Shown here: piece by piece, positions 1-64,000 of the stretch
How the letters are laid out: each line of letters opens with the position of its first letter
Numbering within the stretch: the stretch's first letter is position 1
Notes under the pieces: model-generated
Database searches by the model: none
What the model saw: only the letters and a program-made list of their open reading frames with translations
What the model was told of the DNA's origin: nothing
Position numbers and translations under genes: made by a program
From: Candidatus Gastranaerophilales bacterium
GTDB lineage: Bacteria; Cyanobacteriota; Vampirovibrionia; Gastranaerophilales; Gastranaerophilaceae
DNA: 64,000 nucleotides
NCBI GenBank assembly: GCA_944325605.1
Contig: CALVAX010000002.1
Location: forward strand, 124,001 to 188,000
Reading direction: 5' to 3'

Positions 1-333
1 GATAATATAGCCGATATTGTAATTCAGGGGCATACGGATTCTCAGTCTTATGCAGGACTCAAGACAAAGGATGAACAATTTGCAAAGAATATGGAATTGA
101 GTTTGTTGAGGGCAAATTCCGTTGCTAAATATGCGATTTTAAAGACTAATTATGACAAAAAGAACAGTGAAAAACTTCGCAAAATGCTTGTCGTAGAAGG
201 AAAAAGCTTTTCCGATCCGATTATTGTCGACGGGAAAGAAGATTATAATAAAAGCCGTCGTGTAGAATTGAAACTGAGAGTTAAGGCACGAAATTTTGCA
301 CAGGTGTTCGGATTGAATTTTGGAAATGATTAA
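1..333 (+). CDS. OmpA-family C-terminal domain protein, 3' part
   Basis: The reading frame is open from the first base of the window, so the gene begins outside it; only the last 110 residues are visible. They read as the C-terminal half of an OmpA/MotB-like peptidoglycan-binding domain: a strand with IVIQGHTDS, a helix with [11 protein letters not shown], and the closing [10 protein letters not shown], which is the usual NRRVEI-type end of the fold. Such domains hold outer-membrane or motor proteins to the peptidoglycan. The N-terminal region that would tell a porin, a lipoprotein or a stator-like protein apart is missing. The stop codon overlaps the ATG of the next gene (ATGATTAA), which suggests translational coupling. 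Confidence 0.8.
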
Positions 334-1687
334 CGAGAATTATATATTAGAAACAATAAATATGATTAAGCTTTACAATCTTGATATAAGGACTGTAACG
401 CTTGCATTGAGTTTGAGAGATTGTATAGACTCTGATGTTGAAAAAGTTTGCGAAAATATTTATAACAAGATTAAAAAGTATGCTAAAAATCTTGTGGAAT
501 ATGCAAATGAGTTGGAAAATGAATATTCTATTCCGATAATTAATAAAAGAATTTCTGTAACACCAGTATCTTTAATAGGCGAGGCTTGCAAAAATCCTGA
601 TTATGTAAAAATAGCCCAAACTCTTGATATGGCAGGTAAAGAAGTAGGAGTGAATTTTATCGGAGGCTTTTCGGCGCTGGTGGAGAAAGGATGCACAAAG
701 GGCGACCGGCTTTTGATAGAAAGTATTCCGGAAGCATTGTCACGGACAGACTTTTTATGTTCTTCAGTTAATCTTGCGTCTTCCAAGGCCGGAATAAATA
801 TGGATGCGGTTTTGAAAATGGCAGAAATAATCAAAAAATCCGCAGAATTAACAAAAGATAAAGATTGTATCGGGGCAGCAAAGCTTGTATGTTTCTGTAA
901 TTCTCCCGGGGACAATCCGTTTATGGCAGGGGCTTTTTGCGGCTTTGGAGAACCTGAATGCGCATTGAACGTCGGGGTTTCAGGCCCGGGGGTAGTGAGA
1001 GCCGCAATAGAAAGTTTACCTGAGGATGCGGATATGAGCGTTCTGGCAAATAAAATCAAACAAATTGCTTTCAAAATTACAACAACAGGAGAACTCGTCG
1101 GCAGAAAACTGGCCAAAAGACTTGAAATTCCATTTGGAGTAATAGATTTGTCGCTTGCGCCGACTCCTGCAATCGGGGATAGTGTAGCAGGAATTTTTCA
1201 GGCAATGGGGCTTGAGCATGCCGGCGCGCACGGAACGACAGCGGCACTTGCTATGCTGAATGATGCTGTAAAAAAAGGCGGGATTATGGCAAGTTCGCAT
1301 GTAGGCGGATTATCAGGAGCTTTTATTCCTGTGTCTGAAGATGCAGGAATGATTGAGGCTGCATCAAGGGGCTGTTTGACTTTTGATAAACTTGAAGCGA
1401 TGACTTCAGTTTGTTCTGTCGGGCTTGATATGATTGCAATTCCCGGAGATACTCCTGTCGATACTATTGCAGGCATAATTGCCGATGAAATGGCTATCGG
1501 GATGATTAACAAAAAAACAACCGCTGTCAGAATTATTCCTGCAATCGGAAAATCTGCAGGTGACAGAGTTAGCTGGGGCGGATTGCTCGGAGAAGCTCCG
1601 ATTATGAAAGTAAACGGACTTTCATCTTCAGGATTTGTCAGGCGCGGAGGCAGAATCCCTGCTCCTATTCATTCGCTTAACAATTGA
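326..1687 (+). CDS. PFL family protein (DUF711/UPF0210)
   Basis: A 453-residue protein of the DUF711/UPF0210 family, named after its structural relation to pyruvate formate-lyase. The N-terminus [20 protein letters not shown] and the internal [32 protein letters not shown] and [15 protein letters not shown] stretches match how these proteins usually read, and the length is normal. The biochemical role of the family is not established, so none is given. The upstream TTG at 320 is less likely than the ATG at 326, which overlaps the preceding stop by 8 bases and places the family N-terminus correctly. In many genomes this gene follows a small ACT-domain gene; here it follows an OmpA-like gene instead. 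Confidence 0.9.
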
Positions 1688-1732
1688 TAATAAGACAGGT
1701 ATGAAAATATTGTAGTTATATAAGGTATATTA

Positions 1733-2053
1733 ATGGCAAAATCACTTCATGAGTTAGAGTTAAATTTAAAAAATTACATTATAGACTGTCATTCAAACTA
1801 TAAAGGTTTAAAAAACGTTGCAGTCGAAAGATATAACAACTTAAGATTATCTATGGATCCGGAGATTTATCAGACATATCATATAGTAATCCGTATCGGA
1901 ATTTCAGAGGCTGTAATGATTTTACCGGAGGCTCTTATATTTACCGGAACATTAGGTATGGATGAAAAATATGTTCAAAGATGGCTTCAGCTTCCTGCAG
2001 TTCAGCAGGAATTAAGTTCTCATTGGAGTAATTGCAGGTTGTATTCAGCTTAA
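1733..2053 (+). CDS. unknown small protein, tandem paralogue A
   Basis: A 106-residue soluble protein with no signal peptide or membrane segment. I do not recognise the family. It is clearly paralogous to the next gene over its whole length. Shared signatures are NYKGLKNVAVERYNNL near residue 25, HIVIRIGISEA near residue 55, and GTLGMDEKYVQRW near residue 80. The conserved RYNNL and LGMDE-YV-W blocks suggest one compact alpha/beta fold rather than repeats. A short AAGG lies before the ATG. It is separated from the PFL gene by 45 bases. Confidence 0.8.
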   Translation: MAKSLHELELNLKNYIIDCHSNYKGLKNVAVERYNNLRLSMDPEIYQTYHIVIRIGISEAVMILPEALIFTGTLGMDEKYVQRWLQLPAVQQELSSHWSNCRLYSA

Positions 2054-2067
2054 GAATATGTTATAAT
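2039..2067 (+). promoter_or_regulatory. sigma70-like promoter for paralogue B
   Basis: TTGTAT and a perfect TATAAT are separated by 17 bases at the very end of the preceding gene. The start codon at 2101 lies 33 bases after the -10 box. Paralogue B can therefore be expressed separately from paralogue A. Confidence 0.55.
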
Positions 2068-2100
2068 AATAGTATTATCGTATATGATCGGGTGAGAACA

Positions 2101-2430
2101 ATGGGTAAAACATTTAACGAGCTGGCATCGGATTTAAAAGATTATATTGTGGAAAAGCACTCAAACTATCGAGGCTTAAAGCACTTGAGTCTTCAAAGGT
2201 ATAACAACCTTACCGTAAGTATGAATTCAAGACGTTACGGGCAGCCTCATGTAATAATAAGAGTAGGCATATCTGAAGCTGCTTTCACAATCCCTTATGT
2301 TAACAAGATTGACGGCGGGTTAGGCATGGACGAAAGATATGTAATGCAATGGATTGGTACGGATGTAGTACTTCAATCTCTTAATGATCAATGGAAGCTT
2401 ATTAAACTTGCAGAACTGGATAATTCTTAG
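2101..2430 (+). CDS. unknown small protein, tandem paralogue B
   Basis: A 109-residue paralogue of the upstream gene, sharing NYRGLKHLSLQRYNNL, HVIIRVGISEA and GGLGMDERYVMQW. The middle of the protein and the last 15 residues diverge. I chose the ATG at 2101 because the homology with paralogue A starts exactly there (MGKTF against MAKSL). An in-frame ATG at 2032 would add 23 residues that overlap the previous gene and its promoter. The stop overlaps the uvrC stop on the other strand by 3 bases, so the two genes converge with no room for a terminator between them. Function unknown. Confidence 0.8.
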   Translation: MGKTFNELASDLKDYIVEKHSNYRGLKHLSLQRYNNLTVSMNSRRYGQPHVIIRVGISEAAFTIPYVNKIDGGLGMDERYVMQWIGTDVVLQSLNDQWKLIKLAELDNS

Positions 2431-4097
2431 TCTGTTTTGGGTTTAGTCATTGTTTTTGATCTTAAATTCCTGTGATATGTAATTGCAAACCTGTGCGCTT
2501 CATCTCTTATTCTCTGGAATAAAAAGAGAGCACTGGAATTTTGCGGAAGAATTACCGGATCTGATTTTTTAGGCAGAAATACTTCTTCATGTTTTTTCGC
2601 AAGACTTACAACATCTATACCTGTGACTCCGAGTTCTTCAATAATCTGCATCACGCTTGACAGCTGGCCTTTTCCGCCGTCAATTATCATTAAATCAGGT
2701 TTATCCCAGTTTTTATCTCCAAGGTGTTTGAGCCGGCGGGTCAGAACTTCTTTCATAGACAGAAAGTCATCAGGTTTGCCTTCTGTCGTGCGGATTTTGA
2801 ATTTCTTGTATTCAGATTTTTTACTCTGTCCGTTAATGAAGGTAATCATTGAGGCTACAGTGTTTGTGCCTTGTATATGCGAAATATCGTAGCATTCAAT
2901 CCTGTGCGGGAAATTTTTGAGATGTAATTTTTCCGCAAGATATGAGCCGATTTCATTAAAATCATCACGAATTTTGGACATTTTTTTGAGTTTGGCGTTA
3001 TCAAGCACAACTCTGGCGTTTTTGTCCGCAAGCGACTGAAGTTCTTTTCCCTGTGCTGATTTGCCATAGCTTATTTTTACTTTCTTTTTGGCTAATATTT
3101 CAAGCCATTCTTCGTAAAGTGCTTTTTCTCCGATGTTTTCCAGTTCATTGGAAACTATCTTATCAGGGTAGCCGAGTGTCAGAGAATTGTAATATTCCTT
3201 GAAGAATGTTGCAAAAAATTCGGTTTTATCTTCTTCTTCAACCTCGTAGACAAAATCTTTTTTATCAATCAGCCTTCCTTCTCTTATCATCAAAATTACA
3301 ATTGCAAAGATGCCGTCTTCAGAGAGGAATGAGATTATGTCTTCATTTAGTTTTGTATTTTCGTAGACTACCTGTTGTTTTTCGAGTGTTTTCTTCAAAT
3401 CGAGGTAGCTGTCACGGAGCCTTGCTGCTTTTTCAAATTGTTCTTCTGCGGCATATTTTTCCATGCGGGTTTTAATTTGTTCCATCAGTTCTGATTGTTT
3501 GCCGGAGAGAAAAAGTTCTGCCTGATGTACAAGCGCTTTGTATTCTTCGCTGGAAACTTTTCCCTGACAGGGAGCCATACAGCGTCCTATGTGGTAATAA
3601 AGGCATGGACGATCTTTGAATTTCGGGCTTTTGCATTGCTTTAGAGGAAAAATTTTCTTCAGAAAATCAAGTGTAGAATACATTGCGCGTATGTCTGTGT
3701 AAGGGCCGTAGTATCTGCCTTTTTCGGGGTTCATATTTTTTTTGCGGACAACCTGAATGCGCGGAAAATCTTCGTCTGTAATCAAAAAATACGGGTATTT
3801 TTTGTCGTCTTTCAGAAGAATATTATATTTAGGCTTATGTTTTTTAATCAGATGGCTTTCAAGTATGAGTGCTTCAACTTCGGTGTTTGTGATTATATAC
3901 TCAAGCCGTTCAATTTGTGATACAAGCACCTGAACTTTGACGCTGTCGTGGTGTTTTTTGTTAAAGTAACTCATAACCCGGCGCTTGAGAATTTTTGCTT
4001 TCCCGACGTAGATAATCTCGTTATCTTTGTTGTAATAAATATAACAGCCCGGAAGCGATGGTAAAAGTTTTAAAGTTTGCCGCAAATTTTCATTCAT
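2427..4097 (-). CDS. uvrC: UvrC, excinuclease subunit C, lacking the C-terminal HhH region
   Basis: Nucleotide-excision repair endonuclease that cuts on both sides of a UvrB-marked lesion. The 556 residues show the GIY-YIG nuclease at the N-terminus (LPGCYIYYNK, IIYVGKAKILKRRV), a central UvrB-binding UVR motif near residues 205-240 (EEQFEKAARLRDSYLDL), and the RNase H-like nuclease (YDISHIQG, IDGGKGQL, RDEAHRFA) with its expected acidic and histidine residues. The protein ends about 15 residues after RDEAHRFA. Most bacterial UvrC proteins continue for 60 or so residues as a tandem helix-hairpin-helix DNA-binding region, which is absent here. The ATG lies 20 bases after the stop of the preceding regulator gene, so it looks like the last gene of a kinase-regulator-uvrC operon. 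Confidence 0.95.
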   Translation of the reverse strand: MNENLRQTLKLLPSLPGCYIYYNKDNEIIYVGKAKILKRRVMSYFNKKHHDSVKVQVLVSQIERLEYIITNTEVEALILESHLIKKHKPKYNILLKDDKKYPYFLITDEDFPRIQVVRKKNMNPEKGRYYGPYTDIRAMYSTLDFLKKIFPLKQCKSPKFKDRPCLYYHIGRCMAPCQGKVSSEEYKALVHQAELFLSGKQSELMEQIKTRMEKYAAEEQFEKAARLRDSYLDLKKTLEKQQVVYENTKLNEDIISFLSEDGIFAIVILMIREGRLIDKKDFVYEVEEEDKTEFFATFFKEYYNSLTLGYPDKIVSNELENIGEKALYEEWLEILAKKKVKISYGKSAQGKELQSLADKNARVVLDNAKLKKMSKIRDDFNEIGSYLAEKLHLKNFPHRIECYDISHIQGTNTVASMITFINGQSKKSEYKKFKIRTTEGKPDDFLSMKEVLTRRLKHLGDKNWDKPDLMIIDGGKGQLSSVMQIIEELGVTGIDVVSLAKKHEEVFLPKKSDPVILPQNSSALFLFQRIRDEAHRFAITYHRNLRSKTMTKPKTD

Positions 4098-4116
4098 AAG
4101 CCTGTTACCGTAATTA

Positions 4117-5421
4117 TCAGAAATTCACTTCTTCAATAAAAATGCCGACCCATTTGACAAGATTTGAAAGTTCGTATGGTTTTGGAAGATAAAGATCCGC
4201 CCCGCAGTTCAGGATAAGTTCTTTGTCATGCAAAACGGAGGTCATAATTATTTTTGTGTTTTTGAATTCCTGATTTTCCCTCAATTTTTTACAAATTCCT
4301 AACCCTTTTAAATCATCTGCACTGCCGGCATCAAGAATAATAACGGCAGGAGCGGAGCCGTAATTTTCAAAACCTTCATGGTGTTCTATTATGGTTGTCT
4401 GGTACCCCTGAAGTTCAAGAATTGTTTTCAGGAGAACTTTCATTGCCTCATCAGGTTCAATGACGACAATTTTGTTGTTAAAAATATTTTCTTCAACTGA
4501 ATTTTTGCCTGAAATTTTGGCTCTTTCTATCAGGTAGTTTGACCTGTCCGGAAGATTTGCAAGATTATGGATATGAACAAGTGAAGTTAAAAGGGTATTT
4601 ACCTCTGTGTATTTCCGGAATTCATTTGTTACAACGCCGATAGTTGTATGTACAAATCCGGATCTTCTGCCGGCAAGATCATCACCTTCAACAATTATGT
4701 AACCGCGGTTAATATCGGGCTGGGAGTAGAATTTCCGGGCAACAGAATCGAATGCAAAAGTTAGAAAATTTGCAATTTTTTCAGCTTTTAGCGGGTTGGT
4801 AATGATGATAAAATCGTTTTCAGAAAGTCCGCCAAGATAATCTTTTTCACTTAGCGCAGATTTTATGATTGCGCAGAAGGTTTGGATGAGTTTATCCGAG
4901 GCAAGTGCGGTGTAAGTTTCTTTATAGGTTTTGAAATTTTCAATACTTACATAAAGACATCCCCAGAGGCCTTTAGAAGTTACCGTGCGTCTTAAGGCGC
5001 GCATTGTGTAATTTTTGTTTGGCAGAAGACTCTTGCTGTCCAGATTAGACTCAAATTCCCGTCTTAAATGCGCTTTCATCCTCATGACAAACTCTTCACT
5101 GTTTACCGGTTCGCTCAAAAAATCATCAGCCCCGCAGCTAAGTGCATCCAGCCTGTCCTGAATTTCCGAGGATTTGGAAAGCGCTACGATTACGGGGCGC
5201 ATGTTGTATGTCAGAGCACGGATTTTTTTACAATAATCCCCGGGATTTCCGTCTATGCTGTCTGAAATTATTATTAAATCAGGCTCTTTGTCCTGAATAA
5301 TTTTCATGGCAGAAAGCAGGCTCCGGCTGATGATTACGGTTGAAAGTTCATTTTCCAGCAGTTTTTTGTATTTGACTGAAAGTTCACGGCGTTTGTCGAT
5401 AATAAGAGTTACATACTGCAT
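4117..5421 (-). CDS. REC - degenerate GGDEF-like - REC response regulator
   Basis: A 434-residue cytoplasmic signalling protein. Residues 1-115 form a receiver-like domain (DLIIISDSIDG, with ALSCGADDFLSEPV as the conserved lysine region changed to SEP). Residues about 140-290 resemble a diguanylate cyclase fold (GLWGCLYVSIENFK, DKLIQTFCAIIKSAL), but the GGDEF position reads GGLSENDF, so cyclase activity is not expected. Residues about 315-432 are a second receiver (KIVVIEPDEAMKVLLKTIL, AVIILDAGSAD, GADLYLPKPYELSNLV) with an Asp at the phosphoacceptor position and the KP lysine. It overlaps the kinase gene upstream by 13 bases, so that kinase is its likely partner. Confidence 0.85.
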   Translation of the reverse strand: MQYVTLIIDKRRELSVKYKKLLENELSTVIISRSLLSAMKIIQDKEPDLIIISDSIDGNPGDYCKKIRALTYNMRPVIVALSKSSEIQDRLDALSCGADDFLSEPVNSEEFVMRMKAHLRREFESNLDSKSLLPNKNYTMRALRRTVTSKGLWGCLYVSIENFKTYKETYTALASDKLIQTFCAIIKSALSEKDYLGGLSENDFIIITNPLKAEKIANFLTFAFDSVARKFYSQPDINRGYIIVEGDDLAGRRSGFVHTTIGVVTNEFRKYTEVNTLLTSLVHIHNLANLPDRSNYLIERAKISGKNSVEENIFNNKIVVIEPDEAMKVLLKTILELQGYQTTIIEHHEGFENYGSAPAVIILDAGSADDLKGLGICKKLRENQEFKNTKIIMTSVLHDKELILNCGADLYLPKPYELSNLVKWVGIFIEEVNF

Positions 5422-6155
5422 TTTGCCCTCGCTTGTTTTTCAACATCGCTTGCGGGCATCAGAATTTCAAATGTTGTTATATATCTGCCGTTTTTATCCG
5501 GAGTTGATTTTACGGAAATTTTTCCGCCCATTTTTTCAACAAGTGTTTTTGTAATGTATAGTCCAAGCCCGCTCCCTTGAACCTTACGGGTCAGCGGATT
5601 GTCCAGTCTTGAAAATTTAGTGAAGATTTTGTCGTAGTCTTCTTCATTTATACCGATGCCTGTGTTTGTTATTTTTGTTGACACAAGGTCTTCGCTGCCG
5701 GAAAATCCTGTTTTAATATATATGGTAGAATTTTCGTCGCCGTATTTTGCGGCATTCTCAGTTAAATTTGTTATTATCTGAAGAAATTTATCTTTGTCTG
5801 CCAGAATTGCGGGAGTATTAGGGGCAGATTCGACAACAAAATTTTTATCCGGATACTGGCTTTTTATTACGGCAACTGCCATTTGGGCAACAGGTTGTAT
5901 AGAAATTTCTTTCATCACCATGTTATCTTTGCCGTGGGAAAGTTTGGTGGCTGAAAGCATGTTCTCTACAAGATTTATCAACCTGTTAGACTGCTCTTCA
6001 ATTATTTTTAAGAATTTTTTTTTGCTGTCGTCATCAAGTTTGTCCCATGAGGCAAGCATTGTCTGAGAAAATCCTCTTATTGATGTTAAAGGAGTCCGCA
6101 ATTCGTGGCTTACTGTTGAGATGAAATCTTCATAATTTTTTTCAATATCGCTCAT
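5409..6155 (-). CDS. minimal soluble sensor histidine kinase
   Basis: A 248-residue kinase consisting only of the catalytic core. The phosphoacceptor is His17 in STVSHELRTPLTSIRG, and the ATP-binding domain has N, G1 and G2 boxes (NLTENAAKYGD, ITNTGIGI, GSGLGLYITKTLVEKMGG). There is no sensor domain, transmembrane segment or HAMP, so input must come from a partner protein or from the adjacent regulator. It heads a minus-strand operon with the dual-receiver regulator and uvrC. No Shine-Dalgarno lies before the ATG, and a TATAAT box sits 6 bases upstream, so a leaderless transcript is predicted. The core resembles that of the membrane kinase at 40.9-42.6 kb. Confidence 0.92.
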   Translation of the reverse strand: MSDIEKNYEDFISTVSHELRTPLTSIRGFSQTMLASWDKLDDDSKKKFLKIIEEQSNRLINLVENMLSATKLSHGKDNMVMKEISIQPVAQMAVAVIKSQYPDKNFVVESAPNTPAILADKDKFLQIITNLTENAAKYGDENSTIYIKTGFSGSEDLVSTKITNTGIGINEEDYDKIFTKFSRLDNPLTRKVQGSGLGLYITKTLVEKMGGKISVKSTPDKNGRYITTFEILMPASDVEKQARAKCSM

Positions 6156-6161
6156 AAATTC

Positions 6162-6189
6162 ATTATAGCAAATTTTTATTGAATGTGAA
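6162..6189 (-). promoter_or_regulatory. promoter for a leaderless kinase-regulator-uvrC transcript
   Basis: On the minus strand TTCACA (five of six bases match TTGACA) is followed after 16 bases by TATAAT, with a TGC extended -10 just before it. The -10 box is separated from the ATG by the 6 bases GAATTT. Transcription starting 7 bases after the -10 would begin at the A of the start codon. Confidence 0.65.
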
Positions 6190-6239
6190 TACTACATCAT
6201 CCGGAGGATATTTACGGATAATTATTAAATAAATTCTTT

Positions 6240-6340
6240 TTGAAACCGTATACAAAAATATAGATATGAAAAACGAAAGTTTTTCATACCTCCTCCCCAA
6301 GTCTGGTAGCCGTTCTTATTAAAAAGACGGCTTTTTTTTA
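6240..6340 (+). ncRNA. candidate small structured RNA ending in a terminator
   Basis: In the gap between two divergent genes there is a perfect 10-bp stem closed by a GAAA tetraloop (6265-6274 paired with 6279-6288). A C-rich single-stranded stretch follows (CCTCCTCCCCAAG), then a second hairpin with AGCCGT/ACGGCT ending in eight Ts. No open frame is present. A TTGAAA at 6240 could be a -35 box but no good -10 follows, so the start is uncertain. It could be a free sRNA or a leader/attenuator of holA. I matched it to no known RNA family. Confidence 0.4.
6308..6340 (+). terminator. intrinsic terminator upstream of holA
   Basis: A stem AGCCGT/ACGGCT is followed by a T8 tract. It lies on the plus strand upstream of holA, where no annotated plus-strand gene precedes it. 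It therefore implies a short transcript or an attenuated leader. Confidence 0.65.
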
Positions 6341-6398
6341 TTCTGTATTTTTTATAATCAAATTTGTTTCGCCCTGCCGTTTGTGCTAATAATTAATT

Positions 6399-7355
6399 AT
6401 GGCAATTTATTTTTTCTACGGCGATGAAGATTTTAATATTGAAAAGGAAATCGGCAAACTTAAATCCGGACTTGATAAAAATTTTCTGGAAATGAGTTTC
6501 AAGACCTATGACAACCCGAAGTTTCCGGATTTAGTGTCAATTTTGCGATCCCAGCCAATGATGTTCGGGAAAATGCTTGTTGTTATAAATTGTCTTGATT
6601 ATTTCACAAAAACATTTGATGACAAACAGCTTAAAGAAATTGAGTCGGCATTGGAAAACAATAACGAAAACCTTGATATAGTTTTTGTTGCCTCATTACC
6701 GAGGGACGGCGGAAAAAAGCTTGACAGCCGCAAAAAACTTTTCAAGATGCTTTCAAAGCACAACGCAAAAGAATGCGCCTCAATTCCGGGTTATAAAACT
6801 GCAGAACTTGAGGACTGGGTTAAAAAATCGGCTAAATCTAAATCCTTAAAGATTAACCCCGATGCCGTGACGGCCTTGATTTTTCAGGTGGGAAACAATC
6901 TCCGTCAGCTTGACGGCGAGCTTGAAAAGCTTAAACTTATGTGCTATCCCGATAAAATTGCAACAAAAGAAATTGTTAAAGAAATTTGCATTTCCAATGA
7001 AGATTTGTTTGCGTTTTCGGATTATTTAATGACGGGTGAAAAAGACAAGGCGCTTCTTGAATACCACAAACTCTTAGAAAAAAAATATCCGCTTGAAATT
7101 CTTTCAACCCTCCAGACAATGCTGAGAAGATGGATAATTATTAAAGCAAAAGCGTCTGAGCTTTCACCGTTTGAACTTGGCAAACTCACAGGCCAGCATG
7201 AATATATTGTGAAACTTTCTATCCAAAAATTAAAAAAAACTAACCTGAAAGACCTTGTGAATATGAAAAAGAATTTAACTGAGGCTGAATTTAAAATCAA
7301 ATCAGGCCAGTCGTTTAATGTGGAAGATGAGGTGGAAAATGCTTTCCTCAAATAA
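6399..7355 (+). CDS. holA: DNA polymerase III subunit delta
   Basis: Clamp-loader subunit that opens the beta sliding clamp. The 318 residues begin MAIYFFYGDEDFNIEKEI, the typical N-terminus of the delta AAA+-like module. They continue with the SQPMMFGKMLVVI strand region (residues 50-65) and the middle domain with GNNLRQLDGELEKLKL (about residues 168-183), a hallmark of HolA. The C-terminal collar helices follow. Length is normal. It has no Shine-Dalgarno, but an AATAAT-like -10 lies about 5 bases before the ATG. holB starts inside its 3' end, so the two clamp-loader subunits are co-translated. Confidence 0.93.
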   Translation: MAIYFFYGDEDFNIEKEIGKLKSGLDKNFLEMSFKTYDNPKFPDLVSILRSQPMMFGKMLVVINCLDYFTKTFDDKQLKEIESALENNNENLDIVFVASLPRDGGKKLDSRKKLFKMLSKHNAKECASIPGYKTAELEDWVKKSAKSKSLKINPDAVTALIFQVGNNLRQLDGELEKLKLMCYPDKIATKEIVKEICISNEDLFAFSDYLMTGEKDKALLEYHKLLEKKYPLEILSTLQTMLRRWIIIKAKASELSPFELGKLTGQHEYIVKLSIQKLKKTNLKDLVNMKKNLTEAEFKIKSGQSFNVEDEVENAFLK

Positions 7356-8208
7356 AATCAGAGAAGATTATCCAAAATTAATCGAATATTTTGAAAGCGG
7401 GATTAACAATTCTGAAAGAAGCATTGCACACTGTATTCTTCTTTACGGAAATGACCTGAATGCTCAGTATCAAATAGCTCTGGAGGTTGCCCGCATGCTG
7501 AACTGCAAGGGTGATCATACACCGGATTGCGAATGTTTGAACTGCCGCTGGATTAGAGAAAACAATCACCCGGAAGTCAGAACGATTTCCAAAGCAGACA
7601 ATAAACCCGCAGACGACGACGCTAAAACCGTAATTTCCATTGCGCAGGCAAGAATGATTAAAAACGATCTTCTTGTTACTTCTCCCTATCACAGGGTTCT
7701 TATCTTCTGTGACAAAGATAAAGACGGAAATATCTGTCCTCTGAATGAAATAAATTTTCCGGAAGCCGCGGCTAATGCACTTTTAAAAACTTTTGAAGAA
7801 CCGCCTTCCGGCACGACTTTTTTCTTTTTGACAAAAGACAAAACAGATGTGATTACGACAGTTTTATCACGTGCCCAGAGCTTTTTTGTTCCGTCAAAAC
7901 TAGTTGAAGACAGAGATTTTTCAATTGTGAAAGACGCGATGGATTTCTATATGGAAATTGAGCGCAGTCAGGTGCTGGATTTTAATGAAAAACTTCTGGC
8001 GCTTGCACAGGAGCATGAACCGCTTACTATTTTAACACAGATGCAAAACTATCTTGCAGCGGTTGTTACAGGCGGAAATCTCAGTCGTGCAAAACAATAC
8101 GAATTTATTAAATATATGAAATTGATTGAAAAAGCAAAAAAAGAGTTTGAAGTGAACATGAATCCGCAGACGGTTTTTGAAACCCTGAGTTTTGATATGG
8201 TTTTGTAA
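7339..8208 (+). CDS. holB: DNA polymerase III subunit delta' (clamp loader)
   Basis: Clamp-loader stator subunit. Of 289 residues, the N-terminal AAA+ domain has the zinc-binding cysteine cluster (CKGDHTPDCECLNC, about residues 55-68) in place of a functional Walker A, as usual for delta'. It also has INFPEAAANALLKTFEEPP, the family signature, and TVLSRAQSFFV at the sensor-1 region. I use the ATG at 7339, which has AGGTGG at 6 bases, instead of the GTG at 7318. The start overlaps the holA stop by 17 bases. It is followed by a repeat island rather than another gene. Confidence 0.92.
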   Translation: MLSSNKIREDYPKLIEYFESGINNSERSIAHCILLYGNDLNAQYQIALEVARMLNCKGDHTPDCECLNCRWIRENNHPEVRTISKADNKPADDDAKTVISIAQARMIKNDLLVTSPYHRVLIFCDKDKDGNICPLNEINFPEAAANALLKTFEEPPSGTTFFFLTKDKTDVITTVLSRAQSFFVPSKLVEDRDFSIVKDAMDFYMEIERSQVLDFNEKLLALAQEHEPLTILTQMQNYLAAVVTGGNLSRAKQYEFIKYMKLIEKAKKEFEVNMNPQTVFETLSFDMVL

Positions 8209-8867
8209 GCGGGCGAATTTATAGGAAAACAAGCAGCCTTTTGGGATGTCATCTGAGCCCTCTGCCGAACAAAACGATTAAGCATCGTTTTGTGAGAGGA
8301 TGAAGAATCCACTTGCGTTTCTTCACGTCATTCTGGAGGAACGAAATGACCGAAGAATCCCCGTGCGTATTTATAGGAACTTCTTCGGCTTTTACACTCG
8401 CGGTAAACCGGTACGGCTAACGCCTTTCACCCTCTGCTCGTGCGCCTCAGGGTGACATACTATTTTACTTGTCATTCTGAGGACGCCAGTCCGAAGAATC
8501 CAATTACGTTTTTAAGGAGATCCTTCGGCTAAAGCCTCAGGATGACATGAAATCCTTTCGCCACTTCAACCCTCTTCACTCTTCACACCTCACTTTCCCG
8601 TCTGCCCCCTCACCCTAGCCCTCTCCCGTAGGGCGAGGGGATTTATTTTACGTAACGAACTTATCGTCTTAACGTCTTATCGCCCTATCGCCTTTTTTAC
8701 GTAACGCACTTATTCACCTATTTACTTATTCACTTTGTTTTGAACTTTTCGTCTTAACGTCCTAGCGCCTTAGTATCTTTTCCCGAAACAAACATTTCAA
8801 CTTTTCAACCATTCCACCGTTCAACTCTTCAACCCTCCTCACCCTTCACTTTTTATTGCATTTATTT
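8209..8867. repeat. intergenic repeat island 1
   Basis: About 660 bases with no supported gene. From 8244 to 8540 there are several copies of the TCATYCTGAG...GAAGAATCC hairpin element: plus copies near 8248, 8327 and 8475, and minus copies at 8377-8458 and near 8515. The first contains a 39-bp palindromic cargo loop at 8260-8298. From 8560 to 8850 there follows a composite of short phrases: CTCTTCAC-type repeats, a CCCTCACCCTAGCCCTCTCCC palindrome, TATCGTCTTAACGTC phrases and TTCAAC-type heptads. This composite recurs in inverted orientation near 56.36-56.53 kb. The end of the composite supplies a possible -35 for the next gene. Confidence 0.85.
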
Positions 8868-8873
8868 TATAAT
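8845..8873 (+). promoter_or_regulatory. promoter for a leaderless PAS/GAF kinase transcript
   Basis: TTCACT, at the end of the repeat composite, and TATAAT are separated by 17 bases. TTGATT (6 bases) lies between the -10 and the ATG at 8880. No Shine-Dalgarno is present, so the mRNA would start at or beside the start codon. Confidence 0.55.
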
Positions 8874-8879
8874 TTGATT

Positions 8880-10538
8880 ATGAAAAAGTTTGAAATATTC
8901 AACCGTTTTAGGGATGCGGTACTTGTCGTCGGCAGCAGTGGAGATGTCGTCTATAGAAATAATAATTTTAAACGCTGGTTTCCGGAATTTGCCGGCTTAA
9001 AAAAGTTTTCGCATAACGCAAATTTTGACATCTGCCCGCTAGAAACCGATGACATCCGAAACTATTCTCCCATCTATAATGCGATGAATTCTAAAGAAGA
9101 TTTTTCCGCAAGAATTTCTTACCAGAACGCAAACGGAAAACTTCAGTTCTTTGATCTTTTTGCGACTAGAAGATGGAAATATACTCTTTTGTTTCTGTCT
9201 GACATCAGCGCCGAAGCCGAGTTGAATTCCGCTGAAAATCTCAATAAAAAACTGAAAGAACGTGTAATTTATTTGGAAAATCAGAACAATGATTTGATGA
9301 AAATTAAACAAAAAGCTCAGTCTCAAGCCATCCGAATTGCGCTCATAAACAAAGTTTCCAACATTATCAGAGGCTCTATGGATTTGTCTGTAATTCTAAA
9401 TTCCGCTCTCAAAGAACTGGCTGTCATGTTTGGAACTTTTAAATCTTATTATGCGTCTTATAGTGAAGGTAAATTTTGCATCGAAGAAATTTATCCGTCA
9501 AAAAATTCTGAGTTGAAAAAAATTTTTGAATTTGATGACGAAACGGCTGAAACTATTCTCTCACGCAAGATTGCAGTTCAGTACTCACTGAAAGAATACA
9601 AGAGTGCAGTATCTTTCAAACAGCCTGTTATGCGTATTGCCGTTCCTGTTTTTCACCTCGAAAACCTTATTGGTGTCATAGTTTTGCTGAGTTACAACAA
9701 AAGAGAATTGAATGAAGAACTTGAAATTCTTGAGGCAATTTCTTCGCAGCTTGGCAACGCAATTATAAGGGCTGAACTCTATAACAGAAATGTCCAGACC
9801 GTTCATCAGCTTCAAAATGCGCTGAAAGAATTGAAAGAAACACAGCTTCATTTGATTAATTCCGAAAAAATGGCATCTCTCGGGCAGCTTGTTGCCGGTG
9901 TTGCGCATGAAATTAATACGCCGATAGCTTCCATAAAGTCAAATAACGCAATACTTTCAAAGTTTATTCCGCGTATTGAAGATTCTGAAATATCCTCGAT
10001 ACTTGCTGATATCAACGAAATCGACCGTGAAGCAATACAAAGAATCAGCCACATGGTGACTTCCCTCAAAAAATTTGTACGTCTTGATGAGGCGGAACTT
10101 CAGGAAGCAGATATTAATAAAGAGCTGGAACTAACTCTGGACTTGATTCGCCACGAAACAAAGAACAGAATAGAAATTGAAAAGCATTACGGCGAAATCC
10201 CTCTTATAAAATGCTATCCGAATATGCTAAATCAAGTATTTACCAATGTTCTGGTCAATGCCTGCCAGGCAATTGATGGTAAAGGAAAGATAACAATTGC
10301 AACATCTTATACCCCCAAAACTTTGACTGTGTCTATAAAAGACACCGGAAAAGGCATAAAAAAATCAGAAATCAATAAAATTTTTACAGCCGGATATACT
10401 ACAAAAGGAGTAGGAGTTGGAACAGGATTAGGTCTGGCGATTTCGGCAAAGATAATTGAAAAACATAAAGGCAAAATTACTGTAAACAGTGAAGTTGGCA
10501 AAGGAACGGAGTTTATTATTACTATCTGTGGTGAGTAG
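8880..10538 (+). CDS. soluble PAS-GAF sensor histidine kinase
   Basis: A 552-residue cytoplasmic kinase. Residues 1-115 look like a PAS domain (FRDAVLVVGSSGDVVYRNN), followed by a coiled coil at about 115-155. A GAF-type domain spans about 160-310 (MRIAVPVFHLENLIGVIVLL) and a second coiled coil follows (residues 315-330). The dimerisation domain has GQLVAGVAHEINTPIASIK with the phosphoacceptor His near residue 342. The ATPase domain has NVLVNACQAIDG, IKDTGKGI and GVGTGLGLAISAKIIEKHKG. No membrane segment is present. No regulator gene is adjacent, so it is an orphan kinase. The ATG at 8880 is preferred over the one at 8856 because the promoter -10 lies between them. Confidence 0.9.
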   Translation: MKKFEIFNRFRDAVLVVGSSGDVVYRNNNFKRWFPEFAGLKKFSHNANFDICPLETDDIRNYSPIYNAMNSKEDFSARISYQNANGKLQFFDLFATRRWKYTLLFLSDISAEAELNSAENLNKKLKERVIYLENQNNDLMKIKQKAQSQAIRIALINKVSNIIRGSMDLSVILNSALKELAVMFGTFKSYYASYSEGKFCIEEIYPSKNSELKKIFEFDDETAETILSRKIAVQYSLKEYKSAVSFKQPVMRIAVPVFHLENLIGVIVLLSYNKRELNEELEILEAISSQLGNAIIRAELYNRNVQTVHQLQNALKELKETQLHLINSEKMASLGQLVAGVAHEINTPIASIKSNNAILSKFIPRIEDSEISSILADINEIDREAIQRISHMVTSLKKFVRLDEAELQEADINKELELTLDLIRHETKNRIEIEKHYGEIPLIKCYPNMLNQVFTNVLVNACQAIDGKGKITIATSYTPKTLTVSIKDTGKGIKKSEINKIFTAGYTTKGVGVGTGLGLAISAKIIEKHKGKITVNSEVGKGTEFIITICGE

Positions 10539-10847
10539 TAAGTGTTAAAAAATATTACAAAATTGATTTGTGTATTATTGAATTTCGTCTAATATTAAAA
10601 AAACAATCATTAAATTTGAACAAATAATATAACAAACCCATGACAGAATGCAAAAAATAGTTTATATTATAAATATAAAGTGTGAGTGTTACCCTTTATA
10701 AAAATTTTACTAAAGACAGATATCCCGCAGTAAAAGATTGAATTGTAAATAAATTTTAATAAATGTAGGTAAAAAAGGCAATAATATTCTAACCAAATTT
10801 TTTATAAAAGTATAGTGTGTAGAATATTTTTGTAGTGTCGGAGGAAA
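10539..10847 (+). other. AT-rich leader region of the HEAT-repeat gene
   Basis: About 310 bases without an open frame of note, very AT-rich. Near its end TATAGTGTGTAGAATATT and a strong GTCGGAGG ribosome binding site precede the ATG. No clear terminator for the upstream kinase gene and no recognisable riboswitch was seen. Confidence 0.5.
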
Positions 10848-11708
10848 ATGATGACAATTAGTGTGAACAGCAAGAAAAAACAGGTAAAGAAAACTTTTGA
10901 TGAATTATTGATGGATTTGAAAACAAGTAATTCAGAAAAAGTTCGATATAATGCTGCCCGTATTTTAGGTGAAATGGGTGATTCAAAAGCTGTTGAACCG
11001 TTGATTGATGTTTTGAAAAATGATAAAAACGGTTCCGTCAGATTGTATGCAGCACGTGCCTTGGGCGAACTTGGCGATTGCAAAGCTACAACTCACTTAA
11101 TTGAATCTTTGCGTGAAGACAGAAATGTTGATGTTCGTGTCCGCGCAGCCCGTGCATTAGGCCGTTTGGGCGGTGCTATCGTTGTTGAACCGCTTGTTGA
11201 AGCGTTGAATGATGAAAACCCGCAGGTATGTATTACAGCAACAGATGCGCTTATTGAAATAGGTGATGTCGCAACTGATGCTTTGATTGCTTCTCTTGAT
11301 CATGAAAAAGTTAATGTCCGCTGTGATGCAACCCGAGCTCTCGGCGAAATCGGAAACAAAAAAGCTGTTGATAAAGTTATTAATATGCTTTACGACGAAT
11401 GGGTAAATGTTAGAATATATGCGGTTACTTCTCTTGGCAAACTTAATGATCCAAAAGCAGTTCCTGCCTTGATTGACGTTATGAAAAACCGCAACGAAAA
11501 TGAACTTGTAAGAGCCGGTGCAGCAGCTGCTCTCGGTGTTCTTAGAGATCAAAGAGCTTTGCTTCCTTTGAGAGAACTCATTATGGAAGCTGAAGAACTC
11601 GGCGAATTGGAAGATACAGCTTTGAAATCTTTCAAGAAAATTATGGCTGCAAACTGGCAGTCAATCCCCGGTGCAACAGCCCAGAAAAAACCGGCAAACG
11701 CTTTTTAA
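10848..11708 (+). CDS. HEAT-repeat (PBS-lyase-like) protein
   Basis: A 286-residue soluble protein built almost entirely of 31-residue PBS-lyase-type HEAT repeats with the pattern VR-AARALG-LGD-KA---LI--L. At least seven are visible, for example VRYNAARILGEMGDSKAVEP, VRLYAARALGELGDCKATTH and VRVRAARALGRLGGAIVVEP. Such proteins are scaffolds or, in cyanobacteria, phycobilin lyases. Nothing here indicates a pigment system, so a protein-binding scaffold is the safer reading. GGAGG lies 3-6 bases before the paired ATGATG. The 40-residue tail after the last repeat (IPGATAQKKPANAF at its end) is low complexity. Confidence 0.88.
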   Translation: MMTISVNSKKKQVKKTFDELLMDLKTSNSEKVRYNAARILGEMGDSKAVEPLIDVLKNDKNGSVRLYAARALGELGDCKATTHLIESLREDRNVDVRVRAARALGRLGGAIVVEPLVEALNDENPQVCITATDALIEIGDVATDALIASLDHEKVNVRCDATRALGEIGNKKAVDKVINMLYDEWVNVRIYAVTSLGKLNDPKAVPALIDVMKNRNENELVRAGAAAALGVLRDQRALLPLRELIMEAEELGELEDTALKSFKKIMAANWQSIPGATAQKKPANAF

Positions 11709-11750
11709 ACCAATAGTTTGAAATAATTCTCAGTAATGTATGTACAGCAA

Positions 11751-11776
11751 AAGACCGCTTAACCGCGGTCTTTTTG
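11751..11776 (+). terminator. terminator of the HEAT-repeat gene
   Basis: A perfect 8-bp stem AAGACCGC/GCGGTCTT with a 6-base loop is followed by a run of Ts, 43 bases after the stop. Confidence 0.85.
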
Positions 11777-11812
11777 TTAGAATAAGCTTGTGTAATTTCT
11801 GAATTCCGACGG

Positions 11813-12556
11813 TTATCGCCATGGATAATGTTTCTTAATCTGCCAGCCGTCCATCATTATTAACATTCCGCACATTCTGCTTTCATCAGCACCTTCCTGA
11901 CATTTCCGCAGGAAATCTTCATATTTGTATATTGCATGATTGTAAAATTCAAGTTTCCCCGGAGAATATTTATCTGTTCTAAGCATCATTAAAAAAAGAT
12001 CACGCCCCATAACATTCGGTTTTTTTAATCCGTTTATATCTACCCAGAATAATATATTCGTAATTTTGTTCTCATGGTCACCGGATCTGATAAAAATATA
12101 AGTTCCATCATTCAGCATAATAAACATACGGTAATCATCAAGACCTGCACCTGTAGTTAGAGACCCGTCAATATTTGTAAATTCTTTTGTGTATCCGGCA
12201 TTTCTAAATGTTGTATATTCAGCCTTTTTTACTTTCGGAAGGTATGGAACTACATAAGTTGATGAAAAATTTTTAATTGTTTTCTCGACATTGCTTTCAG
12301 TAAGTGCTGGATTGTGATTTGAGTAAATATCCCAGCCGGAAACATCTCCGTATTCAGCAATGGAATAATTTATGGCCTGCGATAAAACGGTGTAAGCTCT
12401 CTTTAATCGGGTTAAGGTTTCTGTTTTTTGCCATTTACCTATTAATGACGGAAGTGTCATTGCGATTACTACTCCTAAAATGCCAAGTGTAATCAAAACT
12501 TCTGCCATGGTAAATCCGTTAAACTTTTTTTTATTGCTATTTTTTGATAATTCCAT
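11813..12556 (-). CDS. type IV prepilin-like protein
   Basis: A 247-residue protein with a class III prepilin leader. A short basic leader (KNSNKKKFNG) precedes the cleavage site G|FTMAEVLITLG, with Glu at mature position 5, and the hydrophobic helix runs to about residue 40 (VVIAMTLPSLI). The C-terminal part is a soluble pseudopilin-like head that I cannot assign further (DDYRMFIMLNDGTYIFI, NILFWVDINGLKKPNVMG). It would be processed by a prepilin peptidase and assembled into a type IV pilus, type II secretion or competence filament. The ATG at 12556 is chosen because GGGAGA lies 6 bases upstream; an earlier ATG at 12583 has no such site. No other pilus genes are near. Confidence 0.88.
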   Translation of the reverse strand: MELSKNSNKKKFNGFTMAEVLITLGILGVVIAMTLPSLIGKWQKTETLTRLKRAYTVLSQAINYSIAEYGDVSGWDIYSNHNPALTESNVEKTIKNFSSTYVVPYLPKVKKAEYTTFRNAGYTKEFTNIDGSLTTGAGLDDYRMFIMLNDGTYIFIRSGDHENKITNILFWVDINGLKKPNVMGRDLFLMMLRTDKYSPGKLEFYNHAIYKYEDFLRKCQEGADESRMCGMLIMMDGWQIKKHYPWR

Positions 12557-12596
12557 TAAGTCTCCCGTGTTAAATAAATGCATTTAATAATTGCAT

Positions 12597-12623
12597 ATTA
12601 TATTATATAATGCACTTTGTCAA
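12597..12623 (-). promoter_or_regulatory. strong promoter of the prepilin gene
   Basis: On the minus strand a consensus TTGACA is followed by overlapping TATAAT boxes, the better placed one after 15 bases. The start codon lies 40 bases further with a GGGAGA ribosome binding site. Confidence 0.6.
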
Positions 12624-12639
12624 TTTTATTTTGTTATAA

Positions 12640-12795
12640 TTCATTAAACAGGAAGTAAATTCTAAATACAATAAAACCGACAGTGTAAGAAATCTCGGCA
12701 ATAAACTGCGAAATAAAACTTTTCGGGTTTCCGAACTTGCAGAAATAGCTGATATCTTAGGATACGAAATTTATCTGCACAAAAAAGCCATATAA
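12640..12795 (+). pseudogene. remnant of a small HTH-type regulator
   Basis: An open frame of 51 codons with no ATG, GTG or TTG start ends in DSVRNLGNKLRNKTFRV, SELAEIADILGYEIYLHKK and a stop. The pattern NLGNKLRNKT...ELAEIADILGYE is what the C-terminal half of small phage-type or antitoxin-like helix-turn-helix proteins looks like. The N-terminal half is missing and a stop lies just upstream, so it looks like a decayed gene. The upstream region is occupied by the prepilin promoter on the other strand, which suggests the 5' half was lost by deletion. Confidence 0.5.
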
Positions 12796-12805
12796 AATTA
12801 AAGCA

Positions 12806-13453
12806 TTACTTTAAAAATATCTTTGCTGTTTCAATGTCAAATTGAGTAGTGATTTTGATATTTTTATAGCTTCCATCTAAAATATAAACAGTTTCTCCTA
12901 AAGCTTCAAGCATTCCCGCATCGTCTGTGAAGTTTTGATCTTTAAGAGTGTCATGAGCGTGTTTTATTATTTTGTATTCAAAAGCCTGCGGGGTTTGTGT
13001 GTTGTAAAGTTTAGAGCGGTCAATCGTGCGGATAATTTTTCCGTTTTCAACTTCTTTAATCGTGTCTATGGTTTTGGTCGCAACCGTCAGAGCTTTCATA
13101 TCCTTAACCATTTCAATACAGTGGTTAATCATATCTGTCGTAATCATCGGACGTGCGCCGTCATGAATTATTACATAATCACAATTCGAAAATTTTAGTC
13201 CGTTATAAACCGACTGCTGGCGGGTGGAACCGCCTTCCGTAAAGACGACTTTTGGGTAATCTTTGAAAAGCTGTTTGAGTTCATCCATAATCGAAACATG
13301 CGAGCAGACAACAATTTCATCAACATTTGATGTTTCAAAAGCATCAATTGTGTATTTTATAATTTCTTTGCCGTAAACTTTTTCAAGCAGTTTGTTTTTA
13401 TTTCCAAATCTTGAGGATGTACCTCCGGCTGTAATTATTGCATTAATTTTCAT
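12806..13453 (-). CDS. ispD: 2-C-methyl-D-erythritol 4-phosphate cytidylyltransferase
   Basis: Third enzyme of the non-mevalonate isoprenoid pathway, transferring CMP from CTP to methylerythritol phosphate. The 215 residues have the N-terminal nucleotide-binding loop (ITAGGTSSRFGNKNK), GGSTRQQSVYNGL, IIHDGARPMI with the metal-binding Asp, TQTPQAF, TDDAGMLEALG and the closing NIKITTQFDIETA. The diphosphate-contacting lysine in NKNK is present. Length is slightly short, as is normal for a stand-alone IspD. CCGGAG lies 7 bases before the ATG. No ispF or other MEP genes are linked. Confidence 0.93.
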   Translation of the reverse strand: MKINAIITAGGTSSRFGNKNKLLEKVYGKEIIKYTIDAFETSNVDEIVVCSHVSIMDELKQLFKDYPKVVFTEGGSTRQQSVYNGLKFSNCDYVIIHDGARPMITTDMINHCIEMVKDMKALTVATKTIDTIKEVENGKIIRTIDRSKLYNTQTPQAFEYKIIKHAHDTLKDQNFTDDAGMLEALGETVYILDGSYKNIKITTQFDIETAKIFLK

Positions 13454-13665
13454 TAGGAAACTCCGGTGAGATGGTAGTCAGTTTTTCTCCTGTGTGTCTT
13501 TTTCGTGCAACGGTGAAGGCTATCACGCAATCATGCTCGAAATATTTTTTGTATATTTCAATTCTATCATAAAAATGTTGTAATCAAATTTAACATGGCA
13601 CTTGATTTATTTGATTTTTAATATATTATAGTGTTACACAACTAGCTAGAAAAGGAAAATTTATT

Positions 13666-13857
13666 ATGTCAAAAAAATGTGATGTATGCGGAAAAGAATC
13701 TTTAAAGGCAGCAAAATTAACATTCTCTCATAAACAAATTGTGCACCGTCAGATGCCGAACCTTCAGTCCGTAAAAGTTAATGTTAACGGGCAGACAAAG
13801 AGAATTAACGTTTGTACTTCATGCTTGAGAGCAGGTAAAGTACAGAAAGCTGTTTAA
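13666..13857 (+). CDS. rpmB: 50S ribosomal protein L28 (zinc-binding form)
   Basis: A 63-residue basic protein with the bL28 N-terminus. Zinc-binding pairs are CDVCG (residues 5-8) and CTSC (residues 51-54). SHKQIVHRQMPNLQSVKV is the conserved core with the RQMPNLQ block. The AAAGGAAAA ribosome binding site is well placed. It is a single-gene unit ending at a strong bidirectional terminator. The cysteine-containing version implies no special zinc-limitation paralogue here. Confidence 0.95.
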   Translation: MSKKCDVCGKESLKAAKLTFSHKQIVHRQMPNLQSVKVNVNGQTKRINVCTSCLRAGKVQKAV

Positions 13858-13885
13858 GTTTTATACAAACGCATAAATGATCGAA

Positions 13886-13915
13886 AAAAGAGCCTTGATT
13901 AATCAAGGCTCTTTT
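13886..13915. terminator. bidirectional terminator between rpmB and a TonB-C gene
   Basis: A perfect palindrome of two 15-base arms (AAAAGAGCCTTGATT and its complement) has A and T tracts on both sides, so it can end transcription from either direction. The last codons of the minus-strand gene lie inside it. Confidence 0.9.
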
Positions 13916-14492
13916 CAATTTCATAAGGGTTAATAAACTTTTTGCCTGAGGGGTTGTGTATTTGCGGAGTTTTTTGATTTGTCTGTGCAGGCTGTTTTCG
14001 GGCAGGTTTTTTTTCTTGAATTGATGGTTCTTCCATCTGGAAGAAAGAATCAAGATTAAAATCCATGTCCAGATCAAGATTACTGTCAGAAAGCATTTTT
14101 ATAAGTTTCAGAACATTCAAGTCCATGTTAAGAACAACGCCGAGCTCTTCTCCGTCATTGAAAGTCGGTGCCGGATAGGGGGAAGATTGTTTTATAGCAG
14201 AAATTACCATATTATCGTAGTTTTGATTTCCGGAAGATTGCGTGATTTCATAGTCAATTAATTTTCCGTTTTTATCTACAGTGAAAGTTACAATAGTTGC
14301 AAGGTTTTCATTGGTCTGCGGAAGATCGAAGTTTTTGATAATTTTTTGTCCGACTTCAAGAGAATAAGCCTGCATTTCCGGTGTTCCAAGCAGCGGACTT
14401 ATTGCGGTCATTGATTGTGTTATATCATCTGCTAAGACTTTCCCGCTTAAAGATAAGCTTAAGAAAAGTATGATAAATATTTTTTTCAGCAT
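13899..14492 (-). CDS. exported TonB C-terminal-domain protein
   Basis: A 197-residue protein with a Sec signal peptide (MLKKIFIILFLSLSLSGKV, cleavage near LADD). A TonB-C-type domain occupies about residues 45-125: TIVTFTVDKNGKLIDYEITQ followed by SSGNQNYDNMVISAIKQS. A charged, proline-rich tail follows (EEPSIQEKKPARKQPAQ). It lacks the N-terminal membrane anchor and central proline spacer of true TonB, so energy transduction is unlikely. It is the last of three related genes and lies 8 bases after the previous stop. Confidence 0.8.
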   Translation of the reverse strand: MLKKIFIILFLSLSLSGKVLADDITQSMTAISPLLGTPEMQAYSLEVGQKIIKNFDLPQTNENLATIVTFTVDKNGKLIDYEITQSSGNQNYDNMVISAIKQSSPYPAPTFNDGEELGVVLNMDLNVLKLIKMLSDSNLDLDMDFNLDSFFQMEEPSIQEKKPARKQPAQTNQKTPQIHNPSGKKFINPYEIEKSLD

Positions 14493-14500
14493 AAAAATCC

Positions 14501-15262
14501 TTATTTTTTATTTACATCCAGAACGTAATAATCAAAAGTCATTAATATATTAATTTCTTTCAAATCCTTATTAACATTTTCAGGAAAAGCTTCAAAAGGT
14601 TCAGTGTTTTTTATTGCGGCAATCGCGCTGTCATCGTTTGCTTTTGAGCCTGAACTTTGTTTTATTTCGCAGGAAAGAAGTTTTCCATCTCTGCTTATTT
14701 TGAATTGAATTTTTGCGACACCGCCATTGTTTGTTACTGGAAGTTTCCAGTTGTGGCGGATTTTACTCTCGACAGACATTATGTAATCTTTCATCTGCGG
14801 ATATTTTTCGGAGTATTTTTTTATAAGTTCGTTATTATTTGTTTCGGTGGATTGTTTTCTTAGTTGTCTGGTGGTGACAAGTTTTCGCACCATCTCGTCA
14901 TCTTTGACAAAGTTGTTTATGTTATTAAAGAAAGAATCTTCGTTTACTTTTTTCATAAAAGCATAGGATTCCTGCCGGATATCAGCGGAGTCGTATTTTT
15001 CTTTGTTGTAGTCTTTAACTTTTATAATGCCGATTTTATCGTCATTAATGTTATATTTTATAAAAGCCAGTTTTTCTTTGTCATCTTTGTTTTTAAATCT
15101 GACAACATAATAAAGACTATTTTCGTTTTTAGAAATTGAATCGTGATCAAGATAAATGTATTTTTCTGTATTGGTAATATTAAGTCTTATCCAGTCAGCC
15201 GCAAATACTGCAGAATTAAAAGATAATAAAACCATGCATGTTATGATTATTTTTTTAATCAT
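14501..15262 (-). CDS. exported protein with surface-adhesin-E-like and TonB-C domains
   Basis: A 253-residue secreted or periplasmic protein. A signal peptide (IITCMVLLSFNSAVFAADW) is followed by a domain with YIYLDHDSISKNENSLYYVV, which resembles the small surface-adhesin-E-like family. A TonB-C domain near the end reads WKLPVTNNGGVAKIQFKIS and IKQSSGSKANDDSAIAAIKN. It has the same architecture as the gene upstream, so the two look like an ancient tandem duplication. A GAGGA site precedes the ATG. Function is unknown; a cell-envelope role is inferred only from export and domain type. Confidence 0.78.
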   Translation of the reverse strand: MIKKIIITCMVLLSFNSAVFAADWIRLNITNTEKYIYLDHDSISKNENSLYYVVRFKNKDDKEKLAFIKYNINDDKIGIIKVKDYNKEKYDSADIRQESYAFMKKVNEDSFFNNINNFVKDDEMVRKLVTTRQLRKQSTETNNNELIKKYSEKYPQMKDYIMSVESKIRHNWKLPVTNNGGVAKIQFKISRDGKLLSCEIKQSSGSKANDDSAIAAIKNTEPFEAFPENVNKDLKEINILMTFDYYVLDVNKK

Positions 15263-15296
15263 TAGCTTTTCCTCATAAGTTTAAAATATTCGAAAA

Positions 15297-15333
15297 GAGA
15301 AATCATCAATATAGAATTGATGATTTCTCGCGA
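15297..15333 (-). terminator. terminator after the first TonB-C paralogue
   Basis: A perfect 14-bp stem (GAGAAATCATCAAT and its complement) with a 5-base loop lies on the minus strand just after the 15339-16088 gene and is followed by TTTT. It would limit read-through into the next two paralogues. Confidence 0.75.
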
Positions 15334-15338
15334 AAAAA

Positions 15339-16088
15339 TTATTTAACGTACTTTTTAAAGAATTTTTGATCAAATTTAATAGGAATATCAATAGCGGCCG
15401 CATCTAAAAGCGCCCCGTCCGGAAATGGTTTGAAAGGTGTTGACAGTTTAATAGCGGCAACAGCTGCTCTTTTGCCTCTGTCATCCGCAGAAGATTCAAG
15501 AATTCTGTAACCATTCAAGCTTCCGTCAGGATTAATACTCAACATGACATTTACATCAGTGTATACTGTATTAATTGAAGTTGTCCAGTTAGACAAAATT
15601 TTATTTTTAACATCGTCAACGTAAGCTTTAAATGTTTCGTTCGCAAAATTCGGCCCGCTTGCGTAGACGCCCGGAGTTGTAGACAGACTTTCTGTATAAG
15701 CAGGTGCAAATTTTTCTCTGTGAGTAGATAAAGCATAATTGTGTGCCGGCAGGAGTACGCCGTTTTCTTCAGCATTTTTCAGAAAAGCTCTGGAATGTTT
15801 GCTGTAATATGCCGGATTGTAATCTGCTTCGTCAAAATCTTCAACATGTATTACGCCGACTTTGTTTGTAGAATAATCTGATTTTGTGTAAATAACTTTA
15901 ACAGGTTCATCCCCTTTTTTGTACAAAAGGGCATAAGTACATTTGTCTGTAGATATGTATCTAATTGAATCATTGTCAATAAACAGCTGAATATTTGGAT
16001 CTCCCGTATCTACAGCAAGCCAGGTAGCTGCATTAGCTGACATTGCACTGAATAAACACATTGTTAAAATTAATAATTTCTTTTTCAT
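15339..16088 (-). CDS. exported protein with surface-adhesin-E-like and TonB-C domains, paralogue
   Basis: A 249-residue paralogue of the next gene. The signal peptide is LLILTMCLFSAMSANAATW. An N-terminal domain with IQLFIDNDSIRYISTDKCTY corresponds to YIYLDHDSISKNENSLYY of its neighbour. Both have a V-GVIHVEDFDEADY / IGIIKVKDYNKEKYD-type motif near residue 80. The C-terminal TonB-C domain reads ILSNWTTSINTVYTDVNVML followed by ESSADDRGKRAAVAAIKLS. GAGGG precedes the start. Function unknown. Confidence 0.78.
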   Translation of the reverse strand: MKKKLLILTMCLFSAMSANAATWLAVDTGDPNIQLFIDNDSIRYISTDKCTYALLYKKGDEPVKVIYTKSDYSTNKVGVIHVEDFDEADYNPAYYSKHSRAFLKNAEENGVLLPAHNYALSTHREKFAPAYTESLSTTPGVYASGPNFANETFKAYVDDVKNKILSNWTTSINTVYTDVNVMLSINPDGSLNGYRILESSADDRGKRAAVAAIKLSTPFKPFPDGALLDAAAIDIPIKFDQKFFKKYVK

Positions 16089-16275
16089 ATTAAACCCTCA
16101 TCTTTTTCAATAAACATTATAATAGTAAACATAGGACTTGTGCAAGTTTTTAAAATTTAAAGTCTTAAACTTAATAAAATTTTATTAAGTGATGTTACAA
16201 GATTATAAAATAGATTTGTTTTTTTTGCTGGAATAAAATAAAATATAATTGGGAAATTTGAGGGATTAAATAAAT

Positions 16276-16800
16276 ATGTTAAAAGAAGAGGTTAAAGAAA
16301 AAACTTTATCACCGCAGCAGGTTAGAGCTATATTAAATGCAGATAATAAAGAAATTGTTGAACTCTGCAAACGCGCATCAATCCTGCCAAAGAAAGATAA
16401 AAAGGGCCAAACTTATTTTTCTTATGAAGAAGTACGTAATTTAAGAAGATTGCAGGCTAAAAAAGGTGTTTCAAATCCTATAACAGTATCAGCACCCGTT
16501 CCTGCCGCAGCTGCAGCAGCAGCCCAGAAACAATCTTCTGCAATAAAAAATATTCTGGTTTCTTTAAAAGAAATGGAAACCAAATTGAGTGACAGAATTG
16601 CAAAGGTTATAGACGAAAAACTGGAAGGCATGGATGAAGTTGTGGTTGAACTTATCCGCTGCAAAACTGATAATGAAACTTTGCGTCAGAAAATTATTGA
16701 TTTAAATAAAGAAATCTACCAGCTTAAAAATGATCTTGGCTGTTACAAACATGTCGGTTTTGGCATGTACAGAAAAAAAGAAAAGAATGTTTGGGAATAA
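16276..16800 (+). CDS. MerR-like HTH protein with coiled coil
   Basis: A 174-residue soluble protein. Residues 10-65 look like a MerR-type winged helix (LSPQQVRAILNADNKEIVEL, YFSYEEVRNLRRLQAKKG) with the usual Y-xY-E-V--L pattern. An Ala/Pro linker follows at about 72-86 (eight consecutive Ala or nearly so). The rest is predicted coiled coil (ILVSLKEMETKLSDRIAKVI, LRQKIIDLNKEIYQLKNDL). Such an arrangement fits a DNA-binding or cytoskeletal/adaptor protein rather than a ligand-sensing regulator. A GAGGG site precedes the ATG. It lies directly upstream of recA but is separated from it by a terminator. Confidence 0.7.
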   Translation: MLKEEVKEKTLSPQQVRAILNADNKEIVELCKRASILPKKDKKGQTYFSYEEVRNLRRLQAKKGVSNPITVSAPVPAAAAAAAQKQSSAIKNILVSLKEMETKLSDRIAKVIDEKLEGMDEVVVELIRCKTDNETLRQKIIDLNKEIYQLKNDLGCYKHVGFGMYRKKEKNVWE

Positions 16801-16810
16801 GCATTATTGA

Positions 16811-16842
16811 TTAAAAACGCCGATATTTCGGTGTTTTTAATT
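16811..16842 (+). terminator. terminator between the MerR-like gene and recA
   Basis: A 13-bp stem TTAAAAACGCCGA/TCGGTGTTTTTAA with one G-T pair and a 4-base loop begins 10 bases after the stop. Confidence 0.8.
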
Positions 16843-16904
16843 ATAAACCCGAAATTAACATATAATTTAATTTTGATATTTTAATAAAAAGATTAGGGAA
16901 TACA

Positions 16905-17930
16905 ATGGCTACAAAAGAAAAAGAAACAGAAACTACATCAAATGCAGATGAAAGAAGTAAGGCACTAAAACTTGCAATAGAAAAGATAGAAAAAGATTTC
17001 GGCAAAGGTTCGATAATGAAGCTTGGCGACAAAGTTTCAGTAAATGTTGAAGCTATACCGACAGGTTCTCTGGCGCTTGACGTGGCGCTCGGGATAGGCG
17101 GGGTGCCGAGAGGCAGAATTATTGAAATCTACGGCCCTGAAAGTTCAGGTAAAACAACTCTTGCCCAGCATATTGTTGCAGAATGCCAGAAAAGAGGCGG
17201 TATTGCTGCATTTGTAGATGCAGAGCATGCTCTTGATCCTGAATATGCAAGAAATCTGGGCGTTAAAGTTGATGATTTGCTTATTTCACAGCCTGATACC
17301 GGAGAGCAGGCACTTGATATAACAGAAGAATTGGTTCGTTCAGGTGCTGTTGATGTTGTTGTTGTTGACTCTGTTGCGGCCCTTGTTCCGAAAGCGGAGA
17401 TTGAAGGCTCAATGGAAGATCAGCAAATGGGTTTACAGGCTCGTTTGATGAGTAAAGCTTTGAGAAAATTGACCGGTGTAATCGGCAAAACAAATACAAC
17501 CGTAATTTTTATCAACCAGTTGAGAATGAAAATTGGTGTTATGTACGGAAACCCTGAAACAACGACAGGCGGAAACGCGTTGAAATATTACGCATCAGTT
17601 CGTATGGAAATCAAGCGTACAGAAGGCGTTAAAGGGGAAGACGGCGACGTCGGAAACCATGTCAGAGTCAGAGTTGTTAAAAATAAAGTGGCGCCTCCTT
17701 TCAGAACTGCTGAATTTGATATTATTTTCGGCAAAGGTATCTGCAAAGTCGGAAATATTCTGGATGTTGCGGTAAACCTTGATATCGTTAAAAAAGCAGG
17801 GTCATGGTTCAGCTTCAATGAAGAAAAACTCGGTCAGGGACGTGACAAAGCAAGAGATTTCTTAACTGAAAATCCGGATATTTTGGCTCAGGTTGAAACT
17901 CTTGTCAGAGAAAAACTTGAAAAACAATAG
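16905..17930 (+). CDS. recA: recombinase RecA
   Basis: ATP-dependent strand-exchange protein for homologous recombination and SOS activation. The 341 residues have Walker A (GPESSGKTT), [16 protein letters not shown], Walker B ([16 protein letters not shown]), loop L2 region ([20 protein letters not shown]) and the C-terminal [10 protein letters not shown] stretch. Length and all catalytic positions are normal. TAGGGAA lies 7-8 bases before the ATG, and TATAAT at 16861 is a likely -10. No GAAC-N4-GTTC type LexA box is seen upstream. The gene is bounded by terminators on both sides, so it is monocistronic. Confidence 0.98.
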
Positions 17931-17947
17931 CAAATAAATTTGATAAT

Positions 17948-17979
17948 AAAGACCGTCCACAATTAGGGCGGTCTTTTTA
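17948..17979 (+). terminator. recA terminator
   Basis: Stem AAAGACCGTCC/GGGCGGTCTTT (one G-T pair) followed by Ts, 17 bases after the stop. Confidence 0.9.
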
Positions 17980-18086
17980 ATAAGAAAAATAATAAGATAT
18001 ATTAAGATTTGCAATATTACATAGCAAAAAAAAATATCTTGCGCTTTAATATGAGTACGAGAAATAAGGAAAATCGGAGGCATATA

Positions 18087-19163
18087 ATGCGCATAAATTC
18101 AATAAATTCTTACAATACAAATCCTATCGGATTCGGTGCTCAGAATAAGAACAAATCAAACAACAGCATGATGAAGGCAACAAAAGCAATAATGCTTGCA
18201 ACAGCACTTTCTGCCGCTGCGGGCAGCTGCGACAAATTATCTTATGATTTTGAACACAATCATTATTTTAAAATTCCGACAGATACATTTACCAAAACAG
18301 AATTAAAACCGACTCCTGTCCCGCCGCAGGTAATTATTATTGAAAAAGAGGTTCCTGGCAAAACTGACACGATTATTCAGGAAGTTCCTGTACCACAACC
18401 TCCGGATACAATAATCAAAAGAGATACTGTAATAATTGAAAAACCAGTGCCTCAGCCTCCGGATACAATAATTGAAAAAGATACTGTGGTAATTGAAAAA
18501 CCGCCTATTATCAAGCGGGATACTGTATATATAACTTTACCTCCGGAAATTCAGCACGATACACTCTGGCTGAAACCGGATACTGTATGGATGAAGGAAG
18601 ACTGGACATCTCCGGTTCCGCCAAAACAGGAAGAAATCTATGATGATTTAGGGCTTATACCAACAGGTGACGGCAAGTTTTATATTGCAATGTCTTACTA
18701 TGACAACAAAAACAGCACATTCATTCAAAGACGTCTTGACGGTCAGGCAAGTTCGAGAGATGGCAAGATTCTTGTATATAATGTTGTTAAAACCAAGTGG
18801 GATAACGAAGCCGAAGGAGTTGTTCTCGGTAAAAATGAAACATTTGAAAAACAACTTGTTTACCTTTCTGAAGACGGAGCAAATCTCGGCATGAAGATTA
18901 TGCAGCCAAAAGTAGACATTCAGGTTGAAAATAGCAACAAAGAATCCAACTGGCAGGTATTTGATGAAGGCACACTTTCAACCCCTGATGCTTGGCAGGA
19001 TGCCGGCAGCTTCTTCACCTCACGTCAGGGCACTCACGTTGAATTAACAAACGGATTTAAACTGGAGCCCGGCATGACTGAACAGTCTGTCACTACTACT
19101 AACCCGTACGGAAGCGAATGGGAATTGAAAAATTGGAATATCATCAAAGGTGACGCTGATTAA
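18087..19163 (+). CDS. exported proline-rich repeat protein, probable lipoprotein
   Basis: A 358-residue protein of unknown function. The first 30 residues are Asn/Ser-rich with a PIGFGAQNK motif. A hydrophobic segment (AIMLATALSAAAGSC) then ends in a possible lipobox with Cys near residue 49. Residues about 75-170 are proline-rich repeats with a 19-residue unit (PPDTIIKRDTVIIEKPVPQ and a near copy), as in proteins that span the periplasm. The remaining 190 residues form an unrecognised domain (FYIAMSYYDNKNSTFIQRRL, VVLGKNETFEKQLVYLSEDG). I use the ATG at 18087, which has GGAGG upstream. The earlier ATGs at 18009 and 18051 lack one. Confidence 0.75.
   Translation: MRINSINSYNTNPIGFGAQNKNKSNNSMMKATKAIMLATALSAAAGSCDKLSYDFEHNHYFKIPTDTFTKTELKPTPVPPQVIIIEKEVPGKTDTIIQEVPVPQPPDTIIKRDTVIIEKPVPQPPDTIIEKDTVVIEKPPIIKRDTVYITLPPEIQHDTLWLKPDTVWMKEDWTSPVPPKQEEIYDDLGLIPTGDGKFYIAMSYYDNKNSTFIQRRLDGQASSRDGKILVYNVVKTKWDNEAEGVVLGKNETFEKQLVYLSEDGANLGMKIMQPKVDIQVENSNKESNWQVFDEGTLSTPDAWQDAGSFFTSRQGTHVELTNGFKLEPGMTEQSVTTTNPYGSEWELKNWNIIKGDAD
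18399..18512 (+). repeat. 57-bp direct repeat coding for 19-residue proline-rich units
   Basis: CCTCCGGATACAATAAT begins at 18399 and again at 18456, giving two near-identical 57-bp units. Weaker DTV-containing copies follow. The DNA-level identity indicates recent duplication within the gene. Confidence 0.75.
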
Positions 19164-19187
19164 TTTGTAGTAATTTGATACAATGAT

Positions 19188-19224
19188 AAAAAACTTCTTT
19201 AAAATTTTTTAAAGAAGTTTTTTT
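19188..19224 (+). terminator. terminator after the proline-rich protein gene
   Basis: AAAAACTTCTTT and AAAGAAGTTTTT arms surround a short AT loop and end in seven Ts. The terminator abuts the -10 box of the next gene. Confidence 0.75.
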
Positions 19225-19228
19225 AATG

Positions 19229-19234
19229 TATAAT
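19229..19234 (+). promoter_or_regulatory. -10 box 6 nt before a leaderless start
   Basis: A perfect TATAAT is followed by GCAATT and then the ATG at 19241. The upstream terminator hairpin occupies the -35 position, which shows no good TTGACA match. No Shine-Dalgarno exists between box and start. Confidence 0.5.
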
Positions 19235-19240
19235 GCAATT

Positions 19241-19642
19241 ATGAAAACATTAGCAAGATTTGTACAGGAAAAAAGAGAACAGGTCGGTCTGTCAGTAACG
19301 GGACTTGCCAGAAAGTCAAATATTTCTGCTGAAATAATAGAAGAAATTGAAAGCGGTAAAGAATTGTTTCTGCCTGTTACGGTAAGGCAAAATCTGGCTA
19401 AAGGTTTAAAATGTCTGCCTGAAGAAATAAAAAAATATGAAAAAGATTTCAGTACGGATTTTGTGCCTTTGAGCGTTATAGATAGTTTGAAAGATTTAAT
19501 TCTAAACGGCGCAGGCGGTTTGAAGTGTCCTAAATGCGGTGCGGATTTGATAACAAAAGTTGAGAAGATGTACGATTTGGAAGACAACCTTGTGCTTCAC
19601 CCGAAAGCCCACTGTTCAAAATGTGTTTTTCAAATTCACTAA
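19241..19642 (+). CDS. HTH (XRE-like) protein with C-terminal zinc ribbon
   Basis: A 133-residue protein. Residues 5-65 form a Cro/CI-type helix-turn-helix (FVQEKREQVGLSVTGLARKS, ISAEIIEEIESGK). The C-terminus carries two cysteine pairs, CPKCGADL near residue 97 and CSKC near residue 126, forming a zinc ribbon. It is likely a DNA-binding regulator; its targets are unknown. The ATG at 19241 is chosen over the one at 19226 because the -10 box lies between them. The stop overlaps the stop of the convergent TPR gene by 3 bases. Confidence 0.75.
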   Translation: MKTLARFVQEKREQVGLSVTGLARKSNISAEIIEEIESGKELFLPVTVRQNLAKGLKCLPEEIKKYEKDFSTDFVPLSVIDSLKDLILNGAGGLKCPKCGADLITKVEKMYDLEDNLVLHPKAHCSKCVFQIH

Positions 19643-20196
19643 AGACTTTCTCTGACGAGATTTTGCAGGTAACGTTTTACGTCAGGAGTAATGAGAAGAT
19701 CCGGTTCAAGATATGTAAATTCATCAAGTGTTGTGATGGCTTGCCTTACGTTGCCGGTTTTTTCATAAATAAGCCCGCGCATAATAAGGTTCAGCGGATT
19801 TGAATTCTCTCTTGTTTCCTGAAGCTTTTTGTCAGCCATATTTAGCGCAATATAACAGTCTGCAAGGTTTTGATAATATTTAAGGTTAAGACTGTACTGC
19901 AAAACAGCCCGTTCGAAGCAGTCAAGAGCCAGATCCGGTGCCCCTATTTTCATGTAAACTTCTCCGAGGTTGTTATAATAAACTGCTGTTGCCTGAGTAT
20001 TCGGGTTAAGACTGATTGCAATTTTGAATTCCTGAATTGCCGGTAAATACAGCCTGTCCTGAACATACATTGTGCCTTTATTGTTGTGAATATACGCATT
20101 TCTGACAGCATCAATCTTATAAACGTCAGGCTTTTTGTAACCGGATGTTAGAAACGATAAAAATATAAGAAAAAATATTGCAGTTATTTTTTTCAT
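19639..20196 (-). CDS. exported TPR protein
   Basis: A 185-residue protein with an N-terminal signal (ITAIFFLIFLSFLTSGYKKP). It is followed by tetratricopeptide repeats (LYLPAIQEFKIAISLNPN, AVYYNNLGEVYMKIGAPDLA, NLKYYQNLADCYIALNMADK). The C-terminal pair reads RGLIYEKTGNVRQAITTLDE. TPR domains mediate protein-protein contacts; here they act outside the cytoplasm. It is the last gene of a minus-strand run from 22.1 kb. Confidence 0.8.
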   Translation of the reverse strand: MKKITAIFFLIFLSFLTSGYKKPDVYKIDAVRNAYIHNNKGTMYVQDRLYLPAIQEFKIAISLNPNTQATAVYYNNLGEVYMKIGAPDLALDCFERAVLQYSLNLKYYQNLADCYIALNMADKKLQETRENSNPLNLIMRGLIYEKTGNVRQAITTLDEFTYLEPDLLITPDVKRYLQNLVRESL

Positions 20197-20219
20197 AAAA
20201 TATTCAATCTTTTTCAGTA

Positions 20220-21152
20220 TTAAAGAAGGTCTATTTCCATACCTTCATATGCCAGTTTGACGTTTTCGTATGACTTTTCATAGTTATTTTTAATGGAATT
20301 TAATTTTTTGTCATCATAAGAAGGGTCAAAATGGAAGAAAATCAATTGTTTTGCATTAGCCTGTTTTCCGCATTCAAGAGCCATGTCAAAAGTTGAGTGG
20401 CCGTAACCTTGTTTTGGCACAAATTTGTTCAGATAATCTTCTGTTGTATATTGTGCATCATGAATTAAAACATCGCAATTCCGTGCAAAGTTTGTGAGTT
20501 TTGTATCTCCGCCCTGATAGCATTCTTTGTCTGTGGCATAAACAAGAACTTTGTCTTTGTATTTTATTTTATAAATCAAGACACCTTCCTGCGGGTGGGC
20601 GTATGATCTGTAATAAGTTATTAAAACATCGTCTTTGCTGATTTTTTCATCCTCCGGAGTTTCAATTCTTTTTATGATAACTTCAGAATTTTTCTTTATA
20701 ATTATACCTTCGGATTCGTTAAGATCAGTGATATCAAGGTTACCGGCGATATCGCCGAGATCAAGCGGAAAAGACTTGCCGAATAAAAGATTTGCAAGTT
20801 CATCAGAAAGACTTTCATCATAATTTGCATTGCCGAACACTTTTATCGTTGTTGACGGTACATGAAGAGGACGGAAGAATGTAAATCCTTGAATATGATC
20901 CTGATGAATGTGAGAAATTAAGACAATTGCTTTTACTGGAATTCTTTCGTTGTTTTTTATCCCAGAGGCAATATATTTTTCCATAATATCGTCTCCAGTA
21001 TTAATTAAGCCGGTTCCAGCATCAAGGATAATCAAATGTCCGCCTACATTTACTTCAACGCAGGCCGTGTTTCCGCCGTATTCCAAAAAATCTTTTTTGG
21101 CAACCGGATAGCTGCCTCTAACTCCTCTGAATTTTATACTGAATTCACTCAT
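20220..21152 (-). CDS. metallo-beta-lactamase-fold hydrolase
   Basis: A 310-residue cytoplasmic MBL-fold enzyme. The metal site is visible as SHIHQDHIQG (the HxHxDH motif), with later ligands likely in VLIHDAQYT, QGYGHSTFDMALECG and FFHFDPSYDD. The N-terminus (KFRGVRGSYPVAKKDFLEYG) is typical of a family of MBL hydrolases often found beside signalling domains. The substrate is not known, and nucleotides or cyclic nucleotides are possible. A strong GGAGG site precedes the ATG. Confidence 0.85.
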   Translation of the reverse strand: MSEFSIKFRGVRGSYPVAKKDFLEYGGNTACVEVNVGGHLIILDAGTGLINTGDDIMEKYIASGIKNNERIPVKAIVLISHIHQDHIQGFTFFRPLHVPSTTIKVFGNANYDESLSDELANLLFGKSFPLDLGDIAGNLDITDLNESEGIIIKKNSEVIIKRIETPEDEKISKDDVLITYYRSYAHPQEGVLIYKIKYKDKVLVYATDKECYQGGDTKLTNFARNCDVLIHDAQYTTEDYLNKFVPKQGYGHSTFDMALECGKQANAKQLIFFHFDPSYDDKKLNSIKNNYEKSYENVKLAYEGMEIDLL

Positions 21153-21169
21153 CTTATTTCCTCCGGAAT

Positions 21170-22135
21170 TTAGTTCTTTTTAATTTCAAAAGTGCCGGAA
21201 TGGTCAGTTTCTTCGCCGGAATAAATGTTTGCGGCAAAGACCATTATTTTGGCAAGTTTTTGTAAGTTTGTTAATCTGGTTTCTTTATATTCAATATCAA
21301 ACACAACTTTTTTGCGGTGGCTGCTGACTTTTATTATTCTGAAAGCATTCGGGTATGAAACAAGCGAAGGTGTGCTTACATACAACACATTGTCATGCTG
21401 TGTAATTTTTGCGGCATGGTAGTGACCCTGAAAAACCGCAATCGGATTTTTGTGTTTTTCAATGATTGTTCTCACTTCATTTGCGTTAAGAAGCAGATGG
21501 CTTGCGCTTGCAAAAGGTTCGATGACCGGAACGTGCATAAAGATAAGGACTGTATCTTTACCGGCATCATCAAGTTCTTTATCCAGCCATTTTAATTGTT
21601 CTTCGCCAATTTGTCCGTTGCTGGTCAGTCTGTCACGAATAATGGTGTCAAGAACTATTACTTTGTAGCCTTTTTGCGGGGAGAAAGAATAATACGGCTT
21701 TTTAAAATCAAATGCCGGATTTGCCTCGTGCACCATTTTTAAATAAACTTCCGGCGTCAGGTATCCGCCGATACAAGTATCGTGATTTCCGAAAGTTACA
21801 TACCACGGGTAGTTTAATTTTTGAGCGTGCGGCAGAAATGCCCGCAGTTCCTTTTCAAATGATTTGTCTATTTGATCGCCGGTAAACATTACAAAATTTA
21901 TATTAGGAGTTTCGTTTACCTGAGCTATTGCATCGTCGAGAAATTTGTCAGATTCGGCGCGAAGTTTATAGGAAGTGTTGTCTTCACCTGTATAAAAATG
22001 AGCATCGCTTATCTGTGCAAATTTAAGAGAAGTAGATGCGCTGTAACATTGAAGTCCGTATGCCATCACGACGGCCAGCAATATGGTAAATATTGCATTT
22101 GCAAGTTTTATCAATGCTGATTCTTTCTTTTTCAT
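21170..22135 (-). CDS. membrane-anchored calcineurin-like metallophosphoesterase
   Basis: A 321-residue protein. An N-terminal signal anchor (NAIFTILLAVVMAYGLQCYS) places the catalytic domain outside the cytoplasm. Metal-binding motifs run in the usual order: FAQISDAHF (D-x-H), MFTGDQID (GD), VTFGNHDTC (GNHD), LIFMHVPVIE, and FQGHYHAAKI (GHxH). The order and spacing match the purple-acid-phosphatase/CpdA-like class. The substrate cannot be set from sequence. The start lies directly after the stop of the TPR gene upstream, suggesting one transcript. Confidence 0.88.
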   Translation of the reverse strand: MKKKESALIKLANAIFTILLAVVMAYGLQCYSASTSLKFAQISDAHFYTGEDNTSYKLRAESDKFLDDAIAQVNETPNINFVMFTGDQIDKSFEKELRAFLPHAQKLNYPWYVTFGNHDTCIGGYLTPEVYLKMVHEANPAFDFKKPYYSFSPQKGYKVIVLDTIIRDRLTSNGQIGEEQLKWLDKELDDAGKDTVLIFMHVPVIEPFASASHLLLNANEVRTIIEKHKNPIAVFQGHYHAAKITQHDNVLYVSTPSLVSYPNAFRIIKVSSHRKKVVFDIEYKETRLTNLQKLAKIMVFAANIYSGEETDHSGTFEIKKN

Positions 22136-22140
22136 CTTCG

Positions 22141-23058
22141 TTAACCGCCGTATTGAGTTTTACTTGTAACTTTCGCCTTTACTTCATTGTACTTGTTTTT
22201 TAATTCAACATCATCATCAGAGAGGATGATTGCTTTATCAAGATTTATAAGAGCATTGTTCAAATCTCCGGTTGCATAGTAGCTTAAGCCCAAAAATTTA
22301 TAAACGTCTGAAGTCTGGATTTGAGATGCAATTTTTTCAAGCGAAGTTTGTGCTTTTTTGTAATTGCCGCGTTTAAAAAGGATAAGACCTTCAAGATAGC
22401 GGTATTCAATAGTATCTTCAAGCGCAATGGCTGTAACAACATCGGTTTCCGCATCGTTGTAGCGGCCGAGTTCTGTTGCTGCTCTTGCGCGCATTGCATA
22501 AGCGTAACTTTCCTGCTGATTGTATGCAATAAATTGTGTTAAAACAGGATACGCTTCACTGTAATTTCCCATTTCAAAATAGCAGATTCCGATATACAAA
22601 AGCGGTGCCGATGATTGAGTTGTTGCATTAAGTGCGGCCTGATAATACTGAAGTGCTCTTTGATACTGTTTTTCTTTTCTGAAAAAATGTCCTGCAAACA
22701 TATTCTGCCAGTAACCTCCGCCGGATGCTGACTGTGAGAGAAGCTGCATAGCAGATGTTTTGTTTCCTGTTTTTAATGCCGATTGAGCCTGAAAAAGTTT
22801 TGTATCCGATGTTGCAATCGGAGAGGGGGTATTCCCGCTTTGCAGCTGTCTTAAAAGAGTTTTAAGCTCTGCAACTTCTTTGTTGTCAGGTTCCAGCGAT
22901 AAAATTTTATCAAGGTAATCCATTGAAGATGCGTAATTCCCTGATACAGCGTAACTTGTTGCAATATCAAGATAATCGTCAGTCATTTCGTTTGCATTAA
23001 CCGCCGGACAAAACATCATCAGTGCAAGTATTGAACAGTACAAAAGAATTTTTTTCAT
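22141..23058 (-). CDS. exported TPR protein
   Basis: A 305-residue protein with a Sec signal (LLYCSILALMMFCPAVNANE). Six to seven TPR units follow, for example DYLDIATSYAVSGNYASSMD, LLYIGICYFEMGNYSEAYPV, YRYLEGLILFKRGNYKKAQT and YKFLGLSYYATGDLNNALIN. The start at 23058 is chosen because the signal peptide begins there. The longer frame from 23169 would add 37 unlikely residues overlapping the amylase gene. TATAAT lies 6 bases before this ATG and there is no Shine-Dalgarno, so a leaderless mRNA is predicted. Confidence 0.82.
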   Translation of the reverse strand: MKKILLYCSILALMMFCPAVNANEMTDDYLDIATSYAVSGNYASSMDYLDKILSLEPDNKEVAELKTLLRQLQSGNTPSPIATSDTKLFQAQSALKTGNKTSAMQLLSQSASGGGYWQNMFAGHFFRKEKQYQRALQYYQAALNATTQSSAPLLYIGICYFEMGNYSEAYPVLTQFIAYNQQESYAYAMRARAATELGRYNDAETDVVTAIALEDTIEYRYLEGLILFKRGNYKKAQTSLEKIASQIQTSDVYKFLGLSYYATGDLNNALINLDKAIILSDDDVELKNKYNEVKAKVTSKTQYGG

Positions 23059-23064
23059 ATACAG

Positions 23065-23073
23065 ATTATAGCA
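23065..23073 (-). promoter_or_regulatory. extended -10 promoter, leaderless TPR transcript
   Basis: On the minus strand TGC-TATAAT forms an extended -10 and is followed by the 6 bases CTGTAT and the ATG. The -35 region falls in the end of the amylase gene and shows no good match, which an extended -10 can tolerate. Confidence 0.6.
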
Positions 23074-23086
23074 CGAATAACTTGTT

Positions 23087-24643
23087 TTATTTAGCAACAT
23101 CAAAATCCTCCACCAGAAGCACCTGAATTTCTCCCGGTTTAAATTTTGCATGGAATTTTTTATTCTCAAAAACGGGAATACTGTTAATTTTAATCGGAAT
23201 AGACATAAGTTTGTCAGTAAATTTAGGAACTTTTATATAACTTTCGTTTATATCAGAAAAATTAAGGTTTCCAAAAACAAGAATTGTCCTGTTATCATGG
23301 CTCATTGCATATGCAAAAACTGACGGATTTGATGATTTCAGAACAGTAAACTTTCCGTTTTTTAAAATAGAGGCAATTGTTTGTTTAAATTTATTAGCGT
23401 TAATAAAGTTGTCATAAAGCCCCTGATTTGTTAAGCCGGGTTTTCTTGAAAAATTAAAAATATCAATTTTCCCTCTGTGAACGAAATAAAATTCGTCGTC
23501 AGTGTAAGTTACCGGAGCTTTTTTGTTAGCCCAGAAATAGATATAGTTGTCGCCTGTCTGAAACCCGTCCACAAAATATGAATTTATCGGGAGTGTTGCA
23601 TTCAGCCACATAATCATATCACTGTATTGCGGGCCGTTGATAAGAACAGGACTCATTTCGTCGTGGGTTGTAAAACTTCCGATAACGGATTTTGGTTCTT
23701 TAAATTTTTTATCAAGTTCCTGATTAAATTTTACATGTTTATAAAGGTCAGACGCTTTTTTCCAGTCTTTAAGATTGAACCAGCTTCCGTAATATCCGTC
23801 AAAGCCTGCTTCAAGAAGTTTGTCGTAGGGAGTATAAACTCCGTATTTTGACAATGGAGTTTTCCAGCTGTCAGAGCTTTCGGCAAGCCACATAAACTGA
23901 TGGTCTTTTTTTCTTGAATATTCAATAAGTTTTTTCCAGAATTGTGCGGGTTTTAAAGGTGCAACATCCGCTCTTATTCCGTCAGCCCCGAGGTCAATAA
24001 CCATATCTACAAAACCTTTATAAAGATTGTAAACGTCAGGATTAATTTTTTCTTCTGTGCCGGCATTTAACAATCTTACATCTGTCCAGTCTGCCGGAAC
24101 AACAGGCTGATTTTTGCTGTCTTTTACAAAAAGTTCCGGATGCTGAAGATAAAGATCATAAGACCCGCAGGCCGGCAAATCAACAATTATTCTGATTTGT
24201 CTTTTGTGTGCTTCATCAAAGAATTTTTTTGCCTGATTTTCAAGCGATAAGGTAGAGTTTTTATCATTTAATTGAGGATTCAGCGTGTTAAAAGAAGACG
24301 CTGAATAGACAGAACCGGCGGTTCCAAGAGCTTTAGTCTTTCCGACAGGTGTTATCGGCTGGATATGGAGAGTGTTTATTCCGGCTTCCTTGAGTTCATC
24401 AAGGCGGTCTATTGCATTGAGAAATGTTCCGCTTTCTTCGCCGAGGTCAAACTCAATAATTCCATTGTTGTTTGTATCTTTTGCATTAAACGTTCTAAGG
24501 TTTAGTTCATAAATTATTGCACCGTTAGAAAGAAAAAGTTTCCTTAAATCATTTACCCAAACCTGTTGTACAGCAAAAGTTTTCGGGCAACATAAAAACA
24601 ATGCCGCAAGTATAATTAACGAAATTTTCAACCTTTTAAACAT
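23087..24643 (-). CDS. exported GH13 alpha-amylase-family glycosidase
   Basis: A 518-residue protein with a signal peptide (LKISLIILAALFLCCPKTFA). The GH13 barrel shows conserved region I as IIVDLPACG, region II as GADGIRADVAPL (nucleophile Asp), region III as FMWLAESSD (acid/base Glu) and region IV as IGSFTTHDE (transition-state Asp). A beta-sandwich domain closes the chain (ILVFGNLNFSDINESYIKVP). It probably cleaves alpha-1,4/1,6-glucans in the periplasm or outside the cell. The neighbouring ROK kinase and the glycan genes on the opposite strand fit sugar use. AGGGGA precedes the ATG. No carbohydrate-binding module is recognised. Confidence 0.88.
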   Translation of the reverse strand: MFKRLKISLIILAALFLCCPKTFAVQQVWVNDLRKLFLSNGAIIYELNLRTFNAKDTNNNGIIEFDLGEESGTFLNAIDRLDELKEAGINTLHIQPITPVGKTKALGTAGSVYSASSFNTLNPQLNDKNSTLSLENQAKKFFDEAHKRQIRIIVDLPACGSYDLYLQHPELFVKDSKNQPVVPADWTDVRLLNAGTEEKINPDVYNLYKGFVDMVIDLGADGIRADVAPLKPAQFWKKLIEYSRKKDHQFMWLAESSDSWKTPLSKYGVYTPYDKLLEAGFDGYYGSWFNLKDWKKASDLYKHVKFNQELDKKFKEPKSVIGSFTTHDEMSPVLINGPQYSDMIMWLNATLPINSYFVDGFQTGDNYIYFWANKKAPVTYTDDEFYFVHRGKIDIFNFSRKPGLTNQGLYDNFINANKFKQTIASILKNGKFTVLKSSNPSVFAYAMSHDNRTILVFGNLNFSDINESYIKVPKFTDKLMSIPIKINSIPVFENKKFHAKFKPGEIQVLLVEDFDVAK

Positions 24644-24768
24644 TCCAAAATCCCCTGTTAATAATTTTTATCCCTGACAGAATTTTAGCAGAATTAAGTT
24701 TTTATTGCAAGAAATACCAGATTTTCCGGTTTGCCAAATAAATTATTTTTATATATAATTTTAGTAAT

Positions 24769-25728
24769 ATGAAAAGTTATGCGGTAGGAATAGATTTAGG
24801 CGGAACAAAAATTCTGACTGCTCTTGTGGAAAGAGAAACCGGAGAGGTCATAGCTTCGGTAAAAAAGAAAACTAAAAAAGAAAAGGGCCCGCTTAATATA
24901 ATTCAAAAGATGCAGGATGCTGTAGAAGAGCTTTTTGATGAAACGTCAATTAAAAAAAATCAGGTTTCATCGATAGGAATAGGCGCAGCAGGTCAAATAG
25001 ACAGGGAAAACGGAATTTTGATAGGCGCTCCTAATCTTGACTGTTTTAATTTGAATATACGTGATTTGATAATGAATCATTTTGAAATTCCTGTGTATTT
25101 GGGCAATGATGTTGAGATAGCAACAATAGGGGAAATGAAATTCGGCGCGGCAAAGGGTTGTGATGATTTTGTATGCATTTTTGTCGGCACAGGCGTTGGC
25201 TCAGCGATAGTGAAGAATGGTGAAATAATCAGAGGAGCGACAGGAACTGCCGGTGAAATCGGGCATATTATAGTGGATTTGAACGGCAGACCCTGTGCCT
25301 GCGGAGCGCACGGCTGTCTTGAGGCTTATGCTTCCAGATCCGCCATTGAAAAAAGGATAGAAGGCGCACTTAAAAAAGGCAGACATTCTGTTATTCTTGA
25401 TTATCTTGAACCCGGCAAGTCTATTACATCAGGAATGATAAGAAAATCAATTGAAAGAGGGGATGAGCTTGTGACAGCATGCGTGGATGAGGCAAGTGAG
25501 TATTTATCCGGCGGAATTGCAAGTATAATCAATTTTGTGAACCCGAAGCTTATTGTTCTGGGCGGAGGTCTGATTGAGGCAGTGGATTATTTTTATAAAA
25601 ACACTATAAAAAAAGCAAAGGCAAAATCTCTGCCTGTCCCTGCAAGCAAAATAGAGTTTAAAAAAGCGGCGCTCGGTGATTTTTCCGGAGTTGTGGGGGC
25701 TGCATTTTTAGAGGATAGAAAGTTATAG
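24769..25728 (+). CDS. ROK-family sugar kinase (probable glucokinase)
   Basis: A 319-residue ROK protein. The N-terminal phosphate loop is GIDLGGTKI. The active-site region reads VYLGNDVEIATIGEMKFG with catalytic Asp. The ROK zinc motif is ETG-like GEIGHIIVDLNGRP followed by CACGAHGCLEAYAS. The adenosine-binding segment is LIVLGGGLIE. There is no N-terminal DNA-binding domain, so it is an enzyme rather than a ROK repressor. Glucose is the likely substrate, from the family and the divergent amylase gene; N-acetyl sugars are possible. TATAAT lies 9 bases before the ATG, which gives a very short leader. Confidence 0.88.
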   Translation: MKSYAVGIDLGGTKILTALVERETGEVIASVKKKTKKEKGPLNIIQKMQDAVEELFDETSIKKNQVSSIGIGAAGQIDRENGILIGAPNLDCFNLNIRDLIMNHFEIPVYLGNDVEIATIGEMKFGAAKGCDDFVCIFVGTGVGSAIVKNGEIIRGATGTAGEIGHIIVDLNGRPCACGAHGCLEAYASRSAIEKRIEGALKKGRHSVILDYLEPGKSITSGMIRKSIERGDELVTACVDEASEYLSGGIASIINFVNPKLIVLGGGLIEAVDYFYKNTIKKAKAKSLPVPASKIEFKKAALGDFSGVVGAAFLEDRKL

Positions 25729-25730
25729 CT

Positions 25731-26783
25731 ATGAAAAAAGTTTTAATAGTTCGTTTGTCGTCAATGGGAGATATCATTTTTCATATTCCGCTTGCAAATA
25801 TTTTGAAGAAAAACGGATATGAAGTCGGCTGGGTTGTGTCGGAAAAAGGATACGACCTTCTGAAGGGTAATCCTTGCCTTGATAAGGTTTATCTTGTGCC
25901 TGCAAAAAAATGGAAAAAACGCAAGTTTAAACTGTTGAACTTTTTTGATTATTTAAAAATTCTCTTTGAAATCAGAAAAGAAAAATACGATATAGTGTTA
26001 GACTGCCAGCAAATGTTTAAAAGTTTAATATGGACGATATTTTCGGGCGCAAAGAGGAGAATTATCACAAAACATGCAAAAGAGTTTGCACAATTTGGCG
26101 CAAATGAAATTATCAATGATATAAAACATGATTACAACAGACACGTTTTATATTACGGACTTGAGTATGCAAAATACCTCGGGCTGGACACTAATGAAAT
26201 AAAATTCACATTGCCCGAAACTTCGCAAGAGGTTAAAAGTTATGTCGACGAACTGTTGAAAGATATTGATAAGACAAAACCTCTGGTTGTAATTGCTCCG
26301 GCAACGACAAGAGAGATGAAGCACTGGGATGAGGGTAACTGGCGCAAAGTTGTTGATGAATTAAAAACTTCCTGCAATTTGATATTTACCGGAATTGAAG
26401 AGAATCGGTCTTTATTAGATTCAATCGGAGCGGATAATGGTTTGAACCTTTGCGGAAAGACAAATCTTGAAAGTCTGCGTGAATTATTTTACAGAGTAAA
26501 TCTTGTGATATCGCCTGACAGCGGAAGCGCTCAACTTGCCTGGGCAAGTAATAAACCTGCGGTAATTGCGATATATACCTGTACTCCTCCAAAATATTAC
26601 GGGCCGTTCGGGTCTGATAAGTATGTTTCAATTAACGGCGGCTTGAAGTGCCAGCCCTGCTCTTACACAAAAACTTGCCCGAATGAAGGCGACGCTTACA
26701 AGCTCTGTACCAAAAATCCTCCGCCTGAAAAAATACTAAATATTGTAAAAAAAATGCTTGATTTTAACACAGCAGCCTCATAA
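25731..26783 (+). CDS. glycosyltransferase family 9 (heptosyltransferase-like)
   Basis: A 350-residue GT-B-fold enzyme of the ADP-heptose:LPS heptosyltransferase family. It starts LIVRLSSMGDIIFHIPLANI, the GT9 N-terminus. It has VVIAPATTREMKHWDEGNW at the start of the second Rossmann domain. The donor site is LVISPDSGSAQLAWASNKPA with the usual D-(S/T)-G-(S/P)-x-H/Q pattern. It implies LPS-core or other envelope glycan synthesis in a diderm cell. It starts 3 bases after the ROK gene stop, so the two are one transcript. The C-terminal CQPCSYTKTCPNEGDAYKLC cysteines are common in these proteins. Confidence 0.9.
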   Translation: MKKVLIVRLSSMGDIIFHIPLANILKKNGYEVGWVVSEKGYDLLKGNPCLDKVYLVPAKKWKKRKFKLLNFFDYLKILFEIRKEKYDIVLDCQQMFKSLIWTIFSGAKRRIITKHAKEFAQFGANEIINDIKHDYNRHVLYYGLEYAKYLGLDTNEIKFTLPETSQEVKSYVDELLKDIDKTKPLVVIAPATTREMKHWDEGNWRKVVDELKTSCNLIFTGIEENRSLLDSIGADNGLNLCGKTNLESLRELFYRVNLVISPDSGSAQLAWASNKPAVIAIYTCTPPKYYGPFGSDKYVSINGGLKCQPCSYTKTCPNEGDAYKLCTKNPPPEKILNIVKKMLDFNTAAS

Positions 26784-26788
26784 TACGC

Positions 26789-26794
26789 TATAAT
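26789..26794 (+). promoter_or_regulatory. -10 box of the GAF-GGDEF-HD-GYP gene
   Basis: A perfect TATAAT occurs 39 bases before the ATG at 26833, just after the GT9 stop, and a GAAGGG ribosome binding site follows. No convincing -35 is seen. Confidence 0.4.
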
Positions 26795-26832
26795 TTAAGT
26801 GTATTTTGGCTTATATACTTTGAAGGGTCATA

Positions 26833-28737
26833 ATGAGTTTCTTTGATAAATTAAAAGAATACAGAAAAACTTTAGCGGAAATAGAAAACAGTGTCTACGG
26901 CAACAAACAGGATTATCTGGAAGTATATGAGCGCAATCTTGAGCTGGAAAAACAGATTGCCGCAAGAACACAGGAACTTAATATTGCTAATAAAAGAATG
27001 CTGACCCTCCAGCACATCTGGGAGATGATGAATTCTTCCCGTCCGCTTGAAAGTGTTCTGGAAACTATTGTGAACAGCCTTCAGGGAGAACTCGGCTACC
27101 TTCACAGTACGATTTTAAGACTTCAAAAAGATGAAAGAGGCTCTTATATGTCAGTTATTGCAGAGGCTGACAATTCTGTGATTAAGCGTGTTAATTCAAT
27201 AATTCAAATCCCGATGCAAATGCGAAGACTAAATTATTTTGAAGATAGTTTTTATGCAGAAGCCTTAAATAAGCGGGAAATTCGAACTACAAGAGATATT
27301 TCTGAAGCACTCAGAAGCATAATTCCTGATTTGCCGGAAGATGTTTTCAATAAAGTTATGAGCGGAATGCAAAGCAAACTGTTAATTGTTATACCGCTTT
27401 ATACAAGAAACAATCCTTTCGGCTGGTTTTGTGTGTTTTCGTCACGCGAAGAGATGGCTGACAGTGAAACTGATTTTCTGACGATTTTTGCCCAGCAGAT
27501 TGAAATGGCAATAACTATTGCAGATCTGTTTCAGGCAGTGAGAGAACAGGCGATTACGGACGGGCTTACCGGACTATATAACAGAAGATATTTTGAAGAA
27601 TATATTTCAAAAGAAGTTACGCGTTCTCTAAGGCAAAAGCAGCCGTTCAGTGTAATCGGGCTGGATTTGGATTTCTTGAAAAAAATTAATGACAATTTCG
27701 GTCACGCTTACGGGGATCTGGCGATTAGAACAGTGGCTGACGTTCTAAAGAGCAACGCAAGATCAATAGACGTTGCTGCCAGAATGGGCGGGGAAGAATT
27801 TAATATCCTTCTCCCCGGCATAGATTCAAAAGGTGCAATGACAGCAGCAGAGAGAATTCGAAAAGCAATTGAAGCACGTGAACTTGATACAATCGGTCAT
27901 ATTACGGCAAGTATAGGGGTTGCATCATTTCCGGAGCATTCAGACAGCCTCGAGGAAGTTCTTGAACTTACGGATCAGGCAATGTACCAGTCAAAACGTC
28001 AGGGCAGAAACAGAGTAACACTTGCAAAACCGGTTTCGGAAACAAGCTGGCAGGAAGTTGCAGTGAATACGTTTATGGATATTCTCTCAAAACACAATGT
28101 GCCGCTTGACGGAACGCTTTCTAATGAACTTTTAGATAAACTTTCTACAATAGGCCAGCAGGCGGAAATGCCTAAAGAAGTCCTCTATACGGTTGCGGAT
28201 ATGCTGACTAGAACATACAATCCTTTGCACGAAGCAGGGTCTGTGAAATCTAAAGTGCTTCTGGCATCTTCTCTTGCCAAAAGGTTTGACCTTTCAAAAG
28301 ACGAAATTGATAGATTGAAAGTTGCGGTGCTTTTGTATGATATCGGAAATCTTATGCTGCCAAAAGAAATTTTGCAAAAAGCCGCTCCACTGACTGATGA
28401 AGAACGCAGACATGTTCAGGAACATCCTGTGATTGCGGCAAGAGATATTTTGAAACCAATTTCTTATGTTCAGGATATTATTCCGATTATCGAACACCAC
28501 CACGAAAATTGGGACGGAACCGGATACCCCGGAAAAATTTCAAAAGATGAAATCCCGATAACATCTCAGATTATTCTGATTGTAGACGCATATTTTGCGC
28601 TTACGGAGCAAAGACCTTACAGGGCAAAACTTTCGCCTGTAGAGGCTCTGATTGAGATTAAGAAAGACACCGGCAAAAAATGGTCAGAGGCACTGGTGCA
28701 GGAATTTGTAACATTGATTGAGCATGACCTGAATTAA
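26833..28737 (+). CDS. GAF-GGDEF-HD-GYP cyclic-di-GMP signalling protein
   Basis: A 634-residue cytoplasmic protein. An N-terminal coiled coil (residues 10-60) is followed by a GAF domain (about 65-235). The diguanylate cyclase domain is at about 240-400. Its catalytic motif is GGEEF, with an RxxD inhibitory site five residues upstream (RSIDVAARMGGEEF), so it should be active and product-inhibited. The C-terminal HD-GYP-type domain (about 410-630) keeps HHHENWDGTGYPGK. However, the first metal-binding pair reads YDIGNL where HD is expected, so phosphodiesterase activity is doubtful. It probably makes c-di-GMP in response to a GAF signal and uses the damaged domain for binding. Confidence 0.9.
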   Translation: MSFFDKLKEYRKTLAEIENSVYGNKQDYLEVYERNLELEKQIAARTQELNIANKRMLTLQHIWEMMNSSRPLESVLETIVNSLQGELGYLHSTILRLQKDERGSYMSVIAEADNSVIKRVNSIIQIPMQMRRLNYFEDSFYAEALNKREIRTTRDISEALRSIIPDLPEDVFNKVMSGMQSKLLIVIPLYTRNNPFGWFCVFSSREEMADSETDFLTIFAQQIEMAITIADLFQAVREQAITDGLTGLYNRRYFEEYISKEVTRSLRQKQPFSVIGLDLDFLKKINDNFGHAYGDLAIRTVADVLKSNARSIDVAARMGGEEFNILLPGIDSKGAMTAAERIRKAIEARELDTIGHITASIGVASFPEHSDSLEEVLELTDQAMYQSKRQGRNRVTLAKPVSETSWQEVAVNTFMDILSKHNVPLDGTLSNELLDKLSTIGQQAEMPKEVLYTVADMLTRTYNPLHEAGSVKSKVLLASSLAKRFDLSKDEIDRLKVAVLLYDIGNLMLPKEILQKAAPLTDEERRHVQEHPVIAARDILKPISYVQDIIPIIEHHHENWDGTGYPGKISKDEIPITSQIILIVDAYFALTEQRPYRAKLSPVEALIEIKKDTGKKWSEALVQEFVTLIEHDLN

Positions 28738-28773
28738 GTCTTTACAGGCGGAGCCGGCCAGAAAATATTGATT

Positions 28774-29679
28774 ATGAAAGAAAAAGAATTTATAAATGCA
28801 ATTAAGACTGTTTTGAATTCATCGTATATAGGGGATGACTGTGCTTATATCAAGAGCCTTGGAGTTGTGATTTCGCAGGACAATCTTGTGGAAGATGTTC
28901 ATTTTAAACTTGACTGGACAACCCCGTATCAGCTGGGGTGGAAGTCTGCAATGGTGAATATCTCTGACATTTGCGCAAGCGGAGCAAAACCTTTATATTT
29001 AACCGTCGGGCTTTCGCTTCCGGCGGAAATTGATGTAAATTTTGTGAGAGAATTTTATAAAGGATTGAAAGACGCCTCAAAGGGTGTGGAAATTGTCGGC
29101 GGGGATATTACGGGGGCTGACAAAATTTTTATTTCAGTTGCCGCAATCGGAAGCACAGAAGGACGCATGATTTCTTCAAGAAAAAATGCAAAAATCGGAC
29201 AGAAAATAGTGGTATCAGGTTTGCATGGTTCAAGCGGAGCCGGTTTAAGGCTTTTGATGAATGGTGAAAAAGAACCGCAGAAGTTTATCCGCGCGCACCT
29301 TATGCCATCTGCCGGGATTGAGTTTTCTAAAAAAATTGCAGACTCAATCAAAACAGATTATGCAATGATGGACACATCTGACGGGCTTATGGATGCGCTT
29401 TCACAAATTGCCGATGCCAGCGGCGTTAAGCTTGAAATTGATTTTTCTAAAATTCCGTTTGATAAAGATTTAAAAATGTTTGAGGATTATGAGGATTTAA
29501 TCCTTTTTGGCGGAGAAGATTACGGGCTTGTCGCATCTGTCAGTGAAGAATTTGCCCGTGATTTTACGGTAATCGGAGAGGTCAAAGAAGGCTCCGGTGT
29601 CACGCTTATTGGTGACAATAACGTCCGAAAACATTTCTCAAAATCTGATGTTGAAGAAAAAATATTTAAACATTTTTAA
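28774..29679 (+). CDS. thiL: thiamine-monophosphate kinase
   Basis: Last step of thiamine pyrophosphate synthesis, ATP-dependent phosphorylation of TMP. The 301 residues carry YIGDDCAYIK, SQDNLVEDVHFKLDW, the ATP/Mg site region SAMVNISDICASGAKP, GGDITGADK, and AMMDTSDGLMDALSQI. These are the PurM/ThiL-fold metal and nucleotide motifs. The ATG at 28774 is used instead of a TTG six bases earlier. It has only a weak ribosome binding site and follows the signalling gene by 36 bases. No other thiamine genes are nearby. Confidence 0.92.
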   Translation: MKEKEFINAIKTVLNSSYIGDDCAYIKSLGVVISQDNLVEDVHFKLDWTTPYQLGWKSAMVNISDICASGAKPLYLTVGLSLPAEIDVNFVREFYKGLKDASKGVEIVGGDITGADKIFISVAAIGSTEGRMISSRKNAKIGQKIVVSGLHGSSGAGLRLLMNGEKEPQKFIRAHLMPSAGIEFSKKIADSIKTDYAMMDTSDGLMDALSQIADASGVKLEIDFSKIPFDKDLKMFEDYEDLILFGGEDYGLVASVSEEFARDFTVIGEVKEGSGVTLIGDNNVRKHFSKSDVEEKIFKHF

Positions 29680-29688
29680 AACTCAAAT

Positions 29689-30258
29689 TTAACCGAGTTT
29701 TCTTGCAAGCGAAAGCCCTGCAGGAAGTGTCAAAACAACATTTTCATAATCAGGACGGCTGTTTATTTCGTCAATAAACGGCTTTACTTTTTGCTCGTGC
29801 GAAAGCACATTGTCCACTGCCAGAAATCCGCCTTTCAAAAGATGCGGATGGATAAGTTCAAAGTATTTTAAAGTTTCGCTTTTGTTTGCGTCTATAAAAA
29901 CAAAATCAAAGCGGGCATCTTCCGGCATGTATTCAAGAATTTTGATTGCGGAGCCCTCCAGAGTCGTAATAATATCAAGAACTCCGCATTTTTCAAAGTT
30001 TTCGCGGGCAGGTTTGATTCGTTTTTCATAAAATTCAACTGTTGTTAATTTCCCGCCGGTTTCTTTGAGTGCTTTTGAAATCCAGATTCCCGAATATCCG
30101 TTTGAAGTTCCGAGTTCCAGCGCGTTTTTCGATTTTGCAGTGCGGATAAGAAGATTTAAAAATTCTCCGGTCACACGTGATATATTCCAGAATTGCCTTT
30201 GCGTTTTTTCCAGTTCCAGTAAAGTTTCTTGCGTTACAGGGTCAAATTGTTCTATCAT
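29689..30258 (-). CDS. SAM-dependent O-methyltransferase
   Basis: A 189-residue class I methyltransferase of the YrrM/caffeoyl-CoA type. SAM motif I is NALELGTSNGYSGIWIS. The acidic motif II region is KLTTVEFYEKRIKPARENFE. The metal/substrate Asp is in FDFVFIDANKSETLKYFE, and LLKGGFLAVDNVL follows. Substrate unknown; relatives act on catechol-like groups or on a tRNA hydroxyuridine. It overlaps the preceding gene by 4 bases (ATGA) and is the last gene of the grpE-dnaJ run. Confidence 0.85.
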   Translation of the reverse strand: MIEQFDPVTQETLLELEKTQRQFWNISRVTGEFLNLLIRTAKSKNALELGTSNGYSGIWISKALKETGGKLTTVEFYEKRIKPARENFEKCGVLDIITTLEGSAIKILEYMPEDARFDFVFIDANKSETLKYFELIHPHLLKGGFLAVDNVLSHEQKVKPFIDEINSRPDYENVVLTLPAGLSLARKLG

Positions 30259-31682
30259 TTGTTTATCTTCTTAACTTTGTCCACAACTACGATTGAATTA
30301 ATCGGAATTTCAACAGAATTTGATTTGATAACTTTTTTATTTGCAAGATCTACAATTGTATATTTTTTTGTCTGTGTGTCTGTCACTATCGCAAGGTCTG
30401 TGTTATCAATTCTAAAAATTTTTGTTGAAAAACCGTTTGTCCCGAGTTTTATTACATCCGTCAATTGATCAGTTTCTGTGTCAATCACACAGATTTCATT
30501 GTTGACTGCTCCGAGAATATACAATAAACCTTTATACACAAGCATATCAACAGGTTTTTGCGTAATATCGGTTTCGCCGACAAGTCCGGTAGTTGCATAG
30601 TCTATTATTGCAAGACGATTTTTTGTACGGCTTGTGATGTAAATTTTGCCGTTGGAATATGCAATTTTTGAAGTGTTCGGAAACCGGCCTATTTCTTTCA
30701 AAAGATATTTGTTATTTAATTCTACAGCCCAGATTTCGTTTGTTTTTTTGTCAACGTAAAATATTTTGGAACCGTCTTCGCTTAAGGTTAATTTTTCGCA
30801 CATTCCGTTGAGTTTTAACTGCCTTTTTAAAGTCATAGTATCAAGGCTCAGTACATAAATGCTTGCATCAGAAGGGGCTGCAATGTATGCAATTTTATTT
30901 TTGCTGTCAATGATTATTTCATCAGGCTGGGTCTTTAATTCTATTTGTTTGATGATTTGTTCATCAGCAAGCGAAATTATATCTACTGATTTTTTGTTGT
31001 AAGAGGTTACAAGAAGAAATTTGCCGTCGTAACCTTTTACTGAAATCGGTATATTTTCCTGGGCTAAAGCGTATTCAGGAGTTTGTTTTGAAGGGTTCAC
31101 AACCTGAATATTTTTCGACATATTTGTCGTTGCATAAATCGTTTTGTTAGCTAACTGCGGAATAAGAGAAAGAGAATTAACAACAGTATTTTTGCCGGAA
31201 GACGGAACAACTTTTAATGTCGGATCATGAACTGTTGTAATCTGAAGATTTCCGATAATTCCCTGCATATTTTCCGGTATTACAAGACCTCTCGGAACAA
31301 GCATATCCTGCGGTAAAAGGCCGGATTTAATCTGGTGCGGAGGCGTTTGAAGTTTTGCAATTCCTTTTCTTCCGTCAGGCAGATCTGTTACTTTTAAAAG
31401 TGTGTAATCATTATTGAAAATTATTACATCCGGTTTGTCAGAAATTTTTTTGTTTTTCGGAATAGTTTCAGCGATTTCCAAAGTTTCAGGATTGAGTATG
31501 CGCGCCGGAATGACCGGAAGATAGATTGTATTGTCAGGCAAAATTATAACTCCGTCAAAACGAAAGTTTGTGTTCGGAAAGGACTGATTGACCATGTTTT
31601 TAACATTATCCGGAAGTTTTGCCGCATAAGCATACCCTGCTGTTGTTAAAAATATAATCAGAGCAATCAGAAATTTGCGCAT
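30255..31682 (-). CDS. exported beta-propeller (YncE-like) protein
   Basis: A 475-residue protein with a signal peptide (FLIALIIFLTTAGYAYAAKL). The C-terminal 300 residues are repeating four-stranded blades of the YncE/40-residue type: VSVKGYDGKFLLVTSYNKKS, IIIDSKNKIAYIAAPSDASI, YVLSLDTMTLKRQLKLNG, LYILGAVNNEICVIDTETDQ. It probably forms a seven-bladed propeller in the periplasm. The role is unknown. Position directly after dnaJ (sharing the A of TAATG) suggests an envelope-stress or folding link, but this is only context. Confidence 0.82.
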   Translation of the reverse strand: MRKFLIALIIFLTTAGYAYAAKLPDNVKNMVNQSFPNTNFRFDGVIILPDNTIYLPVIPARILNPETLEIAETIPKNKKISDKPDVIIFNNDYTLLKVTDLPDGRKGIAKLQTPPHQIKSGLLPQDMLVPRGLVIPENMQGIIGNLQITTVHDPTLKVVPSSGKNTVVNSLSLIPQLANKTIYATTNMSKNIQVVNPSKQTPEYALAQENIPISVKGYDGKFLLVTSYNKKSVDIISLADEQIIKQIELKTQPDEIIIDSKNKIAYIAAPSDASIYVLSLDTMTLKRQLKLNGMCEKLTLSEDGSKIFYVDKKTNEIWAVELNNKYLLKEIGRFPNTSKIAYSNGKIYITSRTKNRLAIIDYATTGLVGETDITQKPVDMLVYKGLLYILGAVNNEICVIDTETDQLTDVIKLGTNGFSTKIFRIDNTDLAIVTDTQTKKYTIVDLANKKVIKSNSVEIPINSIVVVDKVKKINK

Positions 31683-32818
31683 TATTTAAAAACTCCTTTA
31701 ACTTTGTGCAAAAGATTTTCGTTTTGTTTTTCATTTAATTTTTTGCCGCTTTTAAGCTCGTAAAGTTTTTTGTAGAGTTGTTTCTCTTCTTCAGACGGCT
31801 GCGTTGGAATGAGGACATTTATTATAACAATGTGATCTCCACGCTGCGACGGTCTTGATATTACCGGAACGCCTGCACCTTTAATTTTGATATGATTTCC
31901 GCTCTGTGCTCCTGCGGGAATTTTAATTTTTTTAATGCCGTCAAGAGTTCCAATCTGGATTTCATCTCCTAAAACTGCCTGTGACGGATCAATTTCAACT
32001 GTTGAATAGACGTTGATGCCGTCACGTTTATAATATTTAGACGCTTTGACATGAATAACTACGTACAAATCGCCTGCCGGGCCTCCGTTTGAGCCGGCAT
32101 CTCCTTCTCCGGAAACTCTGATTTTTGAAAGATTGTCGACACCTGCCGGAATTTTGATTTCAATTTTCTTTTCTTTTTCAAGTTTGCCGAATCCTTTGCA
32201 GGCTTTGCAGGGAGTGCCGATTTTCTGGCCTGTGCCTCTGCAGTCCGGACATATTGAAATTTGCGAAATTGCACCGAGAGGTGTTCTGGTTACAGTCTGC
32301 ACCTGTCCTGTGCCGTGGCAGGTCGGACAGGTAACCGGTTTGGTGCCTTTTTGTGCGCCTGTTCCGCCGCATTCCGAGCAAACTTCAAGATGGTCAAATT
32401 TTATTTCTTTTGTTGTTCCAAACACTGCTTCTTTAAAGTCAATTTCGATATCATATCTCAAGTCATCCCCGCGTTTTGGAGCATTGGGATCAGGCCCTCC
32501 GCCAAATCCGAAACCTCCAAATCCGCCAAAGAATGAATTGAATATGTCGTTCAAATCTCCAAAACCGCCTGCGAACGGGCCGCCAGTGTCGAAGCCGGCA
32601 TTTTTTAATCCGTCTTCGCCGTAACGATCGTAAGTGGCGCGCTTGTTATCGTCCATAAGGGTTTCGTAAGCTTTGCCGAGTTCTTTAAATTTTTCTTCTG
32701 CATCCGGTGCCTTGTTTACATCAGGGTGTAATGTTCTTGCTTTCTTTCTGAAAGCTGATTTTATCTCTTCTTTTGTCGCTGTTTGTGATACTTCCAATAT
32801 TTCGTAGTAATTTGCCAT
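31682..32818 (-). CDS. dnaJ: chaperone DnaJ
   Basis: Hsp40 co-chaperone that delivers substrates to DnaK and stimulates its ATPase. Of 378 residues, the J domain (1-70) has the HPD motif in ARTLHPDVNKAP. A Gly/Phe-rich linker spans about 75-115. The zinc domain has all four repeats (CSECGGTG, CPTCHGTG, CPDCRGTG, CKACKGFG), and the C-terminal substrate domains are complete. It follows grpE by 92 bases. dnaK is not between or beside them, so the usual grpE-dnaK-dnaJ order is broken. Confidence 0.97.
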   Translation of the reverse strand: MANYYEILEVSQTATKEEIKSAFRKKARTLHPDVNKAPDAEEKFKELGKAYETLMDDNKRATYDRYGEDGLKNAGFDTGGPFAGGFGDLNDIFNSFFGGFGGFGFGGGPDPNAPKRGDDLRYDIEIDFKEAVFGTTKEIKFDHLEVCSECGGTGAQKGTKPVTCPTCHGTGQVQTVTRTPLGAISQISICPDCRGTGQKIGTPCKACKGFGKLEKEKKIEIKIPAGVDNLSKIRVSGEGDAGSNGGPAGDLYVVIHVKASKYYKRDGINVYSTVEIDPSQAVLGDEIQIGTLDGIKKIKIPAGAQSGNHIKIKGAGVPVISRPSQRGDHIVIINVLIPTQPSEEEKQLYKKLYELKSGKKLNEKQNENLLHKVKGVFK

Positions 32819-32910
32819 TTTTTTGTTTCTTTTTACTTGTCGTCAGACGCCGGACTTTTAATATTTTATCAAAGTACGCCTGAGCATTTATTATTTACCT
32901 GTGTCTATTT

Positions 32911-33498
32911 TTAATTTTCTGCTGTTGCAACATTAACAAGCGAGGGTCTTAGAACTTTGTCGCCCATTTTGTAGCCTTTTTGCAGCTCTGCAATAATCGT
33001 GTGTTCCGGATGTTCGGATGTTGGAGTCTGCATAACTGCTTCATGGAAATTCGGATCAAATATTTGTCCCTGAGCATCAATTGTTTCAAGTCCTAATTTG
33101 CTGAGGATATCAAAAACCTGTTTGTGGATAAGGTTAAAGCTTTCTTTGCATTTTTCGCAGTCTTCGACATTTTCAAGAGCTTTGGCGCCTCTTTCAAAAT
33201 TATCAAGGACTTCAAGCATTTTTTTGAGTGCATTTTCAGCCCCGTATTTCAGAAGGCTTTCTCTTTCCTGAGCCTGACGCTTGCGGTAGTTGTCAAAATC
33301 TGCAGCAAGTCTGATGTACTGATTGTTCAGTTCATCATATTTTGCCTGAAGATTAGAAAGCTCGTCATTATCTTCAGTTTCAATTTTTTCATCGGAAGTT
33401 TCAGAAGTATTTTCAACTTCCTGTGACAAATCCTGTTCGTTAACAGTTTCCTCGTTTTGATCCTTTTTAAAAGGGTTGTTATTATGTTTGTGTGTCAT
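32911..33498 (-). CDS. grpE: nucleotide exchange factor GrpE
   Basis: Exchange factor for DnaK. The 195 residues begin with an acidic, disordered tail (about 1-45). A long helix follows (LQAKYDELNNQYIRLAADFD, NYRKRQAQERESLLKYGAEN). The C-terminal beta domain has FDPNFHEAVMQTPTSEHPEH and GYKMGDKVLRPSLVNVA, the family signature. TAGGGAAA lies just before the ATG. It is the first gene of the minus-strand run ending in the methyltransferase. No CIRCE-type inverted repeat (TTAGCACTC) is seen upstream. Confidence 0.96.
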   Translation of the reverse strand: MTHKHNNNPFKKDQNEETVNEQDLSQEVENTSETSDEKIETEDNDELSNLQAKYDELNNQYIRLAADFDNYRKRQAQERESLLKYGAENALKKMLEVLDNFERGAKALENVEDCEKCKESFNLIHKQVFDILSKLGLETIDAQGQIFDPNFHEAVMQTPTSEHPEHTIIAELQKGYKMGDKVLRPSLVNVATAEN

Positions 33499-33722
33499 TT
33501 TCCCTACCTCTACAATATAGTATAACTTAATTATAATTTATCAAGTTGATAACACGGATAAATTTTATTATTTTTTAATAATTAGCCATAAAAAATATAG
33601 CTTTAATGTTTTCTTTACATTATTTAACTTATTTACATCTGGAAATATTGTTGTATTATCATGTATGTAGCAGTTAATTTATTTATAATAAAGATATAAA
33701 GTATATTCTTTTCGGAGGAAAA

Positions 33723-35042
33723 GTGACCGAGAAATATTACATAAAAGGCGGTACCCCACTAAGAGGTGAGGTGAAAATCGGCGGAGCGAAGAACTCTGTA
33801 CTTAAACTTATGGCTGCAGCGCTTCTGGCGAAAGGCGCAACAAAAATTTATAATGTTCCGGATTTGACGGACGTTGAGATAATGTTAAATGTTATTGCCC
33901 AGCTCGGGGCAAAAACGACTTATGACAAGATTGAAAAATCTGTCGTAATTGATGCAGCTGAATTGACAAGCATAACGGCTAAATATGAATTAGTAAGCAA
34001 AATGAGAGCTTCTTTTATTGTTTTAGGTGCATTGATTTCACGTTGCAAAGAAGCAATCGTTGCGCTTCCGGGCGGATGTGCAATCGGAGAAAGACGTGTT
34101 GATTTTCATATCAGAGGGCTTGAGGCACTTGGCGCTAAAATAAAAATAGAAAACGGCTATGTGCATGCTAAAGCTTCAAAATTAACGGGAACAGATATTT
34201 ATCTTGATATTCCGTCAGTCGGAGCAACGGAAAATCTTATGCTTGCAGGTGTTCTTGCTGAAGGGTCAACAAGAATTCAGAATGCGGCGCAGGAACCTGA
34301 AATTGTTGATCTTGCAAACTTTTTAAATGCAATGGGCGCTGATGTAAACGGAGCCGGAACTTCGGAAATAGTCATAAACGGGGTTAAGCAGGAACAGCTT
34401 CATCCGATTGAATATACAACAATTCCGGACAGAATTGAAGCCGGAACATTTATGACTGCTATTATTGCAACCCGCGGTAAGGCTATTATCAGAGATGTTT
34501 TTCCTGCACATTTGACTTTCTTTACAGACAAGCTTCTCAAGATGGGCGCAAATATCAAACTTATTGAGCCGAATTCTCTTGAAGTAAGCTGTAAAAACAG
34601 ACTTAATTCAATTAATTTTATAACCCAGCCATATCCGGGATTTCCGACGGATTTGCAGTCAATGGCTATGACGCTTTTGACGACAGCGAACGGAGTAGGT
34701 ATTATTACCGAAAGCCTTTATGAAAACAGATTTATGCAGGTTCCTGAACTCAGGAGAATGGGCGCTGATATTCATCAAGACAGAAACCATGCTATTATTA
34801 AAGGTGTAAAAAAACTTACCGGAGCAACACTGGCTGCAAGTGACCTTAGAGCAGGGGCTTCGCTTGTCGTCGCTGCTCTGATGGCAGAGGGAAATTCCGT
34901 TATCGAAAATCTACATCATATAGATAGAGGATACGAAAAATTTGAAAATAAGATAAGATTGTTGGGAGGCAAGATAGAAAGAAGAGACGACACATTGCCT
35001 TTGAACCTAACGGAGGATATACATAATGAGTCCTACTTATAA
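33723..35042 (+). CDS. murA: UDP-N-acetylglucosamine 1-carboxyvinyltransferase
   Basis: First committed enzyme of peptidoglycan synthesis, adding enolpyruvate to UDP-GlcNAc. The 439 residues show KIGGAKNSVLKLMAAALLA with the UDP-GlcNAc-binding Lys-Asn. The active-site loop is LPGGCAIGERRVDFHIRGLE, where the Cys corresponds to the PEP-binding, fosfomycin-reactive Cys115. The C-terminus has DLRAGASLVVAALMAEG. The start is GTG at 33723, 4 bases after GGAGG. The 3' end overlaps the next gene by 17 bases. Confidence 0.96.
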   Translation: MTEKYYIKGGTPLRGEVKIGGAKNSVLKLMAAALLAKGATKIYNVPDLTDVEIMLNVIAQLGAKTTYDKIEKSVVIDAAELTSITAKYELVSKMRASFIVLGALISRCKEAIVALPGGCAIGERRVDFHIRGLEALGAKIKIENGYVHAKASKLTGTDIYLDIPSVGATENLMLAGVLAEGSTRIQNAAQEPEIVDLANFLNAMGADVNGAGTSEIVINGVKQEQLHPIEYTTIPDRIEAGTFMTAIIATRGKAIIRDVFPAHLTFFTDKLLKMGANIKLIEPNSLEVSCKNRLNSINFITQPYPGFPTDLQSMAMTLLTTANGVGIITESLYENRFMQVPELRRMGADIHQDRNHAIIKGVKKLTGATLAASDLRAGASLVVAALMAEGNSVIENLHHIDRGYEKFENKIRLLGGKIERRDDTLPLNLTEDIHNESYL

Positions 35043-35367
35043 ACGTTGGTACGACCACGATCCGCTGCTTTTGGAAGTTATTGAGCTTTTAAAGAATTAT
35101 CAAAAAGAATTGAGAGCTCAGGCTGAAATATTCTTAGCAAAAATTGAAGAAAAAGTATCAAAAGAAACGATTGAAAAATTTTATCAAATGACAAAAGAGA
35201 CCAATGCCAACAATCGCTGGTATGACAAGGATCCGGTTATATCAAGAACAGTTGAAATTTTACGTATAGTGCCTCCGGAGGCTCAAAAAATATGTGCGGA
35301 AAATTTTATCAGAACTTTGAAGGAACTGGGCATTGAATACGAAAGCCCGAATAAAGATAATAAATAA
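35026..35367 (+). CDS. small RWYD-DP duplicated protein of unknown function
   Basis: A 113-residue cytoplasmic helical protein I do not recognise. It is an internal duplication. The first half is KRWYDHDPLLLEVIELLKNY and AQAEIFLAKIEEKV. The second is NRWYDKDPVISRTVEILR and AQKICAENFIRTLKEL, each with RWYD-x-DP then a long helix. The start overlaps the end of murA by 17 bases, so it is very likely co-translated. A terminator follows at once. The tight coupling suggests a role tied to cell-wall synthesis, but that is context only. Confidence 0.75.
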   Translation: MSPTYKRWYDHDPLLLEVIELLKNYQKELRAQAEIFLAKIEEKVSKETIEKFYQMTKETNANNRWYDKDPVISRTVEILRIVPPEAQKICAENFIRTLKELGIEYESPNKDNK

Positions 35368-35395
35368 AAGCCGGTTTTTAAAATCCGGCTTTTTC
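35366..35395 (+). terminator. terminator of the murA unit
   Basis: Stem AAAAGCCGG/CCGGCTTTT with an AT loop and trailing Ts. It overlaps the stop codon region of the small gene and ends about 5 bases before the possible -10 of mfd. Confidence 0.85.
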
Positions 35396-35411
35396 AGGTT
35401 AAAATATTCCA

Positions 35412-38400
35412 GTGTTTGCGATAAATAATATAGACAACGAAAATTATTCACAGTTTCAGTATCTTGTAAAGTCAAGGTATTCTTTTGTTGCGACCGGACT
35501 GATAACGATTCTTAGATTGTTTTTATTGAAACAAATCGCAAAAATTTCTAAAAAGAAAGTCCTTTTTATCACTTCCACCGAACAAAATGCGCTCAAATAT
35601 CAGAACGATTTATCCAGAGCGTTTGATGTAAAGGCGGAAATTCTTCCGTTCCAAAACATATCTATGTACGAAACAATTTCGCCGAACGGATATGAATACG
35701 GTGAACAAATCAGAATTCTTCGGGAAAAGCCGGAAATTGTTATTGCGCCGGTGAAGGTTATGCTTGAAAAGTTTCCGGATGAAGATTTTTTTGATAAAAA
35801 TTCTATTAAAATAAAAGTTGGGGAAGATATTGACACAAAAAAAATCGGCGAAACCCTTGTTAAATTTGGTTACAAACGCTCAACTATGGTGAGTGATATC
35901 GGAGAGTTTTCAATAAGAGGCGACATTATAGATGTTTATTCGCTTGACAAAAAGCCGGTGAGAATTGAACTATGGGGAGATGAAGTTGTTGATTTGAGAT
36001 ATTTTGATAACGAAACCCAGAAGTCAATTGAGAAAGTTAAAGAAATAGAAGTTCTGCCTGTTCATAAATTTCTTTTGCGCAGGACAGATGTCATCCTGAG
36101 CGGTAGCGAAGGATCCCCAGACAATGATACAGATACATTAAAAAATTACAGGGCAGCCAGTGCAGATTCTCTTAAAATAACGCAGGAGGATAATTATAGC
36201 GATTTTGAAAACCTTTCTCCTGAGCTTGCCGAACAATTGAAAGAAGAAGGATATTTTGAAGGCATAGACGTTTATCAGAGCTATTTCAATTCGAATCTTG
36301 TGACTGTTTTTGATTATCTAAAGGATTATGTCGTTGTAATTGATGAAACAGCAGAAGTTTATTCAAAATTCGAGAGTTTTGATGATTCTTACAAAGACCA
36401 GATTGCAGAAAACCTTAAACTCGGACTTCATTATGAGTTGAAGGACAAAAACCACGTAGTTTTTGAAGATTTTATCCAAAAACTTGCAGGATTTGTGAAG
36501 ATAGGATTTAACAACTTTCTAGATGATGAGATGGATGAGATTGTTGAATTCAACACCCTTCCGCTTAAGAATTTTGAGGCAAACCTTGATGATATTGCGC
36601 AGTTTATAAAAGAAAATTCAGGCTATGATATCGTAATTGCAACCGACTACAAAGAACGTGTAAAAGAAATTCTAAAAGAACGGGAAGTCTTTAAAATAAT
36701 AGATTATACTGACAGTATAACTTCTCATGGCGGAATTCTTGAGGATTTCAAAACGATTGTTTTCACAGACCGTGAACTTTTTAACAAACGATCAAAAGAA
36801 GTTACAGCAGAGCGCAAGTCTTATTATAAAGAAAAGCCCGAATATATTGAAAACATTAACGATATAAAAGAGGGCGAATACGTTGTCCACAGCATTCACG
36901 GGGTCGGGATTTACAGAGGTCTGAGCCAGCAGGAAATCGACGGACAGTTAAAGGATTATCTGACAATAGAATACGCGGCAAAAGACCGGCTTCACATTCC
37001 GGCAGAGCAGATTAACCTTCTTGTCAGATACCGCGGCTCGGGTTCAATCAAGCCGAAGCTTTCCAGAATGGGCGGCAAGGATTGGGAAAATACAAAAGCC
37101 AGGGTCAAAAAAGAAGTAGAACAGGTTGCTTATGATTTATTAAGACTTTATGCAAGACGCAAAATGCAGGAGGGAATAGCGTTTCTTCCGGATACCAACT
37201 GGCAGGTCGAAATGGAAGAGGCTTTTGAATATACGGAAACTCCCGACCAGATGAAGGCAATTACCGAAGTTAAAGCGGACATGGAAAGCGACAAACCGAT
37301 GGACAGACTTATATGCGGGGATGTCGGGTTCGGCAAGACTGAAGTTGCAATGCGGGCGATTTTTAAAGCCGTCACCTCCGGCAAACAGGTTGCAGTGATT
37401 GTTCCGACAACAATTCTTGCACTCCAGCATTTTCAGACAATGAGCGAAAGATTTAAGCCTTTCGGGGTGAATGTCGAGCTTCTCTCACGTTTCAGAACCC
37501 ATAAAGAGCAGAAAGAAACCGTAAAAAAACTGGCAATCGGCGAATGCGATGTTGTTATCGGTACTCACAGACTGCTTCAGGAAGGAATTGTGTTTAAAGA
37601 TCTGGGGCTTCTGGTGATTGATGAGGAACACAGGTTCGGCGTAAAACACAAGGAAAAATTGAAGGCATTCAGAGAAAATATTGATATAATAACAATGTCT
37701 GCAACGCCGATACCGAGAACGCTTTATATGTCATTATCCGGCATCAAAGATATGTCGATAATAAACACCCCGCCGAAAAACAGACTTCCGATTAAGACCT
37801 ACGTCGGCGTCTGGAATGAAACAATGGTTAAAAATGCCATTATCCACGAACTTGACAGAGAAGGGCAGGTTTTCTATCTATACAACCGTGTTGAAACAAT
37901 AGAAGAATTTAAATTCCTGCTGCAGCAGCTTGTGCCGAACGCAAGAATTGCCGTCGGGCATGGTCAGATGGATGAAAAAGCATTGGAAAAAGTTATTGTT
38001 GATTTTGCAAACCATGAATATGATATTCTTCTTGCCACAACGATTATCGAAAACGGGATTGATATTCCAAACGCAAATACTATGATAATCCATGACGCAG
38101 ACCGTTTCGGGCTTGCACAGCTTTACCAGTTGAGAGGCCGTGTCGGCCGTTCTCAAAGACAGGCTTACTGTTATTGTTTCTACAAACAGAGCAAGGAAAT
38201 TACAAAAGAAGCCTTCCAGCGATTGAAAGCAATAAAAGAATTTACGACACTCGGCAGCGGTTATCAGATTGCAATGAGAGATGTCGAAATCAGAGGAGTC
38301 GGGAATATCTTAGGCACCAAACAGCACGGGCACATGATAAACGTCGGATTTGACACGTATTGTCAGCTTTTGGATGAAACCGTCCGCGAACTTCAGGGAG

Positions 38401-38900
38401 AAGCCGTAAACAAAAACAATCCTGCAATTGTTGACATAAATGTAACAGCATTTATCCCTGATGAGTGGGTCGGTTCTGCCGAACAGAAAATGATTGAATA
38501 CAAACGCCTTGCAGATGTAAAAAATGATGTGGAACTTGATTACATTACGGAAGAATGGAAAGACCGGTTCTCAAAACCGCCGGAAAGCGTTGAAAATTTA
38601 ATCAAATTAATAAGAATTCGTCTTGCCGCAACGGATGTCGGGATTTCTCTGATACGCGAAACCTCCGACAATATAAGGATTTATATGCCGTTTCTGGAAG
38701 GCGAATGGAAAATCATTCAGCGCGGGCTTCCTTCAAATATCCTGAAGAAAATAAAATTTACAATAGCACCGAAGTCCTGCCAGGAAGGTAATTCCATTTT
38801 GCTTTTAAATAATGCATATATGAATTTTGATGAAGTATTTAACATTTTGACAGATTTGTTTTATTATATTCATAAAATCAGTCACGAATTTACATACTAA
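35412..38900 (+). CDS. mfd: transcription-repair coupling factor Mfd
   Basis: ATP-driven translocase that removes stalled RNA polymerase at lesions and recruits UvrA. The 1162 residues contain the UvrB-like N-terminal module (FSIRGDIIDVYSLDKKPVRI) and the RNA-polymerase-interaction domain (INDIKEGEYVVHSIHGVGIY). The helicase has Walker A (CGDVGFGKTEVAMRAIFKA), DEEH box (LLVIDEEHRFGVKHKEK) and motif III SATPIPRTL, followed by LYQLRGRVGRSQRQAYCY and a C-terminal TRCF domain. The start is GTG at 35412 without a Shine-Dalgarno, and TAAAAT lies 6 bases upstream. Residues about 226-236 are encoded by a dispersed repeat element (see the repeat entry) in a linker of the UvrB-like module. Confidence 0.97.
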   Translation: MFAINNIDNENYSQFQYLVKSRYSFVATGLITILRLFLLKQIAKISKKKVLFITSTEQNALKYQNDLSRAFDVKAEILPFQNISMYETISPNGYEYGEQIRILREKPEIVIAPVKVMLEKFPDEDFFDKNSIKIKVGEDIDTKKIGETLVKFGYKRSTMVSDIGEFSIRGDIIDVYSLDKKPVRIELWGDEVVDLRYFDNETQKSIEKVKEIEVLPVHKFLLRRTDVILSGSEGSPDNDTDTLKNYRAASADSLKITQEDNYSDFENLSPELAEQLKEEGYFEGIDVYQSYFNSNLVTVFDYLKDYVVVIDETAEVYSKFESFDDSYKDQIAENLKLGLHYELKDKNHVVFEDFIQKLAGFVKIGFNNFLDDEMDEIVEFNTLPLKNFEANLDDIAQFIKENSGYDIVIATDYKERVKEILKEREVFKIIDYTDSITSHGGILEDFKTIVFTDRELFNKRSKEVTAERKSYYKEKPEYIENINDIKEGEYVVHSIHGVGIYRGLSQQEIDGQLKDYLTIEYAAKDRLHIPAEQINLLVRYRGSGSIKPKLSRMGGKDWENTKARVKKEVEQVAYDLLRLYARRKMQEGIAFLPDTNWQVEMEEAFEYTETPDQMKAITEVKADMESDKPMDRLICGDVGFGKTEVAMRAIFKAVTSGKQVAVIVPTTILALQHFQTMSERFKPFGVNVELLSRFRTHKEQKETVKKLAIGECDVVIGTHRLLQEGIVFKDLGLLVIDEEHRFGVKHKEKLKAFRENIDIITMSATPIPRTLYMSLSGIKDMSIINTPPKNRLPIKTYVGVWNETMVKNAIIHELDREGQVFYLYNRVETIEEFKFLLQQLVPNARIAVGHGQMDEKALEKVIVDFANHEYDILLATTIIENGIDIPNANTMIIHDADRFGLAQLYQLRGRVGRSQRQAYCYCFYKQSKEITKEAFQRLKAIKEFTTLGSGYQIAMRDVEIRGVGNILGTKQHGHMINVGFDTYCQLLDETVRELQGEAVNKNNPAIVDINVTAFIPDEWVGSAEQKMIEYKRLADVKNDVELDYITEEWKDRFSKPPESVENLIKLIRIRLAATDVGISLIRETSDNIRIYMPFLEGEWKIIQRGLPSNILKKIKFTIAPKSCQEGNSILLLNNAYMNFDEVFNILTDLFYYIHKISHEFTY
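36089..36117 (+). repeat. dispersed hairpin element inside mfd
   Basis: The sequence TGTCATCCTGAG-CGGTAG-CGAAGGATCC matches the intergenic element found at 8.2, 44.2 and 56-57 kb, with a minimal GC-GGTA-GC hairpin. It is translated in frame as DVILSGSEGSP within a region between the conserved KFLL and FENLSPELAEQLKEEGYFEG blocks of Mfd. The length is compatible with the frame, so the gene stays intact. Confidence 0.85.
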
Positions 38901-38916
38901 AAGAAAGAGAGACATT

Positions 38917-40074
38917 ATGAAGGGAAAAAAACTCTTAGTTACATTAGCAGTATCAGCAATCCTTTTTACAGGATGCGGTTTTAAAGGCGGTAATACCGTC
39001 ATCAAAGTTAATGACACAAAAATTACCCAGGGCCAGTTTGATAAAGAACTGAACAGACAAATGGGAAATTCTCTATTTGCTCAAATGGGCGTTGATTTGA
39101 AAAATAATAAAAATACATTTCTTATCAACATCATTAAAGTAAGAGTCGTAAATGATTTGATAACAAAAGCTTTGTTGAATGAAGAAATGAAGAGCCGCGG
39201 CATCAAAATTTCAAACAAAGATGTGGATGATGCAATCAAAGATATTATTACAAAACTGGGTTCAAAAGAAAAGCTAAACCAGATATTATCCCAGAACGGC
39301 ATGTCAATGGCTGACTTTAAAGAAGGTATTAAAGAGCAGGTTAAGATTAAAAAACTTGCAAACCAGCTTGGCGATACAACAACATCAGATGCAGATGCAA
39401 AGAAATTCTACAATGAAAATATCCAGAGATTCAAATATCCGGAACAAGTTAGAGCTTCACACATCCTGATTGCGGCTAACAGAAAAGATCTTGAAGAACT
39501 AGTAAAAGCAGAAAATGAAGGTAAAGAACTTTCTGAAGCAGATTTGAAAGCAAAAGTTGATGTAAAAATAAAAGAAAAGAAAGCAAAAGCAGATGAAATT
39601 TTAGTTGAAGTAAAAAAAGACCCTGAACAGTTTGCAAAAATTGCAAAAGAAAAATCAGAAGATCCAGGTACAGCACAAAATGGCGGAGATTTAGGCTTCT
39701 TTGCAAAAGGCAGAATGGTTCCGGAATTTGAAGCTGCAGCATTCAAGCTTAAACCGAATTCAATTTCGGAAGTTATCCAGACTAATTACGGATACCACAT
39801 TATTTATGTAACCGACAGAAAAGAAGCCGGTCAGGAACCGTATGAAAAAGTTCAAAATGATATCAAAGAATACATTCAAAACCAGAAACAGGTTGAACTT
39901 GTTGATAACTTGATTGAGTCAAAGAAAAAGAATTCAACAATCGAGTTTGTAGATCCTGCATACAATCCGGAAGCCATTCAGGAAGATATTCAAAGACAGC
40001 TTAATCCTCCTGCAGAAGACCAGCCGGCAGCAGCGCCTGAAAAAGAACAGGTTCCTGATATTCAGAAAAGATAA
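38917..40074 (+). CDS. SurA/PrsA-like peptidyl-prolyl isomerase lipoprotein
   Basis: A 385-residue exported foldase. The signal peptide ends in a lipobox (SAILFTGC, Cys near residue 20), so it is anchored in a membrane. The SurA-N-type domain follows (VIKVNDTKITQGQFDKELNR). The parvulin domain at about residues 175-305 (VRASHILIAANRKD, ARRHS-like KAKADEILVEVKKDPEQFAK, GGDLGFFAKGRMVPEFEAAA, TNYGYHIIYV) has an inserted Lys-rich helical segment between its first strand and helix. The C-terminus is acidic and Pro-rich. It probably assists folding of exported proteins. It follows mfd by 16 bases and ends at a terminator. Confidence 0.92.
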   Translation: MKGKKLLVTLAVSAILFTGCGFKGGNTVIKVNDTKITQGQFDKELNRQMGNSLFAQMGVDLKNNKNTFLINIIKVRVVNDLITKALLNEEMKSRGIKISNKDVDDAIKDIITKLGSKEKLNQILSQNGMSMADFKEGIKEQVKIKKLANQLGDTTTSDADAKKFYNENIQRFKYPEQVRASHILIAANRKDLEELVKAENEGKELSEADLKAKVDVKIKEKKAKADEILVEVKKDPEQFAKIAKEKSEDPGTAQNGGDLGFFAKGRMVPEFEAAAFKLKPNSISEVIQTNYGYHIIYVTDRKEAGQEPYEKVQNDIKEYIQNQKQVELVDNLIESKKKNSTIEFVDPAYNPEAIQEDIQRQLNPPAEDQPAAAPEKEQVPDIQKR

Positions 40075-40092
40075 TTTCATAGATTATATTTT

Positions 40093-40123
40093 AAAATCCC
40101 GCCATATAAAGGCGGGATTTTTC
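40093..40123 (+). terminator. terminator of the mfd-foldase unit
   Basis: Perfect 11-bp stem AAAATCCCGCC/GGCGGGATTTT with a 7-base loop and trailing Ts. Confidence 0.92.
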
Positions 40124-40208
40124 ATTGCGTACTTTTATTAAATCTTTATAAAATCTTGAAAAACTTCTGCTAATTTTATAGTATTATAAAATAAAGAAGG
40201 GGTATTGT

Positions 40209-40922
40209 ATGGCAGATATACAAAAAAGGATTTTGATAGTAGATGACGATGACGAAATTCGTGATTTGCTGGAATTTGACATATCACAGAGCGGATATTT
40301 TGTAGATACAGCCAGTGACGGGCTTGAAGGGTTGAATAAAGCATTAAATAATGCGTACGATTTGATTCTTCTTGATGTAATGATGCCGAAAATGAACGGG
40401 TTTGATGTATGCCGCAATATCCGTCAGGCAAAACTTGCAATTCCGATTCTGATGCTTACTGCAAAGGGCACGATTGACGATAAGACTGAAGGCTTTGACT
40501 GCGGGGCGGACGATTATCTTGTTAAACCTTTTGATATTCAGGAGGTGCTTTTGAGAATTCGTGTTCTTTTAAGGCGAAATCACTTTGAAGAAGAACAGCC
40601 GCTTTCTAATGAAACCTTGAAGGCCGGAGATATAGAAATTTTTCCGGAAACTCTTGAATGTATTATCGTTAATAAACGTGTAAAATTAACCCCGACAGAG
40701 TTTGAAATTTTGTATTGTCTGATGCAGCATTTCAACAACCCTGTGACCCTTGCAACCCTTCTTGATGAAGTCTGGGGATATGACAGCGACGAGGATGTCA
40801 GAATGTTGAGGGTTCATGTAGGCGGTTTGCGAAATAAAATCGAACCCGCGCCAAAAACTCCGAAATATCTGCATACTGTAACAAATGTCGGATACAAACT
40901 TACACCTTTTGCGGAAGTTTAA
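40209..40922 (+). CDS. OmpR/PhoB-family response regulator
   Basis: A 237-residue regulator. The receiver has the acidic cluster VDDDDEIRDLLEFD, phosphoacceptor Asp in LILLDVMMPKMNGF, Thr in MLTAKG and the Lys of YLVKPFDIQEV. The C-terminal winged helix reads LTPTEFEILYCLMQHFNNPV and VRMLRVHVGGLRNKIE, which is OmpR-type DNA binding. GAAGGGG precedes the ATG. It starts 3 bases before the kinase gene, forming a classical two-component pair. Confidence 0.95.
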   Translation: MADIQKRILIVDDDDEIRDLLEFDISQSGYFVDTASDGLEGLNKALNNAYDLILLDVMMPKMNGFDVCRNIRQAKLAIPILMLTAKGTIDDKTEGFDCGADDYLVKPFDIQEVLLRIRVLLRRNHFEEEQPLSNETLKAGDIEIFPETLECIIVNKRVKLTPTEFEILYCLMQHFNNPVTLATLLDEVWGYDSDEDVRMLRVHVGGLRNKIEPAPKTPKYLHTVTNVGYKLTPFAEV

Positions 40923-40925
40923 TCT

Positions 40926-42626
40926 ATGAGTATTTTTAAATTCAACAGGCTTAAAATAGTTGAACAAATCGCAATAGTTTTCTTTTTTGCGGTTCTTATC
41001 CCAATGTCTGTGAGTGCGTTTATTATCAACAATGTAAACCAGCAATCCATCAGATACCAGCTTAGAGAATCTGCGGTTTTAATTTCAAATATTGTATCAG
41101 ATGAAATTGACTTTTTTACAGACACTGTTACCGGAAACCTTGAACAATTGGCTTTGTCCTTGAAATACTTTAACAATTCTTCAAGACGGGCAGCATATCT
41201 GAAAGCTGTCAGAGAAAGCATGCAAAACTGCGAAGATCTTGTTATTGCATCAAATCAAATGGAGGCTGATGCAATTCGTGACAACAACAAATTGCAGAAT
41301 AAAGCAACAATCGCAGTTCCTCTTGATACTGGCGAAGTTCTTGTCGCAACATATTCGCTTGTAGAACTTCAAGATGAACTTTTCAGCTCGCTGGAAGATG
41401 ACAGCAGGCAGATTTATGTTCTGACAAATGACGGAAATCTTATTGCTTCGCACAATTTTACTGATGAAGACTTCAATAAAACGATGGCAATGCTTCCGAA
41501 AAGTCTTAAAATCGGCAAGCCGGTAATTTTCGGGGACACAAAAAATCAGCCTCTTGTTTATGTTGCGAAGGACAATCCTAAAATCACAATTATTGTAAAC
41601 ACAACAGAGGCAGTAACAGACAGAACAATTTACAAAGGCAGATTAAAGATTGTCCTCTCAATTATTGCCGCAACCCTTGTAATTCTTTTTGTCGGCGCTT
41701 TGTATACATTTTATCTTTATATCAATATCCGCCAGCTTTTTAAAGGTATAATTGCACTTTCAAAAGGAAATTACGAACGCCAGATAAGGCTTCTTGTAAC
41801 AGCCTTTACCCCGCATGAAATTGTTTTTCTGGCTCATGAATTTAATAGTATGGCAAGTGAAATTCATAAATCTTACAAACAATTGAAAAAGAATAACAGA
41901 GAACTTAAACAGCTTAACGAATTCCGTTCAAACCTGATTGATACAGTAAGCCACGAATTGAGAACCCCTCTGACGAGTATTCAGGGCTACACAACACGTC
42001 TTATGCGTAATGATATAACAATTGACGAAGCTACAAGACAAAAGTCCTTAAGAATAATCAAAGAACAATCAGACAGGCTTAAACGATTGATAGAAGATCT
42101 TCTGACGATTCCGGATATTGAAGGTATGAGGCTTAGAACTGATATTGAAAGCGTTTACCTGCCTGAAGTTTTTGAAACCTCGCGGCTGCTGGTTAAGAAC
42201 AAAGATAACAAAAAAATTGTAATAAATATAGCAGAAGATTTTCCGAACGTATCGGGTGACAAGACCAGATTGGAACAGGTGTTTGTTAATTTAATAGAAA
42301 ATGCCGTAAAATACGCAAAACCAGAAACCTCAATTGTTGTTGATACTGCTATAGTGAACGGGAAAGCGAAAGTTTTTGTCAAAAACGACTGCGATGTAAT
42401 TCCTCCCAAACAGCTTAAAAAACTTTTCGAGAAATTTGTGCGTCTGGATGACAACACAACAAGAACGACAAGAGGAACAGGCTTGGGATTGTTTATAGTG
42501 AAAGGGCTTGTCGAGGCAATGGACGGCACAATAGAGCTTCATTCAAATAAAGAAATTGGTTTTTGTGCAGAAGTCACGCTCAGGCTTGCATCCAGCGATG
42601 AGGTTTTGAATGCAAAGGGCAATTGA
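40926..42626 (+). CDS. membrane sensor histidine kinase with HAMP
   Basis: A 566-residue inner-membrane kinase. Transmembrane helix 1 is at about residues 16-38 (IAIVFFFAVLIPMSVSAFII). An extracytoplasmic Cache-like sensor spans about 40-235 (KATIAVPLDTGEVLVATYSL). Transmembrane helix 2 is near 240-262 (IVLSIIAATLVILFVGALYT). A HAMP-like linker and coiled coil follow. The DHp reads NLIDTVSHELRTPLTSIQGY with the phosphoacceptor His, and the ATPase domain has NLIENAVKYAKPE and GTGLGLFIVKGLVEAMDG. It pairs with the upstream OmpR-type regulator. The signal is unknown. Confidence 0.94.
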   Translation: MSIFKFNRLKIVEQIAIVFFFAVLIPMSVSAFIINNVNQQSIRYQLRESAVLISNIVSDEIDFFTDTVTGNLEQLALSLKYFNNSSRRAAYLKAVRESMQNCEDLVIASNQMEADAIRDNNKLQNKATIAVPLDTGEVLVATYSLVELQDELFSSLEDDSRQIYVLTNDGNLIASHNFTDEDFNKTMAMLPKSLKIGKPVIFGDTKNQPLVYVAKDNPKITIIVNTTEAVTDRTIYKGRLKIVLSIIAATLVILFVGALYTFYLYINIRQLFKGIIALSKGNYERQIRLLVTAFTPHEIVFLAHEFNSMASEIHKSYKQLKKNNRELKQLNEFRSNLIDTVSHELRTPLTSIQGYTTRLMRNDITIDEATRQKSLRIIKEQSDRLKRLIEDLLTIPDIEGMRLRTDIESVYLPEVFETSRLLVKNKDNKKIVINIAEDFPNVSGDKTRLEQVFVNLIENAVKYAKPETSIVVDTAIVNGKAKVFVKNDCDVIPPKQLKKLFEKFVRLDDNTTRTTRGTGLGLFIVKGLVEAMDGTIELHSNKEIGFCAEVTLRLASSDEVLNAKGN

Positions 42627-43032
42627 TTTTTTGAGGAGAAACATCAATGAAAATGAAATTCCGGTGGCGGCGATTGTCGTGAAAGACGGTGAAATTATCT
42701 CCTCCGCCTGCAACAGAAAAGAAGCCGAAAATGATGTAACTTCGCATGCGGAAATTCTTGCTTTAAGAGAAGCTTCAAAAAAACTCGGGAGATGGCGTCT
42801 GGAGGATTGCGAAATGTATGTGACGCTTGAACCGTGTCCGATGTGTGCGTGGTCAATTTTGCAGTCAAGGATTAAGGCGGTGTATTTCGGAAGTTTTGAT
42901 ACAAAATATGGCGCATTCGGGTCTGTAATTGATTTAAGACAATATTCCGATTCAAAGCCGAAAGTTTACGGCGGGATTATGGAAAAAGAATGCGATGAAA
43001 TTTTAAGGGATTTTTTTGCGAGGATAAGATGA
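42610..43032 (+). CDS. tadA: tRNA-specific adenosine deaminase
   Basis: Converts A34 to inosine in tRNA-Arg(ACG). The 140-residue cytidine-deaminase-fold enzyme has zinc ligands in SHAEILALREA (HAE with catalytic Glu) and PCPMCAWSILQSRI (PCxxC). It also has YFGSFDTKYGAFGSVIDL, a TadA-type substrate region. The ATG at 42610 overlaps the kinase gene by 17 bases. The next gene overlaps its stop as ATGA. The N-terminus is short but complete for the fold. Confidence 0.92.
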   Translation: MQRAIDFLRRNINENEIPVAAIVVKDGEIISSACNRKEAENDVTSHAEILALREASKKLGRWRLEDCEMYVTLEPCPMCAWSILQSRIKAVYFGSFDTKYGAFGSVIDLRQYSDSKPKVYGGIMEKECDEILRDFFARIR

Positions 43033-43793
43033 TAACAAAAGAAAAGATGGACGAACTTGTCAAAAAATATGAAACCGAAAAATTTATTTTTCCGGATCCG
43101 GTGAGTATTCCACACAGGTTTAAAGATAAGAAAGATATAGAAATTGCGGGATTTATCGCATCGCTTGTGGCATACGGAAGCAGAAAAGTTTTTCTGAAAA
43201 AACTGGATGAGTTATTTAAAATTGCGCAGAACGAGCCTTTGAATTTTATTTTGAATTTTGAGCCGGCGCAATTAGGTAATTTCAATTACAGATTTGGCAA
43301 GACGTCGGATTTTGCGGATATTTTCAGGATAATGCAGACGCTTTACAAGCAGGACGGCGGGCTTGAGGAACTTTTCAAATACGGATACAACCTGACGCCT
43401 GAGTCTGACGGGAAAATCGGGAAGATGTTTAATGTTGTGACTGATTATTTTTATTCCCGTGCAGACCGGAATGCCGGACAGGGGTTTTATTTTATGATTC
43501 CGGATCCGCGAAAAGGCGGAGCGATGAAAAGGATGTGTATGTATTTAAGGTGGATGGTCAGAAAGCCTCCTGTGGATTTCGGGGTATGGGATTTCATGCC
43601 GCAGTCGGAGCTATTGATACCGCTGGACGTCCATGTCGGGCGAATTTCAAGGGAAATGGGGCTTCTTACGCGGAAGCAGAATGATTTTAAGGCGGTTCTG
43701 GAGTTGACTGAAAACCTCAGGAAATTTGATGCGGAAGATCCTTCAAAGTATGATTTTGCGATGTTCGGACTCGGGGTTGACAAGCAGGTTTAA
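43029..43793 (+). CDS. TIGR02757 family protein (DUF2400)
   Basis: A 254-residue protein matching the TIGR02757 family: DPVSIPHRFKDKKDIEIAGF near the N-terminus, MKRMCMYLRWMVRKPPVDFG, and LLIPLDVHVGRISREMGLL. The family is HhH-GPD-like in fold but has no established function. Length is typical. ATGA overlap with tadA suggests one transcript from the two-component pair onward. Confidence 0.88.
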   Translation: MITKEKMDELVKKYETEKFIFPDPVSIPHRFKDKKDIEIAGFIASLVAYGSRKVFLKKLDELFKIAQNEPLNFILNFEPAQLGNFNYRFGKTSDFADIFRIMQTLYKQDGGLEELFKYGYNLTPESDGKIGKMFNVVTDYFYSRADRNAGQGFYFMIPDPRKGGAMKRMCMYLRWMVRKPPVDFGVWDFMPQSELLIPLDVHVGRISREMGLLTRKQNDFKAVLELTENLRKFDAEDPSKYDFAMFGLGVDKQV

Positions 43794-43844
43794 GATGTTA
43801 TTATAAAATTCCTTCACGCAGGAATATAGAAAGGCGGTATGTGT

Positions 43845-44162
43845 ATGGCTAAGATTTCACCGGTGGCGTCAACATTAACACAGTTGCGTGCGGACAAGGT
43901 TTTAAACTGGGCGCTGGGCAATTACAAAGGTTACAAAAAAGCGTCAAAGGAATTTGCAAAATTCGCAGTTGCAAATAAAGAAGCTATATCAGAAATGCCG
44001 CCGATGCAAAAGATATCGGTTCCGTTATTTTCAAAGACGGGGTTAAACATGGCAAAAATCTGGTTTTTAGAAAAATTCAGGATAAAAACTCCGGAGGAAA
44101 AGGAGTTGAGGCAATATGCCAGAGCGGAAGAAATGCGCAAAAAGCTTTTCCGCAACGGGTAA
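43845..44162 (+). CDS. small basic protein of unknown function
   Basis: A 105-residue Lys-rich protein, unrecognised. The N-terminus is STLTQLRADKVLNWALGNYK, followed by a helical stretch (YKKASKEFAKFAVANKEAIS). The C-terminus is highly charged (EEKELRQYARAEEMRKKLFR). There is no signal peptide. AAGGCGG lies 7 bases before the ATG at 43845, which I prefer to the ATG at 43839 only 1 base from it. The gene ends just before the repeats bracketing the GIY-YIG gene. Confidence 0.6.
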   Translation: MAKISPVASTLTQLRADKVLNWALGNYKGYKKASKEFAKFAVANKEAISEMPPMQKISVPLFSKTGLNMAKIWFLEKFRIKTPEEKELRQYARAEEMRKKLFRNG

Positions 44163-44201
44163 AACACACCATTCTAAGTACGAAGTGTCACAATTGTCTT
44201 G

Positions 44202-44274
44202 ATGTCATTCTGAGGACGAAGTCCGAAGAATCTAATTACGTCTTAAAGATCCTTCGCTTTGCTCAGGATGACAT
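44202..44274. repeat. full-length hairpin element, left of GIY-YIG gene
   Basis: ATGTCATTCTGAG-GGAC-like stem-GAAGAATCT, then a short spacer and the inverted half AGATCCTTCG...CTCAGGATGACAT. The two halves make one imperfect palindrome of 73 bases with terminal ATGTCAT/ATGACAT. The left half contains a GGAC-GAA-GTCC mini-hairpin. Confidence 0.9.
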
Positions 44275-44292
44275 GAAACTTAAGTTAATTAT

Positions 44293-44586
44293 ATGGATGA
44301 ACAACATTATTTTGTGTATATTTTAACAAACTATAATTGTACTACATTATATGTCGGAGTAACATCTGATATAATACAAAGAGTTTATCAGCATAAAAGC
44401 AAAATTGTTGACGGGTTTAGCAAAAGATATAATTTGAATAAATTAGTATATTTTGAGCAGTTTATAAGCATTGAAGAAGCGATAAAACGTGAAAAATATA
44501 TAAAAGGTAAGAAACGAAGTTATAAAAAAGAATTAATAAATTCAACAAACCCGCAATGGGATGACTTATATTATAAACTTATATAG
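44293..44586 (+). CDS. GIY-YIG (URI-type) endonuclease domain protein
   Basis: A 97-residue single-domain nuclease. The GIY-YIG motif appears as YFVYILTNY and TLYVGVTSDIIQRVYQHKSK, with conserved Arg and His. The Glu-containing part is YFEQFISIEEAIKREKYIKG. This is the UPF0213/URI-like class found as small stand-alone genes. The biological role is unknown and mobile-intron-type homing is possible. It is flanked on both sides by direct copies of the dispersed hairpin element. No Shine-Dalgarno is seen before the ATG. Confidence 0.85.
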   Translation: MDEQHYFVYILTNYNCTTLYVGVTSDIIQRVYQHKSKIVDGFSKRYNLNKLVYFEQFISIEEAIKREKYIKGKKRSYKKELINSTNPQWDDLYYKLI

Positions 44587-44593
44587 CCCTTAC

Positions 44594-44704
44594 ACGTCAT
44601 TCTGAGGACGAAGTCCGAAGAATCTAATTATGTTTAATAGATCCTTCGCCCTCTCACAAAACGATACTTAATCGTTTTGTTCGGCAGAGTGCTCAGGATG
44701 ACAT
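44594..44704. repeat. hairpin element with 39-bp cargo loop, right of GIY-YIG gene
   Basis: It starts with the same 36 bases as the left copy up to GAAGAATCTAATTA. The inverted half carries the 39-bp cargo loop at 44651-44689 (complement of CTCTGCCGAAC...TTGTGAGAG) before GCTCAGGATGACAT. It and the left copy lie in direct orientation. Confidence 0.9.
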
Positions 44705-44712
44705 GAAAACCT

Positions 44713-44760
44713 TACGTCATCCTGAACTTGTTTCAGGATCTCTTGATTTCAGGATGACGG
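44713..44760. repeat. short hairpin element, CTTGTTTCAGG variant
   Basis: CGTCATCCTGAA-CTTG-TTTCAGGATCT then an inverted TTTCAGGATGACG. Here the internal stem is CCTGAA/TTTCAGG rather than the GG-CC class. Confidence 0.8.
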
Positions 44761-44776
44761 TGTTTATGCATACAAA

Positions 44777-44810
44777 AACTCCCGTCTGCCTTTAGAGGAA
44801 AACGGGAGTT
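44777..44810 (-). terminator. terminator of the repetitive 627-residue protein gene
   Basis: Minus-strand stem AACTCCCGT/ACGGGAGTT with a 16-base loop and trailing Ts, 7 bases after the stop. Confidence 0.85.
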
Positions 44811-44816
44811 GTATAA

Positions 44817-46700
44817 TTATTTTGTCTTTTCATTATCGAGTTTTGCGAGTTTTTTTACAAATTCCGGATTACTAAAGTCAATTGTTTCATCTTTAATTCC
44901 GAGTTGTTCAAGTCGTTTGCTAAGGTTTTCGTATATGTGTTTTTGAATAGGCTCTTCACCCATAAACCATTCTTCCTTAAGTGCCTGCACTAAAGATTGA
45001 CCGGCCACGGCCTCGTATGAAGTCAGGACTTTAATAACGTTTTCAGGATTTATATATTCAAGCAGAGCTATTGTATCGCGGTTTAATGTCGGTCCTGAAA
45101 TTATGTGATGTAAGGAATCTGCAAGGACTGATTTTGTACATACACCGTTTTCGTCAAACTCATATTTATAATCCCTTTCTATGCCGTCTGAGTTTTTGCT
45201 CTTGATGTGGGTCAGGCGGAGAACTCCGTTTTCAACGAGCCTGTCAACGGTTTTGCCGTCAGCTTTGTAGTATGTTTGTTTTGTTACATTGTTATCTTTG
45301 TCGAATTCTTTTGTCCACTCTACTGTATTGTCACCACGTGTTCGGGTTTTGGTATAACTATTGTCTTCATTGTATTTGTAGGTGTATGTATGGTCAACGG
45401 TTTTGCCGTCTTTTTTGTATATGGTAAATTTTGTAGTTCTGTCTTTGCTATCATTCTCTTCAATAAAGTATAGACTATTGTCACCACGTGTTCGGGTTTT
45501 GGTATAACTGCCGTCGTCGTTGTATTTGTAGGTTACTGTATAGTCAACAGTTTTACCGTCTTCTTTGTATTCGGTATATTTTGTCGTTCTGTCTTTGTTG
45601 TCCTTCTCCTGAACATAAGATAATGTATCATCTCCACGTGTTAGGGTTTTGGTATAACTGCCGTCTTCGTTGTATTTGGAGGTGACAGTACAGTCAACGG
45701 TTTTACCGTCTTCTTTGTATTCGGTATATTTTGTCGTTCTGTCTTTGTTGTCCTTCTCCTCAACATAAAATAATGTATCATCTCCACGTGTTCGGGTTTT
45801 GGTATAACTGCCGTCTTCGTTGTATTTGTAGGTGTCTGTAGTGAAAACAGTTTGCCCGTCGGCTGTGTAACTAATTTCCTTAACTAACTTTCCATTTTCG
45901 TCATACTGACGTTCTAAATCCAGTTTGTCACTGCCTGTTTTTGTTTCAAGTTCAGCAGTCTTCTTGCCGTTGTTGTCATATTCAGTTACTACGCAACATT
46001 CATTATCTGCGTCACCTTTATTATAAATACGTTTTACTTCTCTGCCGTCTTTGTCAGTCCAGATTTCACAGTCGTTGTTACCTGCATCTTTGCCTTGTTT
46101 TGCTGTTATGCCTTCAGGCGGTTCAGTTGCTTTTACATACGGGTTTGCAGCAAGTCTTTCCTGCGGAGTTTGCTGTTGTGCAGCTGTCGGGTTCTCAGCG
46201 GCTGTCGGGTTCTCTGCAGCTTTCGGGTTTTCAGCGGCTGTCGGGTTCTCAGCGGCTGTCGGGTTCTCAGCAGCTGTCGGGTTCTCAGCAGCTGTCGGGT
46301 TCTCAGCGGCTGTCGGGTTCTCAGCAGCCGTCGGGTTTTCTGCAGCCGGAGCGTTCTTAATCACTACGCCCATTGCCTCATACAACTGTGCAGTTTCTTC
46401 TGCCGTAAATTCTATCTGCTGGTCGGGATGCACTATAAAACTATTATGCCAGCCGGCTTTTGTCTTGTCCGTGCCGCCTGTGAATATCGAGGCTTTTCCT
46501 TCGGCCTTTCTGTTCTGCTGAAGTTCAATCAGCTTGTCCAGAACAGCATTCCACTCTTTTGCCGTAATCTTGCCGTCTGTAAGTTCTGCGGTCTTGTTCT
46601 TTATCATTTCATCTACAAGATCTTTCAGGGCATGGGTAATCCCGTAATTCTTCTTAATCTTAATTGTTGCAGGATTAATTCCTGGCACATTCTCACTCAT
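44817..46700 (-). CDS. large acidic protein with two tiers of internal repeats
   Basis: A 627-residue hydrophilic protein of unknown function. Residues 1-115 are helical, with LTDGKITAKEWNAVLDKLI resembling an EF-hand-like loop. Residues about 118-172 are nine AAENPT hexapeptides (one is AAENPK). After a region with paired Cys (GNNDCEIWTDKDG, NECCVVTEYDNNG) come four tandem 50-residue units beginning KYNEDGSYTKTRTRGD and ending EDGKTVD, at about residues 292-491. These resemble YD/MORN-like beta repeats. No signal peptide or membrane anchor is seen, although the composition is that of a surface or secreted adhesin. AAGGAG precedes the ATG. Confidence 0.82.
   Translation of the reverse strand: MSENVPGINPATIKIKKNYGITHALKDLVDEMIKNKTAELTDGKITAKEWNAVLDKLIELQQNRKAEGKASIFTGGTDKTKAGWHNSFIVHPDQQIEFTAEETAQLYEAMGVVIKNAPAAENPTAAENPTAAENPTAAENPTAAENPTAAENPTAAENPKAAENPTAAENPTAAQQQTPQERLAANPYVKATEPPEGITAKQGKDAGNNDCEIWTDKDGREVKRIYNKGDADNECCVVTEYDNNGKKTAELETKTGSDKLDLERQYDENGKLVKEISYTADGQTVFTTDTYKYNEDGSYTKTRTRGDDTLFYVEEKDNKDRTTKYTEYKEDGKTVDCTVTSKYNEDGSYTKTLTRGDDTLSYVQEKDNKDRTTKYTEYKEDGKTVDYTVTYKYNDDGSYTKTRTRGDNSLYFIEENDSKDRTTKFTIYKKDGKTVDHTYTYKYNEDNSYTKTRTRGDNTVEWTKEFDKDNNVTKQTYYKADGKTVDRLVENGVLRLTHIKSKNSDGIERDYKYEFDENGVCTKSVLADSLHHIISGPTLNRDTIALLEYINPENVIKVLTSYEAVAGQSLVQALKEEWFMGEEPIQKHIYENLSKRLEQLGIKDETIDFSNPEFVKKLAKLDNEKTK
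45227..45827 (-). repeat. four 150-bp tandem coding repeats
   Basis: Four units of exactly 50 codons follow one another. The first two share nearly all residues and the last is the most diverged. Phrases such as CACGTGTTCGGGTTTTGGTA recur every 150 bases. Recombination could change copy number without breaking the frame. Confidence 0.85.
46186..46347 (-). repeat. nine 18-bp tandem coding repeats (AAENPT)
   Basis: The phrase GCTGTCGGGTTCTCAGC recurs about nine times without spacers. Copies differ only at third positions and one ACA/AAA change. There are no unique spacers, so it is not CRISPR. Confidence 0.9.
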
Positions 46701-46983
46701 AATGAATCTCCTTATGTTATATTCCGTATGATATACTTATATAAAGTTTATATGCCCTGAAAAATTGCGCTTTATATCTTTCTATTTTTTTTGCTTTTTG
46801 CCATGAACCCTTGTCATTGCCTGAATCAAGCCATAAAATTAATCTTTACAATTTGTAATATTTCATATATTTATATTAGTGTATATTTTGTGAAAAGGTT
46901 ATATAATAAAATAAACTGATTTGAAAAGTTCGGTTGATTTTAATTTGGAAATCATTAAATTTGAAGAATAAAGGATGATTAAG

Positions 46984-47979
46984 ATGAATAAAAATTTAGT
47001 ATTATTTTTATCCGCAGTGTTAATGCTCGGTGCTGTTTCTACAGTAAATGCCGCTGAGAACAGTTCAAAACCTTATGCAGTGATTAATGAATCAACTATC
47101 CCGAAAACAGAGCCTGTTGAACCGCCGGTTAGTATTACTGCTTTTGAATACGACCCGAAGCTTTACCCGAATCCGAATCTTAACCATGCTATTGCAAGTT
47201 ATAAAGATGCCAATTACACCGGTGCGGCTCAGGAATTGATTTCGTTTGTCGATAAAAACCCCGAAAATGCAAAAGCATACTATTACCTCGCTGTTACCCT
47301 TGCCAACCTCGGTGATACGGATGCCGCTATCTCTGCATATGAAAAAGTTATAACTTTAAATCCTAATGAGGCAATGGTTACTTATGCCGCAAAAGGCCGC
47401 GACTGTCTGACCGGCGGGCCTCTGTGCGCTGAATCTGGGCTTATGGAAGGCGAAGAGCCTGATCCGCTGGATGAGTTTATCAATGCTCCTTATGGCGACG
47501 GCTTCTCTCCAGAGTTGAAAGAGCAGATGAAATATAAAGATTTGGAAAATATTCAGAAAAATATTAACAGAAAACCCGAACTTGCGCCGGAAGATGTTCA
47601 GGAAATTAAAGATTTTGACAAAGAACATTCAGGTTATGAGCTTACCGATAACAAAATCGCCCTTGCTGACGGCGAAGTTTCCAGTGACGAAATCGTTGAG
47701 GCTTTGAATACTCTCCAAAAAGCCGGCATGAACGTGACTATTCAGCCGTCAACCCAAAATCCCGCTGCTTTTCAGGATCCACAGGCGGCGCAGATGAGTA
47801 TGATGCTCGGCGGTAATCAAAATAATAATAATGATCCGATGACTCAGATGCTTCCTTATATGATGCAGGCCGGTACTAAAGATGGCGCTCAAAATGTCGA
47901 CCCGCAGGTTCTGCAAACTATGATGATGAGTTCTATGTTGAATAATCTCGACTTCAACACATCTGATAATGACCGGTAA
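46984..47979 (+). CDS. exported TPR protein with Met/Asn/Gln-rich tail
   Basis: A 331-residue protein. The signal peptide is LVLFLSAVLMLGAVSTVNAA. TPR units lie at about residues 65-140 (AIASYKDANYTGAAQELISF, YYYLAVTLANLGDTDAAISA). A middle part of unknown fold follows. The last 90 residues are rich in Met, Gln and Asn (QDPQAAQMSMMLGGNQNNNN, MTQMLPYMMQAGTKDGAQN) and probably disordered. The ATG at 46984 is chosen: AAGG lies 9 bases upstream, while the ATG at 46975 abuts it. A second TPR gene starts 3 bases after the stop. Confidence 0.78.
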   Translation: MNKNLVLFLSAVLMLGAVSTVNAAENSSKPYAVINESTIPKTEPVEPPVSITAFEYDPKLYPNPNLNHAIASYKDANYTGAAQELISFVDKNPENAKAYYYLAVTLANLGDTDAAISAYEKVITLNPNEAMVTYAAKGRDCLTGGPLCAESGLMEGEEPDPLDEFINAPYGDGFSPELKEQMKYKDLENIQKNINRKPELAPEDVQEIKDFDKEHSGYELTDNKIALADGEVSSDEIVEALNTLQKAGMNVTIQPSTQNPAAFQDPQAAQMSMMLGGNQNNNNDPMTQMLPYMMQAGTKDGAQNVDPQVLQTMMMSSMLNNLDFNTSDNDR

Positions 47980-47982
47980 ATT

Positions 47983-48582
47983 ATGATTACAACATACGAA
48001 GATGCTAAATATAAACTCTTGACATTCTCTCTTGACGAGGAATGTCAATGTTTTTTTCAAAAAAATAATTGTATTCTTGAACTTGCTTATTCTAAAATAT
48101 TCACGGATGAACCCTCGCTGGCTGAGGAACTTTTTAAACAATCTTGCAATTTAAATCCAAGATCTAAGTGGGGCCTTAAACTCGCAGGCATGCTCCTGAA
48201 TAAACCGGTGCCTTATCCGACTTATTTTGAGTTAAGAAATTTCCTCGAAATTGATTTGAATCTTTTAATCAATTATGACAAAGGTGCCTATGCTGATGAA
48301 ATTCTGAGTTATTCGGATTCGTTTTTCTCGGTAAATCCAGAGGTATACAAGTATATCGGACGTGTTTTCTGGAATAATGGATTGTATTCTTACGGCAAAT
48401 TCTTTCTCGAACGTGCTAAAAATTATTTTTTCTCTGATCCGGAGCTTCATGTCCTTCTTGCAAATGTTTACATCGCCGAAGGCCGGCCGGAAAAGGCTCT
48501 TTCCGCTGTTGACAATTGTCTCGATATTCTTCCTGATTATTTTCCGGCTGTAGTTTTGAAAAAAAATTTAACGAAAATTTGA
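47983..48582 (+). CDS. cytoplasmic TPR protein
   Basis: A 199-residue protein without signal peptide. It has TPR-like helices such as YKYIGRVFWNNGLYSYGKFF and LHVLLANVYIAEGRPEKALS. The N-terminal part is less clear (FSLDEECQCFFQKNNCILEL). It starts 3 bases after the exported TPR gene, so the two are probably co-expressed. The function is not known. Confidence 0.75.
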   Translation: MITTYEDAKYKLLTFSLDEECQCFFQKNNCILELAYSKIFTDEPSLAEELFKQSCNLNPRSKWGLKLAGMLLNKPVPYPTYFELRNFLEIDLNLLINYDKGAYADEILSYSDSFFSVNPEVYKYIGRVFWNNGLYSYGKFFLERAKNYFFSDPELHVLLANVYIAEGRPEKALSAVDNCLDILPDYFPAVVLKKNLTKI

Positions 48583-48649
48583 TAGATAAATATCTTTATG
48601 CTACTCTGGTAGCGCAAGTTTTTAGAAACCCCAAGGAGAGGATTTAACG

Positions 48650-49696
48650 ATGATTATTATAATGGAGCGCGACGCAACCAAAGTTAATATTGAAAAAGTG
48701 CTGGATTTATTGAAAGATAACGGATTTAAAGTCAGATGCAACGAAGGTGAAATTCACACAGTCATAGATGCACTTGGCGACAAAACAACCGTTTCTCCCG
48801 GGCGTGTGGCTGCTCTGGAAGGTGTTAAAGAAGTTAAGATTATCAGAGAACCTTACAGGCTTGCTTCCCGTGACAGCCAGACTGATGATACTGTAATTAC
48901 GTTCCCTAACGGTGTTAAAATCGGCGGAAACAACAAACCCGTTGCTATGGTCGGGCCATGTTCCATTGAAGATTACGACGGACTTTTGGAAGTCGCTGAA
49001 GCTGCAAAAGAAATGGGTTGTCAGTTCTTGAGAGGCGGTGCTTTTAAGCCCAGAACTTCTCCTTATGATTTTCAGGGGTTTGGAGAACAGGCGCTTAAAT
49101 ATCTGAAAAAAGCCGGAGAAGCTACGGGGCTTTTAACGGTTTCTGAGGTCATGGATGCTTCTGATCTTGATATGATGTGTGATTATGTCGATGTTCTGCA
49201 GATTGGTGCTAGAAATGTTCAGAATTTTAAGCTTTTGCAGGCTGTCGGCAGATGCAGCAGACCTGTAATTCTAAAAAGAGGGCTTGCAAGTACAATAAGA
49301 GAATTTCTTCTTGCCGCAGAACATATTATGTATCAGGGAAATAAAAACGTTATTCTCTGCGAAAGAGGCATAAGAAGTTTTGACAGTGCTTATACACGAA
49401 ATGTTATGGATATTGCTTCAATTCCGATTATTAAAAAATACTCTCATCTTCCGATAATCGTAGACCCCAGCCATGGAACCGGACAAAGATATTTGATTGA
49501 ACCTATGGCAAAAGCAGGGCTTGTGGTAGGTGCTGACGGTGTTATGATAGAAGTTCACCACGATCCTGAAAAAGCTCTGTCTGACGGTAAACAAAGCCTT
49601 CCTATTCCAATGTTCAAAGAAGTGATGAAACGTCTTAATCAGTTTAGAGACAGGCTTCATTACGAAAAACAATATCTCAGTGCAGACGTTAAATAA
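48650..49696 (+). CDS. aroF: 3-deoxy-7-phosphoheptulonate synthase
   Basis: First enzyme of the shikimate pathway, condensing PEP with erythrose 4-phosphate. The 348 residues consist of a ferredoxin-like N-terminal regulatory domain (about 1-75) and the TIM-barrel catalytic domain: [78 protein letters not shown]. The class is the AroA(I-beta) or TM0343-like type, usually feedback-inhibited through the N-terminal domain. AAGGAGAGG lies 8 bases before the ATG. No other aromatic genes are near. Confidence 0.95.
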
Positions 49697-49701
49697 GAAT
49701 T

Positions 49702-49736
49702 AAAAAGCCCTTCTTTAATATATGAAGGGCTTTTTT
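49702..49736 (+). terminator. aroF terminator
   Basis: Stem AAAAAGCCCTTC/GAAGGGCTTTTT with a 10-base AT loop and trailing Ts. Confidence 0.92.
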
Positions 49737-49761
49737 GTTACTTTTATTATGATTAAACCGC

Positions 49762-50292
49762 TTAGTAATCGCTGATTGCAGAATCTTCTTCATCCTGAAG
49801 CGAGGACAAATCACGGCTGTATTTTGCATCAAAGTCTTCCGGCATCATATCGCTGTCCGGCCATACAGTATCCTCGTCAAATCTGCAGGCATGAAGATTT
49901 ACTGACGCTGAAAGGTCTGAATTACTCAGATCGCTTTCTGAAAATATGCATCCGGCCATATCTGCATCTGTAAAGTTACAATATGTCATTTCTGCATAAC
50001 TGCAATCCGCACCGTTAAGCAAAGCGTCTGTAAAATCACATTCCAAAACTCTTGCTCTTGTGAAATCAACAGATGTTAAATCCGCATTTACAAATTTTAC
50101 AAAAGACAGCGAACAATCAGCAAATGAACTTGAATTTAGATCAACGTCCGTAAAATCAATTTCGGAGAGATTTATGCCTGAAAAGTCCACCTCGCTGAGG
50201 TCAACTTCCTCTTGTTCGAGTTTCCATTCGTTAAATTTTTCGGGATATTTCTGTAATAATTCGACTAATTCTTCTTTCGTATAATCAATCAT
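49762..50292 (-). CDS. pentapeptide-repeat protein
   Basis: A 176-residue soluble protein. Residues 30-135 follow the A(D/N)LXX pentapeptide pattern: VDFSGINLSEIDFTDVDLN, FVNADLTSVDFTRARVLE, ALLNGADCSYAEMTYCNFT, FSESDLSNSDLSAS. This forms a right-handed square beta helix. Such proteins are common in cyanobacteria and generally of unknown role; a few are DNA mimics that protect gyrase. The flanks are acidic. A strong AAGGAG precedes the ATG. Confidence 0.88.
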   Translation of the reverse strand: MIDYTKEELVELLQKYPEKFNEWKLEQEEVDLSEVDFSGINLSEIDFTDVDLNSSSFADCSLSFVKFVNADLTSVDFTRARVLECDFTDALLNGADCSYAEMTYCNFTDADMAGCIFSESDLSNSDLSASVNLHACRFDEDTVWPDSDMMPEDFDAKYSRDLSSLQDEEDSAISDY

Positions 50293-50320
50293 TCAATTCT
50301 CCTTTATGTATATTTTTAAG

Positions 50321-50947
50321 TTATTTTTTTATTAAATCAGTCTGCATTGCAAGTAAAACTGCCTGTGTACGGCTGGTTACGTTTAGTTTCTTAAAGATAC
50401 TATTAAGATGGCTCTTGACTGTAACTTCTCTTAAAACAAGTTTTTCTGCTATATCTTTGTTACTTGCACCTTTCGCAGCCAGTGAAAGAACTTCTCTTTC
50501 TCTGTTAGTAAGGGTTTTTAGGGTTGAGTCTGTTTTTAAGGAACGTTTAGAGGCATTTGCTTCTTTTGCCCATTCATTTCGTCTTAAAACGGCCTCCATT
50601 CTTGCCAGAAGATTTGGCAGTACAAACGGTTTGGTTATATAATCATCCGCTCCGATTTTAAGACCTGCAACAACTTTTTGTTCGTCGGAAATTGCGGTCA
50701 GCATTATTACAGGTATATATTTGGTAGAGGCATGTTTTCTTATAGCTTTTAAAGTTGCCCAGCCATCAAGATTTGGCATCATAACATCAAGCAGAATAAT
50801 ATCATATTTTGTATCTTCGCCTGTCAGAATTTCCAGAGCCTGAATTCCGTCTATTGCCACACGGACATTATAGCCGTAATACGGAAGGGCATCTTTTAAA
50901 TATTTAGGATTGTCATCGACTAATAATACATTTGCCGTTTCAGACAT
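50321..50947 (-). CDS. NarL/FixJ-type response regulator B
   Basis: A 208-residue regulator. The receiver has VDDNPKYLKDALPY, phosphoacceptor Asp in IILLDVMMPNLDGWATL and Lys in DYITKPFVLPNLLA. The LuxR-type helix-turn-helix is LTNREREVLSLAAKGASNKD and REVTVKSHLNSIFKKLNVTS. I use the ATG at 50947, with AAGGA 7 bases upstream, and not the one at 50965 that overlaps the preceding gene. It is the last gene of a four-gene unit with no kinase. Confidence 0.92.
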   Translation of the reverse strand: MSETANVLLVDDNPKYLKDALPYYGYNVRVAIDGIQALEILTGEDTKYDIILLDVMMPNLDGWATLKAIRKHASTKYIPVIMLTAISDEQKVVAGLKIGADDYITKPFVLPNLLARMEAVLRRNEWAKEANASKRSLKTDSTLKTLTNREREVLSLAAKGASNKDIAEKLVLREVTVKSHLNSIFKKLNVTSRTQAVLLAMQTDLIKK

Positions 50948-50957
50948 TTTTATTCCT

Positions 50958-51605
50958 TTACACAATATTATTTTTAAGGGCTTTCAATGCTGCCTGAAGT
51001 CGGTCATCAACTTCAAGCTTTTGCAGAATACTTGCAACGTGGGCTTTTGTTGTATTTATGCTTATCACAAGAAGCTGGGCTATTTCCATATTGGAATATC
51101 CTTCGGTCATAAGTTTCAGGATTTGTTTTTCGCGGGAAGTCAGGTCGTAATCTTTGCCGTCAGTTTCAGCGTCCAAGCCTCTTGAAGTTGTTGATGCTTT
51201 TAATACAATATGTGCAATGCTAGGGTCAAACCATGCTGCGCCATCGGCAACTGATTGGACTACCGCAACAAGCCTTTGAGGATTAATTTCTTTTGAGCAG
51301 TATGCATTTGCACCGGCTTTAAGGCTGTTTAAAACTTCTTTTTCATCATTGTGGGATGTAAGTATAATAACTTTTACATCTTTATTTGATGATCTGATTT
51401 GTTTTGTAGCCTCTATTCCGTTCATATTTGGAAGCCCTAAGTCCATTATAATTACGTCAATAGGGTGCTCTTTAAAAATTTCAAGTGCTTTTTCTGCAGA
51501 TTCAGCCTCGTAAATATTTTCAACATAATCTACGCCCTCAAACGTTGTTTTGAGTCCGAATCTTGTTAATTCATGATCTTCTACAATAAGGATATTCTTT
51601 TTCAT
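50958..51605 (-). CDS. NarL/FixJ-type response regulator A
   Basis: A 215-residue regulator. The receiver has VEDHELTRFGLKTTF, phosphoacceptor Asp in VIIMDLGLPNMNGIEATK, Thr in VIILTSHND and Lys in AYCSKEINPQRL. The LuxR-type domain is LTSREKQILKLMTEGYSNME and NTTKAHVASILQKLEVDD. It starts 4 bases inside the end of the TPR gene and is followed 10 bases later by regulator B. The two regulators have the same domain order but are clearly different in sequence. Confidence 0.93.
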   Translation of the reverse strand: MKKNILIVEDHELTRFGLKTTFEGVDYVENIYEAESAEKALEIFKEHPIDVIIMDLGLPNMNGIEATKQIRSSNKDVKVIILTSHNDEKEVLNSLKAGANAYCSKEINPQRLVAVVQSVADGAAWFDPSIAHIVLKASTTSRGLDAETDGKDYDLTSREKQILKLMTEGYSNMEIAQLLVISINTTKAHVASILQKLEVDDRLQAALKALKNNIV

Positions 51606-53146
51606 ATTTTTAATTCCTCTTTGGCGGGCATGTAATCCGGGTTCAGCTTAAGGCTTCTTTTAAAATTAGCATTGGCATCTTCATTTTGACCCTGAGCCTT
51701 TGCTATGAGTCCTTGATAATAATAATATCTAAAATCATTTTCGTCAATATATCCTGCAATGGCAAGATAAAACTTTGCCTGTCTGTAATTTTGTTTTTCT
51801 ATTTCAACTCTGGCAAGATCAATCCATGCATCTTTGTATGAAAGATTTATTGAAAGCGCGCGTTTGAGGTAATTGATTTCACGGTCTTTGTCAAAAAGCG
51901 CCATGTAATAATATGCCTGCGCGCAGTCTGAATGATTTTTCAGAATTTTTGCAATAATGTCTTTTGATTTTTTATCATTTCCGAGCATCTGGTAAGTTTC
52001 TGCAACTTTTATTTCAGGTATCTGTGAAGCTTTTTCTTTTGAAGCTGCGGATTCATAATATTTTAAAGCTGTTTTGTAGTCTTTGTTTCTATAGCTCAAA
52101 TCTCCGAGAACGAGAAGGGCTGTAACATTTTTCTTATTTATTTTATATGCCTTTAAAGCCATATCTTCGGCTTTTTCAAACTCTTTCATCTCGTAATATA
52201 CTCTGGCAAGAAGCGCATATACTTCTTTGTTGCTTTTCTTTTTAGTTGAAACCGCACTTTGAAGTGTTCTTAAAGCCTTGTTTAGTTCTTGTTCATAGTA
52301 ATAGTAATATCCGAGATGATAATTTTTCATATATTCATTTTTTTGTGTTTTATAAAGAATATATTGTTCAAGTGAATTGATTTTATTAACATATTCAGCT
52401 GTGATAAAAGGCTGTTCTTTAATAGAATCTATTATTTTCAGAGCATCTTTCGGTTTTTTGCCTTGAGAAAGGATTTCAGCTTTGAGCCTGCTGTAGTTAA
52501 TATTTGCCGGGTTTTTAGAAATGGCAATGTCCACATATTTTATGGCATCATTGAGGTTTCCTGATTTCAAGGAGCCAAGAGAAGCAAGGTAATTTGCATA
52601 ATCGCTTCCCTGCATTAAAAATGTATTTTTAACAAGTTCTACTGTTGCTTCTCTGCTCTGGTCGTTGTAAATGATATTTGAGAATATTTCTCCGAGGTAT
52701 ATTTCATCCTGTTTGGAGAGTTTTGTTGACGGGTAATAAAATCTTTTAATTTCTTCTGTTAAAAGATTTGAAATCTCTTTATCATGTACTTTGTCAAGCG
52801 CAAGTTCTGCAAGTGTAAAGAATCCGATGTCAGCCATTTTGGTTGCAAAGTGAAGATACGCATAATCGCTCGGGTTAATACTTTCAATCAAAACGTCAAA
52901 ATCTGCGTATGCTGATCTGACGTTGCTTTGCATAAATCTGTTTAAACCGATGGCATACTGGTTATAGATATCATTTTTTGTCAGAGTGGCTTTTTGCGGT
53001 TCAAGAAATATAAAACTGTGTGAAGGCTGTGAGGCAAGCGGATTTGCCGGCTGAATTTTTGCATAAGGATTTTCAGCCCTGACGCTTATCGGGCTTATAC
53101 ACAATCCCATTATCAACAAAATTAATTTTAGCTTTTTGTTTATCAA
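51602..53146 (-). CDS. exported TPR-rich protein
   Basis: A 514-residue protein with an N-terminal signal (LILLIMGLCISPISVRAENP). About ten TPR units follow, such as YYYYYEQELNKALRTLQSAV, YALLARVYYEMKEFEKAEDM, LLVLGDLSYRNKDYKTALKY and YYYQGLIAKAQGQNEDANAN. The start is a TTG at 53146, 8 bases after AAGGCGG; no ATG fits the signal peptide. It lies between an HD-GYP protein and two orphan regulators and overlaps the next start by 4 bases. A sensory or assembly role is inferred only from this context. Confidence 0.82.
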   Translation of the reverse strand: MINKKLKLILLIMGLCISPISVRAENPYAKIQPANPLASQPSHSFIFLEPQKATLTKNDIYNQYAIGLNRFMQSNVRSAYADFDVLIESINPSDYAYLHFATKMADIGFFTLAELALDKVHDKEISNLLTEEIKRFYYPSTKLSKQDEIYLGEIFSNIIYNDQSREATVELVKNTFLMQGSDYANYLASLGSLKSGNLNDAIKYVDIAISKNPANINYSRLKAEILSQGKKPKDALKIIDSIKEQPFITAEYVNKINSLEQYILYKTQKNEYMKNYHLGYYYYYEQELNKALRTLQSAVSTKKKSNKEVYALLARVYYEMKEFEKAEDMALKAYKINKKNVTALLVLGDLSYRNKDYKTALKYYESAASKEKASQIPEIKVAETYQMLGNDKKSKDIIAKILKNHSDCAQAYYYMALFDKDREINYLKRALSINLSYKDAWIDLARVEIEKQNYRQAKFYLAIAGYIDENDFRYYYYQGLIAKAQGQNEDANANFKRSLKLNPDYMPAKEELKI

Positions 53147-53159
53147 ATTTTTGTCCGCC

Positions 53160-54884
53160 TTACTCCTCTATATTACCAGAATAATAGTAATTAAACAAAT
53201 CTACAATACTTTTTTGTTCGGAATTTACATTTTCATTAATACTGAAATTGTGAATATCCAGAAGTGTGTAATGGCTTAGCTTTTCGCTATCTTCGGGTTT
53301 GAAACTGTGATGATTTTCTGTAAGAAATACTTTTATTATTTTATCTACGGAAATTTGTAAAAATACATCAACAAGTTTCTTATCAAAGTGCGTGCCGGAG
53401 TCTTTAATCAAAATATTTATAACATTTATGATTGGCATTTTGTCACGGTAATGACGGCGGGAGGTTATGGCATCAAAAACGTCAGCGACAGCCAGAATTC
53501 GTCCGCCGTAAGGAATTTCTTCACCTTTAAGGTGTCTGTAATATCCGCTTCCGTCGAATTTTTCGTGATGAGAGCATGCTATTTCGGTTATTATTCTAAA
53601 GTCTTTTGACATGCTGATGTTGTCAAGAATGTTGTGAGTTATCCTGACGTGTTCCTGAATATGGCTGTATTCTTCCGGAGTCAGCTTGCCTTCTTTTTGA
53701 AGAACACTGTCACGAATGCCGATTTTGCCGATATCGTGAAGAATTGCGGCTTTTTCTATGAGTTCTTTTGTTTTGTCATCAAGATTAAGTGCATCAGCAA
53801 TAAGCATTGCATAAAGCTTGACCCGCTGCGAATGACCTGCTGTGATTTTGTCGCGGGCATCTATAGAGGAGGCTAGCGTATTTATAAAACTTTCAAACAG
53901 TTCTTTCTGTTCTCTGTAAAGCTGTTTCTGCTGTTCAAAAAGCTGGGCGTTTTCTAATGCTATGCTTGCACTTCCGCCTATTGCAACAAGAAGGTCTTCA
54001 TCATTTTTTGTGAAGGTGCCGTGTGCTTTATTCAAAACCTGGAATGCTCCGATAATTTCCTGATTGTTATTTTTTATAGGCATACAAAGAATTGTTTTTG
54101 TTTTGTAGCCTGTTTTTAAATCAACATCTTTGTTGAATCTCAAATCGTTGTATGCATCTGCAATGTTTAAGGTTTCGCCTGTTTTCACAACATAACCCGC
54201 AAGCCCTTTGGTTGCCGGAAATCGGATTTCCTGACTGTCCATGCCGAGAGCAACTTTTGACCAGAGTTCATCCTTTTCCCGGTCATAGATAAATACAGTG
54301 CATCTGTCTGCCTGCATTGCATTTTTAGTTTCTTCTGCGATAACTTTTAAAAGCACATTGATGTCTGTCAGCGCCGTAATTGATCTTCCTATTTTAACAA
54401 GCGAAACAAGCGGATCATTCTGCACTGAAGCCGTAAAACTTTCCCCGTTTTTTATCTGTTTAATTCTTCCGGTAATGTATTCACTGAGAGAAAATTCGTC
54501 TTCTTCAAGCGCATAATCTTTTGCATTTTCATAATGCAGAAGAGCAACTTTATCATTGCCTTCGGCATAGCACAGGCTGCCTGATGCAAATTCATTTACA
54601 AGTTTAGCTGTTATGTCATTTGAATAGTCTGCCATGTATGCTCCATCATGAATCAGAGCAAGTGAATTCCGGTAATTGTTTTTGTCTATTATATAATCTG
54701 TGAGACCCAGAAAGCTTAAACATACAGAAATATATGGAACAGAATTGGCTTTCTTAAAGTAATTAAGCGCAGAATTAAAATCCTCTTTTGCTTTAGCCGG
54801 ATTTTCGTTGTGTAAATCATTCAGAGCTTCTTTTATTAGAGATTTGCCTGTTTTTATACTGTTATTTTCTCTTTCTTCCAACAT
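53160..54884 (-). CDS. TPR-GAF-HD-GYP cyclic-di-GMP phosphodiesterase-like protein
   Basis: A 574-residue cytoplasmic protein. The N-terminal helical region is TPR-like (SLIKEALNDLHNENPAKAKE, residues 15-150). A GAF domain follows at about 165-320 (RCTVFIYDREKDELWSKVAL, ILCMPIKNNNQEIIGAFQVL). The HD-GYP domain is at about 340-500. The metal residues are intact (AAILHDIGKIGIRDSVL, ITEIACSHHEKFDGSG), but the GYP motif reads GYY. The enzyme may still hydrolyse c-di-GMP. The ATG at 54884 is preferred to the GTG at 54896. It is the first gene of the four-gene minus unit. Confidence 0.9.
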   Translation of the reverse strand: MLEERENNSIKTGKSLIKEALNDLHNENPAKAKEDFNSALNYFKKANSVPYISVCLSFLGLTDYIIDKNNYRNSLALIHDGAYMADYSNDITAKLVNEFASGSLCYAEGNDKVALLHYENAKDYALEEDEFSLSEYITGRIKQIKNGESFTASVQNDPLVSLVKIGRSITALTDINVLLKVIAEETKNAMQADRCTVFIYDREKDELWSKVALGMDSQEIRFPATKGLAGYVVKTGETLNIADAYNDLRFNKDVDLKTGYKTKTILCMPIKNNNQEIIGAFQVLNKAHGTFTKNDEDLLVAIGGSASIALENAQLFEQQKQLYREQKELFESFINTLASSIDARDKITAGHSQRVKLYAMLIADALNLDDKTKELIEKAAILHDIGKIGIRDSVLQKEGKLTPEEYSHIQEHVRITHNILDNISMSKDFRIITEIACSHHEKFDGSGYYRHLKGEEIPYGGRILAVADVFDAITSRRHYRDKMPIINVINILIKDSGTHFDKKLVDVFLQISVDKIIKVFLTENHHSFKPEDSEKLSHYTLLDIHNFSINENVNSEQKSIVDLFNYYYSGNIEE

Positions 54885-54996
54885 TTTTATAACCACACCT
54901 TAAAAAACTATAATTTGATTATACAGTATTTTATGTTAGAATTCAATCAGGTAACAGGTACAAAAAGTGTATTTTGGTAAAATTTAAGGAGGTACA

Positions 54997-55824
54997 ATGA
55001 AGAAGTTTTTAACGGCGGTATTTTTCACGCTGATTATGGTATTGCCGGCAAATGCAGCGTATGACACAAATGCAAGAGTTCCGGTTGTGGGCAAACAGAT
55101 TGTTGAGAAAAACGGACTTCCGTCAACCATAACATTCAAAGTTGTTGATACTTATGCAGATAATTCAGAAGCTACGACTAAAAAAATTATTCAGGTAAGC
55201 AAACAGGATTTAATTTACGCAGGCAATGACAATGAAGTTGCAGCTGTAATTTCTCATGAACTCGGCAGTGTCATGAATTCGCAGGTGTCGAAAGATAAAT
55301 TCCGTAATCTTGCAAAAGCAGCGCTTGCTTCAACTTTAAGCAGCGACAATATTTTAAATACAGCAGCAAACAGTGATTTTGCGAACAACAAAATATCAGA
55401 AAAAGATGCAATGGACGCAGATATTACAGGAGTTGACCTTATGATTACGGCAGGATACAATCCGCTTGCAATGGTTGTGCTTGTGACTAAAATGCCGGGG
55501 AGTGTCTGGGAATCCATAAAGGGCGATCCTTCTAATGCTAAAAGAGCTATGAATATTTATGATTATCTGCTTTACAACTACCCTTCAAAGGTTAAGGCAG
55601 GATATGCGTGCAATGAATACAGATTTTTCCTGACATATGCTGATCCTATAGTTGAGAAAAGAAATTCAAGCGAAAAGAAACTGGCAAAATTCCAGAAAGA
55701 ACAGGCTAAAAAGAAAGCTGATCGGGCAAAACAAATTGCAAAATACAAAGCTACAGGCGGCTTGAACGGCTGGGATGCAACATATACACTTCTTGAAACC
55801 TTCGCAAATTCAAGTGAAGAGTGA
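54997..55824 (+). CDS. exported M48-like protein with damaged zinc motif
   Basis: A 275-residue protein with a signal peptide (FLTAVFFTLIMVLPANAAYD). The middle resembles an M48 (BepA/Oma1-like) metalloprotease: NDNEVAAVISHELGSVMNSQ at the HExxH position, then EKDAMDADITGVDLMITAGYNPLAM, the usual third-ligand helix and AGYDP-type end. The active motif reads HELGS, so the second zinc histidine is replaced by Ser, and the usual Glu ligand is Asp or shifted. Peptidase activity is therefore doubtful. A Lys-rich coiled tail follows. GGAGG lies 5 bases before the ATG. Confidence 0.8.
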   Translation: MKKFLTAVFFTLIMVLPANAAYDTNARVPVVGKQIVEKNGLPSTITFKVVDTYADNSEATTKKIIQVSKQDLIYAGNDNEVAAVISHELGSVMNSQVSKDKFRNLAKAALASTLSSDNILNTAANSDFANNKISEKDAMDADITGVDLMITAGYNPLAMVVLVTKMPGSVWESIKGDPSNAKRAMNIYDYLLYNYPSKVKAGYACNEYRFFLTYADPIVEKRNSSEKKLAKFQKEQAKKKADRAKQIAKYKATGGLNGWDATYTLLETFANSSEE

Positions 55825-57140
55825 GTGGAGTTGAACAGTTGAACGGGTGAAAGGTTGAAGGGATTGTTACACAATAATTCCCTCTCCCTACGGGAGAGGG
55901 TGACACGAAGTGTCGGGTGAGGGGGCGAACTAACGAGTAGAGTTGAACAGTTGAAAAGTTGAAAAGTTGAATGGTTAGTTTTGGCATAAAGGCGATAAGG
56001 AGCGCCCCATTTTGTCATGCTGAACTTGCGGATTTTCGGTAGGGTGAAGCAAAGCGGAACCCGTAAGGTGCGGGTCGGACGTTACTCCGCCCGCACCCCG
56101 AATAATCCAAGATAGTCTCAGTATCTCAACGAGATCCTGAAATAAATTCAGGATGACAGTGGTAGACAAAATGGGGCGAAAGAGAAGGATAAAGAGAGTT
56201 GAACAGTTGAAAGGGTGAAGGGTTGAAAGGTTTTTTACGTGAAAAGTTCCCTCTCCCCTTGTGGGATGCTAGTTCGAACCGGCGAAGAATGAGCCGAGTG
56301 AGACTGTATGCCGTATGGCTGAGGGTTAGGGTGAGGGGTCAGACTGAAAGTGAAGAGTGAAGCGTGAAGGGTGAAGAGGGTTGAACGGGTGAATGGTTGA
56401 AAAGTTGAAAGGTTTGTTTCAGGAAAAGATACTAGGGCACTAGGAGGTTTCGGATAAAAGACGATAGGACGATAGGACGTTAAGGCGAAAAGTTCTTTAC
56501 GTAAAATAATCCCCTCTCCCTTGAGGGGAGAGGGAGAAATTGTTAGTGAGCATTAGCGAACTTACAATTTCGGGTGTGGGTGATTTGTAAGTCAGGTTCT
56601 AACAAAGTGAGGCGTGAAGTGTGAGGAGTTGCAAGGTTTTCATGTCATCCTGAGCCACTCTGCCGAAAAAACGATTAAGTATCGTTTTGTGAGAGGGCGA
56701 AGGATCTTCTGAAAGCGCGATAAGATTCTTCGGTCGTTACACTCCCTCAGAATGATGCGGTACTGTGCAAGGAGATTCTTCGGGCATTCGCCCTCAGAAT
56801 GACATGAAGAAAGATACGTCATCCTGAGGCTTTAGCCGAAGGATCTACTTAAAAATCCGACGGGATTCTTCGGGCTCCGCCCTCAGAATGACGTGGCATG
56901 CAAGAAGATTTTTCGGTCGCAAGGCTCCCTCAGAATGACGTGGCATGCAAGAAGATTCTTCGGGCATTCGCCCTCAGAATGACATGAAGAAAGATACGTC
57001 ATCCTGAGGCGTACGAGCAGAGAATGAAAGGCGTATGCCGTACCAGTTTATTGCGAGTGCGAGAAGCCGAAGGATCTCCTGAAAATTCCATGGGATTCTT
57101 CTGTTGCTGCACTCCCTCAGAATGACATGTAGTGTGCGGG
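55825..57140. repeat. intergenic repeat island 2
   Basis: About 1.3 kb without a supported gene. 55.83-56.53 kb is a composite of GTTGAAcagTTGAAaag heptads, CCCTCTCCC...GGGAGAGGG palindromes, GTGAAGgGTGAAG phrases, and GATAGGACGTTAAGGCG phrases. From 56.36 to 56.53 kb this is the inverted counterpart of 8.62-8.85 kb. 56.02-56.16 kb and 56.64-57.14 kb hold at least eight copies of the TCATYCTGAG...GAAGRATC hairpin element in both orientations. They carry differing loops, including the 39-bp cargo (56658-56695) and the longer cargo (56997-57078). Confidence 0.85.
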
Positions 57141-57195
57141 ACTTTGTCCAAAGATTGGCGTCTTATAAAATAATGTAACAAAATGTAAATACGAG

Positions 57196-57223
57196 TTAAA
57201 ATAGTCTGAAACCCTGTTATAAT
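57196..57223 (+). promoter_or_regulatory. extended -10 promoter of the 57350 gene
   Basis: TGT-TATAAT is an extended -10, with TTAAAA 16 bases upstream. It lies just beyond the repeat island. A GATAT-type tandem repeat (57228-57248) follows within the predicted leader. Confidence 0.55.
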
Positions 57224-57349
57224 CTGCGATATGATATGATATGATGCGATGCGGGCGTGGCAATCTTTTGAGCCTTTTTGTTTTAATAAAAGCATAGGGG
57301 AATTGATTCTAACCTGAAGTGGAATAAAAAACAGAAAGGAAAAGGAAAA

Positions 57350-57982
57350 ATGAGTATTGTACAGATTGGAGCACGTCTTGTCCGTCAATTCGGCGAGGGG
57401 AAAAATTTAAGAAAAGTAGTAACCGAAACATTAAACGGAAAAACATTTACCAAAGTTCTGGATTCAGATGGAAACACTATCTTAGACAGAGCTAAAAAAA
57501 TAGACCGTTATGAAGTCGGGAACAAAAAAGTTTCAACTATAACAAAAGTATCAGATGAGCCAGGTCATGGTCTCAAAAAAACAGTAACGGATCGTGTTTA
57601 TAACGCTGAGTCCGGATTGTTGGGCATAAGAAAGACTGATTTTAGGGAAATTGATGGTTTTGTCAAAACTTCTACCACAAAAAGCTCTGTAGCAGAAAAC
57701 AGAGCTATTAAGAAAAGTTTTGATGTTGATGGTATAACTATACAAAGAGTCCTTTTTACAAAGGATCATTCTAACTGTTTGTACCATAATAACAAAGGTT
57801 TACCAGCACCTTGGGGGGTAACTCCGGCGAATATGGAGAATATGAAGCTTGCCGAGATGCGGTGCTGGCATTTAGAACATAAACCAGACAGAGCTTATGC
57901 CCCAGCTGAATTCAGGCTTGGATATCTTGACAAACAGGATGAAGTTCTCGGACCAATTCATGATCTTGACAAATTCTTTTAA
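57350..57982 (+). CDS. unknown protein, 210 residues
   Basis: A soluble basic protein I do not recognise. The first 130 residues look beta-rich with Thr/Lys-rich strands (KVVTETLNGKTFTKVLDSDG, YEVGNKKVSTITKVSDEPGH, SGLLGIRKTDFREIDGFVKT), perhaps three strand-turn-strand units. The C-terminal 60 residues contain Cys, Trp and His (AEMRCWHLEHKPDRAYAPAE). There is no signal peptide. AAAGGAAAAGGAAAA precedes the ATG. It is flanked by a repeat island and a terminator, and its base use does not stand out. Confidence 0.7.
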   Translation: MSIVQIGARLVRQFGEGKNLRKVVTETLNGKTFTKVLDSDGNTILDRAKKIDRYEVGNKKVSTITKVSDEPGHGLKKTVTDRVYNAESGLLGIRKTDFREIDGFVKTSTTKSSVAENRAIKKSFDVDGITIQRVLFTKDHSNCLYHNNKGLPAPWGVTPANMENMKLAEMRCWHLEHKPDRAYAPAEFRLGYLDKQDEVLGPIHDLDKFF

Positions 57983-58005
57983 ATCCAGATAAGCAGACAG
58001 ATACT

Positions 58006-58038
58006 AAAACCGGACAGGTAACCCCCCGTCCGGTTTTT
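58006..58038 (+). terminator. terminator of the 57350 gene
   Basis: Perfect 10-bp stem AAAACCGGAC/GTCCGGTTTT with a 12-base loop and trailing Ts. Confidence 0.92.
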
Positions 58039-58081
58039 ATAATTTGCCGCAAAATTTCTTCCGGAAATCTGCGTTTAAGTT

Positions 58082-58729
58082 TTATTTTATATCAGGAAAA
58101 AGATATTTAACACCGTCATCGCTTCTCCAGCGGATGTAGCCGGTTTTCGGGATTTTGTCAAGGTCAACAACAGACACAAGCGCCCAGTTGCCGCGAAGCA
58201 CGTTCAGTTTTATGAATTGAGGATGATTAATATGCGCAACTGCCTGTGACGAATCATCAGTATCGGAATGCAGTGTGTAGGTGTTTTCAGGTGCGTCTTT
58301 GAGAATTTTTAATCCGTATTTTTTGCCGTAGGTGTTGTAAAAATGTATCCACGTCATAAATTTATACGGGTCATCTTTTTTCATCCAGCCGCTGAGGTTG
58401 TTTTTGTTGTCGTAAATTAGTTTCACCCAGTCTTCAGTCTCATCATCTACTGCCATCAGCGCAAGCTGTTTTGAGCCGATAAAAACTGTGAATACATCAT
58501 CAAAAGATAATTCCTGAGGAGTTAAAGCTTCTGATGTCCAGTTGATTGTCTGAATAATCCCGGATTTTTCATCAGGTTCCTGATGTAAAATTATAGGAGA
58601 GCCAACCTGATAAAATCCATAGGTTCTGGTATGGAGAGTCGTGCTGTAAGACGGGATTACGTCTTTGCAAAATGCAGGCAATATTATAAATATTGCCATA
58701 CATATTGATAGAAGAATTTTTTTTATCAT
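58082..58729 (-). CDS. exported SH3-like protein
   Basis: A 215-residue protein with a signal peptide (LLSICMAIFIILPAFCKDVI). It seems to contain two SH3b-like domains: IILHQEPDEKSGIIQTINW through IYDNKNNLSGWMKKDD, then LHSDTDDSSQAVAHINHPQF through IPKTGYIRWRSDDG. The VxLRGxWA pattern is typical of bacterial SH3 domains that bind cell wall or act as spacers. It starts 6 bases after the pheT stop and is probably co-transcribed with it. The function is unknown. Confidence 0.78.
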   Translation of the reverse strand: MIKKILLSICMAIFIILPAFCKDVIPSYSTTLHTRTYGFYQVGSPIILHQEPDEKSGIIQTINWTSEALTPQELSFDDVFTVFIGSKQLALMAVDDETEDWVKLIYDNKNNLSGWMKKDDPYKFMTWIHFYNTYGKKYGLKILKDAPENTYTLHSDTDDSSQAVAHINHPQFIKLNVLRGNWALVSVVDLDKIPKTGYIRWRSDDGVKYLFPDIK

Positions 58730-58735
58730 TGAGAA

Positions 58736-61216
58736 TTACTCCCTGAAACTGATATCAGCGTAAGTTTTCTTGAGCTTGTCACGTACGGAATTCATTTGTT
58801 TTTCGATTACTTCATCCGTCAAAGTTGCGTTCTCATCCTGCATTTTAATACGGAATGCAACACTTTTGTATCCTTCCTGAATGTGTTCGCCCTCATAGAC
58901 GTCAAAGATTTCGCTTCCGTTGAAGATGTTCTGCTGAACCGAGCCTTTTATAACCTTCTGTATTTCGTCAAAAGTTACGTTCTTGTTGATTACAAATGCA
59001 AGGTCGCGGCGCACTTCAGGAAATTGCGGAAGCTTTTTGTATCTCGGCGTTTTTTCTTTTACGATGGAAATAACTTCGTCAAGATTCAGTTTGAAAATAA
59101 ACGCATCCTGATTAAGTTTCAATTTGTCTTTTAGAATAGGATGAATCTGGCCGAAATAGCCGATTGCAACAGGAGTTTTGCCAAGAAGCGTGATAACAGC
59201 CGTTTTATAGGGATGAAGAATTGTGTGAGTTTTAGCCAGTTCGGTTTTTTCAAGCGGCTGAAGTTTTATACGTTTTGAAATTTCCAGTTCTTCAAATAAT
59301 TTTTCCATAATTCCTTTGACCGTATAAAAATCAACTTCTTCTGAATGCTGCCAGTGTGAATTCTGAATATTTCCGGAGATGATGCCTTCGAGAGTTTTGG
59401 TTTCTCTTACTCCGGAATTCTTTTCGTCAGGTGCCGAAACCTTATAGTAAGTTTTTCCGATCTCATAATTCCAGATATTTTTCTGGCCGTTGTCAAAGTT
59501 GTATTTCATTACGTTCAAAATGCTTGCGGCAAGTGTCTGTCTGAGCATTGTATAATCTTCGCTTGCCGGATGTTCAACGCATACAGCCTTTTCTTCGTCA
59601 AACGGAATCATAAACTTGTCTAATAAAGGTTTGCCTATTAATGAACTTGTCTGGATTTCGTTCAAGCCGCAGGATAGCATAATTTCATGAACTTTTTTGA
59701 TTATTTTTTCTTCAAGAGTGATTTCGGGGAGCTGGACTTTTTCCGGAAGCGACGGTGAAATTTTGTCGTAACCGTTTATTCTTGCGATTTCTTCAATCAA
59801 ATCAATTTCACGGGTGACATCGTATGCCCTGAATGACGGTACAAGAAATTTCGCCGCGATTTCATTTCCGCCGAGTTTTTTGAACCCGAGATTTTCTAAG
59901 ATGTTTATACATCTGTCCGGCGCAATCTCAACCCCGAGAATTCTCTTCAACTGGTTGTATCTTAAAGTTATTTCAGTCGGGTCAAGTTTGTTTTTGCCTG
60001 TTTCAACAACGCCTTCGATTTTAGCGTCTGCAAGTTCTGCCATCAATTGCATTGCGCGCATCAATGCCGGTCTTACGGCTTCAATGTCAACTCCGCGTTC
60101 AAATCTTGAGCAGGCTTCGCTTTTGTAGCCGACACTGTGTGAGCTTTTTCTGTTGCTTGCCGGTGTAAAATACGCTGCTTCAAGTGCGATTGCTGTTGTG
60201 TTGTCGTCAATTTCGGAATTTTCTCCGCCGAAAACCCCCGCAAGACAAACACCTTTTTCTTTGTCTGCAATCAGGACGCTGTCACGGGTAAGAGTTCTTT
60301 CCACCCCGTCCAGTGTCACGATTTTTTCGCCCGGAACCGCACGGCGTACGCAAAGATATCCGTCAAGTTTATTCAGGTCAAATGCGTGGAAAGGTGTGCC
60401 GTATTCAAGCATTACGTAGTTTGTAATATCAACAACGTTGTTGATAGCCCGAACGCCCGAGGCAATAAGTCTTTTTTGCATCCAATCAGGCGAAGGTTTG
60501 ATTTTAATATCTTTCAAAACACCGATTGAATAATATTTGCAAACATCATCGTCTTTTATTTCAACCTTGAATTTGTCTGTTGTCAAATCTCTTGTGCATT
60601 CGATTTTGTTGATTTTAAGCGGTTTATTAAATATTGCACTCAATTCTCTTGCAACGCCTATAACAGACATTTGATCACCTCTGTTTGCGGTCGGGGCAAC
60701 GTCTAAGATGTAATCCTTTTCAAACCCCAGAACATCTTCGACATTTTCGCCGATAGTGACGGAAGGAAAAATTCTGTTGAGAATTAAAATGCCGTCTTCT
60801 TCCTGATAACCGCGTTCTGCAACCCCGAGTTCATCGTCGGAGCAGAGCATACCCTGAGATTCAACCCCGCGGATTACGGCAGGAGTGAGCGTAAACATTT
60901 CACCGGTTTTTCTGTCCAGAACCTGACTTCCAACACTTGCGTAAGGCACAATCTGGCCTTCTTTAATATTCTGTGCGCCGCAGACAACAGTCTTTAAGCC
61001 CGAGCCTGTGTTTACCGTTACAAGGTGAAGATGGTCGGAATTCGGGTGATTGTCGATTTTTTCGATTTTTACTGTTTTGATGTTTGTAAATTTCGGTTTA
61101 ACTTCTTCAACAGCTTCGACTTCCAGCCCGCTCATCGTAAGTTCGTGTGCTATTTGTTCGACTTCTTTGTCTGATAAATCAACAAATTCATTTAACCAGT
61201 TTAATGATACCTGCAT
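58736..61216 (-). CDS. pheT: phenylalanyl-tRNA synthetase beta subunit
   Basis: Beta chain of the (alpha-beta)2 PheRS, for charging tRNA-Phe and for editing. The 826 residues have an N-terminal tRNA-binding EMAP-like domain (TVVCGAQNIKEGQIVPYASV). The B3/B4 editing domain includes AGVFGGENSEIDDNTT and EAAYFTPASNRKSSHSVGYK. The B5 domain, catalytic-like core and C-terminal anticodon-binding domain (FPEVRRDLAFVINKNVTFDE) follow. Length is normal. AGAGGG precedes the ATG. pheS is not adjacent, although the two are usually neighbours. Confidence 0.96.
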   Translation of the reverse strand: MQVSLNWLNEFVDLSDKEVEQIAHELTMSGLEVEAVEEVKPKFTNIKTVKIEKIDNHPNSDHLHLVTVNTGSGLKTVVCGAQNIKEGQIVPYASVGSQVLDRKTGEMFTLTPAVIRGVESQGMLCSDDELGVAERGYQEEDGILILNRIFPSVTIGENVEDVLGFEKDYILDVAPTANRGDQMSVIGVARELSAIFNKPLKINKIECTRDLTTDKFKVEIKDDDVCKYYSIGVLKDIKIKPSPDWMQKRLIASGVRAINNVVDITNYVMLEYGTPFHAFDLNKLDGYLCVRRAVPGEKIVTLDGVERTLTRDSVLIADKEKGVCLAGVFGGENSEIDDNTTAIALEAAYFTPASNRKSSHSVGYKSEACSRFERGVDIEAVRPALMRAMQLMAELADAKIEGVVETGKNKLDPTEITLRYNQLKRILGVEIAPDRCINILENLGFKKLGGNEIAAKFLVPSFRAYDVTREIDLIEEIARINGYDKISPSLPEKVQLPEITLEEKIIKKVHEIMLSCGLNEIQTSSLIGKPLLDKFMIPFDEEKAVCVEHPASEDYTMLRQTLAASILNVMKYNFDNGQKNIWNYEIGKTYYKVSAPDEKNSGVRETKTLEGIISGNIQNSHWQHSEEVDFYTVKGIMEKLFEELEISKRIKLQPLEKTELAKTHTILHPYKTAVITLLGKTPVAIGYFGQIHPILKDKLKLNQDAFIFKLNLDEVISIVKEKTPRYKKLPQFPEVRRDLAFVINKNVTFDEIQKVIKGSVQQNIFNGSEIFDVYEGEHIQEGYKSVAFRIKMQDENATLTDEVIEKQMNSVRDKLKKTYADISFRE

Positions 61217-61835
61217 TTCTTATTTCCCTCTTTTGTCCTTAAAAATTTAATCTCTATACCCAGAATCTTATACCAAAAGAAAGTAATTGTAAATTATTGT
61301 TTGAAATTGTTCTTTCTTTGCTTCTGTTGAAGTGACATATGGTACTTTCTTGTGCCGACAAGAAAGTACCGCAAAGAAGCTCCCGAACTGAACTTCGCTC
61401 ACTAATCAATTGTAACCGTTTCACCCCAAGCAAGTGAACTCGTGCTTCGCACTCAAACAGCACTTGCTCTGTTGTTGTGAAACTGAACATTGATTGTTCG
61501 CTCCGCAAAGGTCGGATGTTTTTAACTATTGCCGCCATAGCGTAGTGAACAATAATTGCAGGCGAGGCAAATATCAAAGGCGGGTATTGTTTGAGCGCAG
61601 CGAGTTTACCCGCCTTAATGCCGAGCTGTGCAGATTATTAGTGAACGAAGCGTGCGGACGGTTTTGTGAAACTTTTTACGGAAAAAGTTTCCTCGTCCGG
61701 AGGACAACAATTCATATAAAATATGTTACGACAGATTAATAGAATTCTTGATAATAATCATGTTTGTGTGATAATTTTAATGAGGCTAAATATAAAATAG
61801 CAGAAGTACACAATATATAAAAAGGAAAAACTAAA
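61217..61835. repeat. palindrome-rich spacer between pheT and fusA
   Basis: About 620 bases with no gene, holding several strong inverted repeats. One is a perfect 13-bp stem GGTACTTTCTTGT/ACAAGAAAGTACC with loop GCCG (61341-61370). Another is a perfect 10-bp stem AAGGCGGGTA/TACCCGCCTT (61577-61616) around TTTGAGCGCAGCGAGTTT. The third is nested: CGGACG/CGTCCG (61655-61699) enclosing AAACTTTTT/AAAAAGTTT. The last 120 bases carry the fusA promoter and an AAAAGGAAAAA ribosome binding site. Confidence 0.8.
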
Positions 61836-63923
61836 ATGGCAAGAAAAACTCCATTGGAAAAAATCAGAAACATTGGTATTGCCGCACACATCGACGCCGG
61901 CAAAACCACGACTACAGAGCGTATCTTGTTCTACACCGGTAAAACTCACAAAATCGGTGAAGTTCACGACGGTGCAGCCGTAACTGACTTTATGGAACAG
62001 GAACGTGAAAGAGGTATTACAATTCAGTCCGCTGCAGTTACAGCAGAATGGAAAGGACATCAGATTAACATTATCGACACCCCCGGCCACGTTGACTTCA
62101 CAATTGAAGTTGAACGTTCACTCCGTGTATTGGACGGTGTTGTTGCAGTATTCTGCGCGGTAGGCGGTGTTCAATCCCAGTCTGAAACAGTTTGGAGACA
62201 GGCAAACCGTTACGAAGTTCCGAGAATGGTTTTCGTAAACAAAATGGACAGAACAGGTGCAGATTTCTTTAGAGTTGTTGAACAAATCAAAACAAGACTC
62301 GGCGCAAACGCTGTTCCTATCCAGCTTCCGATTGGCGCTGAAGACAAATTCACAGGTCTGATTGATTTGATGACAATGAAGGCTGAAATCTATACAAACG
62401 ACCTCGGTACAGACATCAGAGAAGAAGAAATTCCGGCAGAACTTGCAGACAAAGCTAAAGAATATAGAGATGCAATGGTTGAAGCTATCGCATCAGAAGA
62501 CGATGTTTTGATGGAAAAATTCTTCGAAGATCCTGAATCAATTACGGTTGACGAATTGAGAGCAGGATTAAGAAAAGCTGTTTGCGAAAACAAAATTGTT
62601 CCGGTTTGCTGCGGAACAGCTTTCAAAAACAAAGGCGTTCAGCTTCTTCTTGACAACGTAGTTTATTATATGCCGTCACCTGTTGATGTAAAAGCTATCG
62701 AAGGTGAACTTGAAGACGGAACAAAAACTGAAAGACATTCTTCAGACTCTGAACCGTTCTCAGCTCTTGCGTTCAAAGTTATGACAGACCCGTATGTAGG
62801 ACGTTTGACATTCTTAAGAGTTTACTCAGGCGTAATCACATCAGGTTCTTATGTTCTCAATGCTACAAACGGCAAAAAAGAACGTATCGCAAGATTGGTT
62901 CGTATGTACGCTGACCAAAGACTTGAAGAAACCGAAGTTTACGCAGGCGACATCTGCGCCGCAGTTGGTTTGAAAGAAACCACAACAGGCGACACGCTTT
63001 GCGATGAAAAAGCTCCGATTATCTTAGAGAGAATGACTTTCCCAGAACCGGTTATTTCAGTTGCAATTGAACCGAAAACTAAAGCTGATCAGGATAAAAT
63101 GGGTATCGCTCTTCAAAAACTTGCAGAAGAAGATCCGTCATTCCGTGTTAAATCTGACACAGAAACCGGTCAGACAATCATTTCCGGTATGGGCGAACTT
63201 CACCTTGATATTATCGTAGACCGTATGCTTAGAGAATTCAAAGTTGAAGCTAACATCGGTAAACCGCAGGTTGCATACCGTGAAACTATCCGCGGAACGG
63301 CAGATCAGGATTCTAAATTCATCCGTCAGTCAGGCGGTAAAGGTCAGTACGGTCACGTTAAAGTTAAAATTTCTCCTGCCGAAGAAAACGCCGGCTTTGT
63401 ATTTGAAAACAAAATCGTCGGCGGTGCAATTCCGAGAGAATACATCGAACCTGCAAGAAAAGGTATGGAAGAGGCTCTTGAAGGCGGAATTTTGGCAGGA
63501 TTCCCGATGATTGACGTCAAAGTTGAACTTTATGACGGCAGCTACCACGAAGTCGACTCTTCAGAAATGGCATTCAAAATCGCAGGTTCTATGGCAATCA
63601 AAGAAGGCTGCCGCAAAGCTCAGCCATGCATTCTTGAACCGATGATGAAAGTCGAAATCGAAATTCCTGAAGAATTCACAGGTACAATTATCGGCGACAT
63701 CTCAAGAAGACGCGGACGTGTTGAAGGTCAGGAACCTCAGGGCAATACAGGAAACGTTATCGTAAGATCAATCGTTCCGCTTGCAAACATGTTCGGTTAC
63801 GCAACAGACTTGAGATCTAACACTCAGGGCCGCGGAACTTTTTCAATGGAATTCGACCATTACGAACAGGTTCCGGCAAATATCGAAAAAGAAATTATTG
63901 AAAAATCAGGTCAGAAGGCTTAA
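61836..63923 (+). CDS. fusA: elongation factor G
   Basis: GTPase that drives ribosomal translocation. The 695 residues have G1 ([20 protein letters not shown]), G2/switch I ([18 protein letters not shown]), G3 ([15 protein letters not shown]) and G4 ([15 protein letters not shown]). Domains II-V follow, ending in [16 protein letters not shown]. Length and motifs are canonical, so it is the main-type EF-G, not a LepA or TetM-like relative. rpsL, rpsG and tuf do not precede it, so the str operon is split or fusA is solitary. Confidence 0.98.
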
Positions 63924-63946
63924 TTTTCAATAAAATCAAATAAACC

Positions 63947-63977
63947 AAAAGACCGTCTAAACAGGCGGTCTTTTTTT
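63947..63977 (+). terminator. fusA terminator
   Basis: Stem AAAAGACCGTCT/AGGCGGTCTTTT with one G-T pair and a T-tract, 24 bases after the stop. No tuf gene therefore follows in the same unit. Confidence 0.92.
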
Positions 63978-64000
63978 ATGTTTGAAAAAATAAATTGTTT

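Follow-up and report, generated by a model that had tools for sequence, protein, structure and literature searches.

Where does a protein built largely from tandem repeats act when its N-terminus carries no recognizable export signal, and by which route would it leave the cytoplasm? This question is raised by a gene in a 64,000-nucleotide stretch (hereafter the window, meaning the whole of the DNA that was analysed) from a Candidatus Gastranaerophilales genome of 2.15 Mb in 30 contigs, 99.8% complete. On balance, and with moderate confidence, we favour the explanation that the encoded protein belongs to a modular protein family, specific to this lineage of gut Gastranaerophilales, whose members are extracytoplasmic and Sec-independent.

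Gene architecture and changes in repeat number

The preliminary description, made from sequence alone, had placed an open reading frame at 44817..46700, and the ORF list and translation bear this out: a frame of 627 amino acids occupies exactly that span on the minus strand, where all features of the gene given below also lie. By eye, a ribosome-binding-site-like AAGGAG (46708..46713) precedes the ATG, and just downstream of the stop an inverted repeat, AACTCCCGT...ACGGGAGTT, followed by a T-run (44774..44810) is intrinsic-terminator-like, likewise by eye and with no tool score. The plus-strand ORFs over the same stretch are, in our reading, antisense readings of the repeats. The intergenic DNA of the window also holds dispersed repeats (44204-44232, 44596-44624, 44717-44742, 56131-56156, and 56864-56892), and a similar repeat, visible as a translated remnant, is seemingly present 3' of two paralogues on contigs 11 and 14.

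Two tiers of repeats had been described in the protein, and both are present. Tandem Repeats Finder and a unit count place nine hexapeptide units of 18 bp at residues 119-172 (46185..46346), eight of them AAENPT and one AAENPK, and a unit alignment together with the predicted model places four 50-residue units, of two hairpins each, at residues 291-490 (45231..45830). The Tandem Repeats Finder scores of these arrays are 748 (150 bp) and 264/292 (18/54 bp), while the other four rows reported in the window score 50-74. The near-identity described for the repeats at the DNA level applies to the 18-bp array (mean identity of 93.8% to its own consensus) and for 150-bp units 1 and 2 (94.7%), but not for the remaining 150-bp pairs, at 65-83%. 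Among the 150-bp units, non-synonymous codon differences outnumber synonymous ones in all six pairs.

The expectation that repeat number would change without loss of frame is borne out within the genome itself. Two near-twin paralogues, one on contig 11 and one on contig 14, agree at 372 of 372 bases from the start and beyond these differ, among other changes, by one hexapeptide and one 26-residue unit; the contig 11 copy carries an in-frame TAG close to its end. In-frame unit change is thereby demonstrated between recent paralogues of one genome. Orthologues in other species vary both in unit number and in linker type, with AAENP in the window protein (9 units) and in G013 (8 units), GSEAP in G002 and G010, and NAPENP in G001. 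The contigs of G013, G002, G010, and G007 stop within the repeats, so these orthologue unit counts are lower bounds. The gene thus encodes a real modular repeat protein of a lineage-specific family, whose repeat parts are quick to change length.

The hairpin sheet and the C-terminal module

The structure of the 50-residue unit, which the preliminary description had singled out for prediction, is a pair of beta-hairpins in a confident model. Specifically, the repeat and C-terminal parts, modelled from an eight-row alignment (pLDDT 92.2, pTM 0.76), form a long succession of hairpins and then helices, and the hairpin meander covers about residues 199-524 (45129..46106). Pfam assigns this part to DUF2963 well above its cut-off (E 7.4e-16; 57.7 bits against 22.6). 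DUF2963 was modelled as a repeat family in the accessible part of PMC8078820, and the available portion of PMC12633904 describes it as the "Scorpion" repeat of secreted phytoplasma proteins, with tandem hairpins of about 26 residues in 1 to 24 copies and a reported similarity to SdgB. The window protein agrees with this account, having strands throughout the model and a 50-residue period that corresponds to two hairpins of about 26 residues. It shares with the Scorpions the DUF2963 match, tandem hairpins of about 25-26 residues, a copy number that varies between proteins, and an SdgB-like sheet. Unlike them, it holds its repeats between a lineage-specific N-terminal module with a low-complexity linker and a helical C-terminal module, and it comes from a two-membrane gut relative of cyanobacteria and has no hydrophobic start.

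Structural comparison of the repeat model returned other open or shell-like sheets. The best Foldseek matches were Rhs and teneurin shells built of RHS/YD repeats (E 1.9e-11 to 1e-9 for the first sixteen chains), followed by OspA and others. RHS_repeat is also matched by 11 of the 56 family ORFs described below; however, the TM-scores to these shells are low (0.04-0.20), and a Pfam search of the window protein itself, with E values up to 1 considered, did not detect an RHS repeat. The top VIA-align match was engineered OspA (Z 9.7, 253 residues aligned), which likewise has a long open antiparallel sheet, but the rmsd of 11.2 is high, no sequence relation was seen, and this Z is within the range where a common arrangement suffices. 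The same reading may be enough for the matches to the sheets of SdgB, TarM, and GtfA/B, at Z 6.6 to 8.1.

The C-terminal module (C-module; 44832..45137) was delimited by profile searches and is helical in the predicted model. Its profile matches strongly in the window gene and in one gene on contig 26, and more weakly in one on contig 3, the latter two lacking the N-terminal module. Another protein of the genome, of 550 residues (L004:181-1833), carries similar hairpin repeats and also lacks that module; it adjoins a 344-residue short-repeat protein of the DADFSDSKITNLGNLKSIGG type (L004:2167-3201).

The N-terminal module, its partners, and cellular location

Residues 1-116 (46353..46700) form a lineage-specific domain, the N-module, which was predicted with AlphaFold2 at pLDDT 81.6 and pTM 0.68. 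A search of the genome with this region, which the preliminary description had called for, shows it to be shared by four proteins in all: the window protein, the contig 11 and contig 14 paralogues, and one protein on contig 21 with a C-terminal part that is weakly similar to SLT transglycosylases (E 6e-4, which falls short of the Pfam cut-off). The N-module is under purifying selection, with dN/dS of 0.08 and 0.20 in comparisons with the two nearest species. Profiles were seeded with rows picked by hand (14 for the N-module and 10 for the C-module), and the N-module profile matches all 14 genomes of the genus, at one to four copies each. Of 99 relatives, 26 match; every one of these is among the 60 that belong to this family, and the 39 non-members give no match. 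Association counts below were taken from this profile; a whole-protein query, which also gave 26 of 99, was left out, since part of its matches come from the linker alone or from the C-module (e.g. G028, G040, G092, and G036). In named records, 20 related loci are labelled as Candidatus Gastranaerophilales or Melainabacteria (18) or as uncultured bacterium (2).

A further possibility is that the protein belongs to a phage or other mobile element, for which its repeat-rich, fibre-like composition is the one point in favour. N-module relatives are absent from IMG/VR contigs, from 50,697 phage records, and from 72,556 plasmid records, which argues against such an origin. Moreover, the housekeeping neighbours of the gene are syntenic in two other species: its TPR neighbours are retained in G013 and G004, two of the nine loci compared, and in the remaining seven the gene lies elsewhere or the stretch is too short to judge. 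We regard a phage or mobile origin as highly improbable. A single one of 21 N-module sequences matched PHROGs at E 0.0011, to a family of unknown function, and the rest were weaker.

Neither the sequence nor the fold of the N-module matches known export or wall-binding domains in Pfam, profile, and structure searches. Foldseek gave nothing at E 0.001 or better, and the top VIA-align score among 260 chains was Z 3.0, which does not imply a new fold. A LysM-like nature of the module, suggested by eye, gained no support from profile comparison: the LysM family PF01476 has no match on the N-module of the window gene, and hhalign against nine LysM-like segments of this lineage gave probabilities of 2.6-3.4%. 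An EF-hand-like segment, DGKITAKEWN, had been noted in this region, but this assignment fails. An EF-hand loop carries acidic ligands at positions 1 and 3; here the loop has D42, G43, I45, and E49, but A38 and L40 occupy those two positions, and Pfam EF-hand_5 reaches at best E 0.092, in 4 of the 21 N-module sequences, none above the cut-off. One N-module subfamily (L143:8932-10011 and its relatives in L144, L145, and L147) has an EF-hand-like DIDGDGKI near the C-terminus of its L143 member.

We assembled 56 N-module ORFs (57 entries, minus two duplicates, plus one paralogue; some rows are cut by contig ends), in which Pfam identified 11 RHS_repeat, 8 SLT, 8 DUF2963, 4 EF-hand, and 2 YkuD matches, together with single matches to other families, while one ORF matches the Trp ring of trimeric adhesins. 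The four EF-hand matches come from one subfamily and lie near the C-terminus as read. Among the fusions to peptidoglycan enzymes, L026 (SLT, E 2e-32) and L075 (YkuD, E 4.4e-12) are clear single cases. The N-terminal region had been suggested as a possible shared export module, and its fusion to such enzymes in relatives would fit a role in export or wall targeting. Counting against the extracytoplasmic reading, most N-module ORFs have no recognizable peptidoglycan enzyme, the contig 21 paralogue has only its weak SLT match, and the N-module itself resembles no known export or wall-binding domain in the searches above.

Signal-like starts were assessed by hydropathy only, as the best 15-residue Kyte-Doolittle mean within the first 60 residues. 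The value for the window protein is 0.30, compared with 2.53 for its TPR neighbour, and no hydrophobic segment was seen by hydropathy along its whole length; the absence of a visible export signal was therefore correctly noted, and by this measure the N-terminal signal of a Sec-exported surface repeat protein is missing. In the larger fetched loci, all 28 N-module ORFs have best values of at most 0.99, as compared with 1.89-2.91 in seven controls (the TPR neighbour and six others chosen by eye for signal-like starts). The protein from L041 has a hydrophobic stretch in mid-protein (2.17), not at the start. Elsewhere, a protein at L105:1-1893 combines five LysM domains with a phage-type lysozyme domain and shows no obvious signal peptide by eye.

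The uniform lack of signal-like starts (28 of 28), and of any hydrophobic segment in the window protein, is also what would be seen if these repeat proteins stayed in the cytoplasm in a scaffold or storage-like role, with the fusions to SLT and YkuD as exceptions or released on lysis. The 8 SLT and 2 YkuD matches among the 56 family members speak against this, as we know of no cytoplasmic substrate for these enzymes, and so does the member with the adhesin-type Trp-ring match; we judge the cytoplasmic explanation unlikely. The lack of a classical export signal, taken with a front domain that is shared with cell-wall-cutting enzymes, suggests exit by an unrecognized route, and the window protein is most likely located outside the cytoplasm. 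It has no catalytic domain, and for this reason we infer its location from its relatives. In the extracytoplasmic arrangement that we favour, the N-module may serve as a shared address or anchoring domain. After it comes a low-complexity linker (Ala/Glu/Asn/Pro) whose length varies; the beta-hairpin repeats, in an elongated open sheet, would then act as a stalk or binding surface, with the helical C-module at the far end. Since units are gained and lost in frame, stalk and linker length would evolve quickly, with the N- and C-modules conserved.

Flagellar-type export genes and possible routes of exit

Flagellin was found in 0 of the 14 genomes of the genus and in 48 of the 99 relatives, and FlhA in all 14 and in 94, respectively. 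From these searches of the 99 genomes, a tally by hand separates two types of FlhA. Among the matches listed, a high-scoring type (790 bits or more) occurs in 44 of the 48 flagellin-positive genomes and in none of the 51 flagellin-negative ones, and a full-length second type (about 668-740 bits) in 45 of the 51 flagellin-negative genomes. The second type is 75-96% identical among seven copies compared and 35-39% identical to flagellar FlhA, is under strong constraint (dN about 0.04, dS 1.3-1.5), and scores under the NCBIfam cut-offs for both FlhA and SctV. Gene calls and Pfam place it in a fliE-fliF-X-fliH-flhA operon in five genomes, namely G047, G007, G041, G012, and the flagellin-negative source genome (G000:C17, L119:9939-16053). 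The product of the third gene, X (353 amino acids), had no Pfam match at the thresholds used. In such an operon this position is usually occupied by fliG, and the C-terminal part of the product is FliG-like by eye only. In the flagellated genome G069, the second-type operon, an SLT gene, and rod genes converge on fliP-fliQ-fliR-flhB-flhA of the first type. Two further proteins, at L120:7274-8746 (491 amino acids) and L121:8710-10494 (595 amino acids), match mainly the C-terminal part of FlhA, and the latter is related to the third gene of the operon.

Partial flagellar gene sets in this order have been read as loss in the parts of PMC3787301 and PMC4040986 available to us, and PMC5877343, as far as accessible, describes a more complete set in a member from the termite gut. 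The reuse of reduced flagella for secretion is discussed in the accessible part of PMC3459982, with reference to the non-flagellar or reduced type III systems of Myxococcales and Buchnera. The Gastranaerophilales species without flagellin resemble these in keeping export-gate and basal-body genes; they differ in a second FlhA that falls below both cut-offs and in a third operon gene without a Pfam match. Judged by titles and the opening lines of abstracts, no published account of type III secretion in this group was found.

A more specific form of the extracytoplasmic reading, which we put forward tentatively, is that a filament-less flagellar type III apparatus exports the family, with the N-module or nearby residues being read by the retained FlhA. 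It is a somewhat doubtful proposition that in flagellin-less gut Gastranaerophilales the slowly evolving gate (second FlhA, FliE, FliF, the FliG-position protein, and FliH) is a working secretion machine for which the N-module marks cargo. Such cargo would comprise wall-cutting enzymes as well as stalk-like repeat proteins, either shown on the cell surface or set free there, and FlgJ-type muramidases, which exit without a Sec signal, offer a precedent. Consistent with this proposal are the genus-wide retention of FlhA without flagellin, its place in the operon, and its conservation. Within the family (f1), flagellin is absent from 24 of 26 N-module genomes versus 16 of 34 others (p 2.5e-4, uncorrected for shared descent), and by genus from 10 of 12 versus 12 of 28 (p 0.035, likewise uncorrected). 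Moreover, two FlgE/F/G-like genes occur 2.1 kb away from one N-module-YkuD gene, and an SLT gene follows on their far side; two N-module proteins match this SLT gene through their own SLT domains at E of about 1e-36 to 1e-37. A relative of the third operon gene is found about 4.5-5 kb away from one N-module subfamily in three genomes; this locus looks orthologous and so counts once, and a related locus in G007 lacks that gene. As a link between N-module and type III export, the synteny and the flagellin association are suggestive only.

Several observations weigh against the link. The flagellin association may reflect one loss event, flagellin is present in two N-module genomes, 16 of the 40 flagellin-negative genomes of the family lack the N-module, N-module genes lie outside the operon, and no substrate signal was found. 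A candidate N-terminal motif of signal-less proteins, N-F-x-G-K, was rejected, occurring in 4 of 174 proteins of the source genome against a shuffled mean of 5.1.

Export could also proceed by another route, e.g. a TolC-type channel that reads an unknown signal. The source genome has 18 TolC-family (OEP) matches, and all 14 genomes of the genus have some, although TolC-family proteins serve efflux pumps too. Set against this, a type I secretion system is reported absent from gut genomes of the group in the portion of PMC3787301 that was available, and we consider such a route quite improbable.

Taken as a domain family without a Pfam counterpart, the N-module unites proteins that have no signal, and of which some carry peptidoglycan enzymes, in a gut lineage that is common and mostly uncultured. 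DUF2963 (Scorpion) repeats, known from secreted proteins of phytoplasmas, are now seen in another phylum, and here the gain or loss of units in frame is directly evidenced. More generally, these genomes pose a testable question as to the role of flagellar export genes in Gastranaerophilales without flagellin. If the type III proposal is true, what has been described as a decaying flagellum would be a machine for secretion that has a modular family of substrates of its own.
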